64,000 bases of DNA from Betaproteobacteria bacterium (lineage in GTDB: Bacteria; Pseudomonadota; Gammaproteobacteria; Burkholderiales; Burkholderiaceae_E), in contig JAGWVN010000005.1 in the NCBI GenBank assembly GCA_018970865.1, forward strand, positions 1 through 64,000. The letters are read 5' to 3'. Both the position numbers and the translations under genes were made by a program. Below, piece after piece: positions 1 to 64,000 of this stretch. Under the pieces are notes generated by a model. That model saw nothing but the letters and a program-made list of their open reading frames with translations. It did no database searches and was not told where the DNA came from. The first letter of the stretch is position 1; each line of letters opens with the position of its first letter.

Positions 1-1257
1 GAGGGTGGCCGTGCCCACGCCGCGTCGCGGGGTGGTCACGGCGCGGATGAAGGCGGGGTCGTCCTCGTCGTTGGCGAGCAGGCGCAGCCACGCGAGCAGG
101 TCGCGGATCTCGCTGCGCTCGAAGAAGCTCTGCCCGCCCGAGAGCACATACGGGATCTTCTCCTTGCGCAGCGCCTGCTCGAGCACCCGCGCCTGGTGGT
201 TGCCGCGGTAGAGCACCGCGTAGTCGGCCCAGCGGCCGCGCCGCTCGAAGCGGTGGGCCGAGAGCCGGGCGGCCACCGACTCGGCCTCCTGCTCGTCGTC
301 GTCGCAGGCCACCACCGTGACCGGATCGCCCGGGCCGAGCTCGGACCAGAGGGTCTTCTCGTGCAGCTTGGGATTGTGGGCGATCAGCCGGTTGGCGGCC
401 TGCAGCACGTGCAGGCAGGAACGGTAGTTCTGCTCGAGCTTGATCACCCGCAGCGACGGGTAGTCGCGGCCCAGGCGCTCGAGGTTCTCGAGCGTGGCGC
501 CGCGCCAGCCGTAGATGGACTGGTCGTCGTCGCCCACCGCGGTGAAGGCGGCGCGCGGCCCGGCCAGCAGGCGCAGCAGCTCGTACTGGCTGGCGTTGGT
601 GTCCTGGTACTCGTCGACCAGCAGGTAGCGCAGCCGCTCGCGCCAGCGCTGCGCGGCCTGCGGATCGTCGCGCAGCAGCTGCACCGGCAGCCGGATGAGG
701 TCGTCGAAGTCCACCGCCTGGTAGGCCGACAGCGTGGCTGCGTACTCGCGATAGGCCAGCGCCGCCGAGGTGTCGGGCTCGCCGCGCGCCTGGGCGAGCG
801 CCTGCGCCGGGTCGACCATGGCGTTCTTCCAGAGCGAGATCCGCGAGACCACGGCGCGCAGCAGCTGGCGGTCGGTGGTGGCCAGGGCCTGCTGGACGAT
901 CGCCGTGGCATCGTCGGCATCGAGGATGGAGAAGGAGGGCTTCAGACCCAGCGCGCGGGCCTCGCTGCGGACGATCTGCACGCCCAGCGAGTGGAAGGTG
1001 CTCACCAGCGGCCGTTCGCGCTCGGGCAGGCGGACCAGTGCGGCGAGTCGCTCCTGCATCTCCTGGGCGGCCTTGTTGGTGAAGGTGATGGCCGCGATGG
1101 CCGAAGGCTGGATGCCGGCATCCACCAGGTGGGCGATCTTGTGGGTGATCACGCGGGTCTTGCCGCTGCCGGCGCCGGCGATCACCAGGCAGGGGCCGTC
1201 GAGATAGCGGATGGCCTCGCGCTGGGCGGGATTCAGCGGGGTGACCGGGTTGGCCAT
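1..1257 (-). CDS. rep: ATP-dependent DNA helicase Rep (C-terminus beyond left edge)
   Basis: Superfamily 1A 3'-5' DNA helicase used in replication restart. The first 419 residues are present and the gene runs off the left edge. Walker A AGAGSGKT is at residues 27-34, followed by TFTNKAA (motif Ia) and DEYQDTN at 215-221 (motif II, Mg-ATP). Further on are GDDDQSIYGWRGA (motif III), EQNYRS (motif IV) and LYRGNHQ. The DEYQDTN and LLYRGNHQ wording is closer to Rep than to UvrD or PcrA. The ATG is 4 bases past the priA stop, so priA and rep probably form one restart operon in which both proteins act at stalled forks. The C-terminal half (2A/2B domains) cannot be judged here. Confidence 0.93.
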   Translation of the reverse strand, partial: MANPVTPLNPAQREAIRYLDGPCLVIAGAGSGKTRVITHKIAHLVDAGIQPSAIAAITFTNKAAQEMQERLAALVRLPERERPLVSTFHSLGVQIVRSEARALGLKPSFSILDADDATAIVQQALATTDRQLLRAVVSRISLWKNAMVDPAQALAQARGEPDTSAALAYREYAATLSAYQAVDFDDLIRLPVQLLRDDPQAAQRWRERLRYLLVDEYQDTNASQYELLRLLAGPRAAFTAVGDDDQSIYGWRGATLENLERLGRDYPSLRVIKLEQNYRSCLHVLQAANRLIAHNPKLHEKTLWSELGPGDPVTVVACDDDEQEAESVAARLSAHRFERRGRWADYAVLYRGNHQARVLEQALRKEKIPYVLSGGQSFFERSEIRDLLAWLRLLANDEDDPAFIRAVTTPRRGVGTATL

Positions 1258-1261
1258 GGGC

Positions 1262-3328
<2,067 letters not shown>

Positions 3329-3402
3329 AACCTAGACTCCACTTTAAGTTCGACCCCTAAAGCGTGAGGTCATCGGGGGTTTTTCAGGTCGTTCACAGAA
3401 CC

Positions 3403-3411
3403 TGTGGATAA
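3403..3411 (-). promoter_or_regulatory. DnaA box 1 (TTATCCACA)
   Basis: The plus strand reads TGTGGATAA, the exact complement of the high-affinity DnaA box TTATCCACA. It lies 75 bases upstream of the priA start, next to weaker two-mismatch boxes (TCGTTCACA on the plus strand at about 3389-3397, and TTGGCCACA on the minus strand just to its right). Confidence 0.6.
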
Positions 3412-3459
3412 AACTGTGGCCAACCCGGCCCGATCGCCCGGAAACCCGCGCCAATCCTT

Positions 3460-3543
3460 GATGACGGGTTCGTTGCACGGTTTTTGGTCTGAGAAAAACT
3501 CATTATTAATCAGCGAGTTGCGAAATCACGATTCGATGACGGG
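3460..3543 (+). repeat. Two 9-bp direct repeats GATGACGGG
   Basis: GATGACGGG occurs at 3460-3468 and again at 3535-3543, in the same orientation, 75 bp apart. They bracket the most AT-rich part of the gap and lie between the two DnaA boxes. The role is unknown; they may be coincidental or protein-binding repeats. Confidence 0.4.
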
Positions 3544-3580
3544 CTGACTCCTGAACGCATATTTGAGCAGCCTCGTCAAG

Positions 3581-3589
3581 TGTGCATAA
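3581..3589 (-). promoter_or_regulatory. DnaA box 2 (TTATGCACA)
   Basis: The plus strand reads TGTGCATAA, complement of TTATGCACA, which fits the consensus TTATNCACA exactly. It has the same orientation as box 1, 178 bp away, and is separated from it by AT-rich sequence. Confidence 0.5.
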
Positions 3590-3759
3590 GTCAGGACGCT
3601 TGCCGCCGGCCACCCCGATGAAACGCGGCCTGTCAAGCGCCAGACCGGTGCGTGAGACGCGGGCACGGGCGCATGCCGGCGCCAGGGCGCGGCGCGCCGT
3701 ACGCCGGGCGGCGAACCCGGCGGCGGACAGGGAGGCAGACCCCGCAGCGCGCCCAGCCG

Positions 3760-4872
3760 CTACAGCGAGGAGGCGCTCGCACCCCGCCGACGCATCTCCC
3801 GGCTGTACTGATGCACGGTCTCGACCAGGGTATGGACATGGTCGGGCGGGGTGAACTGGGAGATGCCGTGGCCGAGGTTGAAGATGTGGGCGTGGCCGGC
3901 GCTGGGCGGGCCGAAGCTTTCGAGCACCTTGAGGGCCTGGGCGCGCACCTGCTCATGACCGGCCATGAGCACCATGGGGTCGAGATTGCCCTGGATGGCG
4001 CAGCGGTCACCCACCAGCGCCCGGGCCTGGCCGAGGTTCATGGTCCAGTCGACCCCGACCGCATCGCAGCCGGCGCCGGCGATCTGCTCCAGCCACAGGC
4101 CGCCGCCCTTGGTGAACACGATGGTGGGGACCCGGACCTTGACGCCACCCTCCTCGCGTTCGGGCCGCAGCGCCCGCAGCACCCGGCGGGTGTAGGCCAG
4201 CGAAAAGGCCTGGAAGGCGCCGTCGGCCAGCGCGCCGCCCCAGGAGTCGAAGATCATGACCGCCTGGGCGCCGGCCTCGATCTGGGCGTTGAGATAGTCG
4301 GCCACCGCCTGTGCGTTCACCTCGAGGATGCGGTGGAGCAGGTCGGGACGGCGATACAGCATGGTCTTGATCTGGCGGAAGTCGTCGCTGCCGCCGCCCT
4401 CGACCATGTAGCAGGCCAGGGTGAAGGGGCTGCCCGAGAAACCGATCAGGGGCACCTTGCCGCCGAGCGCCGACCGGATGGTGCGCACCGCGTCCATCAC
4501 ATAGCGAAGGGACTGGTTGGGGTCGGGCGCGGCCAGCTGGGCGACCGCCGCCTCGTCGCGCACCGGGCGCTCGAAGCGCGGACCCTCGCCCTCGGCGAAG
4601 TACAGGCCCAGGCCCATGGCGTCGGGCACGGTGAGGATGTCGGAGAACAGGATGGCCGCGTCCAGCGGATAGCGGGCCAGCGGCTGCAGCGTGACCTCGC
4701 AGGCGAGCTCGGGGTTCTTGCACAGGTTCAGGAAGCTGCCGGCGCGGGCCCGGGTGGCGTTGTACTCCGGCAGGTAGCGGCCGGCCTGGCGCATCAGCCA
4801 CACCGGGGTGTGCTCGGTGGGCTCCCGGCGCAGGGCCCGCAGGAAGGTGTCGTTGGCAACGGCAGCGGTCAT
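3760..4872 (-). CDS. hemE: Uroporphyrinogen decarboxylase HemE
   Basis: 370-residue cytosolic haem-biosynthesis enzyme that decarboxylates uroporphyrinogen III to coproporphyrinogen III. The N-terminal signature [10 protein letters not shown] is at residues 28-37. FSDIL follows at about 76 with the conserved substrate-binding aspartate. The C-terminal FNLGHGI supplies the conserved histidine. Length is typical for the family. Its ATG overlaps the TGA of the upstream Rossmann-fold gene by 4 bases, which indicates translational coupling. The C-terminus ends in a short Arg/Ser-rich tail. Confidence 0.96.
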
Positions 4873-5609
4873 GGGGAGGTCTTTCGGGGTGGATCGGCGG
4901 CAGGCGGGCGGGAAGCCGCCTCTGGCCCGACGGGCGCCGGGGAATCGGCAGGGGGAGTGACCGGCGCCAGCAGTGCCGGGATTCTATCCGCGCCGAGCAC
5001 GCTCACGCCGTCGCGGGCGCGGCGCATGGCGGCCACGGCGCAGCGGGCGAGTTCCTCGCTGCGCAGCACCGGCATCGAGCGGGGCATCGCCAGCATCTGG
5101 AGACTGGTGTAGATCGACGCCACCCGCTCCACCCAGCCCATGGCCTTGCCGCCAGCCTCGACCACCGGCCGCAGCACGGTGAGCGAGCTGAACGGGAGCG
5201 CCGCCAGGGCGAGTTCGGCCTCGCCGGCCAGGCCGGCGCGCAAGCCGCCCATCTGCTGCCAGACCGGGGTGGGCGAGACGAGCACCAGGCGGCGCGCCCC
5301 GGCGGCGCAGGCCGCCTGCGCAACGGCGAGCAGGCGCGCGGGTTCCACCGCCACCCAGGCGGCGTCACGGCCATGGAAGGAGCGGGCCGGGGCGCCGGGC
5401 GCCGCCACCGCCACGAAGGCGTCGTGCACCGGCGGCAGGGCGTGCAGGGGCGCGAGCGCCAGGCCGCGCACGCCCAGCGACATCGGCGCCTGGGCGAGCG
5501 CCACCACCTCGGCGTAGTCGCCGTCGGCGAGCACGCGGTTGAGCAAGGCCTCGCCGAAGCGGCCGGTGGCGCCGGCCACCAGGGCCACGCGCCGGTGAGC
5601 GTCAGACAT
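4869..5609 (-). CDS. NAD(P)-binding Rossmann-fold protein, semialdehyde/nucleoside-sugar epimerase-like
   Basis: 246-residue protein beginning [20 protein letters not shown], with the dinucleotide-binding pattern GATGRFG at about residues 13-19, as in atypical short-chain dehydrogenases (NAD(P)H-binding, NmrA/epimerase-like). No classical YxxxK catalytic pair is obvious, so the enzymatic role is uncertain; it could be a redox sensor. The C-terminal 40 residues are Pro/Ala-rich and probably disordered. It overlaps hemE by 4 bp (ATGA), so the two are very likely co-transcribed. A haem-related role is possible but rests on position only. Confidence 0.7.
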
Positions 5610-5657
5610 GGGCGCGGATCGCGGCGGGCGGCAGGGGCGGGCAGCGGCGGGACGCGC

Positions 5658-7220
5658 TCAGATCACCAGCTCGATCAGCGTGGGGCCGGGCGTGGCCACC
5701 GAGCGCGCGAACTGCTGCGCGAAATCGCCGAGGGTGTCGGCACGGGTGGCCGACACGCCCATGCCGCGGGCGAGCGACAGCCAGTCGAGCGCCGGGGAAT
5801 CCAGCGAAAGCATCTGCGAGGCCCGCGGGCCGGGCTCGCCCGCGCCCACGCCGAGGAACTCGCCGCGCAGGATCTGGTAGGCCCGGTTGGCGAACACCAC
5901 CACCGTGGCATTGAGGCCTTCCCGGGCCATGGTCCAGAGGGCCTGCAGGGTGTACATGCCGCTGCCGTCGCCCTCGAGCACCACCACCCGGCGATCGGGG
6001 GCGGCGATGGCCGCGCCCACCGCCACCGGCATGGCAAAGCCGATGGACCCGCCGGTGCCGGTGAGCCAGTCATGCGGCGGCGCGCCGGCGGTGGCCGCGC
6101 TGAAGGCACGGCCGAAAGTCACCGACTCGTCGACCACGATGGCATTCTCGGGCAGCAGGCTCGACAGGATGGCGGCCACGCCCTCGGAGCTGACCGCGCC
6201 GGTGGGGAGTTCGCTGGCGGAGAGCCGCCGGGCCTGGGCCACGCCAGCCGGCGCGAGCGCGCTCGCGCCCAGCCGATCGGCCAGCGCCGCGAGGGCGCCA
6301 TCGAGGTCTTCATCGACCTCGGCCAGGGTGATGAACTCGCACGCGGGCGGCGCGAGCAGGCTGGGTTTGTCGGGGTAGGCGAAGAAGGCCACCGGCGGGG
6401 TGGCGCCTACCAGCACGATGCGGCGAAAGCGCGAGAGCGCGGCCTGCGCCGCCTCGACCACATAGGGCACCCGCAGGGCCGCCACCCGGCCGGCGCCGCG
6501 CTGCACCCGCGCGGCCGCGAATTCGGACATCACCGCGCAACCGGTCTTCGCAGCGATGCGGCCGGCACGGGCCAGCGGCGACTCCCGCAGGGCGTGGCCG
6601 CCGAGCAGCAGCAGGGTGTCGGGGCCGAGTGCCTGGGCCGCCGCGGCCACCCGCTCGTCAGCCACGGCGCGGGGCGCGGCCACCGTCAAGGGCCCGCGCG
6701 GCGCCGCGGCGCCGGCCGAAACCGTGCCCCAGGCCGTGTCGGCCGGCAGGATCAGGGTGGCGATTTGACCGGGCGCGGTGCGGGCCTGGGCCACCGCGGC
6801 GCGGCCGTCGGTGGCGATGTCGTCGGCGCTGCGGCTGGTGTGCACCCAGTGCGACATCGGGCGGGCCACGCCTTCGATGTCGCTGGTGAGCGGCGCGTTC
6901 AGGGGGATGTGATAGGTGGCGTGCTCCCCGACCACATTGACGATGCCGGAACGCGCCTTGCGCGCGTTGTGCAGGTTGGCCAGGCCGTTGCCCAGGCCCG
7001 GACCGAGGTGCAGCAGGGTGCTGGCCGGGCGTTCGGCGATCCGCCAGTAGCCGTCGGCCGCGCCGGTGACCACGCCCTCGAACAGGCCGAGCACGCAGCG
7101 CATGCCCGGGATGCGATCCAGCGCGGAGACGAAGTGCATCTCCGAGGTGCCGGGGTTGGTGAAGCAGACATCCACACCGGTTTCGAGCAGGGTGTGGACG
7201 AGGCTTTCGGCTCCGTTCAT
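5658..7220 (-). CDS. Thiamine-diphosphate enzyme, acetolactate synthase/benzoylformate decarboxylase family
   Basis: 520-residue ThDP-dependent enzyme. The N-terminal PYR domain has NPGTSEMHFVSAL and the ThDP-activating glutamate in LFEGVVTGAADGYWR. The central domain is followed by a C-terminal PP domain whose GDGSGMYTLQALWTMAREG...N pattern is the classical ThDP/Mg motif. No regulatory subunit (ilvN) is adjacent, so branched-chain amino acid synthesis is unlikely. A 2-oxo-acid decarboxylase or carboligase role fits better, with substrate unknown. The start is the ATG at 7220, where the family N-terminus (MNGAESLVHTLLETGVDVCF) begins; the upstream in-frame extension looks non-coding. Confidence 0.85.
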   Translation of the reverse strand: MNGAESLVHTLLETGVDVCFTNPGTSEMHFVSALDRIPGMRCVLGLFEGVVTGAADGYWRIAERPASTLLHLGPGLGNGLANLHNARKARSGIVNVVGEHATYHIPLNAPLTSDIEGVARPMSHWVHTSRSADDIATDGRAAVAQARTAPGQIATLILPADTAWGTVSAGAAAPRGPLTVAAPRAVADERVAAAAQALGPDTLLLLGGHALRESPLARAGRIAAKTGCAVMSEFAAARVQRGAGRVAALRVPYVVEAAQAALSRFRRIVLVGATPPVAFFAYPDKPSLLAPPACEFITLAEVDEDLDGALAALADRLGASALAPAGVAQARRLSASELPTGAVSSEGVAAILSSLLPENAIVVDESVTFGRAFSAATAGAPPHDWLTGTGGSIGFAMPVAVGAAIAAPDRRVVVLEGDGSGMYTLQALWTMAREGLNATVVVFANRAYQILRGEFLGVGAGEPGPRASQMLSLDSPALDWLSLARGMGVSATRADTLGDFAQQFARSVATPGPTLIELVI

Positions 7221-7362
7221 GGCGTCGGTCTCCGCGGGGAAGGGCCCGCGGGCAGCGGGCCGACCGACGATGCTAACCGGGAACGCCGCAGGCACCCGGC
7301 CGCCCGAGGCGGCTTACGGAAGGCTCCAGGCGCTCAGGGCGGGCCGGGCGATCCCGGCCGGG

Positions 7363-7423
7363 CCCGAGGTGCACGCCGGGCCGGGCCGAGCCCGAGGCGC
7401 GCGCCGGGCCGGGCCGGGCCGGG
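7363..7423. repeat. Imperfect 25-bp duplicate and CCGGG tandem tract
   Basis: Two 25-bp copies beginning CCCGAGG and ending GCCGGGCCGGGCC lie at 7363-7387 and 7391-7415 (23 of 25 bases identical). The second runs into a perfect CCGGG x4 tract at 7404-7423. They lie in the 232-bp space between the phasin stop and the start of the ThDP-enzyme gene. The sequence can fold strongly and may help to terminate phasin transcription, but no T-run follows. Confidence 0.6.
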
Positions 7424-7452
7424 CGCGGGACGCTCCGGCCTGGCCGGACCCG

Positions 7453-7980
7453 TCAGGCCGACTTGCGGCCGGTCGCCTTGGTGGCGGCGCTGACGCCGGC
7501 CTGGGCCTGGTCGGCGAGCTGGCGCGTGGCCTTGAAGACCTGGTCGTAGGTGGTGGCGGCGGTGGCGATGGTGGTGCGCAGCACCTGCACCACGCCCTCG
7601 GAGCCGGCCGGGGCGTTCTTGGCGAGCAGCTCCACCGCGGCGAGCAGCTGCTTGTTGCCGTCGGTGATCTGCTTCTCGGCCAGCGAGCTCAGCTCGACGC
7701 CGGTCTGGCTGGACAGCTGGTAGATCTCCTTGGCCCAGGCGGTCAGCGCCTCGGTGGAGGGCTTGGCCATCTCGCTGATCACGCGGCTGGCCTGCTGCGG
7801 GTCCTTGGCGGAAAACAGGGCCTTGAGCTGGTCGCTGGTCTGGGCCAGGGCCTCGCCGGCGGTCTTGAGGTTGAGCTCGGCCAGCTTGCCGAAGCCCTCG
7901 AGCGCGCGGGTGGCGGCGGCCTGGGAGGCGCTCAGGGTCTCGGCGTGGAGCTTCATCAGGTCTTCAGGGGTCTTGATCAT
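7453..7980 (-). CDS. phaP: Phasin family protein (polyhydroxyalkanoate granule-associated)
   Basis: 175-residue phasin that coats polyhydroxyalkanoate granules. It has the family layout: N-terminal [20 protein letters not shown], a long amphipathic helical body rich in Ala/Gln/Leu ([19 protein letters not shown] is typical), and a C-terminal Lys/Ala tail. There is no signal peptide or membrane segment. The ATG at 7980 begins the family N-terminus; the longer reading frame up to 8082 crosses the promoter. A perfect TTGACA box and two TGC/GCA palindromes upstream suggest control by a PhaR-type repressor. No PHA synthase gene is in the window. Confidence 0.9.
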
Positions 7981-8037
7981 GGTGTCCTCGGATTCGGTGG
8001 CTGGGCCGGTGTCGACCGACCGCTGACGCAGCGATGC

Positions 8038-8046
8038 TGCACTGCA
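8038..8046. promoter_or_regulatory. Candidate downstream phasin operator (TGCACTGCA)
   Basis: TGCA-C-TGCA is a 9-bp inverted repeat at the predicted transcription start of the phasin gene, about ten bases after the -10 hexamer. Its half-site is shared in part with the palindrome at 8090-8104. PhaR-type autorepressors are known to bind TGC/GCA-containing repeats; the assignment here is inference. Confidence 0.35.
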
Positions 8047-8054
8047 CAATCCGT

Positions 8055-8082
8055 ATTCTCCGGGCGCGGCGTCGCTTGTCAA
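8055..8082 (-). promoter_or_regulatory. Phasin sigma70 promoter
   Basis: On the minus strand a perfect TTGACA (8077-8082) is followed after 16 bp by GAGAAT (8055-8060, 4 of 6 matches). The distance to the phasin ATG (7980) leaves a leader of about 65-70 nt. Confidence 0.5.
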
Positions 8083-8089
8083 GCCGATT

Positions 8090-8104
8090 TGTTGCGACGC
8101 AACA
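8090..8104. promoter_or_regulatory. 15-bp palindrome TGTTGCGACGCAACA, candidate PhaR operator
   Basis: TGTTGCG-A-CGCAACA is a perfect 7-1-7 inverted repeat seven bases upstream of the phasin -35 box, in the phasin/coaA divergent region. The position and the TGC/GCA half-sites suit a repressor of phasin expression such as PhaR. A role in coaA control cannot be excluded. Confidence 0.5.
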
Positions 8105-8195
8105 TTCGGATCGGAATTCGGCCGTCCGGACGCGCACGCGGCGGTGGGCGCGCCGATTCCGGCGACAATGGCGCATCGACGATCGAAAGGCTTCG

Positions 8196-9221
8196 ATGGA
8201 TCCCCTGCCCGCTGTCTCCGGCGCCCCGGCCGAAGACGCCGCCACCCGCGCTGCCCCCCTGCTGCGCGGCAGTGGCAAGACCGAGTATTCCGCCTACATC
8301 GAGTTTGCCCGCGACGACTGGGCGCGCCTGCGCTCGAACACCCCGCTCACGCTCGCGGAGGACGACCTCACCGCCCTGCGCGGTGTGACCGAGCAGGTGT
8401 CGATGCAGGATGTGGTCGATGTCTACCTGCCGCTGTCTCGCCTGCTCAATCTGCATTTCCGCTCGGCGCGCAGCCTGAGCGGCGTGAAGGACGAGTTCCT
8501 CGGGCGGCTGGTGGGCAGCCGCCCGTATGTGATCGGCGTGGCCGGCAGCGTGGCGGTGGGCAAGAGCACCTTCGCGCGCGTGCTGCAGGCCCTGCTCGCG
8601 CGCTGGCCCGACCACCCCCGTGTCTCGCTCATCACCACCGACGGCTTTCTGCACCCCAACCGGGTGCTGCTCGAGCGCGGCCTGATGAAGCGCAAGGGCT
8701 TCCCCGAGAGCTACGACCGCCGCCGCATGGTGGAGTTCCTGGCCGACACCAAGGCCGGCAAGCGGCGGGTGGAGGCGCCGGTGTACTCGCACCGCAGCTA
8801 CGACATCGTGCCCGGCGAGGCCGAGGTGGTGGAGGAGCCCGACATCCTGATCTTCGAGGGGCTGAATGTGCTCCAGACCGGCACGGTCGACCCTGGGCGC
8901 ACCCGCACGCCGAGCGTGATCGTGTCCGACTTCTTCGACTTTTCCATCTATGTCGACGCCGACGAGGCGCACATCGAGCGCTGGTACATCGACCGCTTCC
9001 TGCTGCTGCAGCGCACGGTGTTCAGCAACCCCCAGTCGTACTTCCACCACTACAAGGATCTGCCGCCCGACGAGGCGGTGGCGGTGGCCCGCGAGATCTG
9101 GAGCAGCATCAACCTGCTGAACCTGCGCGAGAACATCCTGCCCACCCGCGAGCGCGCCAATGTGGTGCTGCGCAAACGCGCCGACCACACCGTGGGCGAG
9201 GTGTGGCTGCGGGAGATCTAA
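8196..9221 (+). CDS. coaA: Type I pantothenate kinase CoaA
   Basis: 341-residue pantothenate kinase, the first and usually rate-limiting step of coenzyme A synthesis, subject to CoA feedback in this family. The P-loop GSVAVGKST is at residues 117-125. TDGFL holds the catalytic Asp, [12 protein letters not shown] follows, and [12 protein letters not shown] and FEGLNVLQ are family-specific. The ATG at 8196 has AAAGG upstream and gives a protein slightly longer than E. coli CoaA (316) because of a 20-residue Ala/Pro-rich N-terminal tail. Many betaproteobacteria instead use type III CoaX, so the type I gene is worth noting. Confidence 0.95.
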
Positions 9222-9325
9222 CTGCCGTCAGGCCGGGTCCCACGGCTTGCATGACTGGGGCAGGCGGGAAATCGACAGGCCGGCAGGGTCAACGGCCATA
9301 ATGGCCGATTGCCCGGGAACCGACG

Positions 9326-10918
9326 ATGCTCCACAGCCTGACTTGCCTTGGCGGCATGGTGACCGCCCCCCATCACCTCGCCGCGCAGGCGGGGCTCGCG
9401 GTGCTGCGCGACGGCGGCAACGCCGTCGAGGCCATGGTGGCCGCGGCCGCCGCCATTGCGGTGGTGTATCCGCACATGAACAGCATCGGCGGCGACGGCT
9501 TCTGGCTGATCGCCGAGCCGGGACGCGATCCGGTGGCGGTGCGGGCCTGCGGTGCAGCCGCAGCCTTGGCCACGCCGCGGTTCTATGCCGAGCACGGCGA
9601 TGCCGCCATCCCCACCCGCGGACCGAGGGCGGCGCTCACAGCAGCCGGCGCGGTGGGCGGCTGGGCGCGCGCGCTGGCCGTGGCGGCGCCCTGGGGCAAG
9701 CCGCTGCCGCTGCCTCGGCTGCTCGCCGAGGCCCGACATCACGCCCGCCAGGGCGTGCCGGTGACCCGATCGCAGGTGGCCCTCACCGCCAGCAAATGGG
9801 CCGAGTGCGCGCCGGTGAGCGGGTTTGCCGAGACCTTCGCGCCGCGCGGCCTGCCCGCGCTCAACGAGGTCATCGCCAATCCGCGGCTGGGCGACACCCT
9901 GGAGCAGCTCGGCCGTGCCGGGCTCGATGATTTCTACCGGGGCGACCTCGCCCGCAGCATGGCGGCCGATCTCGAGAAAGTCGGCAGCCCGGTTCGGTTG
10001 GCGGACCTGGAGTCCTGCCGCGCCGAAGTGGTGCCGGCCCTGTCGGTCGCCGTGTCGGCTGGCCGCCTCTTCAACCAGCCCCCGCCCACGCAGGGCGTGT
10101 CCTCGCTGGCCATCCTGGGCATCTTCGACCGGCTGGGCGTGACCGAGGCCGAGGGCTTCGAGCATCTGCACGGGCTGGTGGAGTCCACCAAGCAGGCCTT
10201 CCTGTGGCGCAATGCCCATGTGGGCGATCCTGCCCTGATGGCGGTGCGCGGTGCCGATCCGCAGGCCTTCCTGTCGGATGCGTCACTCGCCGCCCGCGCG
10301 GCGCGGATCGACCCGCGCCGGGCCGCGCCCTGGCCGCAGCCCACCCTGCCCGGTGACACCATCTGGATGGGCACCGCCGACGCTTCCGGGCGGGTGTGCA
10401 GCTACATCCAGAGCATCTACTGGGAATTCGGCAGCGGCGTGGTGCTGGCCGGATCAGGCGTCAACTGGCAGAACCGGGGCGCGAGCTTCACCCTGGGCCC
10501 CGGCCCCAACCAGCTCGGGCCGGGCCGCCTGCCCTTCCATACCCTCAACCCGGCGATGGCCCGCCTGCGTGATGGCCGCACCCTGGCCTACGGCACCATG
10601 GGCGGCGAGGGTCAGCCGCAAACCCAGGCGGCGGTGTTCAGCCGCCATGTGCTCTTCGGGCAGAACCTGCAGGCGGCGGTCAGCGCGCCGCGCTGGCTGC
10701 TCGGGCGCACCTGGGGCGAGGAGAGCACCAACCTGAAGATCGAATCGCGGGTGGAGCCGGCGGTGATCGCCAGGCTGCGCGCCGCCGGCCACGATGTGCA
10801 GGTGGTGGGCGGGTATGAGGACATGATGGGCCACGCGGGCGCGGTGCAGGTGCACCCCGGTGGCGTGATTGAAGGCGCCACCGACCCGCGGGCCGATGGC
10901 GTGTGCGCCGGCTTCTAG
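9326..10918 (+). CDS. Gamma-glutamyltransferase family protein
   Basis: 530-residue Ntn-hydrolase of the gamma-glutamyltransferase family. The N-terminal region has [30 protein letters not shown], the conserved large-subunit opening. The autocleavage threonine expected at the small-subunit start corresponds to T345 in [11 protein letters not shown]; classical enzymes read TTH(Y/F)S here, so this protein belongs to a divergent branch. [11 protein letters not shown] near 430 resembles the GGS/GG oxyanion region. No signal peptide is visible, unlike periplasmic GGT. Its TAG stop shares the four bases CTAG with the atpC stop on the other strand. Substrate unknown. Confidence 0.8.
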
Positions 10919-11340
10919 TTCTTGTTGCCGCGCAGTCGCCGCAGCGCGGCGATCTGCGCCGCCATGACCGCGAACTCCGATTGCGCGCGGGCGAAATCGA
11001 TGTCGGTCTTGGCGTTGGCCATGGCCTCTTCGGCGGCCTTCTTGGCGCTCTCGGCCTTGGCTTCGTCGAGGTCGTGGCCGCGGATGGCGGTATCGGCCAG
11101 CACGGTGACCCGGCTGGGCTGAACCTCGAGGATGCCGCCCGCCACGAAGACGAACTCTTCGTCGCTGCGGCCGGCCACCTTGATGCGCACCGCGCCCGGG
11201 CGGATGCGGGTGATCAGCGGGGTGTGCTGCGGATAGATGCCGAGCTCGCCGGTTTCGCCGGGCAGCGCGACGAATTCCGCCTCGCCCTCGAAGATCGAGG
11301 CCTCGGCGCTGACGACATCGACATGAATGGTGCTGGCCAT
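10915..11340 (-). CDS. atpC: ATP synthase F1 epsilon subunit
   Basis: 141-residue epsilon subunit of the F1 central stalk, which couples gamma rotation and inhibits ATP hydrolysis. The N-terminal beta-sandwich ([35 protein letters not shown]) and the C-terminal helical hairpin ([33 protein letters not shown]) are both complete. It is the last gene of the atp operon, 73 bp after atpD. Its stop overlaps the convergent gamma-glutamyltransferase stop by 4 bases, leaving no room for an intrinsic terminator between the genes. Confidence 0.96.
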
Positions 11341-11413
11341 GGGGGGATCCTTCCGGAGCCCGCCGGGGGCCGGCCGCGTCAGGCGCGGCGCCAGCCCCGA
11401 GGCGGTCGGGCGA

Positions 11414-12820
<1,407 letters not shown>

Positions 12821-12876
12821 TCAGTCTCTGAATGTCTTGCGTTCCGGGGGCTGCCTGCGTGCGGACCCGGCCGGAA

Positions 12877-13746
12877 TCAAACCGCCGCCGCGCCGGCCAC
12901 GATCTCGGAGAGTTCCTTGGTGATCGCGGCCTGACGGGCCTTGTTGTAGGTGAGCTGCAGGTCGTTGATGACCTTCTTGGCGTTGTCGGAGGCCGCCTTC
13001 ATGGCCACCATGCGCGCGCTCTGCTCGCTGGCCATGTTCTCGGCCACCGCCTGATACACCAGCGATTCGATGTAGCGCACCAGAAGGTCATCGAGCACGG
13101 CCTGCGCATCGGGCTCGTAGAGGTAGTCCCAGGAGTACTCGCGCGAGGTCTCCTGCAGACGCTCCGGCGACAGCGGCAGCAGCTGCTCGATCACCGGCTC
13201 CTGCTTCATGGTGTTGATGAAGCGGGTGTAGCAGAGAAAGACCTGGTCGATCTCGCCCCGGGTATAGGCATCGAGCTGCACCTTGATCGGCCCGATCAGC
13301 TTCTCGAGGTGCGGGGTGTCGCCCATCTGGACCACCTGCGACACCACCTTGGCGCCGATGCGGTTCAGGAAGCCCAGGCCCTTGCTGCCGACGGCGGTGG
13401 TGATCACCGTCTCACCCGCGTTGCTGAGTTCCTTCAGCTTGGCGGTGACCGCCCGCAGGATGTTGGTGTTCAGGCCGCCGCACAGGCCCTTGTCGGTGGT
13501 GACCACGATCAGGCCGGCGGCCTTCACGGAGTCGTGGTGGACCAGGAAGGGATGGCGGTACTCGGGGTTGGCGGTGGCCAGGTGCGCCGCGATGTTGCGG
13601 ATCTTGTCCGCGTAGGGGCGCGCCCGACGCATGCGCTCCTGCGCCTTGCGCATCTTGGAGGCCGCGACCATCTCCATCGCCTTGGTGATCTTGCGCGTGT
13701 TCTGCACGCTCTTGATCTTGGTCCGGATCTCTTTGCTTCCGGGCAT
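12877..13746 (-). CDS. atpG: ATP synthase F1 gamma subunit
   Basis: 289-residue rotor-shaft subunit. The N-terminal helix [30 protein letters not shown] and the C-terminal helix [36 protein letters not shown] are the coiled-coil halves that enter the alpha3beta3 barrel. The central DKGLCGGLN is the family signature. It starts at the ATG at 13746, 90 bp after the atpA stop. Confidence 0.97.
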
Positions 13747-13836
13747 GTGGGGTCCTTGTGGGGTCCTCGTTGGGCGGTGTCGGCGCCGTGGATGGGGACG
13801 CCCCGCCGCGGCGGGGCGCCGTCCGGAGCGGCTGCG

Positions 13837-15378
<1,542 letters not shown>

Positions 15379-15423
15379 GAGACTCTCCTGATTCCTTGGT
15401 GCGCGCCGGTGAAAGCCGCCGCG

Positions 15424-15957
15424 TTATGCCTTCAGCACGCCTGCCAGCTGCGCGAGCTTGCCGCGCACCGACGCATCCATGACCTCGTCGCCGACCCGCA
15501 CGGAGACCCCTCCGATGAGATCGGCATCGACCGATACCGTGACCTTCACCTGCCGGCCGTACTTCGCCTGCAGCGTGCCGGTCACCTCGGCCACCTGGGC
15601 GTCGGTGAGCGGAAACGCCGAGGTGACATGGGCGTCGACGATGTTCTCGTGACCGCTGCGCAGGGTCTCGAAGTGCCGGGCGATGTCCGGCAGGACCGAC
15701 AGCCGCTCGTTCTCGGCCAGCACCTGCACGAAGTTGAACTGCTGCGGCTCGAGCGGCCCGCAGGCCTCGGCCACCAGCTGCGACACCTGGGCGGTGCTCA
15801 GCCGGGGGTTGCCCAGCAGTTCGCGCGCGGCGTCGTTGCCGGCCACCGCGGCCAGACGCGACAGGGCATCGGACCACGAGGGCAGCGAACCCGCGTCGCG
15901 GGCCAGCTTGAAGACCGCTTCGGCGTAGGGGCGGGCGATGGTGAGTGACTCGGCCAT
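15424..15957 (-). CDS. atpH: ATP synthase F1 delta subunit
   Basis: 177-residue delta (OSCP) subunit of the peripheral stalk. The N-terminal ARPYAEAVFKLARDAGSLPSW is the family opening, and the C-terminal SVDADLIGGVSVRVGDEVMDASVRGKLAQLAG is the PROSITE delta signature region. The ATG at 15957 lies 9 bp after the atpF stop, so translation is probably coupled to atpF. Confidence 0.97.
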   Translation of the reverse strand: MAESLTIARPYAEAVFKLARDAGSLPSWSDALSRLAAVAGNDAARELLGNPRLSTAQVSQLVAEACGPLEPQQFNFVQVLAENERLSVLPDIARHFETLRSGHENIVDAHVTSAFPLTDAQVAEVTGTLQAKYGRQVKVTVSVDADLIGGVSVRVGDEVMDASVRGKLAQLAGVLKA

Positions 15958-15966
15958 GCTCGGGTC

Positions 15967-16440
15967 CTAGCGCAGTTCGTTCTTCAGGTCGGCCAGCAGA
16001 TCGGCGTGACGGTTCGCGTCGATCTCGCGGCGCAGGATTCGCTCGGCGCCGGCAACCGCCAGCTGGGCGACCTGTTCACGAAGCTGGTCCTTGGCGCGCT
16101 GGGCAGCCAGGGCGGCTTCGTCTTCCGCGGCCTTCTTGGCCGCCGCCACGATCCGGCCGGCTTCGGCACGGGCTTCCTCGAGCAGCTGGCCCGCCTGGCG
16201 CTCGGCGCCCGAACGCACCTCGGCCGCGCCGTCGCGGGCCTGCTTGAGCTCGTCGGCCACGCGGCGCTCGGCCGAGGCAAGGTCTGCCTTGGCCTTGTCG
16301 GCAGCCGCCAGGCCATCGGCGATGCGCTTGCTGCGCTCATCGAGGGACCGGGTGATCGGCGGCCAGACGAACCTGGCGGTGAACCACCAGAGCGCCACGA
16401 AGACGACGATCTGGACGATCAACGTCGCATTGATGTTCAC
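15967..16440 (-). CDS. atpF: ATP synthase Fo subunit b
   Basis: 157-residue b subunit of the peripheral stalk. One N-terminal membrane helix (LIVQIVVFVALWWFTARFVW) is followed by a long charged Ala-rich coiled coil (about residues 30-140) that dimerises and contacts delta. The start is GTG, with AAGGAAG six bases upstream. This is longer than nothing missing from the family norm (156 in E. coli), so the gene is complete. Confidence 0.96.
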   Translation of the reverse strand: MNINATLIVQIVVFVALWWFTARFVWPPITRSLDERSKRIADGLAAADKAKADLASAERRVADELKQARDGAAEVRSGAERQAGQLLEEARAEAGRIVAAAKKAAEDEAALAAQRAKDQLREQVAQLAVAGAERILRREIDANRHADLLADLKNELR

Positions 16441-16484
16441 GACTGACTTCCTTTACTGGAGAAGTCGGGAGGATGGAACCCGGT

Positions 16485-17650
<1,166 letters not shown>

Positions 17651-17665
17651 GGCTTCTGTGTGCTT

Positions 17666-18073
17666 CTAGGTATCCGTTGACGACCTCGGTACTTCAGGAC
17701 CACTGCCCCCGGGCGGCCAGTTCAGTGGCGCATCCCGGACCAGCAGCAGCGCGAACAGCGGCGCCTTCAGGGCCACGATCAGCCCCAGGACCAGTGGCAA
17801 CCACCGGACCTCGGGGATGACATGAACCGCCCAGGCCAGCAGACCGGCGGTGAGACCGATCTTGGCGAACTCGCCCAGGAAGAACACCGCCGGATAGGAC
17901 TCCGGCGAGCGACCTTTCTGCAGGGCGAGCCTCAGGGCGAACAACCCGTTGGGCACCACCGCCGCCATGCCGCCGAGCGCGAAAAAAAGCGCGCTCGTCC
18001 AGTTGAACATCAGTCCGGTGAGAACACCGAGCACACTGACGGCTCCAACCTGCAAGCCCACGGCAACGAACAT
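17666..18073 (-). CDS. atpI: ATP synthase subunit I (AtpI)
   Basis: 135-residue membrane protein, first gene of the atp operon. It has about four hydrophobic helices (FVAVGLQVGAVSVLGVL, SALFFALGGMAAVVPNG, FFLGEFAKIGLTAGLLAWA, WLPLVLGLIVALKAP). AtpI proteins assist c-ring assembly or Mg uptake and are poorly conserved. The ATG at 18073 is chosen because a strong sigma70 promoter ends about 30 bases upstream; a longer in-frame version would cross that promoter. Confidence 0.85.
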   Translation of the reverse strand: MFVAVGLQVGAVSVLGVLTGLMFNWTSALFFALGGMAAVVPNGLFALRLALQKGRSPESYPAVFFLGEFAKIGLTAGLLAWAVHVIPEVRWLPLVLGLIVALKAPLFALLLVRDAPLNWPPGGSGPEVPRSSTDT

Positions 18074-18107
18074 GATTGCGTCGGCTTGCGACAGGCAAAG
18101 ACTTGAG

Positions 18108-18136
18108 ATTTTAAGGGTTTGCCCCAAGAGGGTCAA
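18108..18136 (-). promoter_or_regulatory. Sigma70 promoter of the atp operon
   Basis: On the minus strand TTGACC (18131-18136) and TAAAAT (18108-18113) are separated by exactly 17 bp. The predicted transcript begins near 18101 and leaves a leader of about 28 nt before the atpI ATG. This is the best-matching promoter in the window, fitting a highly expressed operon. Confidence 0.75.
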
Positions 18137-18273
18137 ATCAGACCCTGCTGCGCGCTGTCCATCACCGGATGGCATCCGGACCAAAGACCCCACGCGGCGT
18201 TGCGCCGCAGCATCCGCCCGCAGCCCGGGCGGCGCATCATCCGGTGCAGACCCCTCTCACCCCGGAGACCGTC

Positions 18274-19299
18274 ATGCGCGCCCCCGTCCGGTTGATCTGC
18301 CTGTGCATCAGCCTGCTCGGCAGCGCGGCACTCCATGCCCAGACGCCCCCGGCCCCCAACCCCGGGCCGGGCGCTGCCGCGAGCGACCCCGTCCGGCGGG
18401 CCACGGCCGTGGCCGCAGTGGTGCGGGTGGACGCCACGGCGATCGCCGACGCGCCCAGCGCCGCCTCGCTCGGTCCGCGGCGCAGCGGCTCGGGCGTGGT
18501 GATCGGCGAGCGGCTGGTGCTCACCATCGGCTATCTGCTGCTCGAGACCGAGACCGTGGAGGTCACCACCGGCGATGGCCGGCGCCTGCCGGCCACGGTG
18601 GCCGGCTACGACCATGCCAGCGGCTTCGGTCTGGTGCGCACCGCGCTGCCCCTGGGCCTGCCCGCGCTGGAGCTCGGCGACTCCGACCGGGTGGCCGAGC
18701 GCGACACCGTGCTCACGGTGGGCCAGGGCGAGCGCGAGGCCACCGAGCTGGTGGTGGTGTCGCGCAAGCCCTTCGCGGGCAGCTGGGAGTACCTGCTGGA
18801 ACGGCCGATCTTCACCTTCCCGCCGGTGAACAACTGGAGCGGCGCGGCGCTGATCGCCGGCGACGGTCGGCTGGTGGGCATCGGCTCGCTGGTGGTGAAC
18901 GATGCCGGCGAAGACCGCCGCGGACTGCCGGGCAATCTCTTCGTGCCGGTGAACCTGCTCAAGCCGATCCTCGCCGACCTCCTCGCGCAGGGCCGGCGCG
19001 CCGCCCCGGCGCAGCCCTGGCTGGGCATGAGCACGGAGTTCGTCCGCGGCAACCTGATGGTGGTGCGGGTCTCGCGCGGCAGCCCGGCCGAGCGCGCCGG
19101 CGTGGATCCCGGCGACATCGTGCTGTCGGTGGGCGGCCAGCGGGTGGCCAGCCAGGCCGATTTCTACCGGCGGCTCTGGGGCCTGGGGCCGGCCGGCACC
19201 GAGGTCACGCTTCGGCTGCTCAAGGGCGGCGAGGTGCGCGACCTGCCGGTGCGCTCGGTGGACCGCGCCGAGACCCTGGCCCGACCCACCGGGGTGTGA
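18274..19299 (+). CDS. Secreted HtrA-like S1C/PDZ protein lacking catalytic residues
   Basis: 341-residue protein with a Sec signal peptide (RLICLCISLLGSAALHA, cleavage after AHA-like site near 22), a trypsin-like domain (about 55-230) and a PDZ domain (about 245-330). The fold markers remain (RSGSGVVIGERLVLT; ERAGVDPGDIVLSVGG in the PDZ). The triad is broken: T-N-A-H of HtrA reads T-I-G-Y, so Tyr87 replaces His; the Asp position in YDHASGFGLV is Gly117; Ser189 in NNWSGAAL survives but GNSGG is lost. It is therefore probably a periplasmic non-peptidase that binds C-termini or misfolded proteins. It is divergent from the atp operon and stands alone. Confidence 0.8.
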   Translation: MRAPVRLICLCISLLGSAALHAQTPPAPNPGPGAAASDPVRRATAVAAVVRVDATAIADAPSAASLGPRRSGSGVVIGERLVLTIGYLLLETETVEVTTGDGRRLPATVAGYDHASGFGLVRTALPLGLPALELGDSDRVAERDTVLTVGQGEREATELVVVSRKPFAGSWEYLLERPIFTFPPVNNWSGAALIAGDGRLVGIGSLVVNDAGEDRRGLPGNLFVPVNLLKPILADLLAQGRRAAPAQPWLGMSTEFVRGNLMVVRVSRGSPAERAGVDPGDIVLSVGGQRVASQADFYRRLWGLGPAGTEVTLRLLKGGEVRDLPVRSVDRAETLARPTGV

Positions 19300-19369
19300 G
19301 GCCGGGCGGGCGCGCCGCCGCGGCTGCCGGCAGCCCGACGCCGCCGCGCGCCGCCCGCGACCGGCCGGC

Positions 19370-19768
19370 TCAGAGCACCATCTGGGTCTGCGTGACCACC
19401 GCCACCAGCTTGCCCTCGGCGCTGGTCACGCGGGTTTCCCAGGTCTGGGTGCGACGGCCCTTGTTCAGCGGCGTGGTGGTGCCGGTGACCGTGGTCTCCA
19501 CCGGCGCGGGGCGAAAGAAGTTGGTCTTGGACTCGATGGTGGCGGTGCCGGCGCCCTCGGGGATGTTGAGCACCGTGGCCACCGCGCCCAGCGTGTCGGC
19601 AAAGGCCATGATCGCCCCGCCGTGCAGGATGCCGCCGGCGGTGCAGAGGTCGGGCCGCACCCGCAGGGTGGCCACCACCCGGTCGGGCTCGGCCTGAACG
19701 AGGGTCAGGCCGATGAGGTCGGAGAACAGCCCGCGCAGGCGGGCTTCGAGGGCGGCGATGTCGGTCAC
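19370..19768 (-). CDS. PaaI-family hotdog-fold thioesterase
   Basis: 132-residue single-hotdog acyl-CoA thioesterase. The family helix motif appears as GGILHGGAIMAFADTLGAVAT (about 45-65), with HGG and the catalytic Asp/Glu region, followed by SKTNFFRPAP. The start is GTG; GTGA overlaps the stop of the upstream CoA ligase by 4 bases, so the two are translationally coupled. It probably hydrolyses a CoA thioester made or released in this cluster. No signal peptide. Confidence 0.9.
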   Translation of the reverse strand: MTDIAALEARLRGLFSDLIGLTLVQAEPDRVVATLRVRPDLCTAGGILHGGAIMAFADTLGAVATVLNIPEGAGTATIESKTNFFRPAPVETTVTGTTTPLNKGRRTQTWETRVTSAEGKLVAVVTQTQMVL

Positions 19769-21357
19769 AGGTGCTCCTGGGCAAGGTCACGCAGTCGGTG
19801 CTTCTGGATCTTGGTGGCGTTGGTGCCCTCGGTGACCGGAAAGGCGTCGATGGCGAACACCCGCGCCGGGACCTTGTAGCGGGCCAGGCGCGCGGCCACA
19901 TGCGCGCAGACCGCGGCCTCGTCGAGCACGGCGCCGGGCCGCAGCGTGACGAAGGCCACCGGCCGCAGCGCGCCCGCGGTGGTCACGCCCACCACCTGGC
20001 AGCCGTCGATGCCGCGCACCTGCTGCACGCACTCCTCGATCTCGGCCGGGCTGACCAGGAAGCCGCCCAGGCGCAGCGAATCGCCGATGCGGGCGAGGAA
20101 CACGAAGCGGCCGTCGGCGGTGGTGTGGCCGAGGTCGCCGGAGCGGTACCAGCCCTCGGCATCGCGGGCCTGCGCGGTGGCCTGCGGGTTGCCGAAGTAC
20201 TCGACCATGATCGAGCCAGGGGCGAGAAACTCGAGCTCGCCCGACTCGCCATGAGGCAGCACCCGGCCGGTCTCGGGGTCGCGGGCGCGCACCTGCGCGA
20301 GCGGGCTCACCGGGCGCCCGCCCGCCAGACGGCGCTCCTCGGGCGGGGCGTGTTCGGACTGGCGCGAAAACAGCGCCTGGATCTCGCTGATGCCGTACAG
20401 GCCCACCACCCGCAGACCGCGCGCGTCGGCGCGCTCGAAGAGGTCGGCCAGCGCCGGATTGAAGGCGGCGTAGCCCACGAAGCGCAGGCTGGGATAGGCC
20501 GGCGTGCGCTCATGCAGGGCCAGCAGCTGGTCGATCGCCTCGTCGGTGGCGTTCATGTGCGTGCACTGGTGACGCGCGATCAGCTCGGCAGCCAGCCGCG
20601 CATCCCAGGCCGGCATCATGGCGAAGGGCCGCCCGGCCGCCAGCATGGCCAGCGCGTTGCACACCCCGAACACGCCACAGAGCGGCGGCGCGAGCAGCAT
20701 GGAGGAGACGGCGTCGATGCCCCAGGCGCGGACCACATCACCGGCGTGGCCCACCAGGGTGCGCTGGTCGTGCAGCACGAACTTGGGCGCCTTGGTGGTG
20801 CCCGAGGTGGTGAAGATGGCGCAGCCCAGCTGCGGCTCGGCGCGGTCCTCGCGGAAGGGTTCGCCGGCCACGCAGGACGCATAGCGGCTGAGCTGCACGC
20901 GGGTGGGCAGCGCGGCGCGCAGCTCGGCCAGCCGGGCCGCGGCCTGCGGCTCGTCTTCGTCGTAGGCGATGACCGCCTCGAGCGCGGCGAGCGACTCGGC
21001 CGGACAGCCGGCCAGGATGGCGACGAAATCGGCGCGGGTGAAGGCCGGCCAGGTGACCAGCACCCGCGAGCCCGAGCGCCCGAGGATGTCGGCGAGCTCG
21101 GCCGAGCGGAAGCGGGTGTTCACCGCCACCGCGATCGCGCCCAGGCGCGCGCAGGCGAAGAAGGCGGCCAGCCAGGCCGTGGCATTGGGCAGCCAGACCG
21201 CCACCCGATCACCGCGGCCCACACCCAGCGCGTGCAGCGCCCCGGCCAGCCGCGCGCTCTCGTCGGCCAGCTGGGCGGGAGTGAACGCGCGATCGCGGTC
21301 GTGGACCGCGGGCTCGTGCGGCCGGGGGTGGCGGGCGAGCAGCTCGGTGAGCGTCAT
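19765..21357 (-). CDS. AMP-forming acyl-CoA synthetase/ligase
   Basis: 530-residue adenylate-forming enzyme of the ANL superfamily. The A3 phosphate-binding motif reads FTTSGTTKAPKFV. The A5-like motif is GLYGISEIQALFSRQ and the A7/A8 block is GWYRSGDLGHTTADGRFVFLARIGDSLRLGGFLVSP. The A10 lysine occurs near the end (NATKIQKHRLRDLA). Substrate is unknown; the divergent A5 (YGISEIQ in place of YGxTE) is shared by some cyclohexanecarboxylate or aromatic acid CoA ligases. It lies 16 bp after the GST gene and is coupled to the thioesterase gene. Confidence 0.88.
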   Translation of the reverse strand: MTLTELLARHPRPHEPAVHDRDRAFTPAQLADESARLAGALHALGVGRGDRVAVWLPNATAWLAAFFACARLGAIAVAVNTRFRSAELADILGRSGSRVLVTWPAFTRADFVAILAGCPAESLAALEAVIAYDEDEPQAAARLAELRAALPTRVQLSRYASCVAGEPFREDRAEPQLGCAIFTTSGTTKAPKFVLHDQRTLVGHAGDVVRAWGIDAVSSMLLAPPLCGVFGVCNALAMLAAGRPFAMMPAWDARLAAELIARHQCTHMNATDEAIDQLLALHERTPAYPSLRFVGYAAFNPALADLFERADARGLRVVGLYGISEIQALFSRQSEHAPPEERRLAGGRPVSPLAQVRARDPETGRVLPHGESGELEFLAPGSIMVEYFGNPQATAQARDAEGWYRSGDLGHTTADGRFVFLARIGDSLRLGGFLVSPAEIEECVQQVRGIDGCQVVGVTTAGALRPVAFVTLRPGAVLDEAAVCAHVAARLARYKVPARVFAIDAFPVTEGTNATKIQKHRLRDLAQEHL

Positions 21358-21373
21358 GACCGGCGCGGCGGTG

Positions 21374-21982
21374 TCAGGCCTTCGGCAGGGTGGCCTGCAT
21401 GGCCGGCCTGGCGTTGAAGCCCTCGAACCAGGCCGCGGCGCGGGGATGCGCATCGCGCCAGGCGAGATGGGCGAAGCGCAGGTCGAGGTAGCCGAGCACG
21501 CAGCCGAGGGTGATGGTGCCGATGTCGACCCGGCCGGCCAGGCCCTCGGCCTGGGCCTCGAGGCGGGCCAGGCCGGTGTGGATCTTGTCGAGCTGGCCGG
21601 CGGTCCAGTCGGACCAGCGCAGCGGCTCGGGCCGCATGGCGGTCTCGTAGCGCACCAGCAGCGCCGCGTCGAGGATGCCGTCGCCCAGCGCCTGGTCGGT
21701 GAGCGCGCGCCAGCGCGCCGAGCCGCTGGCCGGGAACAGCCGCGCGCCGGCGTGGGCGTCAAGGTACTCGCAGATCACCCGGCTGTCGTAGAGCGCGTCA
21801 CCCTCGTCGGTGATCAGCGTGGGCACCTTGCCCAGCGGATTGCGCTCGACGATGCTGCGATCGCGGTTGACCGGGTGGGCGGCCGAGGGCAGCAGCTCGA
21901 TGCGCGCGGCCAGGCCGGTTTCATGGGCGACCACCATGCACTTGCGGACATAGGGCGAGGCGGGGGAATGGAAGAGCTTCAT
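21374..21982 (-). CDS. Glutathione S-transferase family protein
   Basis: 202-residue cytosolic GST. The thioredoxin-like N-terminal domain opens MKLFHSPASPYVRKCMVVAHE, in which the Ser in HSPASPY is the likely glutathione-activating residue. NPLGKVPTL contains the cis-proline, and DSRVICEYLD is the GSH-gamma-glutamyl binding motif. The all-helical C-terminal domain follows. The ATG at 21982 begins the family N-terminus. The gene sits between the SDR and CoA ligase genes on the same strand, so a detoxification or dehalogenation/isomerase step in that pathway is possible. Confidence 0.88.
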   Translation of the reverse strand: MKLFHSPASPYVRKCMVVAHETGLAARIELLPSAAHPVNRDRSIVERNPLGKVPTLITDEGDALYDSRVICEYLDAHAGARLFPASGSARWRALTDQALGDGILDAALLVRYETAMRPEPLRWSDWTAGQLDKIHTGLARLEAQAEGLAGRVDIGTITLGCVLGYLDLRFAHLAWRDAHPRAAAWFEGFNARPAMQATLPKA

Positions 21983-22096
21983 GGCGGCGTTCCGGGCGGG
22001 GGGTTTCGGGGCGGGCGGCAAACGGGGCGGCAAACGGGGCGGGAGGGGCAGGCGGGCAGAGGGCGCCGTGAAAGGCGCCGCGCGAGGCCGGTGGGC

Positions 22097-22972
22097 TCAG
22101 GTGGATCGCTGCGCCTTGTCGCGGTCGTTGGCTTCCTTGATGCGGGCGCGGGCCTGAGCCCACTGCTCGTCGGTCCAGTCGAGATACTGCTTGAAGTAGG
22201 CGCCGTTGGCCAACCAGTTGGCCCCGTCGATGGCGATGGTCTGGCCGGTGAGCCACTCGCAGCCCGGCGCCATCAGGAAGGCCGCCAGGTCGGTGAGCTC
22301 GGCCATGCGGCCGAGCCGGCCCATGGGGTTGTGGGTGGTCTCGACCCCGGGGGTTCCGGGCACCGGCCGTAGCCGGGCGCCCGCGCCCTCGGTGGGGAAG
22401 ATGCCGGGGGCGATGGCGTTCAGGCGGATGCCGTAGCGGCCCCACTCCACCGCCAGCGACTTGGTCATGACATCGATGCCGGCCTTGGACATCGCCGAAG
22501 GCACCACGAAGGGCGAGCCGGTCCAGACCCAGGTGACGATGATCGAGAGCACCGTGCCCTGGCGCCCGGCCGCGATCCAGCGGCGGCCGGCGGCATGGGT
22601 GACATAGAAGGTGCCGTGCATGACGGTGTTGGCCACGGCGTCGAAGCCGCGTGGCGAGAGGTCTTCGGTGCGGCTGATGAAGTTGCCGGCGGCGTTGTTG
22701 ATCAGGCCGGTGAGCGGGCCGGCGGCGAAGATGTCGTCCATCATCTCGTCAACCGCCGCGGCGTCGCGCACATCGCAGGCCACGGTATCGACCTGGCCGC
22801 CGTGCTGCGCCATGAGCTCGGCGGCGGTGGCATCGAGCACGCCCTTGCGGCGGCCGCAGATCACGATGCCGGCGCCCAGCTGCAGCAGGCGGCCGGCCAT
22901 GGCCTTGCCCAGGCCGGTGCCGCCACCGGTGACGAGGATGCGGTGACCCTGGAAGAGAGCGTTCTGGAACAT
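22097..22972 (-). CDS. SDR oxidoreductase, 2,4-dienoyl-CoA reductase type
   Basis: 291-residue short-chain dehydrogenase. The cofactor motif TGGGTGLGKAMA is at about 15-26, and NNAAGNFIS at about 92 is characteristic of dienoyl-CoA reductases. The usual catalytic Tyr of YxxxK is replaced: the motif reads SAMSK. This is not damage, since bacterial and mammalian dienoyl-CoA reductases of this branch lack that Tyr. NAIAPGIFPTEGA follows. The C-terminal 30 residues are charged and extended. It heads a minus-strand cluster with GST, CoA ligase and thioesterase, suggesting unsaturated acyl-CoA metabolism. Confidence 0.87.
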   Translation of the reverse strand: MFQNALFQGHRILVTGGGTGLGKAMAGRLLQLGAGIVICGRRKGVLDATAAELMAQHGGQVDTVACDVRDAAAVDEMMDDIFAAGPLTGLINNAAGNFISRTEDLSPRGFDAVANTVMHGTFYVTHAAGRRWIAAGRQGTVLSIIVTWVWTGSPFVVPSAMSKAGIDVMTKSLAVEWGRYGIRLNAIAPGIFPTEGAGARLRPVPGTPGVETTHNPMGRLGRMAELTDLAAFLMAPGCEWLTGQTIAIDGANWLANGAYFKQYLDWTDEQWAQARARIKEANDRDKAQRST

Positions 22973-23063
22973 GGCGGTCGCCTCGGGGATGTGCGCTGAC
23001 GGGCGCCGATTGCATCATGGAACGGCGCGGCCGGGGCTGGCCGCCACGCCCCGAAGGAAACGC

Positions 23064-24056
23064 ATGAAACCGCTTGCCATCCGAATCCTGATCACCCTGG
23101 GCCTGACGCTGGGCCTGGCCGCCGCGCAGGCGCCGGCGCAGGCCCAGTCACCGGCGGCCTGGTCGCCGAACAAACCCGTCCGGATCATCGTGCCCTTCCC
23201 CGGCGGCGGCATCGTCGACCTGATGGCGCGGGCGGTCAGCGACCGGCTTGCCGCCGCGCTCGGCCAGCCGGTGGTGGTGGAGGCCCGGCCGGGGGCCGGT
23301 GGCAGCATCGGCACCGAGGCGGTGGCGCGGGCCGATCCCGACGGCCACACCCTGCTGCTGGCCACGCTCTCGCATGCGACGCTGCCGGCCTTCCAGAAGC
23401 TGTCGTGGCATCCCTCGCGCGACTTCGCCGGCATCGCCATGCTCGGTCAGGTGCCCAACCTGGTGGTGGTGGCCAACAGCGTCGAGGCCCGCAGCCTGAA
23501 GGACTTCGTCGCGCTGGCCCGCGCCCGCCCGGGCCAGTTCAACTATGCCAATGCCGGCAACGGCACCTCGCAGACCCTGGGGGTGGAGATGCTGCGCAAG
23601 CAGACCGGCATCCAGCTCACCCCGGTGGGCTACAAGGGCTATCCGCCGGTGGTGCCCGACCTGATCGCGGGCCGGATCGAGTTCGCGCTGATGCCCTTCG
23701 GCGTGGCCGCGCCGCAGGTGAAGGCCGGCAAGATGCGGGCGCTGGCGGTGGCGGCGCCTACCCGCAATCCGCAGTTCCCCGACCTGCCCACCATTGCCGA
23801 GGCCGGCTTCCCCGAGGCGCCGGTCATCTCGTGGTACGCCTTCATGGCGCCGGCGGGCACGCCCCGCCCTGCCCTTCAGCGGCTGGCCGCCGAGGTGGCC
23901 CGGGCGCTGGCCGACCCCGAGGTGATCGCCCGCATCGAGACCATCGGCGGCAGCCCCCTGCCGCCCGGCACGCCGGCCGAGGTGGATGCCCTGGTGGCGC
24001 GCGAGACCGAGCGCTGGGCGCGCTTCGTGCGCGAGACCGGTCTCACCCTCCAGTGA
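23064..24056 (+). CDS. Bug family periplasmic substrate-binding protein (tripartite tricarboxylate transporter receptor)
   Basis: 330-residue solute receptor of the TctC/Bug family. A Sec signal peptide (LAIRILITLGLTLGLAAAQAPAQA) precedes the mature start near WSPNKPVRIIVPFPGGGIVDLMAR, the family signature, and RPGAGGSIGTEAVARADPDGHTLL follows. No TctA/TctB membrane genes are adjacent, so this is an orphan receptor, as is common in Burkholderiales. It is divergent from the dienoyl-CoA reductase cluster and might bind its substrate, but that is inference. AAGGAAA precedes the ATG. Confidence 0.93.
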   Translation: MKPLAIRILITLGLTLGLAAAQAPAQAQSPAAWSPNKPVRIIVPFPGGGIVDLMARAVSDRLAAALGQPVVVEARPGAGGSIGTEAVARADPDGHTLLLATLSHATLPAFQKLSWHPSRDFAGIAMLGQVPNLVVVANSVEARSLKDFVALARARPGQFNYANAGNGTSQTLGVEMLRKQTGIQLTPVGYKGYPPVVPDLIAGRIEFALMPFGVAAPQVKAGKMRALAVAAPTRNPQFPDLPTIAEAGFPEAPVISWYAFMAPAGTPRPALQRLAAEVARALADPEVIARIETIGGSPLPPGTPAEVDALVARETERWARFVRETGLTLQ

Positions 24057-24153
24057 GGCGGTGTCAACGCCGCAGGGCCGTTCAACCGGACCCGCGGGCC
24101 TTCCATCCCGGCCCGCTGGTCAGCCGCGCGGGGCGCGGCCGATCATCGGCCGC

Positions 24154-24714
24154 ATGAGCGACATTCCGCCCGTGCCGCGCGGCGCCCCCGGGCTGCCCGC
24201 CACCCCCTGCGCCCGCGAGGACGCCGCCGCCCGGCGCCGCGCGCGTCTGCGCGAACTCGGCTACACCATGCTGGAGGTGATGGTGGCCGTGGGCATCGTC
24301 GCCGTCATCGCCACCTTCGCGGTGAGGGCCTACGACCGCTACCTGGACCGCACCAAGGCGGCCACCGCCGTGAGCGACATCCTCGAGCTTTCCAACCGCA
24401 TCAAGAGCTTCGAACTGAACAACCGGCGCCTGCCGGAGAGCCTCGATGAAATCGGCCGCGGCGGGGTTGCCGACCCGTGGGGCCGCCCCTACCAGTACTT
24501 CAACCTCGAGGTCGAGAAGGGCAACGGCCAGGCGCGGCAGCGCAAGAACCTCAAGCCGCTGAACACCGACTACGACCTCTACAGCATCGGGCCCGATGGC
24601 CAGACGGCCGTCAGGATTTCCGATGACACGGCGCTGGATGATGTGGTCCGGGGCCTGAACGGCCGGTTCACCGGCTTCGCGCGGGACCTCGACCCCACGG
24701 CGAGCAACAAGTGA
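24154..24714 (+). CDS. Type IV pilin-like/GspG-like pseudopilin
   Basis: 186-residue protein with a prepilin peptidase site (ELG|YTMLEVMVAVGIVAVIATFAV, cleavage after Gly at about 41; the +5 Glu is present), one hydrophobic helix and a C-terminal globular part. That part has GVADPWGRPYQYFN, the calcium-loop region typical of the major pseudopilin GspG, and DLYSIGPDGQ. The leader of about 40 residues is unusually long and Arg/Ala-rich. No other type II secretion or pilus gene is nearby. The TGA stop overlaps the GTG start of the downstream GGDEF-EAL gene (GTGA), so the two are translated together. Confidence 0.85.
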   Translation: MSDIPPVPRGAPGLPATPCAREDAAARRRARLRELGYTMLEVMVAVGIVAVIATFAVRAYDRYLDRTKAATAVSDILELSNRIKSFELNNRRLPESLDEIGRGGVADPWGRPYQYFNLEVEKGNGQARQRKNLKPLNTDYDLYSIGPDGQTAVRISDDTALDDVVRGLNGRFTGFARDLDPTASNK

Positions 24715-27572
24715 GCGCGCCGGCCGCGGCTTCCTGGCTGGGCAGCGCGCTCGGCACCCGGGTGGCCCGGCGGATGCTGCTGGCTTTTCTGCTGCTGGGC
24801 ATCCTGCCGGCGGCGATCACCCTGGGCGTGGGCCAGCATCAGGCCCGCGAGGCGCTGCTGGCGCGCCACTACGCGGGCCTGGGCGAATCCATCGACTCGC
24901 TCACCCAGGTCATGATCGAACGGCTCATCGCCTATGACGGGATGGCCGCCAGCCGGATCGAGCGACAGGACATCGCCGGCCTGATGGCTGACGCGGCCAC
25001 GCCCTTCGACCGGGTGGCCCGCCTGCCGGTCTCCGGGGCGCCTGCCTGGGCCCTGCCCGGTCAGCCCGATGCGCCGCCCGCGGGCCTCGCGGCGCAGCCC
25101 CGTCCGCAAGCCGGGCGGGCGAGCCTGGCGGTGCTGGGCGCCGACGGCCCGGGACCCGCCGAGGTCTGGCTGCTGCGGCCGGAAGCCGGCACCGCTGGGG
25201 CCCCATCCGGATCCACGCTGGCCATGCGCCTGAACCGCGCCGTGCTCTGGGCAGGCACCGACCTGCAGGCGGCCAATGCCACCTTCTGCGCCCTGGATGC
25301 CCGGGTCCAGCCGATCTTCTGTGAGCGCCCACTGCCACGCAGCGTGCTGGATCAGCTCGGCGCGCGGCCAGCCAACCAGGTGCTGGGCCGGGTGGCGTGG
25401 ACGGGCGAGGAAGACCAGAGCAGCGTCTTCGGGGAGGTGTTCCTGAAGTCGCGGTTCGACACCGAGAGCTGGCTGCTCGTGCTCACCCAGCCGGTGCGGA
25501 TCGCCCGCACCGCGGAGCAGCAGCTCAACCAGGCCGTGCTGCCCGCCGCCCTGCTGGCGCTGATGAGCGCCCTGCTGCTCGCGCTGGTGGCGGTCCGGCG
25601 CACCCTCGGACCGCTGCAGTCGCTCACCCAGGCTACCGAGCGGCTGGCCGAGCGGGACTTCGGCCATCGGGTGGCGGTCAGCGGCGACAGTGAATTCGCC
25701 CTGCTCGGCCGCTCCTTCAACCGGATGGCCGAGGGTCTGGCTCAACAGTTCGACACCCTGGGCGCGCTGGCCCGGATCGACCAGCTGATCCTGGAGGGCC
25801 GGCCGGCGCGCGAGATCGCCGGCATCGCCCGAGACCTGATGGTGCGCGGACTGCCGGGCGCGGCCGTGGCCGTGGCCGTGGCCGATGAGGGCGGCTGGTG
25901 GCTCTGCCAGGGCGAGGGCGGCCAGCGGCAGGATCGGCTGCTCCCGGCCCCCGAGGCGCAATGGCTCGACCAGAGCACGGCCGAGGGCGGCCGGGTGATC
26001 GCCCCGGAAGCGCCCCCCGGCGCGCAGGCGCTGCGGCCTCGGCCGGATCTTCCCGCGCGGCTGGAGCCGGTGATCGCCAATGGCCAGATGGCCGGCGCGC
26101 TGCTCGCCGCGCGCGATGCGGGCACGCCGCTCACGGCGTCCGAGCAGGCCCTGATCACCGGCCTGGCCGGCCGCCTGGCGGTCGGGCTGGAGGCTGCACG
26201 GCGGGCCGCCTTGCTGGAAGTGCGCGCCAACATCGACTCGCTCACCGGTTTGCCCAACCGGCCGAATTTCCTGGAGCAGCTCGGCGAACGGCTGAGCCGC
26301 GCTCAAGCCGAAGGCGGGCGCGAGACCGTGCTCTTCGTCGATCTGGACGGCTTCTCCCACATCAACGACAGCCTCGGCCATGCCGCCGGCGACCGCATGC
26401 TCGGCGAGGTCGGGCGCCGGCTGCGCGAGACCCTGGGCGAACGCGGCGTGGTGGCCCGCCTGGGCGGCGACGAGTTCGCGCTCGCGCTCTCGGCGGTGGA
26501 TGACGACGCGGCGCGGGCGCAGGCCGAGCAGCTGGTGGCCACGCTGGCCCGGCCCTTCGAGCTCGCCGGGGCCAACCGCTACATCAATGCCTGCATCGGC
26601 ATCGCCAGCTACCCCGACCAGGGCAGCGACCCGGCCGAGCTGCTGCGCCACGCCGACATGGCGATGTACCGCGCCAAGGCCAAGGGCCAGGGCTCGGTGG
26701 CCATCTACCTCGCCGACATGCAGGCCGAAGCCGTGCGCCGCGCCGAGCTCGACACCGAGATCCGGCGGGCCCTGGCGCGCGGCGAGTTCCTGCTGCACTA
26801 CGAACCGCTGGTGGAGGCCCGCTCCGGCGTGGTCAAGGGCTGCGAGGCCCTGATCCGCTGGCAGCATCCCGAGCGCGGCATGGTCCCGCCCGGGCGGTTC
26901 ATTCCGCTGGCCGAGGAAACCGGGCTGATCTCGCCGATCGGCAGCTGGGTGCTGCGCGAGGCCTGTCGGCAGTTCATGGAGTGGCGCCGGGATGGCGTGC
27001 CGGTGTCGGTGGTGAGCGTGAATGTGTCGGTGCACCAGTTCCAGCGGCCCGACTTCGTCGATGAAGTGCGCGAGGTGCTGGCGCAGACCGGCATGCCGCC
27101 CAGCGGCCTGAAGCTCGAGATCACCGAGAGCCTGCTGATGGACGAGCCGCGCGAGGTGGAGCAGCGGCTCAACGCCCTCGCGGCGATGGGCCTGAGCCTG
27201 GCGCTCGATGACTTCGGCACCGGCTACTCCTCGCTCACCTACCTGAAGCGGCTGCCGGTGGACTCGATCAAGCTCGACCGCAGCTTCCTCACCGACCTGC
27301 TCGAGAGCCAGGAGGCGCGCGATCTGGCGCGCTCGGCCATCGGCATGCTGCACGCCCTGCGCAAGGAGGTGGTGGCCGAGGGCGTGGAGAAGCCCGAGCA
27401 CCGGGTGCTGCTCGCCGGCTGGGGCGCCGACCTGCTGCAGGGCTGGGTGTTCAGCAAGTCGATGAGCGGGCCGGCCTTTGCCGACTATGTGCTGAGCAAT
27501 CCGATCGCGCCCCTCGGACCCGCAGGCGCCACGCGAGCCGGGGCGCGGCCGCCCGCGGCTCAGTCGGCCTGA
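24711..27572 (+). CDS. Membrane GGDEF-EAL cyclic-di-GMP protein
   Basis: 953-residue protein. One membrane helix (about 18-35), a large periplasmic sensor region, a second helix (about 272-295) and a HAMP domain (about 297-343, RRTLGPLQSLTQATERLAERDFGHRV) lead to a GAF-like segment. A GGDEF domain follows, with intact GGDEF at 585-589, then an EAL domain with EAL at 712-714 and DDFGTG from 833. Both active sites look complete, so it could make and degrade cyclic-di-GMP. The start is GTG, overlapping the pilin-like gene's stop. Its own stop overlaps the convergent parB stop by 13 bp. Confidence 0.92.
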   Translation: MSAPAAASWLGSALGTRVARRMLLAFLLLGILPAAITLGVGQHQAREALLARHYAGLGESIDSLTQVMIERLIAYDGMAASRIERQDIAGLMADAATPFDRVARLPVSGAPAWALPGQPDAPPAGLAAQPRPQAGRASLAVLGADGPGPAEVWLLRPEAGTAGAPSGSTLAMRLNRAVLWAGTDLQAANATFCALDARVQPIFCERPLPRSVLDQLGARPANQVLGRVAWTGEEDQSSVFGEVFLKSRFDTESWLLVLTQPVRIARTAEQQLNQAVLPAALLALMSALLLALVAVRRTLGPLQSLTQATERLAERDFGHRVAVSGDSEFALLGRSFNRMAEGLAQQFDTLGALARIDQLILEGRPAREIAGIARDLMVRGLPGAAVAVAVADEGGWWLCQGEGGQRQDRLLPAPEAQWLDQSTAEGGRVIAPEAPPGAQALRPRPDLPARLEPVIANGQMAGALLAARDAGTPLTASEQALITGLAGRLAVGLEAARRAALLEVRANIDSLTGLPNRPNFLEQLGERLSRAQAEGGRETVLFVDLDGFSHINDSLGHAAGDRMLGEVGRRLRETLGERGVVARLGGDEFALALSAVDDDAARAQAEQLVATLARPFELAGANRYINACIGIASYPDQGSDPAELLRHADMAMYRAKAKGQGSVAIYLADMQAEAVRRAELDTEIRRALARGEFLLHYEPLVEARSGVVKGCEALIRWQHPERGMVPPGRFIPLAEETGLISPIGSWVLREACRQFMEWRRDGVPVSVVSVNVSVHQFQRPDFVDEVREVLAQTGMPPSGLKLEITESLLMDEPREVEQRLNALAAMGLSLALDDFGTGYSSLTYLKRLPVDSIKLDRSFLTDLLESQEARDLARSAIGMLHALRKEVVAEGVEKPEHRVLLAGWGADLLQGWVFSKSMSGPAFADYVLSNPIAPLGPAGATRAGARPPAAQSA

Positions 27573-28495
27573 TCGCCCTCGCCCAGGCCCAGACGCTCGA
27601 GCAGTCCCTGGAACTGCTCGGGCCCGGCAAACCCGATCACCAGCTGGCCCCGACCGCGGGCGCCCACCCGGATGCTCACCTCGGCGGCCAGGGCATCGGC
27701 CAGCCGGGTCTGCAGACGCTGCACATCGGGATCGGGCCGGCGGCCGCCTGCCGCGCGCGGCGCACTGGCGGCGGGGTCCTGGGCGCGCTGGTGCTGCAGC
27801 ACCCGCTTCTCGGTCTCGCGCACGGTCAGGCGCTTCTCGACCACCTCGTGAGCCAGCATGATCTGCGCCGCCCGGTCGACGGCCAGCAGCGCGCGGGCAT
27901 GGCCCATGTCGATGTCGCCGGCCAGCAGAAAGGCCTGCACCGGCTCGGCCAGGTTGAGCAGACGCAGCAGGTTGGAGGTGGCGCTGCGCGAACGGCCGAT
28001 CGCCTCGGCGGCCTGCTCGTGCGAGTAGCTGAACTCGTCGATCAGCCGGCGGATGGCCTGGGCCTCCTCCAGCGGGTTGAGGTCTTCGCGCTGGATGTTC
28101 TCGATCAGGGCCATGGCCAGCGCCTGCTCGTCGGCCACCTCGCGCACCAGCACCGGCACCTCGTCGAGGCCGGCGATCTGGGCGGCGCGGAAGCGGCGCT
28201 CGCCGGCGATGATCTCGTAGCGATGGGACTCGAGCGGGCGCACGAGGATGGGCTGCATCACGCCGTGCTGGCGGATGGAATCGGCCAGCTCCTGAAGGGC
28301 GGATTCATCCATGCGCGAGCGCGGCTGATAGCGGCCGGCCTGCAGACGGGCCACCGGGAGCGCGGCCACCGGGCCCGGGGCGGCGGCCGTGCCGGCCACC
28401 GGCAGATCGGCGCCAAGCAGGGCATCGAGGCCGCGACCCAGCCCCTTGGGCTTGGCGGCGGCGGGCGGCTTGCGCCGGGCGGGTGAATCAGTCAT
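27560..28495 (-). CDS. parB: Chromosome-partitioning protein ParB
   Basis: 311-residue CTPase clamp that loads at parS and spreads on DNA. The N-terminal GLGRGLDALLG contacts ParA. The CTP-binding motifs are GERRFRAAQIAGL (box II) and ENIQREDLNPLEEA. The helix-turn-helix (SHEQAAEAIGRSRSATSNLLRLL) recognises parS, two copies of which lie 4-5 kb away. The C-terminal dimerisation domain is present. The ATG at 28495 lies inside the parA 3' end (8 bp overlap). Confidence 0.97.
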   Translation of the reverse strand: MTDSPARRKPPAAAKPKGLGRGLDALLGADLPVAGTAAAPGPVAALPVARLQAGRYQPRSRMDESALQELADSIRQHGVMQPILVRPLESHRYEIIAGERRFRAAQIAGLDEVPVLVREVADEQALAMALIENIQREDLNPLEEAQAIRRLIDEFSYSHEQAAEAIGRSRSATSNLLRLLNLAEPVQAFLLAGDIDMGHARALLAVDRAAQIMLAHEVVEKRLTVRETEKRVLQHQRAQDPAASAPRAAGGRRPDPDVQRLQTRLADALAAEVSIRVGARGRGQLVIGFAGPEQFQGLLERLGLGEGDQAD

Positions 28496-29267
28496 CGGGA
28501 AGGCTCCGGAGGCGCTCGATGAGTTCGGCGGCAAACTCGACATAGCCGCGCGCCCCCTTGGATAAGGGGTCGAAGACCACGCCCGGCATGCCGTGGCTGG
28601 GCGCCTCGGCGAGCCGGACATTGCGGGGAATGATCGCCTTGAAGACCTTGTCGCCGAAGTGCTGCGAGAGCTGCTCGGAGACCTGCTGCGACAGCATCAT
28701 GCGCGGATCGAACATCACCCGCAGCAGGCCGATCACCTTCAGGCGGGTGTTGAAGTTGGCGTGCACTTTCTTGATGCTGTTGACCAGGTCTGACAAGCCC
28801 TCCAGCGCGTAGTACTCGCACTGCATCGGGATGATCACGCCATGGGCCGCGCACAGGCCGTTGAGGGTGAGCATGGAGAGGGAGGGCGGACAGTCGACCA
28901 GCACCACATCGAAGTCGGCATCCACGGCGGTCAGCGCATCGCGCAATCGCAGCTCGCGGCGGTCGAGATCGACCAGTTCGACCTCGGCGCCGGCCAGTTC
29001 GCGGTTGGCCGGCAGCACCCGAAAGCCGCCATGCGGCGTGGGCTGGGCGGCCTCGGCCACCGAACTCTGGCCGATGAGCACCTGGTAGACCGAGCGCGGC
29101 AGGGTGCGCTTGTCGATGCCGCAGCCCATGGTGGCATTGCCCTGCGGATCGAGGTCGACCAGCAGCACCCGCTGGCCGAGCTGGTCGAGCGCGGCGGCAA
29201 GGTTGACGGTGGTGGTGGTCTTGCCCACCCCGCCCTTCTGGTTGGCGACGACGAAGATGCGTGACAT
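28488..29267 (-). CDS. parA: Chromosome-partitioning ATPase ParA
   Basis: 259-residue deviant Walker ATPase that moves ParB-parS complexes over the nucleoid. KGGVGKTTT is at residues 11-19, with the signature lysine at 11. DLDPQGNAT is at about 40, and VLVDCPPSLSMLTLN is the Walker B region. It has the short N-terminus of chromosomal (Soj-type) ParA, without a DNA-binding HTH extension. It starts two bases after the rsmG stop and overlaps parB by 8 bp. Confidence 0.97.
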   Translation of the reverse strand: MSRIFVVANQKGGVGKTTTTVNLAAALDQLGQRVLLVDLDPQGNATMGCGIDKRTLPRSVYQVLIGQSSVAEAAQPTPHGGFRVLPANRELAGAEVELVDLDRRELRLRDALTAVDADFDVVLVDCPPSLSMLTLNGLCAAHGVIIPMQCEYYALEGLSDLVNSIKKVHANFNTRLKVIGLLRVMFDPRMMLSQQVSEQLSQHFGDKVFKAIIPRNVRLAEAPSHGMPGVVFDPLSKGARGYVEFAAELIERLRSLPDD

Positions 29268-29269
29268 GG

Positions 29270-29995
29270 TCAGGCCAGGGCTGGCGCACTGCGGCGCTGA
29301 AGCAGCAGCAGGTGGCGACGGGCATCCATCTGCGGAACGGCCAGTGTAATCGCAGCCGACAGGTTCACGCCCTCGGGCAGTTCACGCAGCTCCGGTTCCG
29401 GCAGCACGCCCTTCATGGCGGCCCAGGCGCCCTGCTCGGCCATGAGGGGCAGGCTCAGCCGGATGAACTCGGCCAGGGTGCCGAAGGCCCGCGACACCGC
29501 CAGCGTCACCGGCGGCAGATCGCGCAGGGCCGGCTCCGGTGGGCGGTCGGGCCAGAGCCGGGCATGGTGGGCGTGCAGGTTGCTCAGGCCGAGCTCGGCG
29601 CGCAGCTGCCGGGCGAAGGCGGCCTTCTTGGCCACGGCGTCCACGCAGTGCACCTGCACCCCGGGCGCGCAGATGGCCAGCACGGCACCGGGCAGCGCGC
29701 CACCGCTGCCGACATCGAGCACCACCGCCCCGTCGGCAAGGTGGTCTCGCCCCGCCCGGGCGGCATCGCGCAGGGGCGCAATGACGGCCAGGCAGTCGAA
29801 GCAGTGCTGCACCAGCATCTCGGCGGGGTCACGCACCGCGGTGAGGTTGTGGGTGGCGTTCCAGCGCGCCAGCAGCGCGAGATGGCCAAGCAGCAGGCGC
29901 TGGCGGTCGTCGGGCAGGCTCAGGCCCAGCGCCGACAGCGCCCCGGCCAGGCGGGCGGGGGCATCGTCCGGCAAGGACGGGCCGATGCGGCTCAC
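29270..29995 (-). CDS. rsmG: 16S rRNA (guanine527-N7)-methyltransferase RsmG
   Basis: 241-residue SAM-dependent methyltransferase that modifies G527 of 16S rRNA (GidB). The core reads WNATHNLTAVRDPAEMLVQHCFDCLAV, and VVLDVGSGGALPGAVLAI is the SAM-binding motif I. The family SRAFGTLAEF follows. GTG start, three bases after the mnmG stop; it is followed after two bases by parA. Loss of this gene is known to give low-level streptomycin resistance in other bacteria. Confidence 0.95.
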   Translation of the reverse strand: MSRIGPSLPDDAPARLAGALSALGLSLPDDRQRLLLGHLALLARWNATHNLTAVRDPAEMLVQHCFDCLAVIAPLRDAARAGRDHLADGAVVLDVGSGGALPGAVLAICAPGVQVHCVDAVAKKAAFARQLRAELGLSNLHAHHARLWPDRPPEPALRDLPPVTLAVSRAFGTLAEFIRLSLPLMAEQGAWAAMKGVLPEPELRELPEGVNLSAAITLAVPQMDARRHLLLLQRRSAPALA

Positions 29996-29998
29996 TGC

Positions 29999-31918
29999 TC
30001 AGGCCGCCTGCTGCAGACGCCGCTTGCGCAGATAGACCAGCAGCAGAGAGACCGCCGCCGGCGTGACCCCGGAGATGCGGGAGGCCTGGCCCACGGTCTC
30101 GGGGCGCTGCGCGGTCAGCTTGCCCCGCACCTCGTTGGACAGCCCGCGCACCCGGGTGTAGTCGAAATCAGGGGGAATGGCGAGGTCCTCATGGCGGCTG
30201 GCCCGGGCCACCTCGGCCTGCTGGCGAACGATGTAGCCCGCGTACTTGCACTGGATCTCGATCTGCTCCACCACCTCGGTGGCGCGCAGCGGATCGAGGC
30301 CGAGGGCCTCGGCGCGCTCGGGCACGCCGGGGCCGGCCACCGACATCAGCGCGGCATAGCGCACCTCGGGGCGGGCGAGCAGTTCGGCCAGGGTGTGGTC
30401 GCGCTCGATCGGCTGGCCGAGCACCGCCGTGGCCTGTTCGGGCGGCAGTTTTTTCGGGTTGACGCTGGTGTCGCGCAGCCGCTGGAGCTCGGTCTCGATC
30501 GCATCGCGCTTGCGGCAGAACGCAGCCCAGCGGGCGTCGTCGACGCAGCCGAGCCGCCGTCCGATCTCGGTGAGGCGCAGATCGGCGTTGTCTTCCCGCA
30601 GGCTCAGCCGGTACTCGGCCCGGCTGGTGAACATCCGGTAGGGCTCGGAAACCCCACGGGTGATGAGGTCATCGACCAGCACGCCGAGGTAGGCCTGGTC
30701 CCGACGCAGGGTGAAGGGCTCGCGGCCGAGCACCGCCAGACCGGCGTTCAGGCCGGCCAGCAGGCCCTGGGCGGCGGCCTCCTCGTAGCCGGTGGTGCCG
30801 TTGATCTGCCCGGCAAAGTACAGACCGGCGATCGCCCGGGTCTCGAGCGTGGCCTTCAGGCCGCGGGGGTCGAAATAGTCGTACTCGATGGCATAGCCCG
30901 GACGGATGAGGTGGGCCTTCTCCAGGCCGACGATGCTGTGCACCAGGTCGAGCTGCACATCGAACGGCAGGCTGGTGGAGATGCCGTTGGGGTAGAACTC
31001 ATGGGTGTCCAGGCCTTCCGGCTCGAGGAACACCTGATGGGCCGACTTGTCGGCGAAACGGTGGATCTTGTCTTCCACCGACGGGCAGTAGCGCGGCCCT
31101 ACCCCCTCGATCACGCCGGTGTACATCGGGCTGCGATCCAGGCCGCCGCGGATGATCTCGTGGGTGCGGGGATTGGTGTGGGTGATCCAGCAGGGCAACT
31201 GGCGCGGATGCTGCGCCGGATCACCCAGGAAGGAGAACACCGGCACCGGGTCGAGATCGCCGGGCTGCGCCTCGCAGCGCGAGAAATCGATGCTGCGGCC
31301 ATCGATGCGCGGCGGGGTGCCGGTCTTCAGCCGGCCTTGCGGCAGCTTCAGTTCGCGCAGGCGCGCCGCCAGGGAGATCGACGGCGGATCGGCCGCCCGG
31401 CCGGCCGAGTAGCGCGCCAGCCCGACATGGACCAGGCCGTTCAGGAAGGTGCCCGCGGTGAGCACCACCGCGCGGGCGCGAAAGCGCAGGCCGAGCTGGG
31501 TGACCGCGCCGCAGACCCGGTCGCCTTCCACGATGAGATCATCCACGGCCTGCTGGAAGATCTCGAGGTGGGGCTGGTTCTCGAGGCGCCGGCGGATGGC
31601 TTGCCGATAGAGCACCCGATCGGCCTGAGCGCGGGTGGCGCGCACCGCCGGACCCTTGCTGGCATTCAGGATGCGGAACTGGATGCCGGCCTCATCGGTG
31701 GCGGCCGCCATGGCGCCGCCAAGCGCATCGATCTCCTTGACGAGATGGCCCTTGCCGATGCCCCCGATGGACGGATTGCAGGACATCTGTCCGAGGGTCT
31801 CGATGCTGTGGGTGAGCAGCAGCGTGCTGGCGCCGAGTCGGGCGCTGGCCAGGGCGGCCTCGGTGCCTGCATGGCCCCCGCCCACGACGATCACATCGAA
31901 GGTCTTCGGATAGTCCAT
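29999..31918 (-). CDS. mnmG: tRNA uridine-5-carboxymethylaminomethyl modification enzyme MnmG
   Basis: 639-residue FAD protein (GidA) that works with MnmE to modify the wobble uridine of several tRNAs. The dinucleotide motif [10 protein letters not shown] is at residues 13-22. [22 protein letters not shown] and [21 protein letters not shown] are family signatures. The C-terminal helical domain ends [42 protein letters not shown]. The ATG at 31918 gives the family N-terminus ([15 protein letters not shown]); the 153 codons open upstream are non-coding by composition. First gene of the mnmG-rsmG-parA-parB unit. Confidence 0.97.
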
Positions 31919-32397
31919 CGGAGTCTGCCTGCGTGCGGCTAAACCGGCCATGATAACGAAAAGCGGGCAGCATGGGGTGAACTCCGTGCGTTCCGGGGAC
32001 CTTGCCGCTGACGGTGTTCGCTGCGGCGAGCCGGTGGTGAAGCCCTGTTGACCGTGGGCGCGACCGACACCGTCCTGGGCTTCAGCTTTCGGCAGAGCAC
32101 AATCACAGACCCGCTGACCCGCGTGGGTGGCCAGCCGGGTTGAGCACTGGCGCGGGACCCATCCGAGGGAGTCATTCAAGAAATCCCCTGAAGGCACAAT
32201 CGATCGACTGAGGCCACTGGCCGGGGGCCTGACCTGGCCACCGCCGCGTGGCGCGGTGCCATCAGCACCCTGGGGTTGACTCGGTGTGTGGCCGACCGTC
32301 ACGGCAGGAGAAGAATGCTCGGCCCGGCATTCCCGGCTGGGCCTCGCACGCCCTGCGGGCTGATCTGCCCCTGGCATCGCGCCTTGGGCGGCGCCAG

Positions 32398-32413
32398 TGT
32401 TCCACGTGAAACA
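32398..32413. promoter_or_regulatory. parS site 1 (TGTTCCACGTGAAACA)
   Basis: The 16 bases differ from the general bacterial parS consensus TGTTTCACGTGAAACA at a single position, and keep the central CACGTG. It lies 480 bp upstream of mnmG and 3.9 kb from parB. Confidence 0.88.
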
Positions 32414-33210
32414 CCGGCGAGGCGGAGTCCGGCGAAAGACGCTATCGATTCAGCCCTGCGCCGAGCGTGCGTGCCCGATCAGTCCTCGTCAGGCCATCGA
32501 TGAACGCAGGATCGCGCGGCACTCATCAGTTCAACAGCCCGGCGGATGGACGGGGGGACTGAAAAGGGCGGGGGAGCCGGTTGGGCCGAGACGAGAGGCG
32601 CGAAGACGAGGCTCGCGCTGTCGGGCGGGACGATCAGACTGGCAGGGCCCCGTTACGGCCGAAGCCTGGCGCATCCGACTGAGGGTCGGGGTGGTCTGCA
32701 GGTCCACCCCCCGCCCCGATGACATCCGCCGAACCCGGGGTTGACGAGATGCTTGGATCTGCTTGATTGGGTTGAACCGGTCGACACGGGCTTCGCGGGA
32801 ATCCATCCGCGCGGCGCGAGGCGCTCCTGGAGTTGCGTCCTGATCCGCACAGGCATCGTCCGAGCCGTTGCGAGGAAGCGGTGCGGGTGGTGGACTTGTC
32901 CGGGACACCGGCCTCGCCCGGCCAGAGCAGCCCGCTGACCAGGGCACTTCAGCCGCCACCCCCCCGCCCCGCAGACGGGTCCGATCCGACGCTTCGGCCG
33001 CACAAGGGCGCCGGAAAGCCGAGAGATTCGGATGACCAACGCACTTCGCGCTGGCCGGGAGCGCGGTCGCAACCGGGCTAACCGGTTCTTCCAGGTGACC
33101 GCCGCCGGGTTTCACCCTGACGGAGTCCTGGCAAGGTCGCACCTCGCCAAGGCTCAGCCGATTGAATGCCGCTGTCGCATCAAGGTCTCGGCGAGGGCGG
33201 ACGTAGACCC

Positions 33211-33226
33211 TGTTCCACGTGGAACA
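33211..33226. promoter_or_regulatory. parS site 2 (TGTTCCACGTGGAACA)
   Basis: A perfect 16-bp palindrome of the symmetric parS variant, 813 bp from parS 1. It lies between the candidate origin region and the GMC oxidoreductase gene. Confidence 0.88.
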
Positions 33227-33320
33227 CGCCGGACTTCGCCGAGCGGAAGGCCCTCTCCCCGTGACCGACTACCCTCATCGCCAGCCAGGCCAAACTCGGT
33301 GCACGCCGGCTCACGGACAC

Positions 33321-34946
33321 CTAGTCCGCCGCCGCCAGCATCCAGGCGGCCGCGCGCTCCGCGATCATCAGCGTGGGCGAGTTGGTGTTGCCCGAGGTGA
33401 TGGTGGGCATGACCGAGGCATCGGCGATGCGCAGACCCGTCACGCCCCGGAAGCGCAATTGCGCATCCACGACAGCCAAGGGGTCGTTAGCCGGCCCCAT
33501 CTTGCAGGTGCCCACCGGATGGAAGATGGTGGTGCCAACCAGCCCGGCCGCCTCGGCCAGCGCCTCGTCGGAGTCGTACTGCGGGCCCGGCACGAATTCT
33601 TCGGGTGCGTACCTGGCCAGGGCCGGACTGCCCACGATCCGCCGGGTGAGCCGGATGGAGTCTGCCGCCACCTGCCGGTCTTCCGGGGTAGAGAGATAGT
33701 TGGGCGCGATCTTTGGCGCATCCTCGGACCGAGGGCTGCGGATGTGGATGCTGCCGCGGGCCGTGGGCCGGAGATTGCACACCGAGGCGGTGATCGCCGG
33801 GAAGCGATGCAGGGGATCACCGAACTTGTCGAGCGACAAGGGCTGGACATGGTATTCGACATTCGCCCTCGCCTGCCCGGGATCGGATCGCGCAAAGGCG
33901 CCAAGCTGGCTGGGCGACATGGACATCGGACCGGTGCGAAAGAGCAGGTACTCCAGCCCCATGCGCGCCTTGCCCCAGGGGGAATTGGCCTGCACATTCA
34001 GCGTGGCCGCACCCTTCACCTTGAAGACGGTGCGCAGCTGAAGGTGGTCTTGCAGGTTCTCGCCCACCCCTGGCGCGGCCAGGCGAATCGGCACGCCTGC
34101 CTGGGCGAGCACCTCGGGGCGACCGATGCCTGAGAGTTCGAGAATCTGCGGCGTGCCCACGGCGCCAGCCGCCAGCACCACCTCCCGACGGGCCGACACC
34201 GATCGGCTGGGCCCGCCACCGGCATCCCGGACCGCCACTCCGGTCACCCGGGCGCCGTCTTCAGAAAGCAGCAGCCGTTCCACATGGGCGCCGCTCATCA
34301 CGGTGAGGTTCTGACGGGTGATAGCCTGCCGCAGAAAGGCCTTGGCGGCATTCCAGCGAAAGCCCCGCCGCTGATTGACCTCGAAGTAGCCGCAACCGAA
34401 GTTGTCGCCCCGATTGAAGTCATCGCAGGCCGGGATGCCCTGTTCCGCCGCCGCCTCCCGCCAGGCGTCGAGAATCTCCCAGCGCAGGCGCTGGGCCTCG
34501 ATCCGCCACTCGCCGCCGTGGCCGTGGAGTTCGTCCTGGGCGCCGCCGTCGAGCCGGTAGTAGTCCTCGTGCTGCTTGAAGAAAGGCAGCACCTCATCCC
34601 AGGCCCAGCCCGGATTGCCGAGATCGGCCCAGCCGTCATAGTCGCCCCGCTGGCCGCGCATGTAGATCATGCCGTTGATGGACGAGCAGCCACCGAAGAC
34701 CTTGCCCCGGGGATACCGGATGCTGCGGCCATTCAGGCCCGGCTCGGCCTCGGTCATGTACATCCAGTCGGTGCGCGGATTGCCGATGCAGTAGAGGTAG
34801 CCCACCGGGATGTGGATCCAGACATAGTCGTCCTTGCCTCCCGCCTCGAGCAGCAGCACCCGATTGCGGCGGTCGGCCGAGAGCCGATTGGCGAGCAGGC
34901 AACCCGCCGTGCCCGCGCCCACCACGATGTAGTCGAAATCGTCCAT
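33321..34946 (-). CDS. GMC-family FAD oxidoreductase (choline dehydrogenase-like)
   Basis: 541-residue flavoprotein of the glucose-methanol-choline family. The FAD-binding motif VVGAGTAGCLLANRLS is at about 8-23, and the GMC signatures are GKVFGGCSSINGMIYMRGQ and GAVGTPQILELSGIG. The C-terminal FHPVGTCKMG gives the catalytic His and NTNSPTLMIAERAA the second active-site residue (Asn). It is a soluble or peripheral primary-alcohol dehydrogenase; no signal peptide. It is the last gene of a minus-strand unit mmsA-gabD-GMC (23 bp after gabD), so an alcohol may be oxidised to an aldehyde that GabD then oxidises further. Confidence 0.93.
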   Translation of the reverse strand: MDDFDYIVVGAGTAGCLLANRLSADRRNRVLLLEAGGKDDYVWIHIPVGYLYCIGNPRTDWMYMTEAEPGLNGRSIRYPRGKVFGGCSSINGMIYMRGQRGDYDGWADLGNPGWAWDEVLPFFKQHEDYYRLDGGAQDELHGHGGEWRIEAQRLRWEILDAWREAAAEQGIPACDDFNRGDNFGCGYFEVNQRRGFRWNAAKAFLRQAITRQNLTVMSGAHVERLLLSEDGARVTGVAVRDAGGGPSRSVSARREVVLAAGAVGTPQILELSGIGRPEVLAQAGVPIRLAAPGVGENLQDHLQLRTVFKVKGAATLNVQANSPWGKARMGLEYLLFRTGPMSMSPSQLGAFARSDPGQARANVEYHVQPLSLDKFGDPLHRFPAITASVCNLRPTARGSIHIRSPRSEDAPKIAPNYLSTPEDRQVAADSIRLTRRIVGSPALARYAPEEFVPGPQYDSDEALAEAAGLVGTTIFHPVGTCKMGPANDPLAVVDAQLRFRGVTGLRIADASVMPTITSGNTNSPTLMIAERAAAWMLAAAD

Positions 34947-34969
34947 CGCCGCTGCCCTCCTCCGCGCGA

Positions 34970-36436
34970 TCAGAGCCCGGCCAGGCAGAGATATTTCAGC
35001 TCGAGGTATTCCTCGATGCCGTGGCTGGATCCCTCCCGACCGAGGCCCGACTGCTTCACCCCGCCGAAGGGCGCCACTTCCGTGGACAGCAGGCCGCTGT
35101 TGACGCAGACCATGCCGGTCTCCAGGGCCTCGGCCACGCGGAACACGCGGCCGATGTCGCGCGAGTAGAAATAGGCCGCCAGGCCGAACTCGGTGGCATT
35201 GGCCATGGCCACCACCTCCTCGTCGGACCGGAAACGGAAGAGCGGGGCCACCGGGCCGAAGGTTTCCTCGCGGGCCACCCGCATCTCGGCGGTGACCTCG
35301 GTGAGCAGCGTGGGCTGGAAGAACAGCCCGCCCAGGGCATGGCGCTGGCCGCCGAGCGCCACGCGGGCACCCTTGGCCACGGCATCGGCGATGTGCTCCT
35401 CCACCTTGCTCACCGCCGCCGGCTCGATCAGCGGGCCGATGGTGACGCCCGGCTCGGTGCCCGGCCCGACCTTGAACTCGGCCACGCGGGCCGCCAGCCG
35501 GGCGGCGAAGTCGTCGTAGACCGCGTCGTGGACATACAGCCGATTGGCGCAGACGCAGGTCTGACCGGCATTGCGGTACTTGGACGCCAGCGCCCCCTCG
35601 ACCGCGGCATCGAGATCGGCGTCCTCGAAGACGATGAAAGGCGCGTTGCCGCCCAACTCCAGGGAGAGCTTCTTGACCGTGTCGGCCGACTGGCGCAGCA
35701 GGATGCGGCCAACCTCGGTGGACCCGGTGAACGAGAGCTTGCGAACGGTCGGGTTCGTGCAGAGTTCCAGGCCGATCTCCGGCGATTTGCTGCCATCGGC
35801 CACGATCAGGTTGAACACGCCCGGCGGGAAGCCCGCCTGCTCGGCCAGCGCCGCCAGCGCCAGCGCCGAGAGCGGCGTGGCCTCGGCCGGCTTGGCCACC
35901 ACGGTGCAGCCGGCGGCCAGCGCCGGGGACACCTTGCGGGTGATCATCGCGATCGGGAAGTTCCACGGCGTGATGGCCGCGCACACGCCGATCGGCTGCT
36001 TGAGCACCAGGATGCGCCGGTCGGCCGCATAGGTGGGGATCACCTCGCCACAGACCCGCTTGCCCTCCTCCGCAAACCACTCGATGAACGAGGCGCCATA
36101 GACCACCTCGCCGCGGGCCTCGGCCAGCGGCTTGCCCTGCTCGGCGGTCATCAGCGCGGCCAGGTCGTCGGCATGGGCCATCACCAGATCGAACCAGCGG
36201 CGGAGCACCGCCGCGCGATCCTTGGCGGTGCGTGCCCGCCAGGCCGGCAGCGCGCGGGCCGCCGCGTCGATGGCGCGGCGGGTCTCGGCCACGCCCATGT
36301 CGGCCACCTGCGCGATGGTCTCGCCGATGGCCGGGTCGGTCACCGCGAAGCGCGCGCCGCTGTCAGCCTGCACCCACTGGCCGTCGATGTAGCCGCTGTC
36401 ACGCAGCAGCAGGCTGCTCTTGAGTTGAAGCGTCAT
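34970..36436 (-). CDS. gabD: NAD(P)-dependent succinate-semialdehyde dehydrogenase GabD
   Basis: 488-residue aldehyde dehydrogenase. PWNFPIAMITRK is the cofactor-binding region, LELGGNAPFIVFEDADLD holds the general-base Glu, and NAGQTCVCANRLYV the nucleophilic Cys. The C-terminal EYLELKYLCLAGL is typical of GabD. The substrate is probably succinate semialdehyde, though glutarate semialdehyde or a related aldehyde is possible. It lies 69 bp after mmsA and 23 bp before the GMC gene. Confidence 0.93.
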   Translation of the reverse strand: MTLQLKSSLLLRDSGYIDGQWVQADSGARFAVTDPAIGETIAQVADMGVAETRRAIDAAARALPAWRARTAKDRAAVLRRWFDLVMAHADDLAALMTAEQGKPLAEARGEVVYGASFIEWFAEEGKRVCGEVIPTYAADRRILVLKQPIGVCAAITPWNFPIAMITRKVSPALAAGCTVVAKPAEATPLSALALAALAEQAGFPPGVFNLIVADGSKSPEIGLELCTNPTVRKLSFTGSTEVGRILLRQSADTVKKLSLELGGNAPFIVFEDADLDAAVEGALASKYRNAGQTCVCANRLYVHDAVYDDFAARLAARVAEFKVGPGTEPGVTIGPLIEPAAVSKVEEHIADAVAKGARVALGGQRHALGGLFFQPTLLTEVTAEMRVAREETFGPVAPLFRFRSDEEVVAMANATEFGLAAYFYSRDIGRVFRVAEALETGMVCVNSGLLSTEVAPFGGVKQSGLGREGSSHGIEEYLELKYLCLAGL

Positions 36437-36505
36437 GGAAACATTCCTCCGGGCAACAGGGCAGAGGCCGCCCGCGCCGGCAGGCTGCGCGGCCTCACGA
36501 CAGGC

Positions 36506-38026
<1,521 letters not shown>

Positions 38027-38091
38027 GACATTCTCCTGAAGATCAGGCCGGCGAAGGGCCTGCGGCTGTTCAGCCTGTTGAACGCGCATTC

Positions 38092-38106
38092 ATTCTATGG
38101 AAGAAT
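38092..38106. promoter_or_regulatory. Candidate IclR operator ATTCT-N5-AGAAT
   Basis: A 5-5-5 inverted repeat lies in the mmsA/IclR divergent region, overlapping the mmsA -10 hexamer. Its length and A/T-rich arms suit an IclR-type regulator; assignment is by position. Confidence 0.4.
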
Positions 38107-38134
38107 TATCGAATCCGGCCTTCCCCGCTGTCAA
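38105..38134 (-). promoter_or_regulatory. mmsA sigma70 promoter
   Basis: The minus strand has TTGACA (38129-38134) and GATAAT (38105-38110) with an 18-bp spacer. It reads into mmsA-gabD-GMC. On the plus strand TTGAAC at 38078 with AAGAAT 17 bp further may serve the IclR gene, so the two promoters would overlap. Confidence 0.6.
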
Positions 38135-38146
38135 TCCGGCTCCGCC

Positions 38147-39001
38147 ATGACCACGCCCCGAAGCACCGCTCCCACGCCCACGCCCACGCTCACGCCCGCG
38201 CCCGAGGGCTCGCGCGGGCCTGCGCCCGACGGCTCGCGCGTGCCCGCGGTGGAGCGCGCCGTGCGCCTTATCGACGAGCTGGCCGCCGCGCGCGAGCCGC
38301 TCGGTCTGGCCGAACTCGCCCGCCGGCTGACCCTGCCGAAGAGCAGCGTGCATGGCCTGCTCGCCACCCTCGTGGCCCATGGTCTCGCGCGCCGCGGGCC
38401 TGACGGCGATTTCAGCCTCGGGCCACGACCGCTGCAGTGGGCCGGCGCCTATGAGGCACAGTCGGACATCCTGCGCGCCTTCCACCAGCTCGCCGGCAGC
38501 CACGCCGCCCTGAGCGCCGAGACCGTGATGCTGGCCGTGCTAGAAGGCGCGGAAGTGCGCTACCTCGCCTGCCGGCCGGGCACCCGGCCGCTCGCGGTCA
38601 ATTTCCGGGTGGGCGGACGATTCCCCGCCGCCTGCACCTCGTCGGGCAAGGCCATGCTGGCCACCCTGCCGCCGGAGCAGGCCGGCCGGCTGCTGGCCGA
38701 TGCCCCTCTGCCGCGTCTCACCCGGCACAGTGTGCGCACGCTCACCGCCCTGCGGCGCCAGCTCGCCCAGGTCCGCCTGCAGGGCTGGGCCATGGACGAC
38801 GAGGAAACCGCCGAGGGCATGCAGTGCTTCGGCGCGCCGGTCCTCGGCCCGCGTGACCCCCGCGCGCAGGCGGCGGTGGCGGTCAGCGTGATCAAGGCCG
38901 GGCTGAGCGCCGAACGCCGTCAGGCCCTGGTCACCGCCATCGGCGGGCTCGCCCGCGATCTCTCCGCCGCGCTCGGCGCCGCGCCACCGCGGGCCGGCTG
39001 A
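38147..39001 (+). CDS. IclR family transcriptional regulator
   Basis: 284-residue regulator. A Pro/Thr/Ala-rich tail of about 30 residues precedes the winged helix-turn-helix (VERAVRLIDELAAAREPLGLAELARRLTLPKSSVHGLLATL, about 34-74). The IclR effector domain follows, with PAACTSSGKAMLA and DDEETAEGMQCFGAPV, the usual ligand-pocket motifs. It is divergent from mmsA-gabD-GMC with a shared promoter region, and transcribed towards the amidohydrolase and pdxA genes, so it probably controls either or both units. Confidence 0.92.
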   Translation: MTTPRSTAPTPTPTLTPAPEGSRGPAPDGSRVPAVERAVRLIDELAAAREPLGLAELARRLTLPKSSVHGLLATLVAHGLARRGPDGDFSLGPRPLQWAGAYEAQSDILRAFHQLAGSHAALSAETVMLAVLEGAEVRYLACRPGTRPLAVNFRVGGRFPAACTSSGKAMLATLPPEQAGRLLADAPLPRLTRHSVRTLTALRRQLAQVRLQGWAMDDEETAEGMQCFGAPVLGPRDPRAQAAVAVSVIKAGLSAERRQALVTAIGGLARDLSAALGAAPPRAG

Positions 39002-39041
39002 GCCGCCCTCCCATCACACCGTCACATCCCCGGAGTCCGTC

Positions 39042-40337
39042 ATGTCCGCCCAGCCCCAGGATCTCATCGTCCCGCGCATCAACCCCGACCGTCTCTGGGA
39101 CAGCCTGATGACCCTCGCCCGGATCGGCGCCACGCCCAAGGGCGGGGTCTGCCGGCTGGCGCTCACCGAGCTCGACCGTCAGGGTCGCGACCTGGTGGTG
39201 GGCTGGCTGCGCGAGGCCGGCTGCGAGATCCGCATCGACGCGATCGGCAATGTCTTCGGCATCCGCCCCGGACGGCTGGGCAACGGCCTCACCGGCCATG
39301 GGCCCGACGCGCAACCGGTGGCCGAGCCCACGCGCCGGCCGGTGGCGGTGGGCAGCCATGTCGATACCCAGCCCACCGGCGGCCGCTTCGACGGCAACTA
39401 CGGCGTGCTCGCCGGCGTGGAGGTGCTGCGCGCCCTGAACGATGCCGGCATCGTCACCGAGCGGCCGCTGTGCGTGGCCATCTGGACCAACGAGGAAGGC
39501 ACGCGCTACACCCCGGTGATGATGGGCTCGGGCGTGTATGCCGGCGCGTTCACGCTGGCGCACTGCCTCGATCAGGTCGACCGCGAGGGCGTGACCGTGG
39601 GCAAGGCGTTGGCCGCCGTCGGCTACGCCGGCAAGGACAGCGCCCCGCGCTTCTCGGCCTACTTCGAGCCGCACATCGAGCAGGGGCCGGTGCTCGAAGC
39701 CGAGCAGATCACCATCGGCGCGGTGGAAGGCGCGCTCGGCCAGCGCTGGTTCGACGCCACCGTCACCGGCCAGGACGCCCATGCCGGGCCCACGCCGCTG
39801 GCCATGCGCCGCGATGCCCTGCTGGCCGCGGCCCGCATGGTGCAGGCGGTGCGCGAGATCGCCGAGTCCTCGCCCGACTATGCCCGGGGCACGGTCGGCC
39901 AGCTCTTCGTGCATCCCAACTCGCGCAATGTGATCCCGGGGCGGGTGGAGTTCACCGTCGATCTGCGCAATGCCAGCGCCAGCACCCTGGACAGCATGGT
40001 GCGGCGGCTGCACGAGGCCGCCGCGCAGGTGGAACGCCAGGATGGCGTGAGCATCGTACTGCGCGAAGTGGTGCACTTCCCGCCCTGCGCGTTCGACCCG
40101 ACGCTGGTCGGCGGCATCGAGCGCCATGCCCGCGCGCTGGGCCACCCGGTGCGCCGCATCGCCAGCGGCGCGGGCCATGACGCGGTCTATGTCGCGCGCA
40201 CCTGCCCCACCGCGATGATCTTCGTGCCCTGCGAGAACGGCATCAGCCACAACGAGATCGAGAACGTCAAGCCGGCCGATCTCGCCGCCGGCGCCGATGT
40301 GCTGCTGCAGGCCATGCTCGAGACCGCAGGCCGCTGA
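39042..40337 (+). CDS. M20 family Zn-dependent amidohydrolase (N-carbamoyl amino acid hydrolase/allantoate amidohydrolase type)
   Basis: 431-residue binuclear metal hydrolase. Metal ligands appear in GSHVDTQPTGGRFDGNYG (His, Asp), TNEEG (Glu), EPHIEQGP (His/Glu region) and PCENGISHNEIE (His near the end). The lid domain includes GQDAHAGPTPLAMRRD. Members cleave N-carbamoyl-L-amino acids, N-carbamoyl-beta-alanine or allantoate; the sequence alone does not choose. With MmsA and a class III aminotransferase close by, beta-ureidopropionase is a reasonable guess. Its TGA shares one base with the pdxA ATG. Confidence 0.9.
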   Translation: MSAQPQDLIVPRINPDRLWDSLMTLARIGATPKGGVCRLALTELDRQGRDLVVGWLREAGCEIRIDAIGNVFGIRPGRLGNGLTGHGPDAQPVAEPTRRPVAVGSHVDTQPTGGRFDGNYGVLAGVEVLRALNDAGIVTERPLCVAIWTNEEGTRYTPVMMGSGVYAGAFTLAHCLDQVDREGVTVGKALAAVGYAGKDSAPRFSAYFEPHIEQGPVLEAEQITIGAVEGALGQRWFDATVTGQDAHAGPTPLAMRRDALLAAARMVQAVREIAESSPDYARGTVGQLFVHPNSRNVIPGRVEFTVDLRNASASTLDSMVRRLHEAAAQVERQDGVSIVLREVVHFPPCAFDPTLVGGIERHARALGHPVRRIASGAGHDAVYVARTCPTAMIFVPCENGISHNEIENVKPADLAAGADVLLQAMLETAGR

Positions 40338-41431
40338 TGCGCGTGCGGCCCATCGCCATCACCCAGGGCGATCCCGCCGGCATCGGCCCGGAGATCATCC
40401 TGAAGGCGGCGGCGGCCGGCCTGCCGGCGCCCTGCGTGGTCATCGGCGACCCGGCCCTGCTGCAGCGGGAATCCGACCGGCTGAGGCTGGGCCTGCGGAT
40501 CCGGCCGGTGGCCACGCCGGGCGCGGCGGTGGGGCCGGCGAGCGGTGCGGGCGGCGCCCCGGGTCTGTCCGGGGTGGCCGGGGTGGCCGGGGTGCCGGGC
40601 CTGCCCGCCATCGGCGCCCTCCCCGGCTTCACCGGTGACGAACTGCCAGTCATCCCGGTGATCTCGCTGCCCGTCGACCTGCGGGTGGGGCAGATGAGCG
40701 CAGCCGGCGGCGAGGCCGCCTATCGCTGCGTGTGCCGCGCCGCCGAGCTCGCGCTGCGCGGCGAAGTGCGGGCGGTGGTCACCGCGCCGCTGGCCAAGGA
40801 GGCGCTCAGGCTCGCCGGCCACGACTGGCCGGGTCACACCGAGCTGCTCGCCCACCTGGCCGGCAACCCGCCGGTGCGCATGATGCTGGCCAACACCGAG
40901 CTGCGTACCGTGCTGGTCAGCATCCATGTGTCGCTCGCCCAGGCGATCGCCGCGGTGACACTGCCGCGGGTGCTCGAGACCCTGCGCATCACCGACGCCG
41001 GGCTGCGCCGCATGGGCATCGCCGCGCCCCGGCTGGCGGTGGCCGGCCTGAATCCGCACGCCGGCGAGGGCGGGCTGTTCGGCCGGGAAGAGATCGAGAT
41101 CATCGCGCCGGCCGTCGCGCAGGCCCGCGCCGAGGGCATCGACGCCCAGGGCCCCTTCCCGCCCGACACGGTGTTCATGCGCGCGCGCGGCCTGAAGACG
41201 GTCGACGCGGTGGTGGCCATGTACCACGACCAGGGCCTGATCCCGGTGAAGTACCTCGGACTGGACGAGGGCGTGAACATCACGGTGGGCCTGCCCTTCG
41301 TGCGCACCAGCCCCGACCACGGCACCGCCTTCGACATCGCCGGCCAGCCAGGTGAGCACGGCGCCGGCCTGGCCGACCCCCGCAGCCTGCTGGCGGCCGT
41401 CAGCCAGGCCGATCGGCTGGCGCCGGCCTGA
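40337..41431 (+). CDS. pdxA: 4-hydroxythreonine-4-phosphate dehydrogenase (PdxA family)
   Basis: 364-residue NAD-dependent dehydrogenase. ITQGDPAGIGPEIILK opens the family. The metal-binding histidines are in HDWPGHTELLA, and GLNPHAGEGGLFGREE and AMYHDQGLIPVKYLG follow. Residues of about 58-95 are an extra Gly/Val/Pro-rich segment encoded partly by a tandem 9-bp repeat; the usual family length is about 330. It overlaps the amidohydrolase gene by one base. In a catabolic context a PdxA2-like role (dehydrogenation of a sugar-acid phosphate such as D-threonate 4-phosphate) is an alternative to vitamin B6 synthesis. Confidence 0.88.
   Translation: MRVRPIAITQGDPAGIGPEIILKAAAAGLPAPCVVIGDPALLQRESDRLRLGLRIRPVATPGAAVGPASGAGGAPGLSGVAGVAGVPGLPAIGALPGFTGDELPVIPVISLPVDLRVGQMSAAGGEAAYRCVCRAAELALRGEVRAVVTAPLAKEALRLAGHDWPGHTELLAHLAGNPPVRMMLANTELRTVLVSIHVSLAQAIAAVTLPRVLETLRITDAGLRRMGIAAPRLAVAGLNPHAGEGGLFGREEIEIIAPAVAQARAEGIDAQGPFPPDTVFMRARGLKTVDAVVAMYHDQGLIPVKYLGLDEGVNITVGLPFVRTSPDHGTAFDIAGQPGEHGAGLADPRSLLAAVSQADRLAPA
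40571..40596 (+). repeat. Tandem GGGGTGGCC repeat inside pdxA
   Basis: Two exact 9-bp copies (40571-40579, 40580-40588) and an 8-bp degenerate third (GGGGTGCC) encode the Gly-Val-Ala/Pro segment of PdxA. As the unit is three codons long, copy number changes would keep the frame. Confidence 0.8.
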
Positions 41432-41539
41432 AGCCGGATGGCCCGACCGGCGTTCCGGTGCAGGCGGGCAGGCCCGCGCCTTGCCACCTGCAGACCTTCC
41501 GGGCATCCTGCCGCTCGGGAACTCCCCCGGCACCATCCG

Positions 41540-42157
41540 ATGAACGACGGCAGCGGCAGCAAGCTCCTCTCAACGTCCGGCCGCTGGCTGTCCGGCGCGC
41601 TGCTCGCACTGGGCATCGGCCTGTTGGCCCTGCCAGGCGCGCAGGCCCACCCCCATGCCCGCTTCAGCTACCAGCTCGACCCCATCCTGCGAGACGGAGC
41701 CGTGGTCGGCCTAGCCGTGCGCTGGATGCTCGACCCGCTCACCTCGCTGCTCGCGCTGCGCGGCATCGACGCCAACCGCAACGGCGTGGCCGATCCCGAG
41801 GAGCTGGCCGCGTTCGCGCGCCTCAATGACCAGCTGGTGTCGGCCCAGGGCTACTTCCTGAGCCTGGGCGCGGGCGCCGACGCCGCGCCGGGCTTCCGGG
41901 TGAGCCGGGGCCTGAGCGCCGAACAATCGGCCCAGCGCATCCAGCTCAGTTTCGAGGTGACGCTCGAGCAGCCCCACCGCGGCCCGCTCACCGTGCGCCT
42001 GTTCGATGCCTCGTGGTACGTGGCGCTGAGCGCCGACGATCCCCCGTTGCCCGCGGGCCATGCCTGCCAGGGCAGCGCCGCCCTCGAGACCCTCGAGACC
42101 CAGGGCTGGGGCGCCCAGCCCGTGCCGGTGGTTCGCCTCACCTGCCCCGGCACCTGA
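41540..42157 (+). CDS. DUF1007 family periplasmic protein with EF-hand-like loop
   Basis: 205-residue exported protein. A signal peptide (WLSGALLALGIGLLALPGAQA) is followed by HPHARFSYQLDPIL, the typical DUF1007 opening with two histidines just after cleavage. A calcium-binding-like loop DANRNGVADPEE lies at 77-88. DUF1007 proteins are usually encoded beside nickel/cobalt or zinc transporters; no such gene is visible here, so it is orphaned. A metal-related role is likely but unproved. Start is the ATG at 41540. Confidence 0.8.
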   Translation: MNDGSGSKLLSTSGRWLSGALLALGIGLLALPGAQAHPHARFSYQLDPILRDGAVVGLAVRWMLDPLTSLLALRGIDANRNGVADPEELAAFARLNDQLVSAQGYFLSLGAGADAAPGFRVSRGLSAEQSAQRIQLSFEVTLEQPHRGPLTVRLFDASWYVALSADDPPLPAGHACQGSAALETLETQGWGAQPVPVVRLTCPGT

Positions 42158-42217
42158 GCCATTCGGGCAACCGCATGCATCCGCGTCACCCCCACAAGAG
42201 CAACACGCTGTCCAACC

Positions 42218-42224
42218 AAGGAGG
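42218..42224 (+). promoter_or_regulatory. Strong Shine-Dalgarno site of the cyclase gene
   Basis: AAGGAGG, fully complementary to the 16S rRNA 3' end, lies seven bases before the ATG at 42232. It fixes the start of the exported cyclase-family protein and predicts efficient translation. Confidence 0.85.
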
Positions 42225-42231
42225 AAGACCC

Positions 42232-43179
42232 ATGACACTGACCCGCATCGCCTCGGCCCTGGCCGCCACCGCCGCGTTCGTCCTGGCCGCCCCGGCCCAG
42301 GCCCAGAACTGCACCCCCTCGAAGTGGGGCGCCAACGACCAGATCGGCGCGCTCAACAACATCACCCCGGCCAACGTGCTCGAGGCCACCAAGCTGGTGA
42401 AGCGCGGCAAATCCATCCGCATGGGCATCGAGACCAACAGCCGCACCCCGGCCTACCCGCCGCGCACCTTCTCGCTCACCGTGCTGTCACCGGGCCAGGA
42501 AAACGGTGTCTCGCTCGGCGCCACCAAGACCAACTACAACGACGACATCATCATGGGCTGGGTGGGCATCGGTTCGCAGCTCGACGGCCTGGGCCACATC
42601 GGCACCGCCAATGTCTACTACAACTGCACCAAGGCCGGCGACTTCGTCACCGCCGGCGGCCTGAAGAAGTTCGGCATCGAGACCGTGCCGGCCGTGGCCA
42701 CCCGCGGCGTCATCCTCGACATGGTCGGGCTGATGGGCAAGGACCCGGTGCCCGAAGGCACGGCCTTCAACCGCAAGGAGATCGACGCGGCCATCGCCCG
42801 TCAGGGCATCAAGCCCATCGGCAAGGGTGATGTGGTCATCTTCTACACCGGCTGGACCAAGCTGATCGGCAAGGACGACAAGCGCTACGGCTCGGTGGAG
42901 CCGGGTCTGGGCGTGGAGGGCGCGCGCTACCTGACCTCGCTGGGCGTGGCCATGGTGGGTGCCGACACCTGGGGCCTGGAGGTGATCCCCTTCGAGAAAC
43001 CGACCGACATCTTCCATGTCCACCAGATCCTGCTGGCCGAGACCGGCACCTTCATCCTCGAGAATGTGAACGCCGAGGAGGCTGTGAAGGACAAGGTCTA
43101 CGAGGGCCTGTTCACCCTGGGCCCGTCGCGGATCACCGGCGCCGTGCAGGCGATCATCAACCCGGTGTTCATCTACTGA
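42232..43179 (+). CDS. Exported cyclase-family protein (kynurenine formamidase-like)
   Basis: 315-residue protein. A signal peptide (MTLTRIASALAATAAFVLAAPAQA) is followed by WGANDQIGALNNITPANVLEA, the usual opening of this cyclase/amidohydrolase family. The metal-site region reads GSQLDGLGHIG, similar to the HxGTHxDxxxH motif of KynB-type enzymes but with Gln in the first part. DVVIFYTGW and GADTWGLEVIP are also family features. The reaction is unknown; relatives hydrolyse amides or cyclic compounds. The strong Shine-Dalgarno site and downstream hairpin suggest an independently expressed unit. Confidence 0.85.
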   Translation: MTLTRIASALAATAAFVLAAPAQAQNCTPSKWGANDQIGALNNITPANVLEATKLVKRGKSIRMGIETNSRTPAYPPRTFSLTVLSPGQENGVSLGATKTNYNDDIIMGWVGIGSQLDGLGHIGTANVYYNCTKAGDFVTAGGLKKFGIETVPAVATRGVILDMVGLMGKDPVPEGTAFNRKEIDAAIARQGIKPIGKGDVVIFYTGWTKLIGKDDKRYGSVEPGLGVEGARYLTSLGVAMVGADTWGLEVIPFEKPTDIFHVHQILLAETGTFILENVNAEEAVKDKVYEGLFTLGPSRITGAVQAIINPVFIY

Positions 43180-43239
43180 GCCGGGCCCGAGACGGCACGA
43201 GGGCGCCTGCGGGCTTCGCGGCTCGCCCACTCGTTGAGA

Positions 43240-43274
43240 TCGGGCCCCGAGGGCGATTCGCCTTCGGGGCCCGA
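43240..43274 (+). terminator. Terminator-like hairpin after the cyclase gene
   Basis: An 11-bp perfect stem (TCGGGCCCCGA paired with TCGGGGCCCGA) encloses an inner GGCGA/TCGCC stem and is followed by a short CTTT run. It lies 60 bp after the cyclase stop and separates it from the toxin-antitoxin-like pair. The T-run is weak, so efficiency is uncertain. Confidence 0.55.
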
Positions 43275-43307
43275 CGCTTTCAGGAGCTCCGAGTCCTCGG
43301 CGATGGC

Positions 43308-43337
43308 TTGACGCCAGGCAATCCATCACCCCATGAT
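43308..43337 (+). promoter_or_regulatory. Promoter of the toxin-antitoxin-like pair
   Basis: TTGACG (43308-43313) and CATGAT (43332-43337) with an 18-bp spacer. The -10 hexamer lies inside the 24-bp palindrome, so a protein bound there would block transcription. Confidence 0.5.
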
Positions 43338-43348
43338 CATGGGGTGAT
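43325..43348. promoter_or_regulatory. 24-bp perfect palindrome, autoregulatory operator candidate
   Basis: The half-site ATCACCCCATGA is followed directly by its exact reverse complement, giving 24 bp without a mismatch. It lies 21 bp upstream of the antitoxin candidate's ATG and covers the -10 box. Such a site is typical of toxin-antitoxin autoregulation by a ribbon-helix-helix or HTH antitoxin. Confidence 0.8.
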
Positions 43349-43369
43349 TTGACGATACTGGAGTGCCAC

Positions 43370-43783
43370 ATGGGCAAGGCAAAAATCGGCTTCGAGGTCG
43401 ACGAGAGCGATCTGGCCAATGCCAAGGCTTTTGTTGCCAAGCATGGGGGCTCGTTGAACAAGCTGGTCTCGGCCTTGTTTGCATCCCTTGGCCAGGCAGA
43501 TGCATCTCGCGCACCTGCGCTCGATCCTTCGACACGGATCCTGATGTCGGCAAGCACTGGCGAAATTTCCGTCACGGAAGCGGCGCGCCTCCTCGATGTG
43601 CCTGACGCCGGCTATGTTCTGCGCCGGTTGGCCGACCACGGATTCCCGCTGCCAGGCTTGTCGCAGAGCGATGCGCAAAAGCAGCTCGAGGCCGCGCGTC
43701 AGGCTCTCGACGAATGCCTGCTGGAGCCAGCCGCCACCCCCAGGAAACGCCGGAAACGCGCGGGCCGCCCTATCGAAACATGA
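43370..43783 (+). CDS. Antitoxin candidate with RHH-like and HTH-like segments
   Basis: 137-residue protein. Residues 1-45 (KIGFEVDESDLANAKAFVAKHGGSLNKLVSALFASLG) resemble a ribbon-helix-helix dimer: a beta-strand followed by two helices. Residues of about 65-95 (ISVTEAARLLDVPDAGYVLRRLADHGFPLP) look like an excisionase/MerR-type helix-turn-helix. The C-terminus is basic (TPRKRRKRAGRP). It overlaps the PIN-like gene by ATGA and follows a 24-bp palindrome, the usual layout of an antitoxin gene. Base composition is lower in GC than the neighbours, which suggests transfer. I do not recognise a named family. Confidence 0.65.
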   Translation: MGKAKIGFEVDESDLANAKAFVAKHGGSLNKLVSALFASLGQADASRAPALDPSTRILMSASTGEISVTEAARLLDVPDAGYVLRRLADHGFPLPGLSQSDAQKQLEAARQALDECLLEPAATPRKRRKRAGRPIET

Positions 43784-44331
43784 ATCGCCTGTTGATTCCT
43801 GATTCGGGTCCACTGTTCTCGCTGGCAGCGGGCAACCTGCTGCCGTTGCTTGCCAGGTTCCGCGTTGGAATCACCGATGTCGTTCGCGACGAAACCATTG
43901 GCAGGGGTCTGCTTCCCGGCGCATCGCAGGAAGCGCGCAGCCTGCTCGCCTACTACAACGCGAACGCCGCGAACATCGAGACGCTGCCCACGCAGGTGGG
44001 CGAGGCCATTGCGGCGAAAAGGGCCATCGATCCCGACTTTCCGGTCCCGCCGAATCTCGGAGAGCTTTCCATACAGAGCCTTCTGATCGGCCTGCAATTG
44101 ACGCAGCCAGCCGCAAGCCCTGTCGTGCTGTTCGAGGACAGCTGGTTCCTCAACAATGCGGTGGCGCTGAAAAAGCCCTTCATTCTCCTGAGCACACAGG
44201 CGTTCCTGGAATATGCGCAGGAGAAGCGTTGGATCGCATCAGCAGCACAGGCCCGCAAAGCCATCGCGAAAGCCCGGCCACGGGCTTACGAAGAAAGCGT
44301 CACCCTGATGGGGCGAGCCTTGGCGCCCTGA
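43780..44331 (+). CDS. PIN-domain-like toxin candidate
   Basis: 183-residue protein. The N-terminal LLIPDSGPLFSLAAGNLLPLL places an acidic residue (D8) and Ser as in PIN nucleases. TDVVRDETI (about 32-40) gives the second acidic position, and VLFEDSWFL near 120 a third. The pattern fits a VapC-like ribonuclease fold, but the protein is longer than typical VapC (about 130), with an extra helical middle. Its start overlaps the antitoxin stop by 4 bases. Lower GC than the surroundings. RNase activity is inferred, not shown by a full signature. Confidence 0.65.
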   Translation: MNRLLIPDSGPLFSLAAGNLLPLLARFRVGITDVVRDETIGRGLLPGASQEARSLLAYYNANAANIETLPTQVGEAIAAKRAIDPDFPVPPNLGELSIQSLLIGLQLTQPAASPVVLFEDSWFLNNAVALKKPFILLSTQAFLEYAQEKRWIASAAQARKAIAKARPRAYEESVTLMGRALAP

Positions 44332-44399
44332 CGGCAAGGCTGCGAAACCCCGGGACGCCCCATTTGCCGAGGCGCAGACCGGGCCGCCCCCCTCCGGCA

Positions 44400-45824
44400 T
44401 CAGGCCAGGCTGCGGGTCTGCGCCCAGGTGTCGTCCAGCGCACCCTTGACCGCGTCGAGCAGCTCGCGGATCTCGTGCGGCTGGATGATCAGCGGCGGCG
44501 AGAAGGCGATGGAGTCTCCGGGCAGGGTGCGCACGATGGCGCCGCGCTTCTGCGCGTTGGCCACCAGCTTCGCGCCCACGCCGGCCTTCGCCTCGAAGTT
44601 CTCACGGCTGCGCTTGTCGCGCACCAGCTCCAGCGCGCCGATCAGACCCACGCCCCGGGCCTCGCCCACCAGCGGGTGATCGGCCAGCGCGCGCAGACCC
44701 TCCTGCAGCACCGGCGCCACCCGCCGCACATGGCCGACGATGTCGCGCTCGCGGTAGATGGCCAGGGTCTCGAGGGCCACCGCCGCCGGCACGGGATGGC
44801 CGGAGTAGGTGAAGCCGTGGCCGAACACCCCGAGCTTCTCGGACTGGCGCACCAGGGCCTCGAAGATGCCGGGCCCGACCATCATGGCCGACATCGGCTG
44901 ATAGCCGCTGGTGAGCATCTTGGCGCAGGTGAGGATGTCGGGCCGGATGCCGAAGGTCTGCGAGCCGAACATCTGCCCGGTGCGGCCGAAGCCACAGATC
45001 ACCTCGTCGGCGATGAACAGGATGTCATGCCGGCTCAGCACCGCCTGCACCTGCTCGAAATAGCCGGCTGGCGGCACGATGACGCCGCCCGCGCCCATCA
45101 CCGGCTCGGCGATGAAGGCGGCAACGGTATCGGGGCCCTCGGCCAGGATGAGCGCCTCGAGCTCGCTGGCCAGCCGCGCCGAGAAGGCCTCCTCGCTCTC
45201 GCCCGGCCGGCCCTCGCGCCAGAAGTGCGGCGTGGCGGTGTGCAGCATGCGCGGCGCGGGCAGGTCGAAGTCGTTGTGGGTGGAGGGCAGCCCGGTCATG
45301 CTGCCCGAGGCCACCGTGACGCCGTGATAGCCCTTGCGCCGGCCGATGATCTTCTTCTTGGCGGGCCGGCCGAGCGCGTTGTTGTAGTACCAGACCAGCT
45401 TCACCGCCGAGTCGTTGGCCTCCGAGCCCGAGTTGGCGAAGAACACCCGGCTCAGACCCTCGGGGGCCACCGACATCAGGGTCTCGGCCAGCTGGGTGGA
45501 GATGGCCGGCACCTTGCCCGAGAAGGAATGGTAGAAGGGCAGCTCGAGCAGCTGGCGGTGCGCGGCCTCGGCCAGGCGCCGCTCCGAGAAGCCCAGCCCT
45601 GCGCACCACAGCCCGGCCATGCCCTCGATGTAGCGGCGGCCGGCTTCGTCGTAAACATAAACGCCCTCGCCGCGCTGGATCACCAGCGGGCCCTCGGCCT
45701 GCACCAGCGCGAGATTGCTGGTGGGATGCAGGTGGTAGGTCATGTCGCGCCGGGCGGCGGCGCTGAAGGCGGTGGCGGCGGCAGGCGCCACCACGCGGGC
45801 GGGCGCGGTGGGGATGGCACTCAT
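44400..45824 (-). CDS. Class III PLP-dependent aminotransferase (omega-amino acid type)
   Basis: 474-residue fold-type I aminotransferase. [18 protein letters not shown] is the N-terminal family block. [13 protein letters not shown] binds the cofactor phosphate, and [18 protein letters not shown] holds the PLP-stacking Asp. The Schiff-base lysine is in [34 protein letters not shown] places it with omega-amino acid:pyruvate or putrescine/beta-alanine aminotransferases. The ATG at 45824 is chosen over an upstream in-frame start with a poor N-terminus. It might feed malonate semialdehyde to MmsA. Confidence 0.93.
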
Positions 45825-45912
45825 GGGAAGTCTCCGGCAGTCGGGCGCGCCGGGAAGACGCCGCCCACGCCCCGACTCTACCCGCAAGCCGGGGCGGCCG
45901 CGACGGCCGCGC

Positions 45913-47856
45913 TCAGCCGCCGAGACGGGACTGCAGCTGCCCGCGAACCCGGGTGAGGGCCCTGGGCAGACCCTGCGCGAGCTGGCTGAAGAGCTCGTCG
46001 TGCAGCGCGAGTTCGCGCTGCCACTCCGCCGGGTCGACCGCGGTGATGCGCTCGAAAGCGGCCCGCGGGAACTCGGTGCCGTCCCAGACCAGGTCGTCGT
46101 AGCGCGGGGTGGTGCCGAAGGCGTGCTCGACGCCCTGGGCCTTGCCCTCGAGGCGCTCCAGCATCCAGACCAGCACGCGCATGTTGTCGCCGAAGCCCGG
46201 CCACACGAAGCGGCCGTTCTCGTCGGTGCGGAACCAGTTGACGCAGAAGATTCGCGGCAGGCGCGCGCCCGAGGCCTTCAGGCGATGGCCGATGTCGAGC
46301 CAGTGACCGAAGTACTCGGCCATGTTGTAGCCGCAGAAGGGCAGCATGGCGAAGGGATCGCGGCGCACGATGCCGGTGGCGCCGGCCTGCGCGGCGGTGG
46401 TTTCGGAGCCCATGGTGGCCGCCATGTACACGCCTTCTTCCCAGTCGCGGGCCTCGGTCACCAGCGGCACGGTGGTGGAGCGCCGGCCGCCGAAGATGAA
46501 GGCGTCGATCGGGACGCCAGCCGGGTTGTCCCAGTTGGGGTCGATGGACGGGCACTGCGAAGCGGGCACGGTGAACCGCGCGTTGGGGTGAGCCGCCGGC
46601 CGGGGCTTGCCGTTGACCGGGTTGGCCTGCGCGATCTCGGGCGTCCAGTCGCGGCCCTGCCAGTCGGTGAGGTGGGCGGGCGGGTCGGACAGGCCTTCCC
46701 ACCAGACATCGCCGTCATCGGTGAGGGCCACATTGGTGAAGATGGTGTTGCGCGAGAGCGAGGCCAGGCAGTTGGGATTGGTCTTGGCGCTGGTGCCGGG
46801 CGCCACGCCGAAGAAGCCGGCCTCGGGGTTGATGGCGCGCAGGCTGCCATCGGGCTGGGGCTTGATCCAGGCGATGTCGTCGCCGATGGTGCGCACGCTC
46901 CAGCCCTCGAAGCCCTTGGGCGGGATCAGCATGGCGAAGTTGGTCTTGCCGCAGGCCGAGGGGAAGGCCGCCGCCACATGGCGGGTGACGCCCTGCGGGG
47001 AGGTGACCGCCAGGATCAGCATGTGCTCGGCCAGCCAGCCGATGCCGCCGGCGAGGGCGTCCTGGCGGCCCATGTTGGAGGCGATGCGCAGCGCGAAGCA
47101 CTTCTTGCCGAGCAGGGCGTTGCCGCCGTAGCCCGAGCCGAAGGACCAGATCTCGCGCGTGTCGGGGAAGTGGACGATGTACTTGGTGGGATTGCAGGGC
47201 CAGGGCACATCGGCCTGCCCGGCGGCCAGCGGCTTGCCCACGCTGTGCACGCAGGGCACGAAGTGACCGTCTTCACCGAGCACCTCGTACACCGCGCGGC
47301 CCATGCGGGTCATGATGCGCATGTTCACGACCACATACGGGCTGTCGGAGAGCTCGATGCCCACATGGGCGATCGGGCTGCCCAGCGGCCCCATGGAGAA
47401 GGGCACCACATAGAGGGTGCGGCCGCGCATGCAGCCGGCGAACAGGCCGTCGAGCGTGGCGCGCATCTCGGCCGGCGCGATCCAGTTGTTGGTGGGGCCG
47501 GCTTCCTCGCGCTGCTCGGTGCAGATGAAGGTGCGGTCTTCCACCCGGGCGACATCGGTGGGGTCGGACCAGGCCAGGTAGGAGCCGGGGCGCTTGGCCG
47601 GATTCAGCGGACGCAGGGTGCCGGCGGCCACCATCTCGGCGCACAGGCTGTCGTACTCGGCCTGCGAGCCGTCGGCCCAATGGATGCGCTCGGGCTGGGT
47701 GAGCGCGGCAATGCGGGCCACCCACTCGATCAGGCCGGCATGCTGCACCCACTCGGGGGCGCCGGTCATGGTTCGGGCGTCAACCGCCCGCAGCCCACCG
47801 GCTCGGTCACCGACGGGTTGCGACGGGAGGGCGGCAGCGCTTCTCGACTGATTCAT
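45913..47856 (-). CDS. pckG: GTP-dependent phosphoenolpyruvate carboxykinase
   Basis: 647-residue enzyme that converts oxaloacetate to PEP for gluconeogenesis. [12 protein letters not shown] is the kinase-1a P-loop, in which the reactive Cys is present. Mn-binding residues follow in [13 protein letters not shown], and [14 protein letters not shown] and [22 protein letters not shown] are GTP-PEPCK signatures. Length is slightly above the family norm (about 610) because of a 30-residue N-terminal tail. It is divergent from the Crp/FNR gene (194 bp apart), so that regulator may control it. Confidence 0.96.
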
Positions 47857-48050
47857 GGGGGCTCCGTGGGGTCCGGGCAAGAGCGAAACCGGCAATTTTA
47901 CACCGTCCGGAACGCCAGAGCCTGAGCGCAAGCCGCCTGATCGGGTATCCCGGGCGGGCTGCCGGTCCCGGGCCCGGGCGGCGCCAACCCGCTGGCTGCG
48001 CCGATCGGCCATAATCCGGCGACCATCCCGAGCCGGCCGAAAGGCTCACC

Positions 48051-48755
48051 ATGCAAGTCAAGCTCCACGCGGTCAACGAATCCGATTGCGCCAGCTGCGG
48101 CATCCGCGCGCAGTCGCTGTTCGCCAACCTGAACAGCGCCGACTTCCAGCTGATCGACCAGCCCATCCACGATCTCGCGCTGGCGCCCCAGGCCACGGTC
48201 TTTGCCGAGGGCGCCCAGGGCGAGTATGTGTTCACCGTGCGCAAGGGCCTGATCAAGCTGGTGCGCTACCACGCCGACGGCTCGCAGCGCATCGTGCGCC
48301 TGCTCGGCCCCGGCGACATCGCCGGCCTCGAGACCACCGCCGGCGCGCCCTATGACTCCACCGCGGTGGCCATCACCGACATCCAGGCCTGCCGCATCCC
48401 GGTGGCGGTCATCCGGCGCCTGGAGACCGAGTCGCCGCGCCTGCACCAGCAGCTGGTACGCAAGTGGCACGAGGCGCTCAGGACCGCCGACGACTTCATC
48501 GCCGATCTCGCCTCGGGCAGCGCCCGGCAGCGCCTGGCGCGGCTGCTGCTGCGCCTGGCCGGCGAGGGCCATGACCATCTCATGCTGCCCTCGCGGGAGG
48601 ATGTCGGCGCGGTGCTGGGCATCACCACCGAAACCGCCAGCCGCACGGTGGCGGCCTTCCGGCGCGAGGGCCTGATGCACGACCTCGATCGCCAGGGCCG
48701 CTTCTTCCGCATCGAGACCGCCGCGGTGCAGGCGGTGGCCGGCGGCGAGCCATGA
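48051..48755 (+). CDS. Crp/FNR family regulator with an incomplete cysteine set
   Basis: 234-residue regulator: cyclic-nucleotide-binding-like domain (about 25-140), dimerisation helix, and a C-terminal winged HTH (REDVGAVLGITTETASRTVAAFRREGL, about 184-210) with the E-xx-S-R recognition helix of FNR proteins. C13 and C16 (CASCGIR) and C114 (IQACRIP) match three of the four FNR cluster ligands; the third N-terminal Cys is missing, so an oxygen-sensing [4Fe-4S] cluster is uncertain. Its stop overlaps the ATG of the hydratase gene (ATGA), so it heads an operon. Confidence 0.9.
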   Translation: MQVKLHAVNESDCASCGIRAQSLFANLNSADFQLIDQPIHDLALAPQATVFAEGAQGEYVFTVRKGLIKLVRYHADGSQRIVRLLGPGDIAGLETTAGAPYDSTAVAITDIQACRIPVAVIRRLETESPRLHQQLVRKWHEALRTADDFIADLASGSARQRLARLLLRLAGEGHDHLMLPSREDVGAVLGITTETASRTVAAFRREGLMHDLDRQGRFFRIETAAVQAVAGGEP

Positions 48756-49528
48756 GCCTCGCGCAGGGCCTGCTGAGCGCGGCTGACGCCGGCGCCCGGC
48801 TCGACCCCGCCACCTACCCGCTCGCCAACGCCGCCGCCGGCCAGGCCCTTCAGGACGCGGTCAGCGCCCTGCGGCAGGCCCGTGGCGAGCGGCCGCTGGG
48901 CTGGAAGATCGGCTTCACCAACCGCAGCATCTGGCCGCTCTACGGCGTCAGCCATCCCATCCGCGGGCCGCTCTGGCACACCACGGTCACGCAGCTCGAG
49001 GGCAGCCTGGCCGAGTTGCGGCCCGCGCGCTGGGCCGAGCCGCGCCTCGAGCCCGAGATCGTGTTCGGCCTGGCCGCCAGCCCGGAGCGCGCCGACCCCG
49101 ACCATGTGCTCGGCTGCATCGGCTGGGTGGCTCACGGCTTCGAGGTGGTCACCAGCCCCTGGGCCGGCTGGCGCTTCAGCGCCGCCCAGGCGATCGCCGC
49201 GCAGGGCCTGCACGGCGCGCTGCTGATCGGTCCGCGCCGGCCCTGCGGCCCGGCCGACGACGCCGCCCTCGCCGGGCTCACGCTGCACCTGTCCTGCAAC
49301 GACGCGCCGGTGGCCACCGGCCAGGGCAGCGCGGTGCTCGACGGGCCGGTTCAGGCCCTCGCCCACCTGGTGGCTCAGGCCCTCGCCGAGGGCTGGCGCC
49401 TGCCGGCTGGCGCCATCGTCACCACCGGCACCCTGACCGACGCGCAGCCCCTGGCGCCGGGGCAGCACTGGCAGACCCGCCTGGAAGGCATCGACCTGCC
49501 GGGGCTGACGCTGATCACCCATGGCTGA
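48752..49528 (+). CDS. 2-keto-4-pentenoate hydratase family protein
   Basis: 258-residue member of the MhpD/fumarylacetoacetase-like fold. GWKIGFTNRSIWPLYGVSHPIRGPLW is the substrate-side family motif, EPEIVFGLA holds the metal-binding Glu pair, and GAIVTTGTLTDAQPLAPG is the C-terminal signature. Relatives add water to 2-hydroxypentadienoate in aromatic meta-cleavage, or act as 4-oxalocrotonate decarboxylases. No ring-cleavage gene is near. It overlaps both the Crp/FNR gene (4 bp) and the next gene (8 bp). Confidence 0.88.
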   Translation: MSLAQGLLSAADAGARLDPATYPLANAAAGQALQDAVSALRQARGERPLGWKIGFTNRSIWPLYGVSHPIRGPLWHTTVTQLEGSLAELRPARWAEPRLEPEIVFGLAASPERADPDHVLGCIGWVAHGFEVVTSPWAGWRFSAAQAIAAQGLHGALLIGPRRPCGPADDAALAGLTLHLSCNDAPVATGQGSAVLDGPVQALAHLVAQALAEGWRLPAGAIVTTGTLTDAQPLAPGQHWQTRLEGIDLPGLTLITHG

Positions 49529-50480
49529 CGCCGGCGCGCGGCCGGGCGCGGGCATCGTCTGGCGTGACGAGATCGCCGCCGCGGCCGAACGCATCGCCGG
49601 CCGGGTGCGGATCACGCCCTGCCTCGATCTCGCCCTCGAAGGCCACGACCTCACGCTCAAGCTGGAATGCCTGCAGGTCAGCGGCACCTTCAAGGCCCGC
49701 GGCGCCTTCAACCGGCTGCTCTCGGCCCGCGTGCCCGCCGCCGGGGTGGCGGCGGCCTCGGGCGGCAACCATGGCATCGCGGTGGCGCTGGCCGCCGGCG
49801 AGCTCGGCCTGCCCGCCCATGTCTTCGTGCCCGAGACCACGCCCGCGGCCAAGCAGGCCCGACTGCGCGCGCTGGGCGCTCAGGTCCGGCTTGCCGGTCA
49901 GGACTATGCCGGCGCCCTCGCCGCCTGCACCGACTTCCGCGCGGCGAGCGGCGCGCTCGAGTCCCACGCCTACGACCATCCCGCCACCCTCGCCGGCCAG
50001 GGCACGCTGGCGCGCGAGTGGCAGCAGCAGTGCCCATCGCTCGACACCGTGCTGGTGGCGGTGGGCGGCGGCGGCCTGATCGGCGGCATGCTCGCCTGGT
50101 ACCAGGGATCGGTGCGGGTGGTCGCGGTCGAGTCCGAGGGCTGCCCCACGCTGCACCGCGCGCTGGCCGCCGGCGCGCCGGTGAGCGTGACGGTGTCGGG
50201 CGTGGCGGCTGACTCGCTCGGCGCCCGGCAGGTCGGCGAGCTGATGTTCCCGCTGGCGCAGCGCCATCTCGCCGCCTCGGTGCTGGTGTCCGACGCGGCC
50301 ATCGTGCAGGCGCAGCGCGCGCTGTGGGCCGCCGCGCGCGTGGCCGCCGAGCCGGGCGGCGCCACCGCCCTGGCGGCGCTGCTCTCGGGCGCCTACCGGC
50401 CCGCGCCCGGCGAACGGGTGGGGGTGCTGGTGTGCGGCGCGAATGTCGATCCGGCCGCGCTGGCGGCCCCGGCGCCATGA
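49521..50480 (+). CDS. PLP-dependent serine/threonine dehydratase
   Basis: 319-residue fold-type II enzyme. The Schiff-base lysine is in SGTFKARGAFN (about 57), SGGNHGIAVA binds the cofactor ring and GGGGLIGG its phosphate. There is no C-terminal ACT domain, so it is a catabolic-type serine/threonine ammonia-lyase rather than feedback-regulated IlvA. Substrate specificity is open (threonine, serine or threo-3-hydroxyaspartate). It overlaps the hydratase gene by 8 bp and the MOSC gene by 4 bp. Confidence 0.9.
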   Translation: MADAGARPGAGIVWRDEIAAAAERIAGRVRITPCLDLALEGHDLTLKLECLQVSGTFKARGAFNRLLSARVPAAGVAAASGGNHGIAVALAAGELGLPAHVFVPETTPAAKQARLRALGAQVRLAGQDYAGALAACTDFRAASGALESHAYDHPATLAGQGTLAREWQQQCPSLDTVLVAVGGGGLIGGMLAWYQGSVRVVAVESEGCPTLHRALAAGAPVSVTVSGVAADSLGARQVGELMFPLAQRHLAASVLVSDAAIVQAQRALWAAARVAAEPGGATALAALLSGAYRPAPGERVGVLVCGANVDPAALAAPAP

Positions 50481-51085
50481 GCCGTCTGCTCGCGGTGTGC
50501 GCAGGCCGCGCCGCGCCGCTGCTCACCCGCGATGGCGGCGAGCGGCCCCGGCAGGTGATGAGCGCGATCGGCAAGCAGGCGCTGAGCACCCTGGAACGGC
50601 CCGATCCGGTGGCGGTGGGCCCGCTGGGCGTGGCCGGCGACGAGCAGGTCGACCTCACCGTGCACGGCGGGCCCGAGAAGGCGGTCTACCTCTACCCCTC
50701 GGAGCACTATGCCTTCTGGCAGACGGTGCGCGGGCAGGCCGGACGCACCGAGCCGCTCGCCCCCGGCGCCCTCGGCGAGAACCTGCTGGTCAGCGGCCTG
50801 TTCGAGCCCACGCTCTGGATCGGCGACCGGCTGCGCATCGGCGAGGTGGTGCTGCGGGTGGAGTCACCGCGCTCGCCCTGCTTCAAGTTCGACATCCGCA
50901 TGGGTTTCAGCTGGGCTTCGAAGATGATGGTCCAGAGCGGCTTCACCGGCGCCTACTGCGCCGTCGTTCATCCGGGCACGCTTGCCGCCGGTGCCAAGAT
51001 CGATGTGCTGCCAGGCGATCGTGTGGTCACCATCGAACAAAGCCATCGCTTGCGACACGGCAAGCGCCAATCGTCGCTGTTCTGA
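50477..51085 (+). CDS. MOSC domain-containing protein (YiiM-like)
   Basis: 202-residue MOSC-domain protein of the molybdenum cofactor sulfurase C-terminal family. GDEQVDLTVHGGPEKAVYLYPSEHYAFW and GALGENLLVSGL are the family core, and SPRSPCFKFDIRM contains the conserved Cys. YiiM relatives reduce N-hydroxylated substrates with a Mo cofactor. No partner reductase is in the operon. The start ATG overlaps the dehydratase stop (ATGA). Confidence 0.9.
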   Translation: MSRLLAVCAGRAAPLLTRDGGERPRQVMSAIGKQALSTLERPDPVAVGPLGVAGDEQVDLTVHGGPEKAVYLYPSEHYAFWQTVRGQAGRTEPLAPGALGENLLVSGLFEPTLWIGDRLRIGEVVLRVESPRSPCFKFDIRMGFSWASKMMVQSGFTGAYCAVVHPGTLAAGAKIDVLPGDRVVTIEQSHRLRHGKRQSSLF

Positions 51086-51099
51086 GGTAGAGTCTTTTC

Positions 51100-51276
51100 A
51101 TGCCCGAGCTCAGTCCCGCCCAGCGCACCGCCGGCACCGCCCGCTTCCTGCTCGCGGCCGGCTCGCTGTTCGCCGCCGAAGCCATCTGGCGAGACTCCGT
51201 CGCCCGCACCCTCATGGCCACGCTGCTCATCCTGTTCGGCGGCGGCCTGCTCTACGTGGCCAAGCGGTCAGACTGA
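51100..51276 (+). CDS. Small membrane protein, 58 residues, unknown function
   Basis: A 58-residue frame starting at the ATG at 51100, 14 bp after the MOSC gene. It has two predicted membrane helices (ARFLLAAGSLFAAEAIW and TLMATLLILFGGGLLYVA) separated by a short charged loop and ends KRSD. The upstream sequence GAGGTAGAG gives a plausible ribosome site. The tight spacing to both neighbours and the clear hydrophobic pattern argue for a real gene. No family is recognised. Confidence 0.6.
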   Translation: MPELSPAQRTAGTARFLLAAGSLFAAEAIWRDSVARTLMATLLILFGGGLLYVAKRSD

Positions 51277-51313
51277 CCCTGCCGCCGCGGCGCCCCTGCC
51301 CGGCGCCCGCCCC

Positions 51314-52489
51314 ATGACCGACTTCGAAGCCCTGCGCGCCGACAGCTTTCCGGTGGACGCCGAGCTGCTTGACGCCGGCAGCACCGGGCCCGAACTCGCG
51401 CATCTGGCCGAGGTCTATCTGCGCAGTCCGCGGGCGCTGGTCTGGCGCCATCCCTCGTCGGAATGGCGGCTGCTGGTGCTGCTGCCGCCCACCGCGTCGC
51501 GGCTGTCGCTGATGGCCAACCCGATCTTCGCCCAGCTGGTGCGGGCCTGGGGGCTGAATGCCCGCTTCGTCGGCGTCGACCGCGACGGCCTGGTGCACGA
51601 CTTCCGCTCGCTGCTCTCCGACGCCACCCTGAAGCGGCTGGTCGACGCGCTCGGCGCCGATCTGGGCAGCGGCGGCCTGAACGCCGACCGTCTTCTCGAC
51701 ACCCTGTTCGCCAGCCTCGCCGAAGAGATGCTCACGGTGCTGGCGCAGCGCCGCGACGACTGGCGACGCCACCTCGACACCGAGCACCGGCTGGAGCCGC
51801 AGGCGCCGGCCAGCCTGTTCGACCGTGAAGCGCGCAGCCCCGACTTCCTCGCCGGGCTGCGCGCCGCGCTGCGCGACGGCATCATCGACATCGCCTTCTA
51901 CGGCCGGGTGCTGCGCGCCACCGACCTGCGCGAGCAGGCGGTCGAGCAGCGGGTGGCCGCCATGATCGAGGCCACGCTCGAACCCGGCGTGCTGGCGCGG
52001 CTGGCCGACACCGGCGCCGGCCGGCACCTGGGCTGCTACAACTGGCTGATGCTCGACCCGCGGCACGCCGCCGCGCGCGCGCATGTGCTCGGTCGCCTGC
52101 CCGGCCTGGCGGCCTTCCTCGCGCACAGCCTGGTGCCGCTCGATGCCGCGCCCGAGGGCGGGTTGACCGCGGGCGGCTTCGACCTGCGCAGCCTGGCCAC
52201 CCGAACCGCCGGCGCCCACGCCCTGCACTGGGCCGGGGTGCTGCGGCGGGCCATCGACGCCGGCCAGGACCGCGCGGTGATCGAGGCCCTGGCCCAGCGT
52301 TTCGGCGTGCCCGAGAACCTGCTGCGCCGGCTCTGGCGCGAGCTGCCCGCCGGCTTCGGCCAACCCCCGGCCTGGCAGGTGGGGCCGGCGCTGCGCCAGC
52401 TGGCGCTGGCCGGCGACCGGGGCTGGCCGAGCAGCGCCGAGCAGTGGCAGGCGCTGCTCGCCCGGGCGGTCCCGCTGGAGGCGGTGTGA
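51314..52489 (+). CDS. Hypothetical protein, 391 residues
   Basis: I do not recognise this protein. It is soluble in appearance, with no signal peptide or membrane segment, and Ala/Leu/Arg-rich helical throughout. It holds a short aromatic core in the N-terminal third (LVWRHPSSEWRLLVLLPPTASRLSLM) and two similar helical blocks (ADRLLDTLFASLAEEMLTVL; AVIEALAQRFGVPENLLRRLWRELP). It lies 37 bp after the small membrane protein and 39 bp before the PNPOx-like gene on the same strand, so it may belong to the same transcript. Codon usage matches the neighbours. Confidence 0.75.
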   Translation: MTDFEALRADSFPVDAELLDAGSTGPELAHLAEVYLRSPRALVWRHPSSEWRLLVLLPPTASRLSLMANPIFAQLVRAWGLNARFVGVDRDGLVHDFRSLLSDATLKRLVDALGADLGSGGLNADRLLDTLFASLAEEMLTVLAQRRDDWRRHLDTEHRLEPQAPASLFDREARSPDFLAGLRAALRDGIIDIAFYGRVLRATDLREQAVEQRVAAMIEATLEPGVLARLADTGAGRHLGCYNWLMLDPRHAAARAHVLGRLPGLAAFLAHSLVPLDAAPEGGLTAGGFDLRSLATRTAGAHALHWAGVLRRAIDAGQDRAVIEALAQRFGVPENLLRRLWRELPAGFGQPPAWQVGPALRQLALAGDRGWPSSAEQWQALLARAVPLEAV

Positions 52490-52528
52490 GCGCCATCGCG
52501 GCAGACCTGGGCGCGGCGTGAGCGGCGC

Positions 52529-53080
52529 ATGATGCGGCTCGGCAGCGGTGTGAGCGCAGGCTCACAGCAGGAGCCCAGCTCGCCCGTCGACCTCGCCGGG
52601 CTGCCAGCGCGGATCTGGCGGTCGCTGGTCGTGGGCAGCCGCGATCCCGCCCACGGCTTCCACTGGCCGGTGCTGGCCAGCCTGCGATCGCCGGGCGCGC
52701 CCGACGCCCGCACGGTGGTGCTGCGCCACGCCGAGCCGGCCGACCGCGTCCTGCTGATCCACAGCCATCGCCGCGCCGGCAAGATCGGCCAGCTGCAGAC
52801 ATGGCCGTCGGTCTGTCTGGTCTTCCACGACCCGGCCTCGCGCACCCAGGTGCGCGTCCACGGCGAAGCCACGGTGCATGCGCAGGACGCGCTGAGCGCG
52901 CAGGCCTGGCAGACGCTGCCCGCGCACAGCCGGGGGCTGTACCGGGGGGCCGACGATTTCGCGGTGCTGAGGGTGGTGGCCGGCGAGCTCGACTGGCTGC
53001 TGCTCGACCCGGCCGGACACCGCCGGGCCGGTCTGCGCTGGTCGGCCGGCGGGTGGCAGAGCGGCTGGCTTGAGCCCTGA
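52529..53080 (+). CDS. Pyridoxamine 5'-phosphate oxidase-like flavin-binding protein
   Basis: 183-residue split-barrel protein. PARTVVLRHAEPADRVLLIHSHRRAGKIGQL resembles the PNPOx core that binds FMN phosphate (R-T-V-V-L-R, then S-R/K), and the C-terminal GELDWLLLDPAGHRRAGLRW is typical of the relatives. It lacks the C-terminal dimerisation segment of true PdxH, so it is probably not the B6 enzyme. A second ATG follows immediately at 52532. It is convergent with the P450 gene with only 2 bases between stops. Confidence 0.75.
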   Translation: MMRLGSGVSAGSQQEPSSPVDLAGLPARIWRSLVVGSRDPAHGFHWPVLASLRSPGAPDARTVVLRHAEPADRVLLIHSHRRAGKIGQLQTWPSVCLVFHDPASRTQVRVHGEATVHAQDALSAQAWQTLPAHSRGLYRGADDFAVLRVVAGELDWLLLDPAGHRRAGLRWSAGGWQSGWLEP

Positions 53081-53082
53081 GA

Positions 53083-54549
53083 TCAGCGCGCGGTGAACCG
53101 CAGCGGCAGGCTCGAGGGGCCCATCGTGAAGGTGAAGTGCTCCTCGATGCGCGCCGCCGGATCGATGGCCAGCCGGAAGTTGCCCAGCGCCATCGCCACC
53201 ACCATCTTGATCTCGACCATCGCCAGATAGCGGCCCGGGCAGTAGCGCGGCCCGCCGCCGAAGGGGAAGATCGCGCGGCGCGGATCGTCGGCGCCTTCGG
53301 ACTGGTCGCCCAGCCAGCGCTCGGGCCGGAAGCTGAGCGGGTCCTCGAAGCGGGCGCCATCCAGGGCGGTGGGGCGGCTGAGCATGATCAGGGTCTGGCC
53401 GGCCGGGATCCGCAAGCCGCCAAGGTCGACCGGCACCCGGGCGGTGGCGCCGTTCTGCGGCGCGATCGGCCGCAGCCGCATCGACTCGACCGCGGCCGCC
53501 TCCAGCCAGGGCAGGCGCGCGAGCAGCCCGAACTCCGGCACCAGCGACTCCCCCGCCAGCACCGCGTCGATCTCCTCGCCCACCCGCGCGGCCGGGCCGG
53601 GCGTGTCGGCCAGCAGCATCAGCAGCCAGGCCATGGCGTTGGCGGTGGTGTCCTCGCCGGCGAAGAGCATGGTGGCGACATTGCCGCGCACATCCTCGTC
53701 GGTGAACTCGGAGCCGGGCTCGTCGCGGGCCACCAGCAGCGCCTCGAGGATGTTGCCGGGCCGCACCGCCAGCGCCGGATCGGCGGCCATGCGGGCGCGG
53801 GCCTGGGCGATCAGGTCGTCGACCGTGCGGTTGAGCCGGGCCACCGCGGCGTCGGCCCGGCGGTCGGCCGGCAGACGCACATAGCGCCAGTACGGAAAGG
53901 GCTTCAGGAAGCGCCGGCCCAGCGTCTCGAACAGGAACTCCACATCCTGCTGCAGCGGGTCGTCGGCGTGGTTCAGGGTGTCGACATCCACACCCATCGA
54001 CAGCCAGGTGGTGACATCGATGGAGTAGCACTTCAGGTCGCGGCCCACCTCCACCGCCGCGCCGGTGCGGGCGGCCTCGCGCCAGCGCGCCAGCAGGCGG
54101 GCGGTGACGGTGTGGATGATCGGGAAGAAATGGCGCACCGCGTCGGGCGTGAGCGCGCGCATCACCAGCTTGCGCTGCCGGCGCCAGCGCTCGCCTTCGG
54201 CGGTGAACAGGCCGGCGAGCCCGACCTCGTCGATCGCGGTGGCCAGGCGCACGCCGCGGGTGAACATCGCCGGCCGGTGCCGGAGGATTTCGCCGATGAG
54301 CACCGGATCGCTGAGCACCACGATCGGCATGGCGCCGGCGCTGAAGCGGTACATCGGGCCGTACTCGGCCGCCCACTGCTCCAGGCAGGCATGGGCCGCG
54401 CCGGCCCGCAGCTGGTGCGCATTGCCCAGCAGCGGCACGGTGCGCGGGCCGGGCAGGTCGGCCACCTCGGTGGCGGGCGCGCGAAAGCCGTCGCTGGCGC
54501 GCAGGCGGGGCAGCTCGAGAGCCGTGGCGTGATCGGTGCTCGGGGGCAT
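53083..54549 (-). CDS. Cytochrome P450
   Basis: 488-residue soluble P450. The I-helix oxygen-activation motif is AGEDTTA, ExxR is in ESMRLRP, and the haem loop FPFGGGPRYCPGR places the thiolate Cys at 437. The N-terminus lacks a membrane anchor. The P450 is slightly longer than typical bacterial class I forms (about 400-420) and resembles CYP102-like or fatty-acid-type haem domains in the ERWLGDQ/FGGGPR region. No ferredoxin or reductase gene is adjacent, so the electron donor is encoded elsewhere. Substrate unknown. Confidence 0.93.
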   Translation of the reverse strand: MPPSTDHATALELPRLRASDGFRAPATEVADLPGPRTVPLLGNAHQLRAGAAHACLEQWAAEYGPMYRFSAGAMPIVVLSDPVLIGEILRHRPAMFTRGVRLATAIDEVGLAGLFTAEGERWRRQRKLVMRALTPDAVRHFFPIIHTVTARLLARWREAARTGAAVEVGRDLKCYSIDVTTWLSMGVDVDTLNHADDPLQQDVEFLFETLGRRFLKPFPYWRYVRLPADRRADAAVARLNRTVDDLIAQARARMAADPALAVRPGNILEALLVARDEPGSEFTDEDVRGNVATMLFAGEDTTANAMAWLLMLLADTPGPAARVGEEIDAVLAGESLVPEFGLLARLPWLEAAAVESMRLRPIAPQNGATARVPVDLGGLRIPAGQTLIMLSRPTALDGARFEDPLSFRPERWLGDQSEGADDPRRAIFPFGGGPRYCPGRYLAMVEIKMVVAMALGNFRLAIDPAARIEEHFTFTMGPSSLPLRFTAR

Positions 54550-54574
54550 GGGGCACTCCTTGGGGCGATGAGCC

Positions 54575-55711
54575 TCAGCGCCGGCCGCCCTCGGCGCCGC
54601 TGCCCCGAGGGCTGTCGGTCGACGGGCCGCCGGCCGCGTCAGGCCGACCCAGCGGCCAGCCCAGACGGCCGGCCAGGCCGCGGTAGAACAGACCGCCGAA
54701 CAGTACCAGCACCAGCACCCGGGTCAGGTGAAACAGGGTCACCATGGGCACCCCGAGCTCGAGCAGCTTGGCGGTGAGCGCCATCTCGGCGATGCCGCCG
54801 GGGGAGGTGGCCAGGGTGAGCGTGGCCCAGGGAATGCCCGAGGCGCGCGACATCAGCCAGGCGACGCCGGCCGAGGCGGCGATCGCGATCACCGTGGTGA
54901 CCCCCACCACCGCCAGCATGCGCGGGGCGCGCTCGAAGAAGCCCGGCGCGAAGCGCGTGCCCAGCGAGATGCCGATCACCACCTGCCCGAGGCTCACGAT
55001 CCAGGCCGGCATGGCGGTGAGCGCGACGCCGCTCGCGCTCAGGCCCACCGCCACCAGCAGCGGGCCGATCAGCCAGGGGCTGGGCGCGCGCATCGCCCGC
55101 AGGGCCAGCCCGCCGGCCACGGTGAGAACCAGCAGCAGCGCGAAGCCCGGCCACCACTGCACCGCCATCGTCACCCGCTGGGAGGGGTCCGATCCGCGCA
55201 CCCCCAGCCACTGGAACACGAAGGGCGTGACGCTGACCACCAGCAGGATGCGCAGGCTGTGCGCCGCCGCGATCAGGTCCACGCGGGCACCGTTGCGCTC
55301 GCCCTGGATCGCCATCTCGGAGGCGCCACCGATCGCCCCGGCGAAGAAGGCGGTGGCCGGATCGAGCCGCGCGAAGCGGCGCAGCGCCCAGGCCAGGGTG
55401 AGACCCACCATCAGCGCCCAGACCTGTCCGGCCATCACCAGGCCGAGGTGGCTCACCAGACGCCCGACCACATCGGCGGTGAAGAACAGGCCCAGTGCCG
55501 TGCCGATCACCCAGTGACCGGCATTGCGGGCCGGCAGCAGGCTGCCCACCGGCAGGCCGTGCGCGGAGGCGATCGCGCACGCGAACAGCGGCCCGATCAG
55601 CCAGGGCAGGGGCGTGTGCAGCCAGGCGCACAGCGCGCCCGCCGACAGGCCGATGAGCAGCGCGAGCAGGAAACGGCGCAGGGCCGCGGCAGTGACGGTG
55701 GCAGGGAACAT
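54575..55711 (-). CDS. AbrB family membrane protein
   Basis: 378-residue inner-membrane protein with about ten hydrophobic helices arranged as two repeats, the AbrB-duplication fold (PLPWLIGPLFACAIASAHGLPV in the first, SPWLIGPLLVAVGLSASGVAL in the second). FFAGAIGGASEMAIQGERNGARVDLIAAAHSLRILLVV and TSPGGIAEMALTAKLLELGVPMVTLFHLTRVL are the paired signature loops. The family is thought to regulate or transport an ammonia-monooxygenase-related or small-molecule substrate; function here is unknown. It is 25 bp upstream of the P450 gene on the same strand. Confidence 0.88.
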   Translation of the reverse strand: MFPATVTAAALRRFLLALLIGLSAGALCAWLHTPLPWLIGPLFACAIASAHGLPVGSLLPARNAGHWVIGTALGLFFTADVVGRLVSHLGLVMAGQVWALMVGLTLAWALRRFARLDPATAFFAGAIGGASEMAIQGERNGARVDLIAAAHSLRILLVVSVTPFVFQWLGVRGSDPSQRVTMAVQWWPGFALLLVLTVAGGLALRAMRAPSPWLIGPLLVAVGLSASGVALTAMPAWIVSLGQVVIGISLGTRFAPGFFERAPRMLAVVGVTTVIAIAASAGVAWLMSRASGIPWATLTLATSPGGIAEMALTAKLLELGVPMVTLFHLTRVLVLVLFGGLFYRGLAGRLGWPLGRPDAAGGPSTDSPRGSGAEGGRR

Positions 55712-55857
55712 CAGGGAAGGCGGAATCGGCCGGGGACCGGGCTTCCCGACCCGCGCATTATCGCGCGCTCGCCGGGCAGGCCGCGGTCAGGGGCGTCCGC
55801 AAAGCCGCGCGGGGCCGCCGGTATCATCCGCCCCGACATGAACCCCCGCGCGTCGCC

Positions 55858-56400
55858 ATGAGCCCGAGCCTGCCTCGCCGCCTCAGCCTGCGCGCCCTCG
55901 GCGCCGGGCTGGCCCTGGTCGGCGCCGGCGTCGGCCCGGGTGCCGCCGCCAACCCGCCGGGCGCGCAACGCCGGCCCTGGCCGGCGGGCCTGCCCACGCC
56001 GCCGCTCGCGCTGCCTGCCTGGGAGGCACCGGCCTGGAAGCTCGCCGATGCCCGCGGTCAGGTCGTGGTGCTCAACTTCTGGGCGAGCTGGTGCGAGCCC
56101 TGTCGCGCCGAGATGCCCTCGCTCGCCCTGCTCGCGCAGCGCCACGCCGCCGATCGGCTGCAGGTGGTCACCGTCAACTTCCGCGAGACCGATGCGGCCA
56201 TCCGCCGTTTCCTCACCCACACCCCGCTCGATCTGCCCATCCTGCGCGATGTCGACGGCGACGCGGCCCGGGCGTGGCGGGTGAGCCTGTTCCCCACCAC
56301 CGTGGTGGTCGGACGCCAGGGCCGGCCTGTCTTCACCGTGCTGGGTGAGCTAGACTGGACCTCCGCCATCGCCCGGTCCTGGATCGCGCCGCTGCTCTGA
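55858..56400 (+). CDS. TlpA-like thiol:disulfide redoxin
   Basis: 180-residue periplasmic thioredoxin-like protein. A signal sequence with an Arg-Arg pair (LPRRLSLRALGAGLALVGAGVG) precedes the mature domain. The active site is WCEPC (Cys79 and Cys82), and the cis-proline is in SLFPTTVVV. It has the AhpC-TSA/TlpA pattern (QVVVLNFWASWCEPCRAEMPSL). It probably keeps exported thiols reduced, for example in cytochrome c maturation. The transglutaminase-like gene follows after 44 bp. Confidence 0.9.
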   Translation: MSPSLPRRLSLRALGAGLALVGAGVGPGAAANPPGAQRRPWPAGLPTPPLALPAWEAPAWKLADARGQVVVLNFWASWCEPCRAEMPSLALLAQRHAADRLQVVTVNFRETDAAIRRFLTHTPLDLPILRDVDGDAARAWRVSLFPTTVVVGRQGRPVFTVLGELDWTSAIARSWIAPLL

Positions 56401-56444
56401 GCGGCGGCGGGCCGGCGCCCCAACCCACCCGTCAAGGTACCCGC

Positions 56445-57557
56445 ATGACCCGCCTCACTGCCCGCCGGTCGCTGCTCAAGGGCAGCGCCGCCGCTGCCGC
56501 CCTGCCGCTGCTCCCGCTGTCGGCCACCGCCCAGGAGCGCCGCTTCGAGCCCCAGGCCGGCCCCTGGCGAACCTTCGAGCTCACCACCGTGGTCGAGGTG
56601 CCCGAGACCCGGGGCGTCACCCGCGTCTGGCTGCCGGTGCCCTCGGTGACCTCCGACTGGCAGCAACCCCTCGACAACGCCTGGAGCGGCAACGCCGCGC
56701 AGGTGCGGCTGGTGGCCGACGCCGGCCGCGGGGTGCGCATGCTCCATGCCGAGTTCGCCGACACCGTCGACAAGCCCCGCCTCACGCTCACCAGCCGCCT
56801 GCAGACCCGCAACCGCCTGATCGACTGGAGCAAGCCCACCCCGGTGAGCGAAGACCCGGCGGTGCTGCGCGCGGCGCTGGCCCCGGCCGAGCTCATGCCG
56901 GTGGATGGCGTGGTGCGCAAGACCGCGCTCGAGGCCACCCGCGGGGCCAGCAGCGATGTCGACAAGGCGCGCGCCATCTACCAGTGGGTGGTGACCAACG
57001 CCCACCGCGAACCCAAGACCCGCGGCTGCGGCACCGGCGACATCAAGACCATGCTCGAGACCGGCAACCTCGGCGGCAAGTGCGCCGACCTGAACGCCAT
57101 CTTCGTGGGCATGTGCCGCTCGGTGGGGGTGCCGGCCCGCGATGTCTACGGCCTGCGGCTCGCGCCCTCGGCCTTCGGCTATCGCGAGCTCGGCGCCAAC
57201 TCGGCCAACCTCAAGGGCGCTCAGCACTGTCGCGCCGAGGTCTTCCTGAAGGCCCACGGCTGGGTGGCCATGGACCCGGCCGATGTGCTCAAGGTCATGC
57301 GCCAGGAAACCGCCGACTGGATCAAGGACGCCCGGCACCCGCTGGTGGCGCCGGTGATGAAGGGTCTGTTCGGCAACTGGGAAGGCAACTGGGTGGCCTG
57401 GAACACCGGCCATGATGTGACGCTGCCCGGCAGCGCGGGCCGTCGGCCGCTGCCCTTCCTGATGTACCCCAACGGCGAGAACGCCGCCGGCCGTTTCGAC
57501 GAACTGGCGCCCGACAGCTTCCGCTACACCATCTCGGCGCGCGAAGTCAGCGCCTGA
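56445..57557 (+). CDS. Tat-exported transglutaminase-like protein
   Basis: 370-residue protein with a twin-arginine leader (RRSLLKG, then a hydrophobic Ala/Leu core). The transglutaminase-like domain has Cys213 in GGKCADLNAIFVGMC, His271 in KAHGW and Asp277 in AMDPAD, so the catalytic triad is complete. The N-terminal region (about 35-150) is a beta-rich domain found in relatives of this family. It may act as a periplasmic protease or cross-linking enzyme. The stop overlaps the convergent sensor kinase stop by 11 bp. Confidence 0.87.
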   Translation: MTRLTARRSLLKGSAAAAALPLLPLSATAQERRFEPQAGPWRTFELTTVVEVPETRGVTRVWLPVPSVTSDWQQPLDNAWSGNAAQVRLVADAGRGVRMLHAEFADTVDKPRLTLTSRLQTRNRLIDWSKPTPVSEDPAVLRAALAPAELMPVDGVVRKTALEATRGASSDVDKARAIYQWVVTNAHREPKTRGCGTGDIKTMLETGNLGGKCADLNAIFVGMCRSVGVPARDVYGLRLAPSAFGYRELGANSANLKGAQHCRAEVFLKAHGWVAMDPADVLKVMRQETADWIKDARHPLVAPVMKGLFGNWEGNWVAWNTGHDVTLPGSAGRRPLPFLMYPNGENAAGRFDELAPDSFRYTISAREVSA

Positions 57558-59433
57558 CCGCGGGCACGCGGGCCACGCGGGCCAGCAGCCGCGTGCCGCC
57601 CTCGGGCCGCGCCTCGACCTCGAGGGTGCCGCCGAACTCGCGCAGCCGCTCGCGCAGGCCGATCAGGCCGAACGCGCCCGGCTTGCGCAGGTCGGCCGCC
57701 GACAGCCCCCGACCGTCATCGGACACCTCGAGGCGGATGCCGTCGGCCGCGTCCAGATCCAGCTGGAGCCAGACCCGACGGGCGCTGGCATGGCGCTCGG
57801 CGTTCTCCAGCGCCTCCTGGGCGCCGCGGTACAGGGCGATGGCGGCGTCCATGGGCAGACCGACGCTGGCCATCGCGTCACCCCGGATCTCCACTGTGCA
57901 GGACAGGCCGGTGCGCTCGCCGAACTCGCGCGCGAGCACCTCCAGGGCGTCCTCGATGCCGAGTTCATCGAGGATCTGCGGTCGCAGACCGGCGATGAGC
58001 TGGCGGGTCACGCGGAACAGATCGTCGATCATGCCGGCCGCGCGCGACAGGGGCTCGTGCAGGGCGCGTTGCTCCGCCGGCAGGCGCCGGCGCAGCATCA
58101 TGAGCTCCATGGTGATGGCCGCGAGCGGCTGCTGCATCCCGTCATGCAGTTCGCGGGCCATGCGCCGCCGGTGGCGCTCTTCGGCGCTGTAGCGCGCCGC
58201 CAGCAGCCGCTGCAGATCGCCGCGATACTGCTCGAGCGCCGACTCGGTGCGCCGCAGGTCGTCGACATCGCGCAGGACCACCAGCTGGAACAGGCTGCCA
58301 TCGGACTCGAACACCGACGGCGTGAGCTGGACCACCCGGGTCGAGCCGTCGGCCGAGAGCGCCCGGAGCTCGAGCAGGGGCAGCGCCGCGGCCTCGTCGG
58401 CGCGCATCGCCGCCAGCCGGGCGCGCAGCGCCGGCAGCGAATCGGCATGGACGAGGGCCTCGAGCGGCTGCTCGAGGAGGTCGGCGCGGGCGCGCTGGAA
58501 CAGGCGCTCGGCCGCCGGATTCACGAAGGCGAGGCGATCATCGAGCAGGATGAGCACCGGCTCGGGCAGGTTGCCCAGCAGGCGCTGCAGGCGCTCTTCG
58601 CTGCGCTGCAGCTCGGCCTCGGCCGACTTGCGCGGACCGATGTCCTCGATCACCGACAGCCAGCGGCGCGAACCGTCTTCGAGCCGGCCCACCGCGGTGA
58701 CGCTGACCCGCGCCCACACCGGATGGCCCTCGCGGTGGCGATAGCGCTTCTCGATCACGGTGGAGGTCTGCGGCTCGTGCAGCAGCGCGCGCAGGTGGCC
58801 GCGATGGAACTGCATGAAGCGGCGATGGTCCTCGGGGTCGCTCAGGCTGGGCGCCTGGCGGCCCACCAGTTCCTCGGGGCGGTAGCCGAGCAGCGCCGCG
58901 AGCCGGGCGTTGACCCGTTCGATGCGGCCATCGCGGTTGACGATCCAGGCGCCCACCGGCGCGTTGTCGAAGAGTTCGCGAAAGCCGTCATCGGCGTCGG
59001 CGTCGGCGGTGGCGATGGCGGTGGCCGGGGCCGCAGGGGCCGCCGCGACGGCCGCCGCGCCGGAGGCATGGACCGCGACCGCCGCGCCGGCCGGCGTCGC
59101 GCCCTGCAGCAGGCTGGCCAGCACCCCCACCAGCACCAGCGTGAGCCAGATGGCGAGGGCGGGGCCGGCGTGGTCGCCCGGCTGCGAGTAGGCCAGCGCC
59201 AGCAGCACCCCGGCCAGCAGCGCAGCCACCAGCGTGGCCACGAGGCCGGCGCGCTGGCCGCCCAGGCGCGCCGCCAGCAGCACCGGGACGCAATAGAGCA
59301 GCACGGCGCGGCCATCGCCGAAGATGGCGGGCAGGCCCACCGCCAGCGGCTCGATCGCCAGGAAGGCGAGCGCCACCGCCACGACCGCCGCGGTCTGGGG
59401 TGAACGCTGGAACCAGTTCCCGAGTGACCGCAC
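57547..59433 (-). CDS. Orphan PAS sensor histidine kinase (NarX/HisKA_3 type)
   Basis: 628-residue kinase. Four hydrophobic helices (about 12-120; MASE-like) precede two PAS domains (PVGAWIVNRDGRIERVNARLAALLGY and PEPVLILLDDRLAFVNPAAERLF). The HisKA_3 phosphoacceptor is in RHRRRMARELHDGMQQPL. The HATPase ends DGRGLSAADLRKPGAFGLIGLRERL. Start is GTG at 59433, with GGGAGGC upstream; an ATG further up gives an unlikely Arg-rich leader. No response regulator is encoded in the window. Confidence 0.88.
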   Translation of the reverse strand: MRSLGNWFQRSPQTAAVVAVALAFLAIEPLAVGLPAIFGDGRAVLLYCVPVLLAARLGGQRAGLVATLVAALLAGVLLALAYSQPGDHAGPALAIWLTLVLVGVLASLLQGATPAGAAVAVHASGAAAVAAAPAAPATAIATADADADDGFRELFDNAPVGAWIVNRDGRIERVNARLAALLGYRPEELVGRQAPSLSDPEDHRRFMQFHRGHLRALLHEPQTSTVIEKRYRHREGHPVWARVSVTAVGRLEDGSRRWLSVIEDIGPRKSAEAELQRSEERLQRLLGNLPEPVLILLDDRLAFVNPAAERLFQRARADLLEQPLEALVHADSLPALRARLAAMRADEAAALPLLELRALSADGSTRVVQLTPSVFESDGSLFQLVVLRDVDDLRRTESALEQYRGDLQRLLAARYSAEERHRRRMARELHDGMQQPLAAITMELMMLRRRLPAEQRALHEPLSRAAGMIDDLFRVTRQLIAGLRPQILDELGIEDALEVLAREFGERTGLSCTVEIRGDAMASVGLPMDAAIALYRGAQEALENAERHASARRVWLQLDLDAADGIRLEVSDDGRGLSAADLRKPGAFGLIGLRERLREFGGTLEVEARPEGGTRLLARVARVPAVRR

Positions 59434-59542
59434 GCCCTGCCTCCCATGGGCCCGACACCGCGCCCGCCTCCTGCGAAGTCTACCCTCGGCGCCTCGGCCA
59501 GGACAGACTCCGATCAAGGCCGCGCCAGGTTCGACCCGCCCG

Positions 59543-60361
59543 CTAGGCCGCCACCGCGACGACCACCGCCGACGCCTCGATCAGGGCGGTGACCCGCGCC
59601 CCTGGCGCGATGGCCAGCGAGCGGGCGCCCGCTTCGCTGACCATGGCCACCAGCGTCGGCCCCTGATCGAGATCGAGCAGCACCTCGGCATTCACCGCGC
59701 CCGGGCTGATCGCGCGCACCACGCCGGGCAGCTGGTTGCGGGCCGACACCCGCGCGCCGTCGAGTCCGGTGGCCAGCACCACGCCGGCTGCCTGCACCAG
59801 CGCCATCGCCGGCTGCCCCGGGCGCAGGCCCAGGCTGCGGGTGCTGTCGCTGGTGATGATCGCCACCAGCCGCAGGCCGCCGGGCAGCGTGATCTCGACC
59901 TCGTCGTTCACTGCGCCGGGGCGCAGCGCGCTCACCTCGCCCGCAAACTGGTTGCGGGCGCTGGTCCTGAGGTTGACGGCCTTGAGCACCGGAAACTCCT
60001 GATCGAGGTCGACGGCCTGCTCGGCGAGCAGGTCGACGAAGCGGCGGTGGATGGCCTCCACCTCGGCAAAGCGCGCGAGCAGGCGCTCGCCGCGCGGCGT
60101 GAGGCGGGTGGAGCCGCCGCCGCGGCCCCCGGTGCTGCGCGCCACCAGCGGCTCGCCGGCCACCCGGTTCATGGTGTCGATCGCATCCCAGGCGGCCTTG
60201 TAGCTCATGCCGAAGGCGCGGGCCGCCTGGGTGATCGAGCCCCGCTCGGCGACCGCGCGCAGCAGGGCCATGCGGCCATGGCCGCCGATGTTCTCGTCGC
60301 CCGCGGTCAGCCAGAGCAGCCCCTGCACGCCGAGCGGGGGCGAGGCGCCACGCCGGCTCAT
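59543..60361 (-). CDS. modE: Molybdate-responsive transcriptional regulator ModE
   Basis: 272-residue regulator. The N-terminal winged HTH (GRMALLRAVAERGSITQAARAFGMSYKAAWDAIDTMNR) binds DNA, and two Mop/TOBE domains follow (SARNQFAGEVSALRPGAVNDEVEI, then SARNQLPGVVRAISPGAVNAEVLL), which bind molybdate. The start overlaps the modC stop by 4 bp, so it is the last gene of modABC-modE. A ModE operator lies upstream of modA, so the operon should be repressed when molybdate is plentiful. Confidence 0.96.
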   Translation of the reverse strand: MSRRGASPPLGVQGLLWLTAGDENIGGHGRMALLRAVAERGSITQAARAFGMSYKAAWDAIDTMNRVAGEPLVARSTGGRGGGSTRLTPRGERLLARFAEVEAIHRRFVDLLAEQAVDLDQEFPVLKAVNLRTSARNQFAGEVSALRPGAVNDEVEITLPGGLRLVAIITSDSTRSLGLRPGQPAMALVQAAGVVLATGLDGARVSARNQLPGVVRAISPGAVNAEVLLDLDQGPTLVAMVSEAGARSLAIAPGARVTALIEASAVVVAVAA

Positions 60362-61044
60362 GGCGACTCGCGCCGCACGCGGCCCGCCTCGATGCGCACC
60401 GGTTCGGCGTCGAGCACGCGCAGGTCTTCCTCGTCGTGCGTGATCAGCAGCATCGGCAGGGCGAGATCGGCCAGCAGCGCGCGCAGCTCGGCCCGCAGCG
60501 CTTCGCGCAAACCCCGGTCGAGCGCCGCGAAAGGCTCGTCGAGCAGCAGGGCCCGCGGCTCGGTCACCAGCGCCCGGGCCAGCGCGGTGCGCTGGCGCTG
60601 GCCGCCCGAGAGCTGCGGCGGGTAGAGCTCGGCCACCGGGGCCAGGCCGAAGGCGCTCAGCCATCGTTCCACCGCGGGCCCGCCGGCATCGCGCGCCGGG
60701 TTGCGCCAGCCCCGCCGGCCCGCGAAGGCGATGTTCTGGCGCACGCTCAGGTGCGGAAAGAGCGCGAAGTCCTGGAAGACCACGCCGAGTCGCCGCGCCT
60801 GCGGCGGGAGCCGCAGGCCGCGTTCGCTGTCCTCCAGCCAGTGCCCGTCGATGCGCACGCGGGCCGCGTCGGCCCGATCGATGCCGGCGATCAGCTTCAG
60901 GGCCTGGGTCTTGCCGGCGCCCGAGGGGCCCACCAGCGCCAGCCGGCGGCCGGCCGCCGTCACCTGCAGATCGAGGTCGAATCGCGCCGCGCCCTGGTGA
61001 AGGCTGCGCCGCAGCTGAAGGAACCAGACCGGGTCGGCGCCCAT
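60358..61044 (-). CDS. modC: Molybdate ABC transporter ATP-binding protein ModC
   Basis: 228-residue ABC ATPase. Walker A GPSGAGKT is near residue 38, the Q-loop is FQDFALFPHLSV, the signature LSGGQRQR and Walker B LLLDEPFAALD, with the switch His in LLITHDEEDL. It lacks the C-terminal TOBE domain of E. coli ModC (352 residues), so regulation there is absent. It lies 4 bp after modB and overlaps modE by 4 bp. Confidence 0.93.
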   Translation of the reverse strand: MGADPVWFLQLRRSLHQGAARFDLDLQVTAAGRRLALVGPSGAGKTQALKLIAGIDRADAARVRIDGHWLEDSERGLRLPPQARRLGVVFQDFALFPHLSVRQNIAFAGRRGWRNPARDAGGPAVERWLSAFGLAPVAELYPPQLSGGQRQRTALARALVTEPRALLLDEPFAALDRGLREALRAELRALLADLALPMLLITHDEEDLRVLDAEPVRIEAGRVRRESP

Positions 61045-61048
61045 CGCC

Positions 61049-61723
61049 TCAGCCCCGCGCCGGCACGCGGCCGGGCGCCAGCCAGCCGGCGCCGAGCAGC
61101 ACCGCCAGCCCCACCACGGAAGTCACCGCCACCAGGAAGGCGGCGGTGTCGTCCTGCCCGGCCTGCGCCGCCTCGTACACCGCCAGCGACAGGGTGCGGG
61201 TCTGGCCGGCGATGCTGCCGGCCACCATCAGCGTGGCGCCGAACTCGCCCAGGGCGCGCGCGAAGGCCAGCAGCACACCGGCCAGGATGCCGCGCCAGGC
61301 CAGCGGCAGCGACACCCGGAAGAACACCGCCAGCTCGGCTACGCCCAGGGTGCGCGCGGCCTGCTCCAGCGCCGGGTCGACCTGCTCGAAGGCTGCCCGG
61401 GCCGCCTTGAACACCAGCGGAAAGGACACCACCGCCGCCGCGATCACCGCCGCCTGCCAGGTGAAGATCAGGCGCACGCCGAAATGCTCGAGCAGCCAGG
61501 CACCGATCGGCCCCTGGCTGCCGATCAGCACCAGCAGGTAATAGCCGAGCACCGTGGGCGGCATGACCATCGGCAGGGTGAAGAGCGCATCGACCAGCTC
61601 GCGCCCCGGAAACCGCCAGCGCGCCATCGCCTGGCCGAGCGCCACGCCCAGCACCAGCGTGATCAGCGTCGCGCAGCCGGCCACCTTCAGCGACAGCAGC
61701 AGGGCGATCCAGGCGGCATCCAT
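61049..61723 (-). CDS. modB: Molybdate ABC transporter permease ModB
   Basis: 224-residue inner-membrane permease with about five helices. The EAA loop that contacts ModC reads EQAARTLGVAELAVFFRVSLPLAWRGILAG, and ARALGEFGATLMVAG is a ModB family motif. It lies 12 bp after modA. The complete modABC set predicts high-affinity molybdate uptake, which suits the MOSC protein in the window. Confidence 0.95.
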   Translation of the reverse strand: MDAAWIALLLSLKVAGCATLITLVLGVALGQAMARWRFPGRELVDALFTLPMVMPPTVLGYYLLVLIGSQGPIGAWLLEHFGVRLIFTWQAAVIAAAVVSFPLVFKAARAAFEQVDPALEQAARTLGVAELAVFFRVSLPLAWRGILAGVLLAFARALGEFGATLMVAGSIAGQTRTLSLAVYEAAQAGQDDTAAFLVAVTSVVGLAVLLGAGWLAPGRVPARG

Positions 61724-61735
61724 GGCTGACCGGTC

Positions 61736-62551
61736 TCAGGGCCGACCGAAGCCGTGACGGGCGAACACCGCCTGGCCGGCGGGCGACAGCAGGCGGGCGA
61801 CGAAGCGTTCAGCGGCGTCAGGCTGACGCGAGCCGGCCATTACGGCCACCACATGACGGACCGGCTGCGGCGTGGTCACCGTGAAGGCCACCCGCACCCG
61901 CTCGGGCAGCAGCGCGGCATCGGTGGCGTAGACGAAGCCGGCATCGACCTCGCCGCGGGCGACATGGTCGAGCGCCTGCCGCACGCTCACCGCCCCCACC
62001 ATGCGCGGCTCGACCGCGGCCCACAGACCGGCCGCCTCGAGCGCGGCGCGGGCGTAGCGCCCGGCCGGCACGCTGCCCGGCAGGCCGATCGCCACCCGGG
62101 TCACCGCCGGCAGCGCGAGATCGGCGAGGCTGCGCGGCGCGAACCCGGCTGCCGCCGGCACGATCACCACCAGACTGTTGCCGGCGAGCGGCCGCACGCC
62201 CGGGGCCGACACCAGTCCGCGCGCGCGCGCCTGCTCCATGGTCTGCGTGTCGGCGCTCACGAACACATCGACCGGCGCACCACGCACGATCTGCTGCAGC
62301 AGCGTGCCCGAGGCAGCGGTGTTGAGCAGCACCTTCTGGCCGGGGTTGGCGGCCTCGTGGGCCTCGGCCACCTCGCGCACCGCACCGGACAGGCTGGCGG
62401 CGACCGACACCATCAGCTCGGCGGCGTGGAGCGCCGGGGCCGCCAGACCGAAGGCGACCGCGAGCCCGGAAACGAGGACGCGCACGCGCCGGCGAACGCG
62501 AGACAGGGACGCGATCGCACCCGGGCAGAGCGCGAGACAGGCAACTGGCAT
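61736..62551 (-). CDS. modA: Molybdate ABC transporter substrate-binding protein ModA
   Basis: 271-residue periplasmic receptor for molybdate. A signal peptide (RVRVLVSGLAVAFGLAAPALHA) precedes the mature start ELMVSVAASLSGAVREVAEAHE. NTAASGTLLQQIVRGAPVDVFVSAD and GYARAALEAAG/GEVDAGFVYATDA resemble the ligand-binding region of ModA. The ATG at 62551 is preferred because the ModE box and promoter lie upstream of it at 62628-62651; an alternative start at 62647 would be inside that box. Confidence 0.93.
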   Translation of the reverse strand: MPVACLALCPGAIASLSRVRRRVRVLVSGLAVAFGLAAPALHAAELMVSVAASLSGAVREVAEAHEAANPGQKVLLNTAASGTLLQQIVRGAPVDVFVSADTQTMEQARARGLVSAPGVRPLAGNSLVVIVPAAAGFAPRSLADLALPAVTRVAIGLPGSVPAGRYARAALEAAGLWAAVEPRMVGAVSVRQALDHVARGEVDAGFVYATDAALLPERVRVAFTVTTPQPVRHVVAVMAGSRQPDAAERFVARLLSPAGQAVFARHGFGRP

Positions 62552-62627
62552 GCAGCGAGACGGGGCGCTGGAAAAGGGAACCGGCTGGCGGCGACGGATC
62601 CGGGTGGACCGACGCCGGGCAGCCGAC

Positions 62628-62651
62628 CGATATATTCGATCATACATAACG
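62628..62651. promoter_or_regulatory. ModE operator (Mo box)
   Basis: Arms CGATATAT and TACATAACG separated by 7 bp match the ModE consensus and the 24-bp layout of the E. coli modA operator. It lies 77 bp upstream of the modA ATG. It is also 109 bp upstream of the divergent lipoprotein gene, so that gene could be under molybdate control too. Confidence 0.8.
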
Positions 62652-62759
62652 CTTTCTGGTGCCAGCGCAGCGCCGCCCCGGCACCGGCGGACAGTTCGGC
62701 GCTAAGCTTCTCGCTTTCCCGCCCGATCCCGCGCCGCCTGCCCTGGGGCCCCGCCCGCC

Positions 62760-64000
62760 ATGACCCTGCGCCCGCATGCAGCACCCGCCCTGTTCCTGGT
62801 TTGCGCACTGACGGTGCTCGCGCTCGGCGGCTGCGGCGGCGGCGGCGGCGCGGGCACCACCAGCAGCAGCGGCGGTCTTGCCAGCGGCGGTGGCTCCAGC
62901 GGCAGCGGGGGAGGCGCCAGCAGCAGCGGCTTCGCGCTCACCAGCACCGCGGGCAGCGATGGCGGCGTACTGCCCGCCGATCACACCTGCGACGGCACCG
63001 GCTCCTCGCCGCCACTGAGCTGGAGCGGCGCGCCCGCCGGCACCGCCGCCTTCGCGGTGCTGATGAGCACCCTGCCGGGCGACGGCACCACGAAGTACAA
63101 CTGGGTGGTGCACAGCCTGGCCGGCGCCACCACCAGCCTGCCCACCAACAGCGTGGCCACCGGGATCGCCGGCGTGGGCAGCGACGGCCCGTTCGCGGGC
63201 TATCAGCCGCCGTGCTCGCTGGGCACCGGCAGCAAGCGCTACACCTTCACCGTCTACGCACTGTCACGGGCGCCCTCGCTGGGCGCCGGCAGCATCGACG
63301 GCGCCACCCTGCTCGCGGCGCTCTCGGGCATCACCCTGGGATCGGCGAGCCTCAACCTCGACTACGCCCGCACCACGTTTTCGGCAGGCAACAGCACCGC
63401 CTGCAGCCTGGTGCGAAACTCCCTCGCCGGCTCGACCACCGGCGCCGCCACGGTGGCCTGCGACGGCACCTACGCCTATCTCGGCAGCAACGGGCTGCCC
63501 ACGCACGCGATGATGAACGGCATCACCGCCACCAACCTGCAGGTGCCCGTGGCGCAGAACTTCCTCGGCTCGCGCGGCTGGAAGATCCCGCTGGCGCCGG
63601 CGATCGCGGCGACCACGACCAGCGCGATCGACGGGCCGATCGGCGTGGCGATCAACGGCGTGCCGATCTTCAATCCCTGCAAGCAGGGCGGCTGCCAGAA
63701 CGGCGACACCAAGGTGCTGGGCGAGCTCGACGCGTGCAACGGCCACGCCGGCCGCGCCGACGACTACCACTACCACGCCGCCCCGGTCTGTCTGATGGCC
63801 GGCAGACCGGCGAGCTACTGGGACACCCACCCGCTGGGCTGGGCGCTCGATGGCTTTGCGATCTACGGCTACAACAACGCCGACGGCACCACCGCCACGC
63901 GTGACGGGGTGTGCGGCGGCAACACCAGTCCGGTGGTCAACGGGCCCGCCGGCTACAGCTACCATGTCACCGACGCATCGCCGTATGTGCTGTCGTGCTT
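62760..64000 (+). CDS. Lipoprotein with PEBP-like and YHYH domains (C-terminus beyond right edge)
   Basis: At least 413 residues; the frame continues past the right edge. A lipobox LGGC places the lipidated Cys at 25, followed by a Gly/Ser/Thr linker (about 26-60). Residues of about 62-200 (SPPLSWSGAPAGTAAFAVLM, DGTTKYNWVVHSL, GSKRYTFTVYAL) match the YbhB/PEBP fold. From about 210 the YHYH domain follows, with DDYHYHAAP (Y336-H339) and the usual Cys-rich flank (NPCKQGGCQNGD). The two domains in one lipoprotein is unusual. Divergent from modA. Function unknown. Confidence 0.8.
   Translation, partial: MTLRPHAAPALFLVCALTVLALGGCGGGGGAGTTSSSGGLASGGGSSGSGGGASSSGFALTSTAGSDGGVLPADHTCDGTGSSPPLSWSGAPAGTAAFAVLMSTLPGDGTTKYNWVVHSLAGATTSLPTNSVATGIAGVGSDGPFAGYQPPCSLGTGSKRYTFTVYALSRAPSLGAGSIDGATLLAALSGITLGSASLNLDYARTTFSAGNSTACSLVRNSLAGSTTGAATVACDGTYAYLGSNGLPTHAMMNGITATNLQVPVAQNFLGSRGWKIPLAPAIAATTTSAIDGPIGVAINGVPIFNPCKQGGCQNGDTKVLGELDACNGHAGRADDYHYHAAPVCLMAGRPASYWDTHPLGWALDGFAIYGYNNADGTTATRDGVCGGNTSPVVNGPAGYSYHVTDASPYVLSC

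Follow-up and report, generated by a model that had tools for sequence, protein, structure and literature searches.

A conserved element of DnaA boxes and a predicted IHF site between hemE and priA in Burkholderiales, a candidate DnaA-control locus of the DARS/datA class

Most of the detailed knowledge of how noncoding loci control DnaA comes from E. coli. There, datA needs boxes 2, 3, and 7 together with an IHF site (PMC10380432, PMC5742627, PMC4245941, PMC8682772), and minimal datA spans 187 bp (PMC10380432). In the K-12 sequence, TTATCCACA is followed by IHF at +65 and by TTATTCACA at +162 (97 bp past IHF), all in one direction. The DARS core consists of boxes I to III, with box I opposite to boxes II and III, and has the same spacing in DARS1 and DARS2 (PMC5742627); in E. 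coli DARS1, TAATACACA lies at −12, TTATCCACA at 0, and TTATCCACT, inverted, at +14. DARS2 needs IHF and Fis in addition to a core with an inverted box I (PMC10380432, PMC5742627, PMC4245941, PMC8682772), and DARS1 is active in vitro without extra factors (PMC5742627). Since reviews place DARS-like sequences in many proteobacteria (PMC10380432, PMC5742627), the class as such is already known. No report of an element of this kind at priA or in Burkholderiales was found in the open-access papers searched, and the hybrid layout and the priA address described below appear to be undescribed there.

The window, which is the whole stretch of DNA that was analyzed (64 kb), comes from a draft genome of 192 contigs and 3.9 Mb. 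On its minus strand, hemE, an intergenic gap, and priA follow one another in that order, and the gap holds two strong DnaA boxes together with several further sites. The features are as follows.

1262-3328, minus strand: priA (primosomal helicase), from its translation; the gap is at its 5' side
3341-3349, minus strand: accessory pseudo-palindrome ACTTAAAGT, at +62 from box II
3389-3397, plus strand: weak inverted DnaA box I, TCGTTCACA (6/8), at +14 from box II
3403-3411, minus strand: DnaA box II (strong, priA-proximal), exact TTATCCACA
3415-3423, minus strand: weak DnaA box III, TTGGCCACA (6/8), facing the same way as box II and 12 bp upstream of it
3460-3468 and 3535-3543, plus strand: direct repeats GATGACGGG, from the sequence
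3508-3520, minus strand: predicted IHF-type site CAACTCGCTGATT, an 8/9 match to YAANNNNTTGATW, at +69 from box A and −109 from box II
3581-3589, minus strand: DnaA box A (strong, distal, hemE-proximal), exact TTATGCACA
3760-4872, minus strand: hemE (uroporphyrinogen decarboxylase), from its translation; the gap is at its 3' side

The preliminary description of this DNA had reported two exact DnaA boxes in the same orientation, and boxes II and A are these, with a start-to-start distance of 178 bp. It had also held that chance matches are few in such GC-rich DNA, which was borne out: the two boxes are the only exact copies of TTATNCACA in the window, and 300 dinucleotide shuffles of the window yielded 0.07 copies per window and never two. 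Three exact copies occur in the whole draft genome, two of them being boxes A and II. The relaxed box TTRTNCACA has 24 matches genome-wide, and the sole other close pair lies just downstream of dnaA. The surrounding interval is AT-richer, as described, with 52.1% GC at 3361-3600 compared to 61.7% for the gap and 71.5% for the whole window, and positions 3480 to 3560 are locally at 43% GC. The GATGACGGG direct repeats of 9 bp are present as well, but both copies are kept in the closest relative only; for this reason they are probably incidental. They form no part of the conserved element, and a reading as iterons was rejected. A structured RNA was also rejected, as the window had no Rfam match.

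Conservation was examined in relatives, where the gap was first read via matches to hemE (orthologues in 39 of 41 genomes). The boxes proved to be strongly conserved at the same gap. Most relatives repeat the same-direction pair, with TTATGCACA on the hemE side, TTATCCACA on the priA side, and box A between about −173 and −193 relative to box II. Across the order Burkholderiales, a box pair at the conserved spacing was present in 271 of 399 genomes (backward-pattern control, 4), and hemE and/or priA, nearly always both, lay beside 27 of the 30 order loci examined. The full pattern, with TTGATW included, was found in 78 of 369 genomes of the class and in 0 controls. Among the matches listed in a scan of named records are Acidovorax, Hydrogenophaga, Ralstonia, Polynucleobacter, Limnobacter, Paraburkholderia, Pseudomonas, Marinobacter, Methylobacter, and other genera, and these records point to Burkholderiales as the order of the window. 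A tblastn search with the PriA protein of the window located priA next to the element in other genera, and at many class-level loci priA is directly downstream while hemE was not detected. The few matches in distant phyla, which have no complete IHF motif, are probably due to chance. Compared to the nearest congener, identity is 60% in the spacer before box A, 94% from the IHF site to box II, 97.5% in the 40 bp surrounding box II, and 93.6% in hemE, so that the constraint on the element is comparable to that on coding sequence. Most Burkholderiales carry a conserved element, separate from oriC, in which fixed, mostly helix-phased distances separate box A, the predicted IHF site, and a cluster of three boxes.

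The predicted IHF site is perfect (YAANNNNTTGATW) in the nearest relative, at the same place as the one-mismatch copy of the window, and both ihfA and ihfB are encoded in the genome. A complete YAANNNN half was present in 109 of 151 elements, against a background of 15%. In these 109 complete-IHF elements, the distance from box A to the IHF site is 64 to 71 or 75 to 82 bp (with one at 61), and the distance from the IHF site to box II is 95 to 99 or 107 to 112 bp, with none in between; nearly all family loci have arms of 66-69 and 107-109 bp. Most pair spacings fall near 176-177 or 187-188 bp, with a difference of eleven between the two groups, a pattern that is partly phylogenetic. Boxes III and I were outside the original search pattern and were found by anchored profiles around box II. 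A match of at least 6/8 occurs at −12 (box III) in 88 of 95 elements (background, 0.9%) and at +14 inverted (box I) in 60 of 95 (background, 0.6%); 58 of 95 have both, each with a background below 1%. Box I is weak or missing in some relatives.

The accessory pseudo-palindrome ACTTAAAGT also keeps its distance. In the family and its near relatives, it or a one-base variant was found at +62 from box II in 13 loci, at +63 in one, and inverted at +73 in one; in other loci it is inverted at +72/+73, one helical turn further. Because of this inversion with a one-turn shift, a promoter or ribosome site is disfavored. Loci with the pseudo-palindrome include the window, L200, L016, L079, L261, L263, and L283, and ACTTAAAGTRR occurs once in the draft genome.

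When compared to E. coli, the element shares features with both datA and DARS. As in datA, a single IHF site lies between two strong boxes of the same direction, with a spacing (178 versus 162 bp) that is similar but not equal and with arms of 69 and 109 bp versus 65 and 97 bp. The stretch from box A through box II measures 187 bp. Several features set the element apart from datA: its second arm is about one helical turn (∼12 bp) longer, its inverted box is at +14 rather than +12, it is not beside tRNA-Gly genes, and its weak tandem box accompanies the other of the two strong boxes, whereas in datA the two-misfit box 7 is beside box 2 in the same direction. As in DARS1, matches of 6/8, 8/8, and 6/8 lie at −12, 0, and +14 (inverted), the geometry of the DARS core, although boxes III and I are weaker than those of DARS1. 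The settings are also alike, as DARS1 and DARS2 are at the promoters of the DNA repair genes uvrB and mutH (PMC5835720) and the element is beside the restart gene priA. A pure datA assignment was revised after these core boxes were found. The element thus joins the box-IHF-box layout of datA to a DARS core.

The resemblance to DARS has limits of its own. The IHF site is 109 bp off the core, on the box III side, a fixed strong distal box A lies beyond it, and the locus is near the origin region. The element does not follow DARS2 in its IHF and Fis positions, since its IHF site appears to flank the core on the opposite side and no Fis consensus proved to be conserved. E. coli DARS2 does have an apparent IHF match at −109, but this was discounted, since it is +217/+233 that fit the footprinted IBS1-2 (two sites, 3 bp apart); IBS1-2 appear to be on the core side opposite to the IHF site of the element.

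Taken on its sequence, the gap is tentatively read as a trans-acting DnaA-control locus of the DARS/datA class, with the DARS type, an IHF-bent site for DnaA reactivation, favored at somewhat short of an even chance. A DARS-type assembly of DnaA would form on box II and its weak neighbors III and I, and IHF would bend the DNA, bringing DnaA bound at box A to the three-box assembly. A head-to-head DnaA pair on boxes I and II would promote ADP release and so regenerate ATP-DnaA, and the initiation potential would thereby be coupled to replication of an origin-proximal locus; a change in priA transcription may be a secondary effect of DnaA occupancy. ADP release is the likelier output because the I/II pair is inverted. 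A trans-acting role is favored because some genomes carry tandem duplicates and because the distance to priA varies. Against the DARS type, the box-IHF-box layout fits datA, the output of which is the opposite (ATP hydrolysis), DARS2 appears to have its IHF sites on the other side and requires Fis, some relatives have only a weak box I or none, and the steady placement at priA could mean cis regulation. ADP release, ATP hydrolysis, and priA regulation are not mutually exclusive.

A broader proposal, possible but on balance doubtful, is that a DARS core, IHF site, distal anchor box, and phased sites make up a distinct, widespread class of element, tied to priA, that Burkholderiales and several other gammaproteobacterial lineages use as their standard DnaA switch, with E. 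coli datA and DARS as split or specialized versions. A conserved priA-adjacent element may show how datA and DARS evolved, and since its address upstream of priA can be predicted, one conserved site would make the same control testable in Burkholderiales such as Ralstonia, Cupriavidus, and Polynucleobacter. The link to priA, if true, would join the control of initiation with replication restart.

The strongest rival, although an unlikely one, is a datA-type site, at which IHF would loop box A to boxes III/II and ATP-DnaA would oligomerize head to tail and hydrolyze its ATP, lowering initiation after duplication of the locus. The order and orientation of the strong boxes and IHF motif, the similar arms, the agreement of the 187-bp span with minimal datA (PMC10380432), and a position near the origin region, as for datA, all argue for it. 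So do the 14 short-arm elements, which include, among the matches listed, records from Photorhabdus, Buttiauxella, Edwardsiella, Xenorhabdus, and Rahnella; most of these enterobacterial records also hold tRNA-Gly genes, as found beside E. coli datA. Yet the inverted +14 box, frequent in elements of the kind described here, is absent from all 14 short-arm elements (0/14), the second arm of the window is ∼12 bp longer with no complete element between 99 and 107, and the weak tandem box is at the end opposite to datA box 7.

Less probable again is cis regulation, in which a loop of DnaA and IHF over the priA promoter, repressing or activating, would tie restart capacity to the level of DnaA. The element is just upstream of priA here and in other genomes of the class that have no hemE at the locus, box II is ∼30 bp from the priA start in some loci (L082 to L087), and ACTTAAAGT is close to the priA start at a fixed phase; DnaA may control priA directly. 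However, the element is tens of bp away from priA at some loci and hundreds at others, and the whole element is present in two tandem copies between hemE and priA in some genomes (L029 of genome G031, L190, L259, L272, and L277). Similar elements also adjoin other genes, such as recB-like and gpsA-like ORFs, and in E. coli neither datA nor DARS is located at priA.

The preliminary description had also raised the titration of DnaA. High-affinity boxes near the origin region are consistent with a simple titration site that has no catalytic output, and datA also titrates DnaA (PMC5835720), but titration needs neither an IHF site nor fixed helical spacing, both of which are strongly conserved, and this reading is very improbable. 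What stands of the earlier suggestion is the DnaA-binding regulatory locus, made more specific here by the IHF site and the DARS-type three-box core.

Its other suggestion, a chromosomal replication origin in the gap, is scarcely tenable: DnaA boxes, a predicted IHF site, and locally AT-rich DNA do occur in an atp-par-mnmG neighborhood, but the window has no GC-skew inflection at 3.4 kb, the skew minima of two relatives are elsewhere, no DUE was recognized, inspection by eye showing no repeated 13-mers, and weaker boxes flank dnaA on the dnaA contig of the same genome. A loss of the boxes in relatives together with a lack of skew inflection had been named as grounds for giving up the interpretation; the inflection is indeed lacking, but the boxes are strongly conserved. 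Congener G002 has its skew minimum (C5:313,533) ∼120 bp from a separate intergenic cluster of three exact boxes with AT-rich DNA, and the hemE-priA gap lies 155 kb away. This cluster (G002:C5:313533-313763; L155, 13533-13763), beside a nudC-like gene and 67 kb from dnaA, is the probable oriC of the genus. G015, which belongs to the family, has its minimum close to dnaA and at 71 kb from the gap; in G031 the skew was too weak to place an origin. The element resembles the oriC of E. coli and Burkholderiales in having DnaA boxes and an IHF site and differs in being off the skew minimum and without a clustered array or a recognized DUE. An alphaproteobacterial type of origin adjacent to hemE was dropped, as the relatives are of the Burkholderiales type with the skew minimum elsewhere.

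The neighborhood of the window is nonetheless origin-proximal. Rightward of hemE lie the atp genes (∼11.4 to 17.7 kb), parB (27.6 to 28.6 kb), and mnmG (∼30.0 to 32 kb), and two exact parS sites (TGTTNCACGTGNAACA) are present upstream of mnmG at 32398-32413 and 33211-33226, ∼4 to 5 kb from parB. The cumulative GC skew has a local maximum at ∼33 kb, where genes switch strand; this is the reverse of an origin signal and probably reflects coding-strand bias.

Two further sites were noted. Of 70 elements examined, 20 have a second IHF consensus, apparently lineage specific, at +40 relative to box II (L098 to L104, L171, L195, L212, L214, L251, and others, with named records of Acidovorax and Hydrogenophaga among them). 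The one exact DnaA box that the draft genome has outside the gap (G000:C113:9281-9289; L161) is between nrdA-like and nrdB-like genes; in E. coli, the nrd genes are under DnaA regulation.
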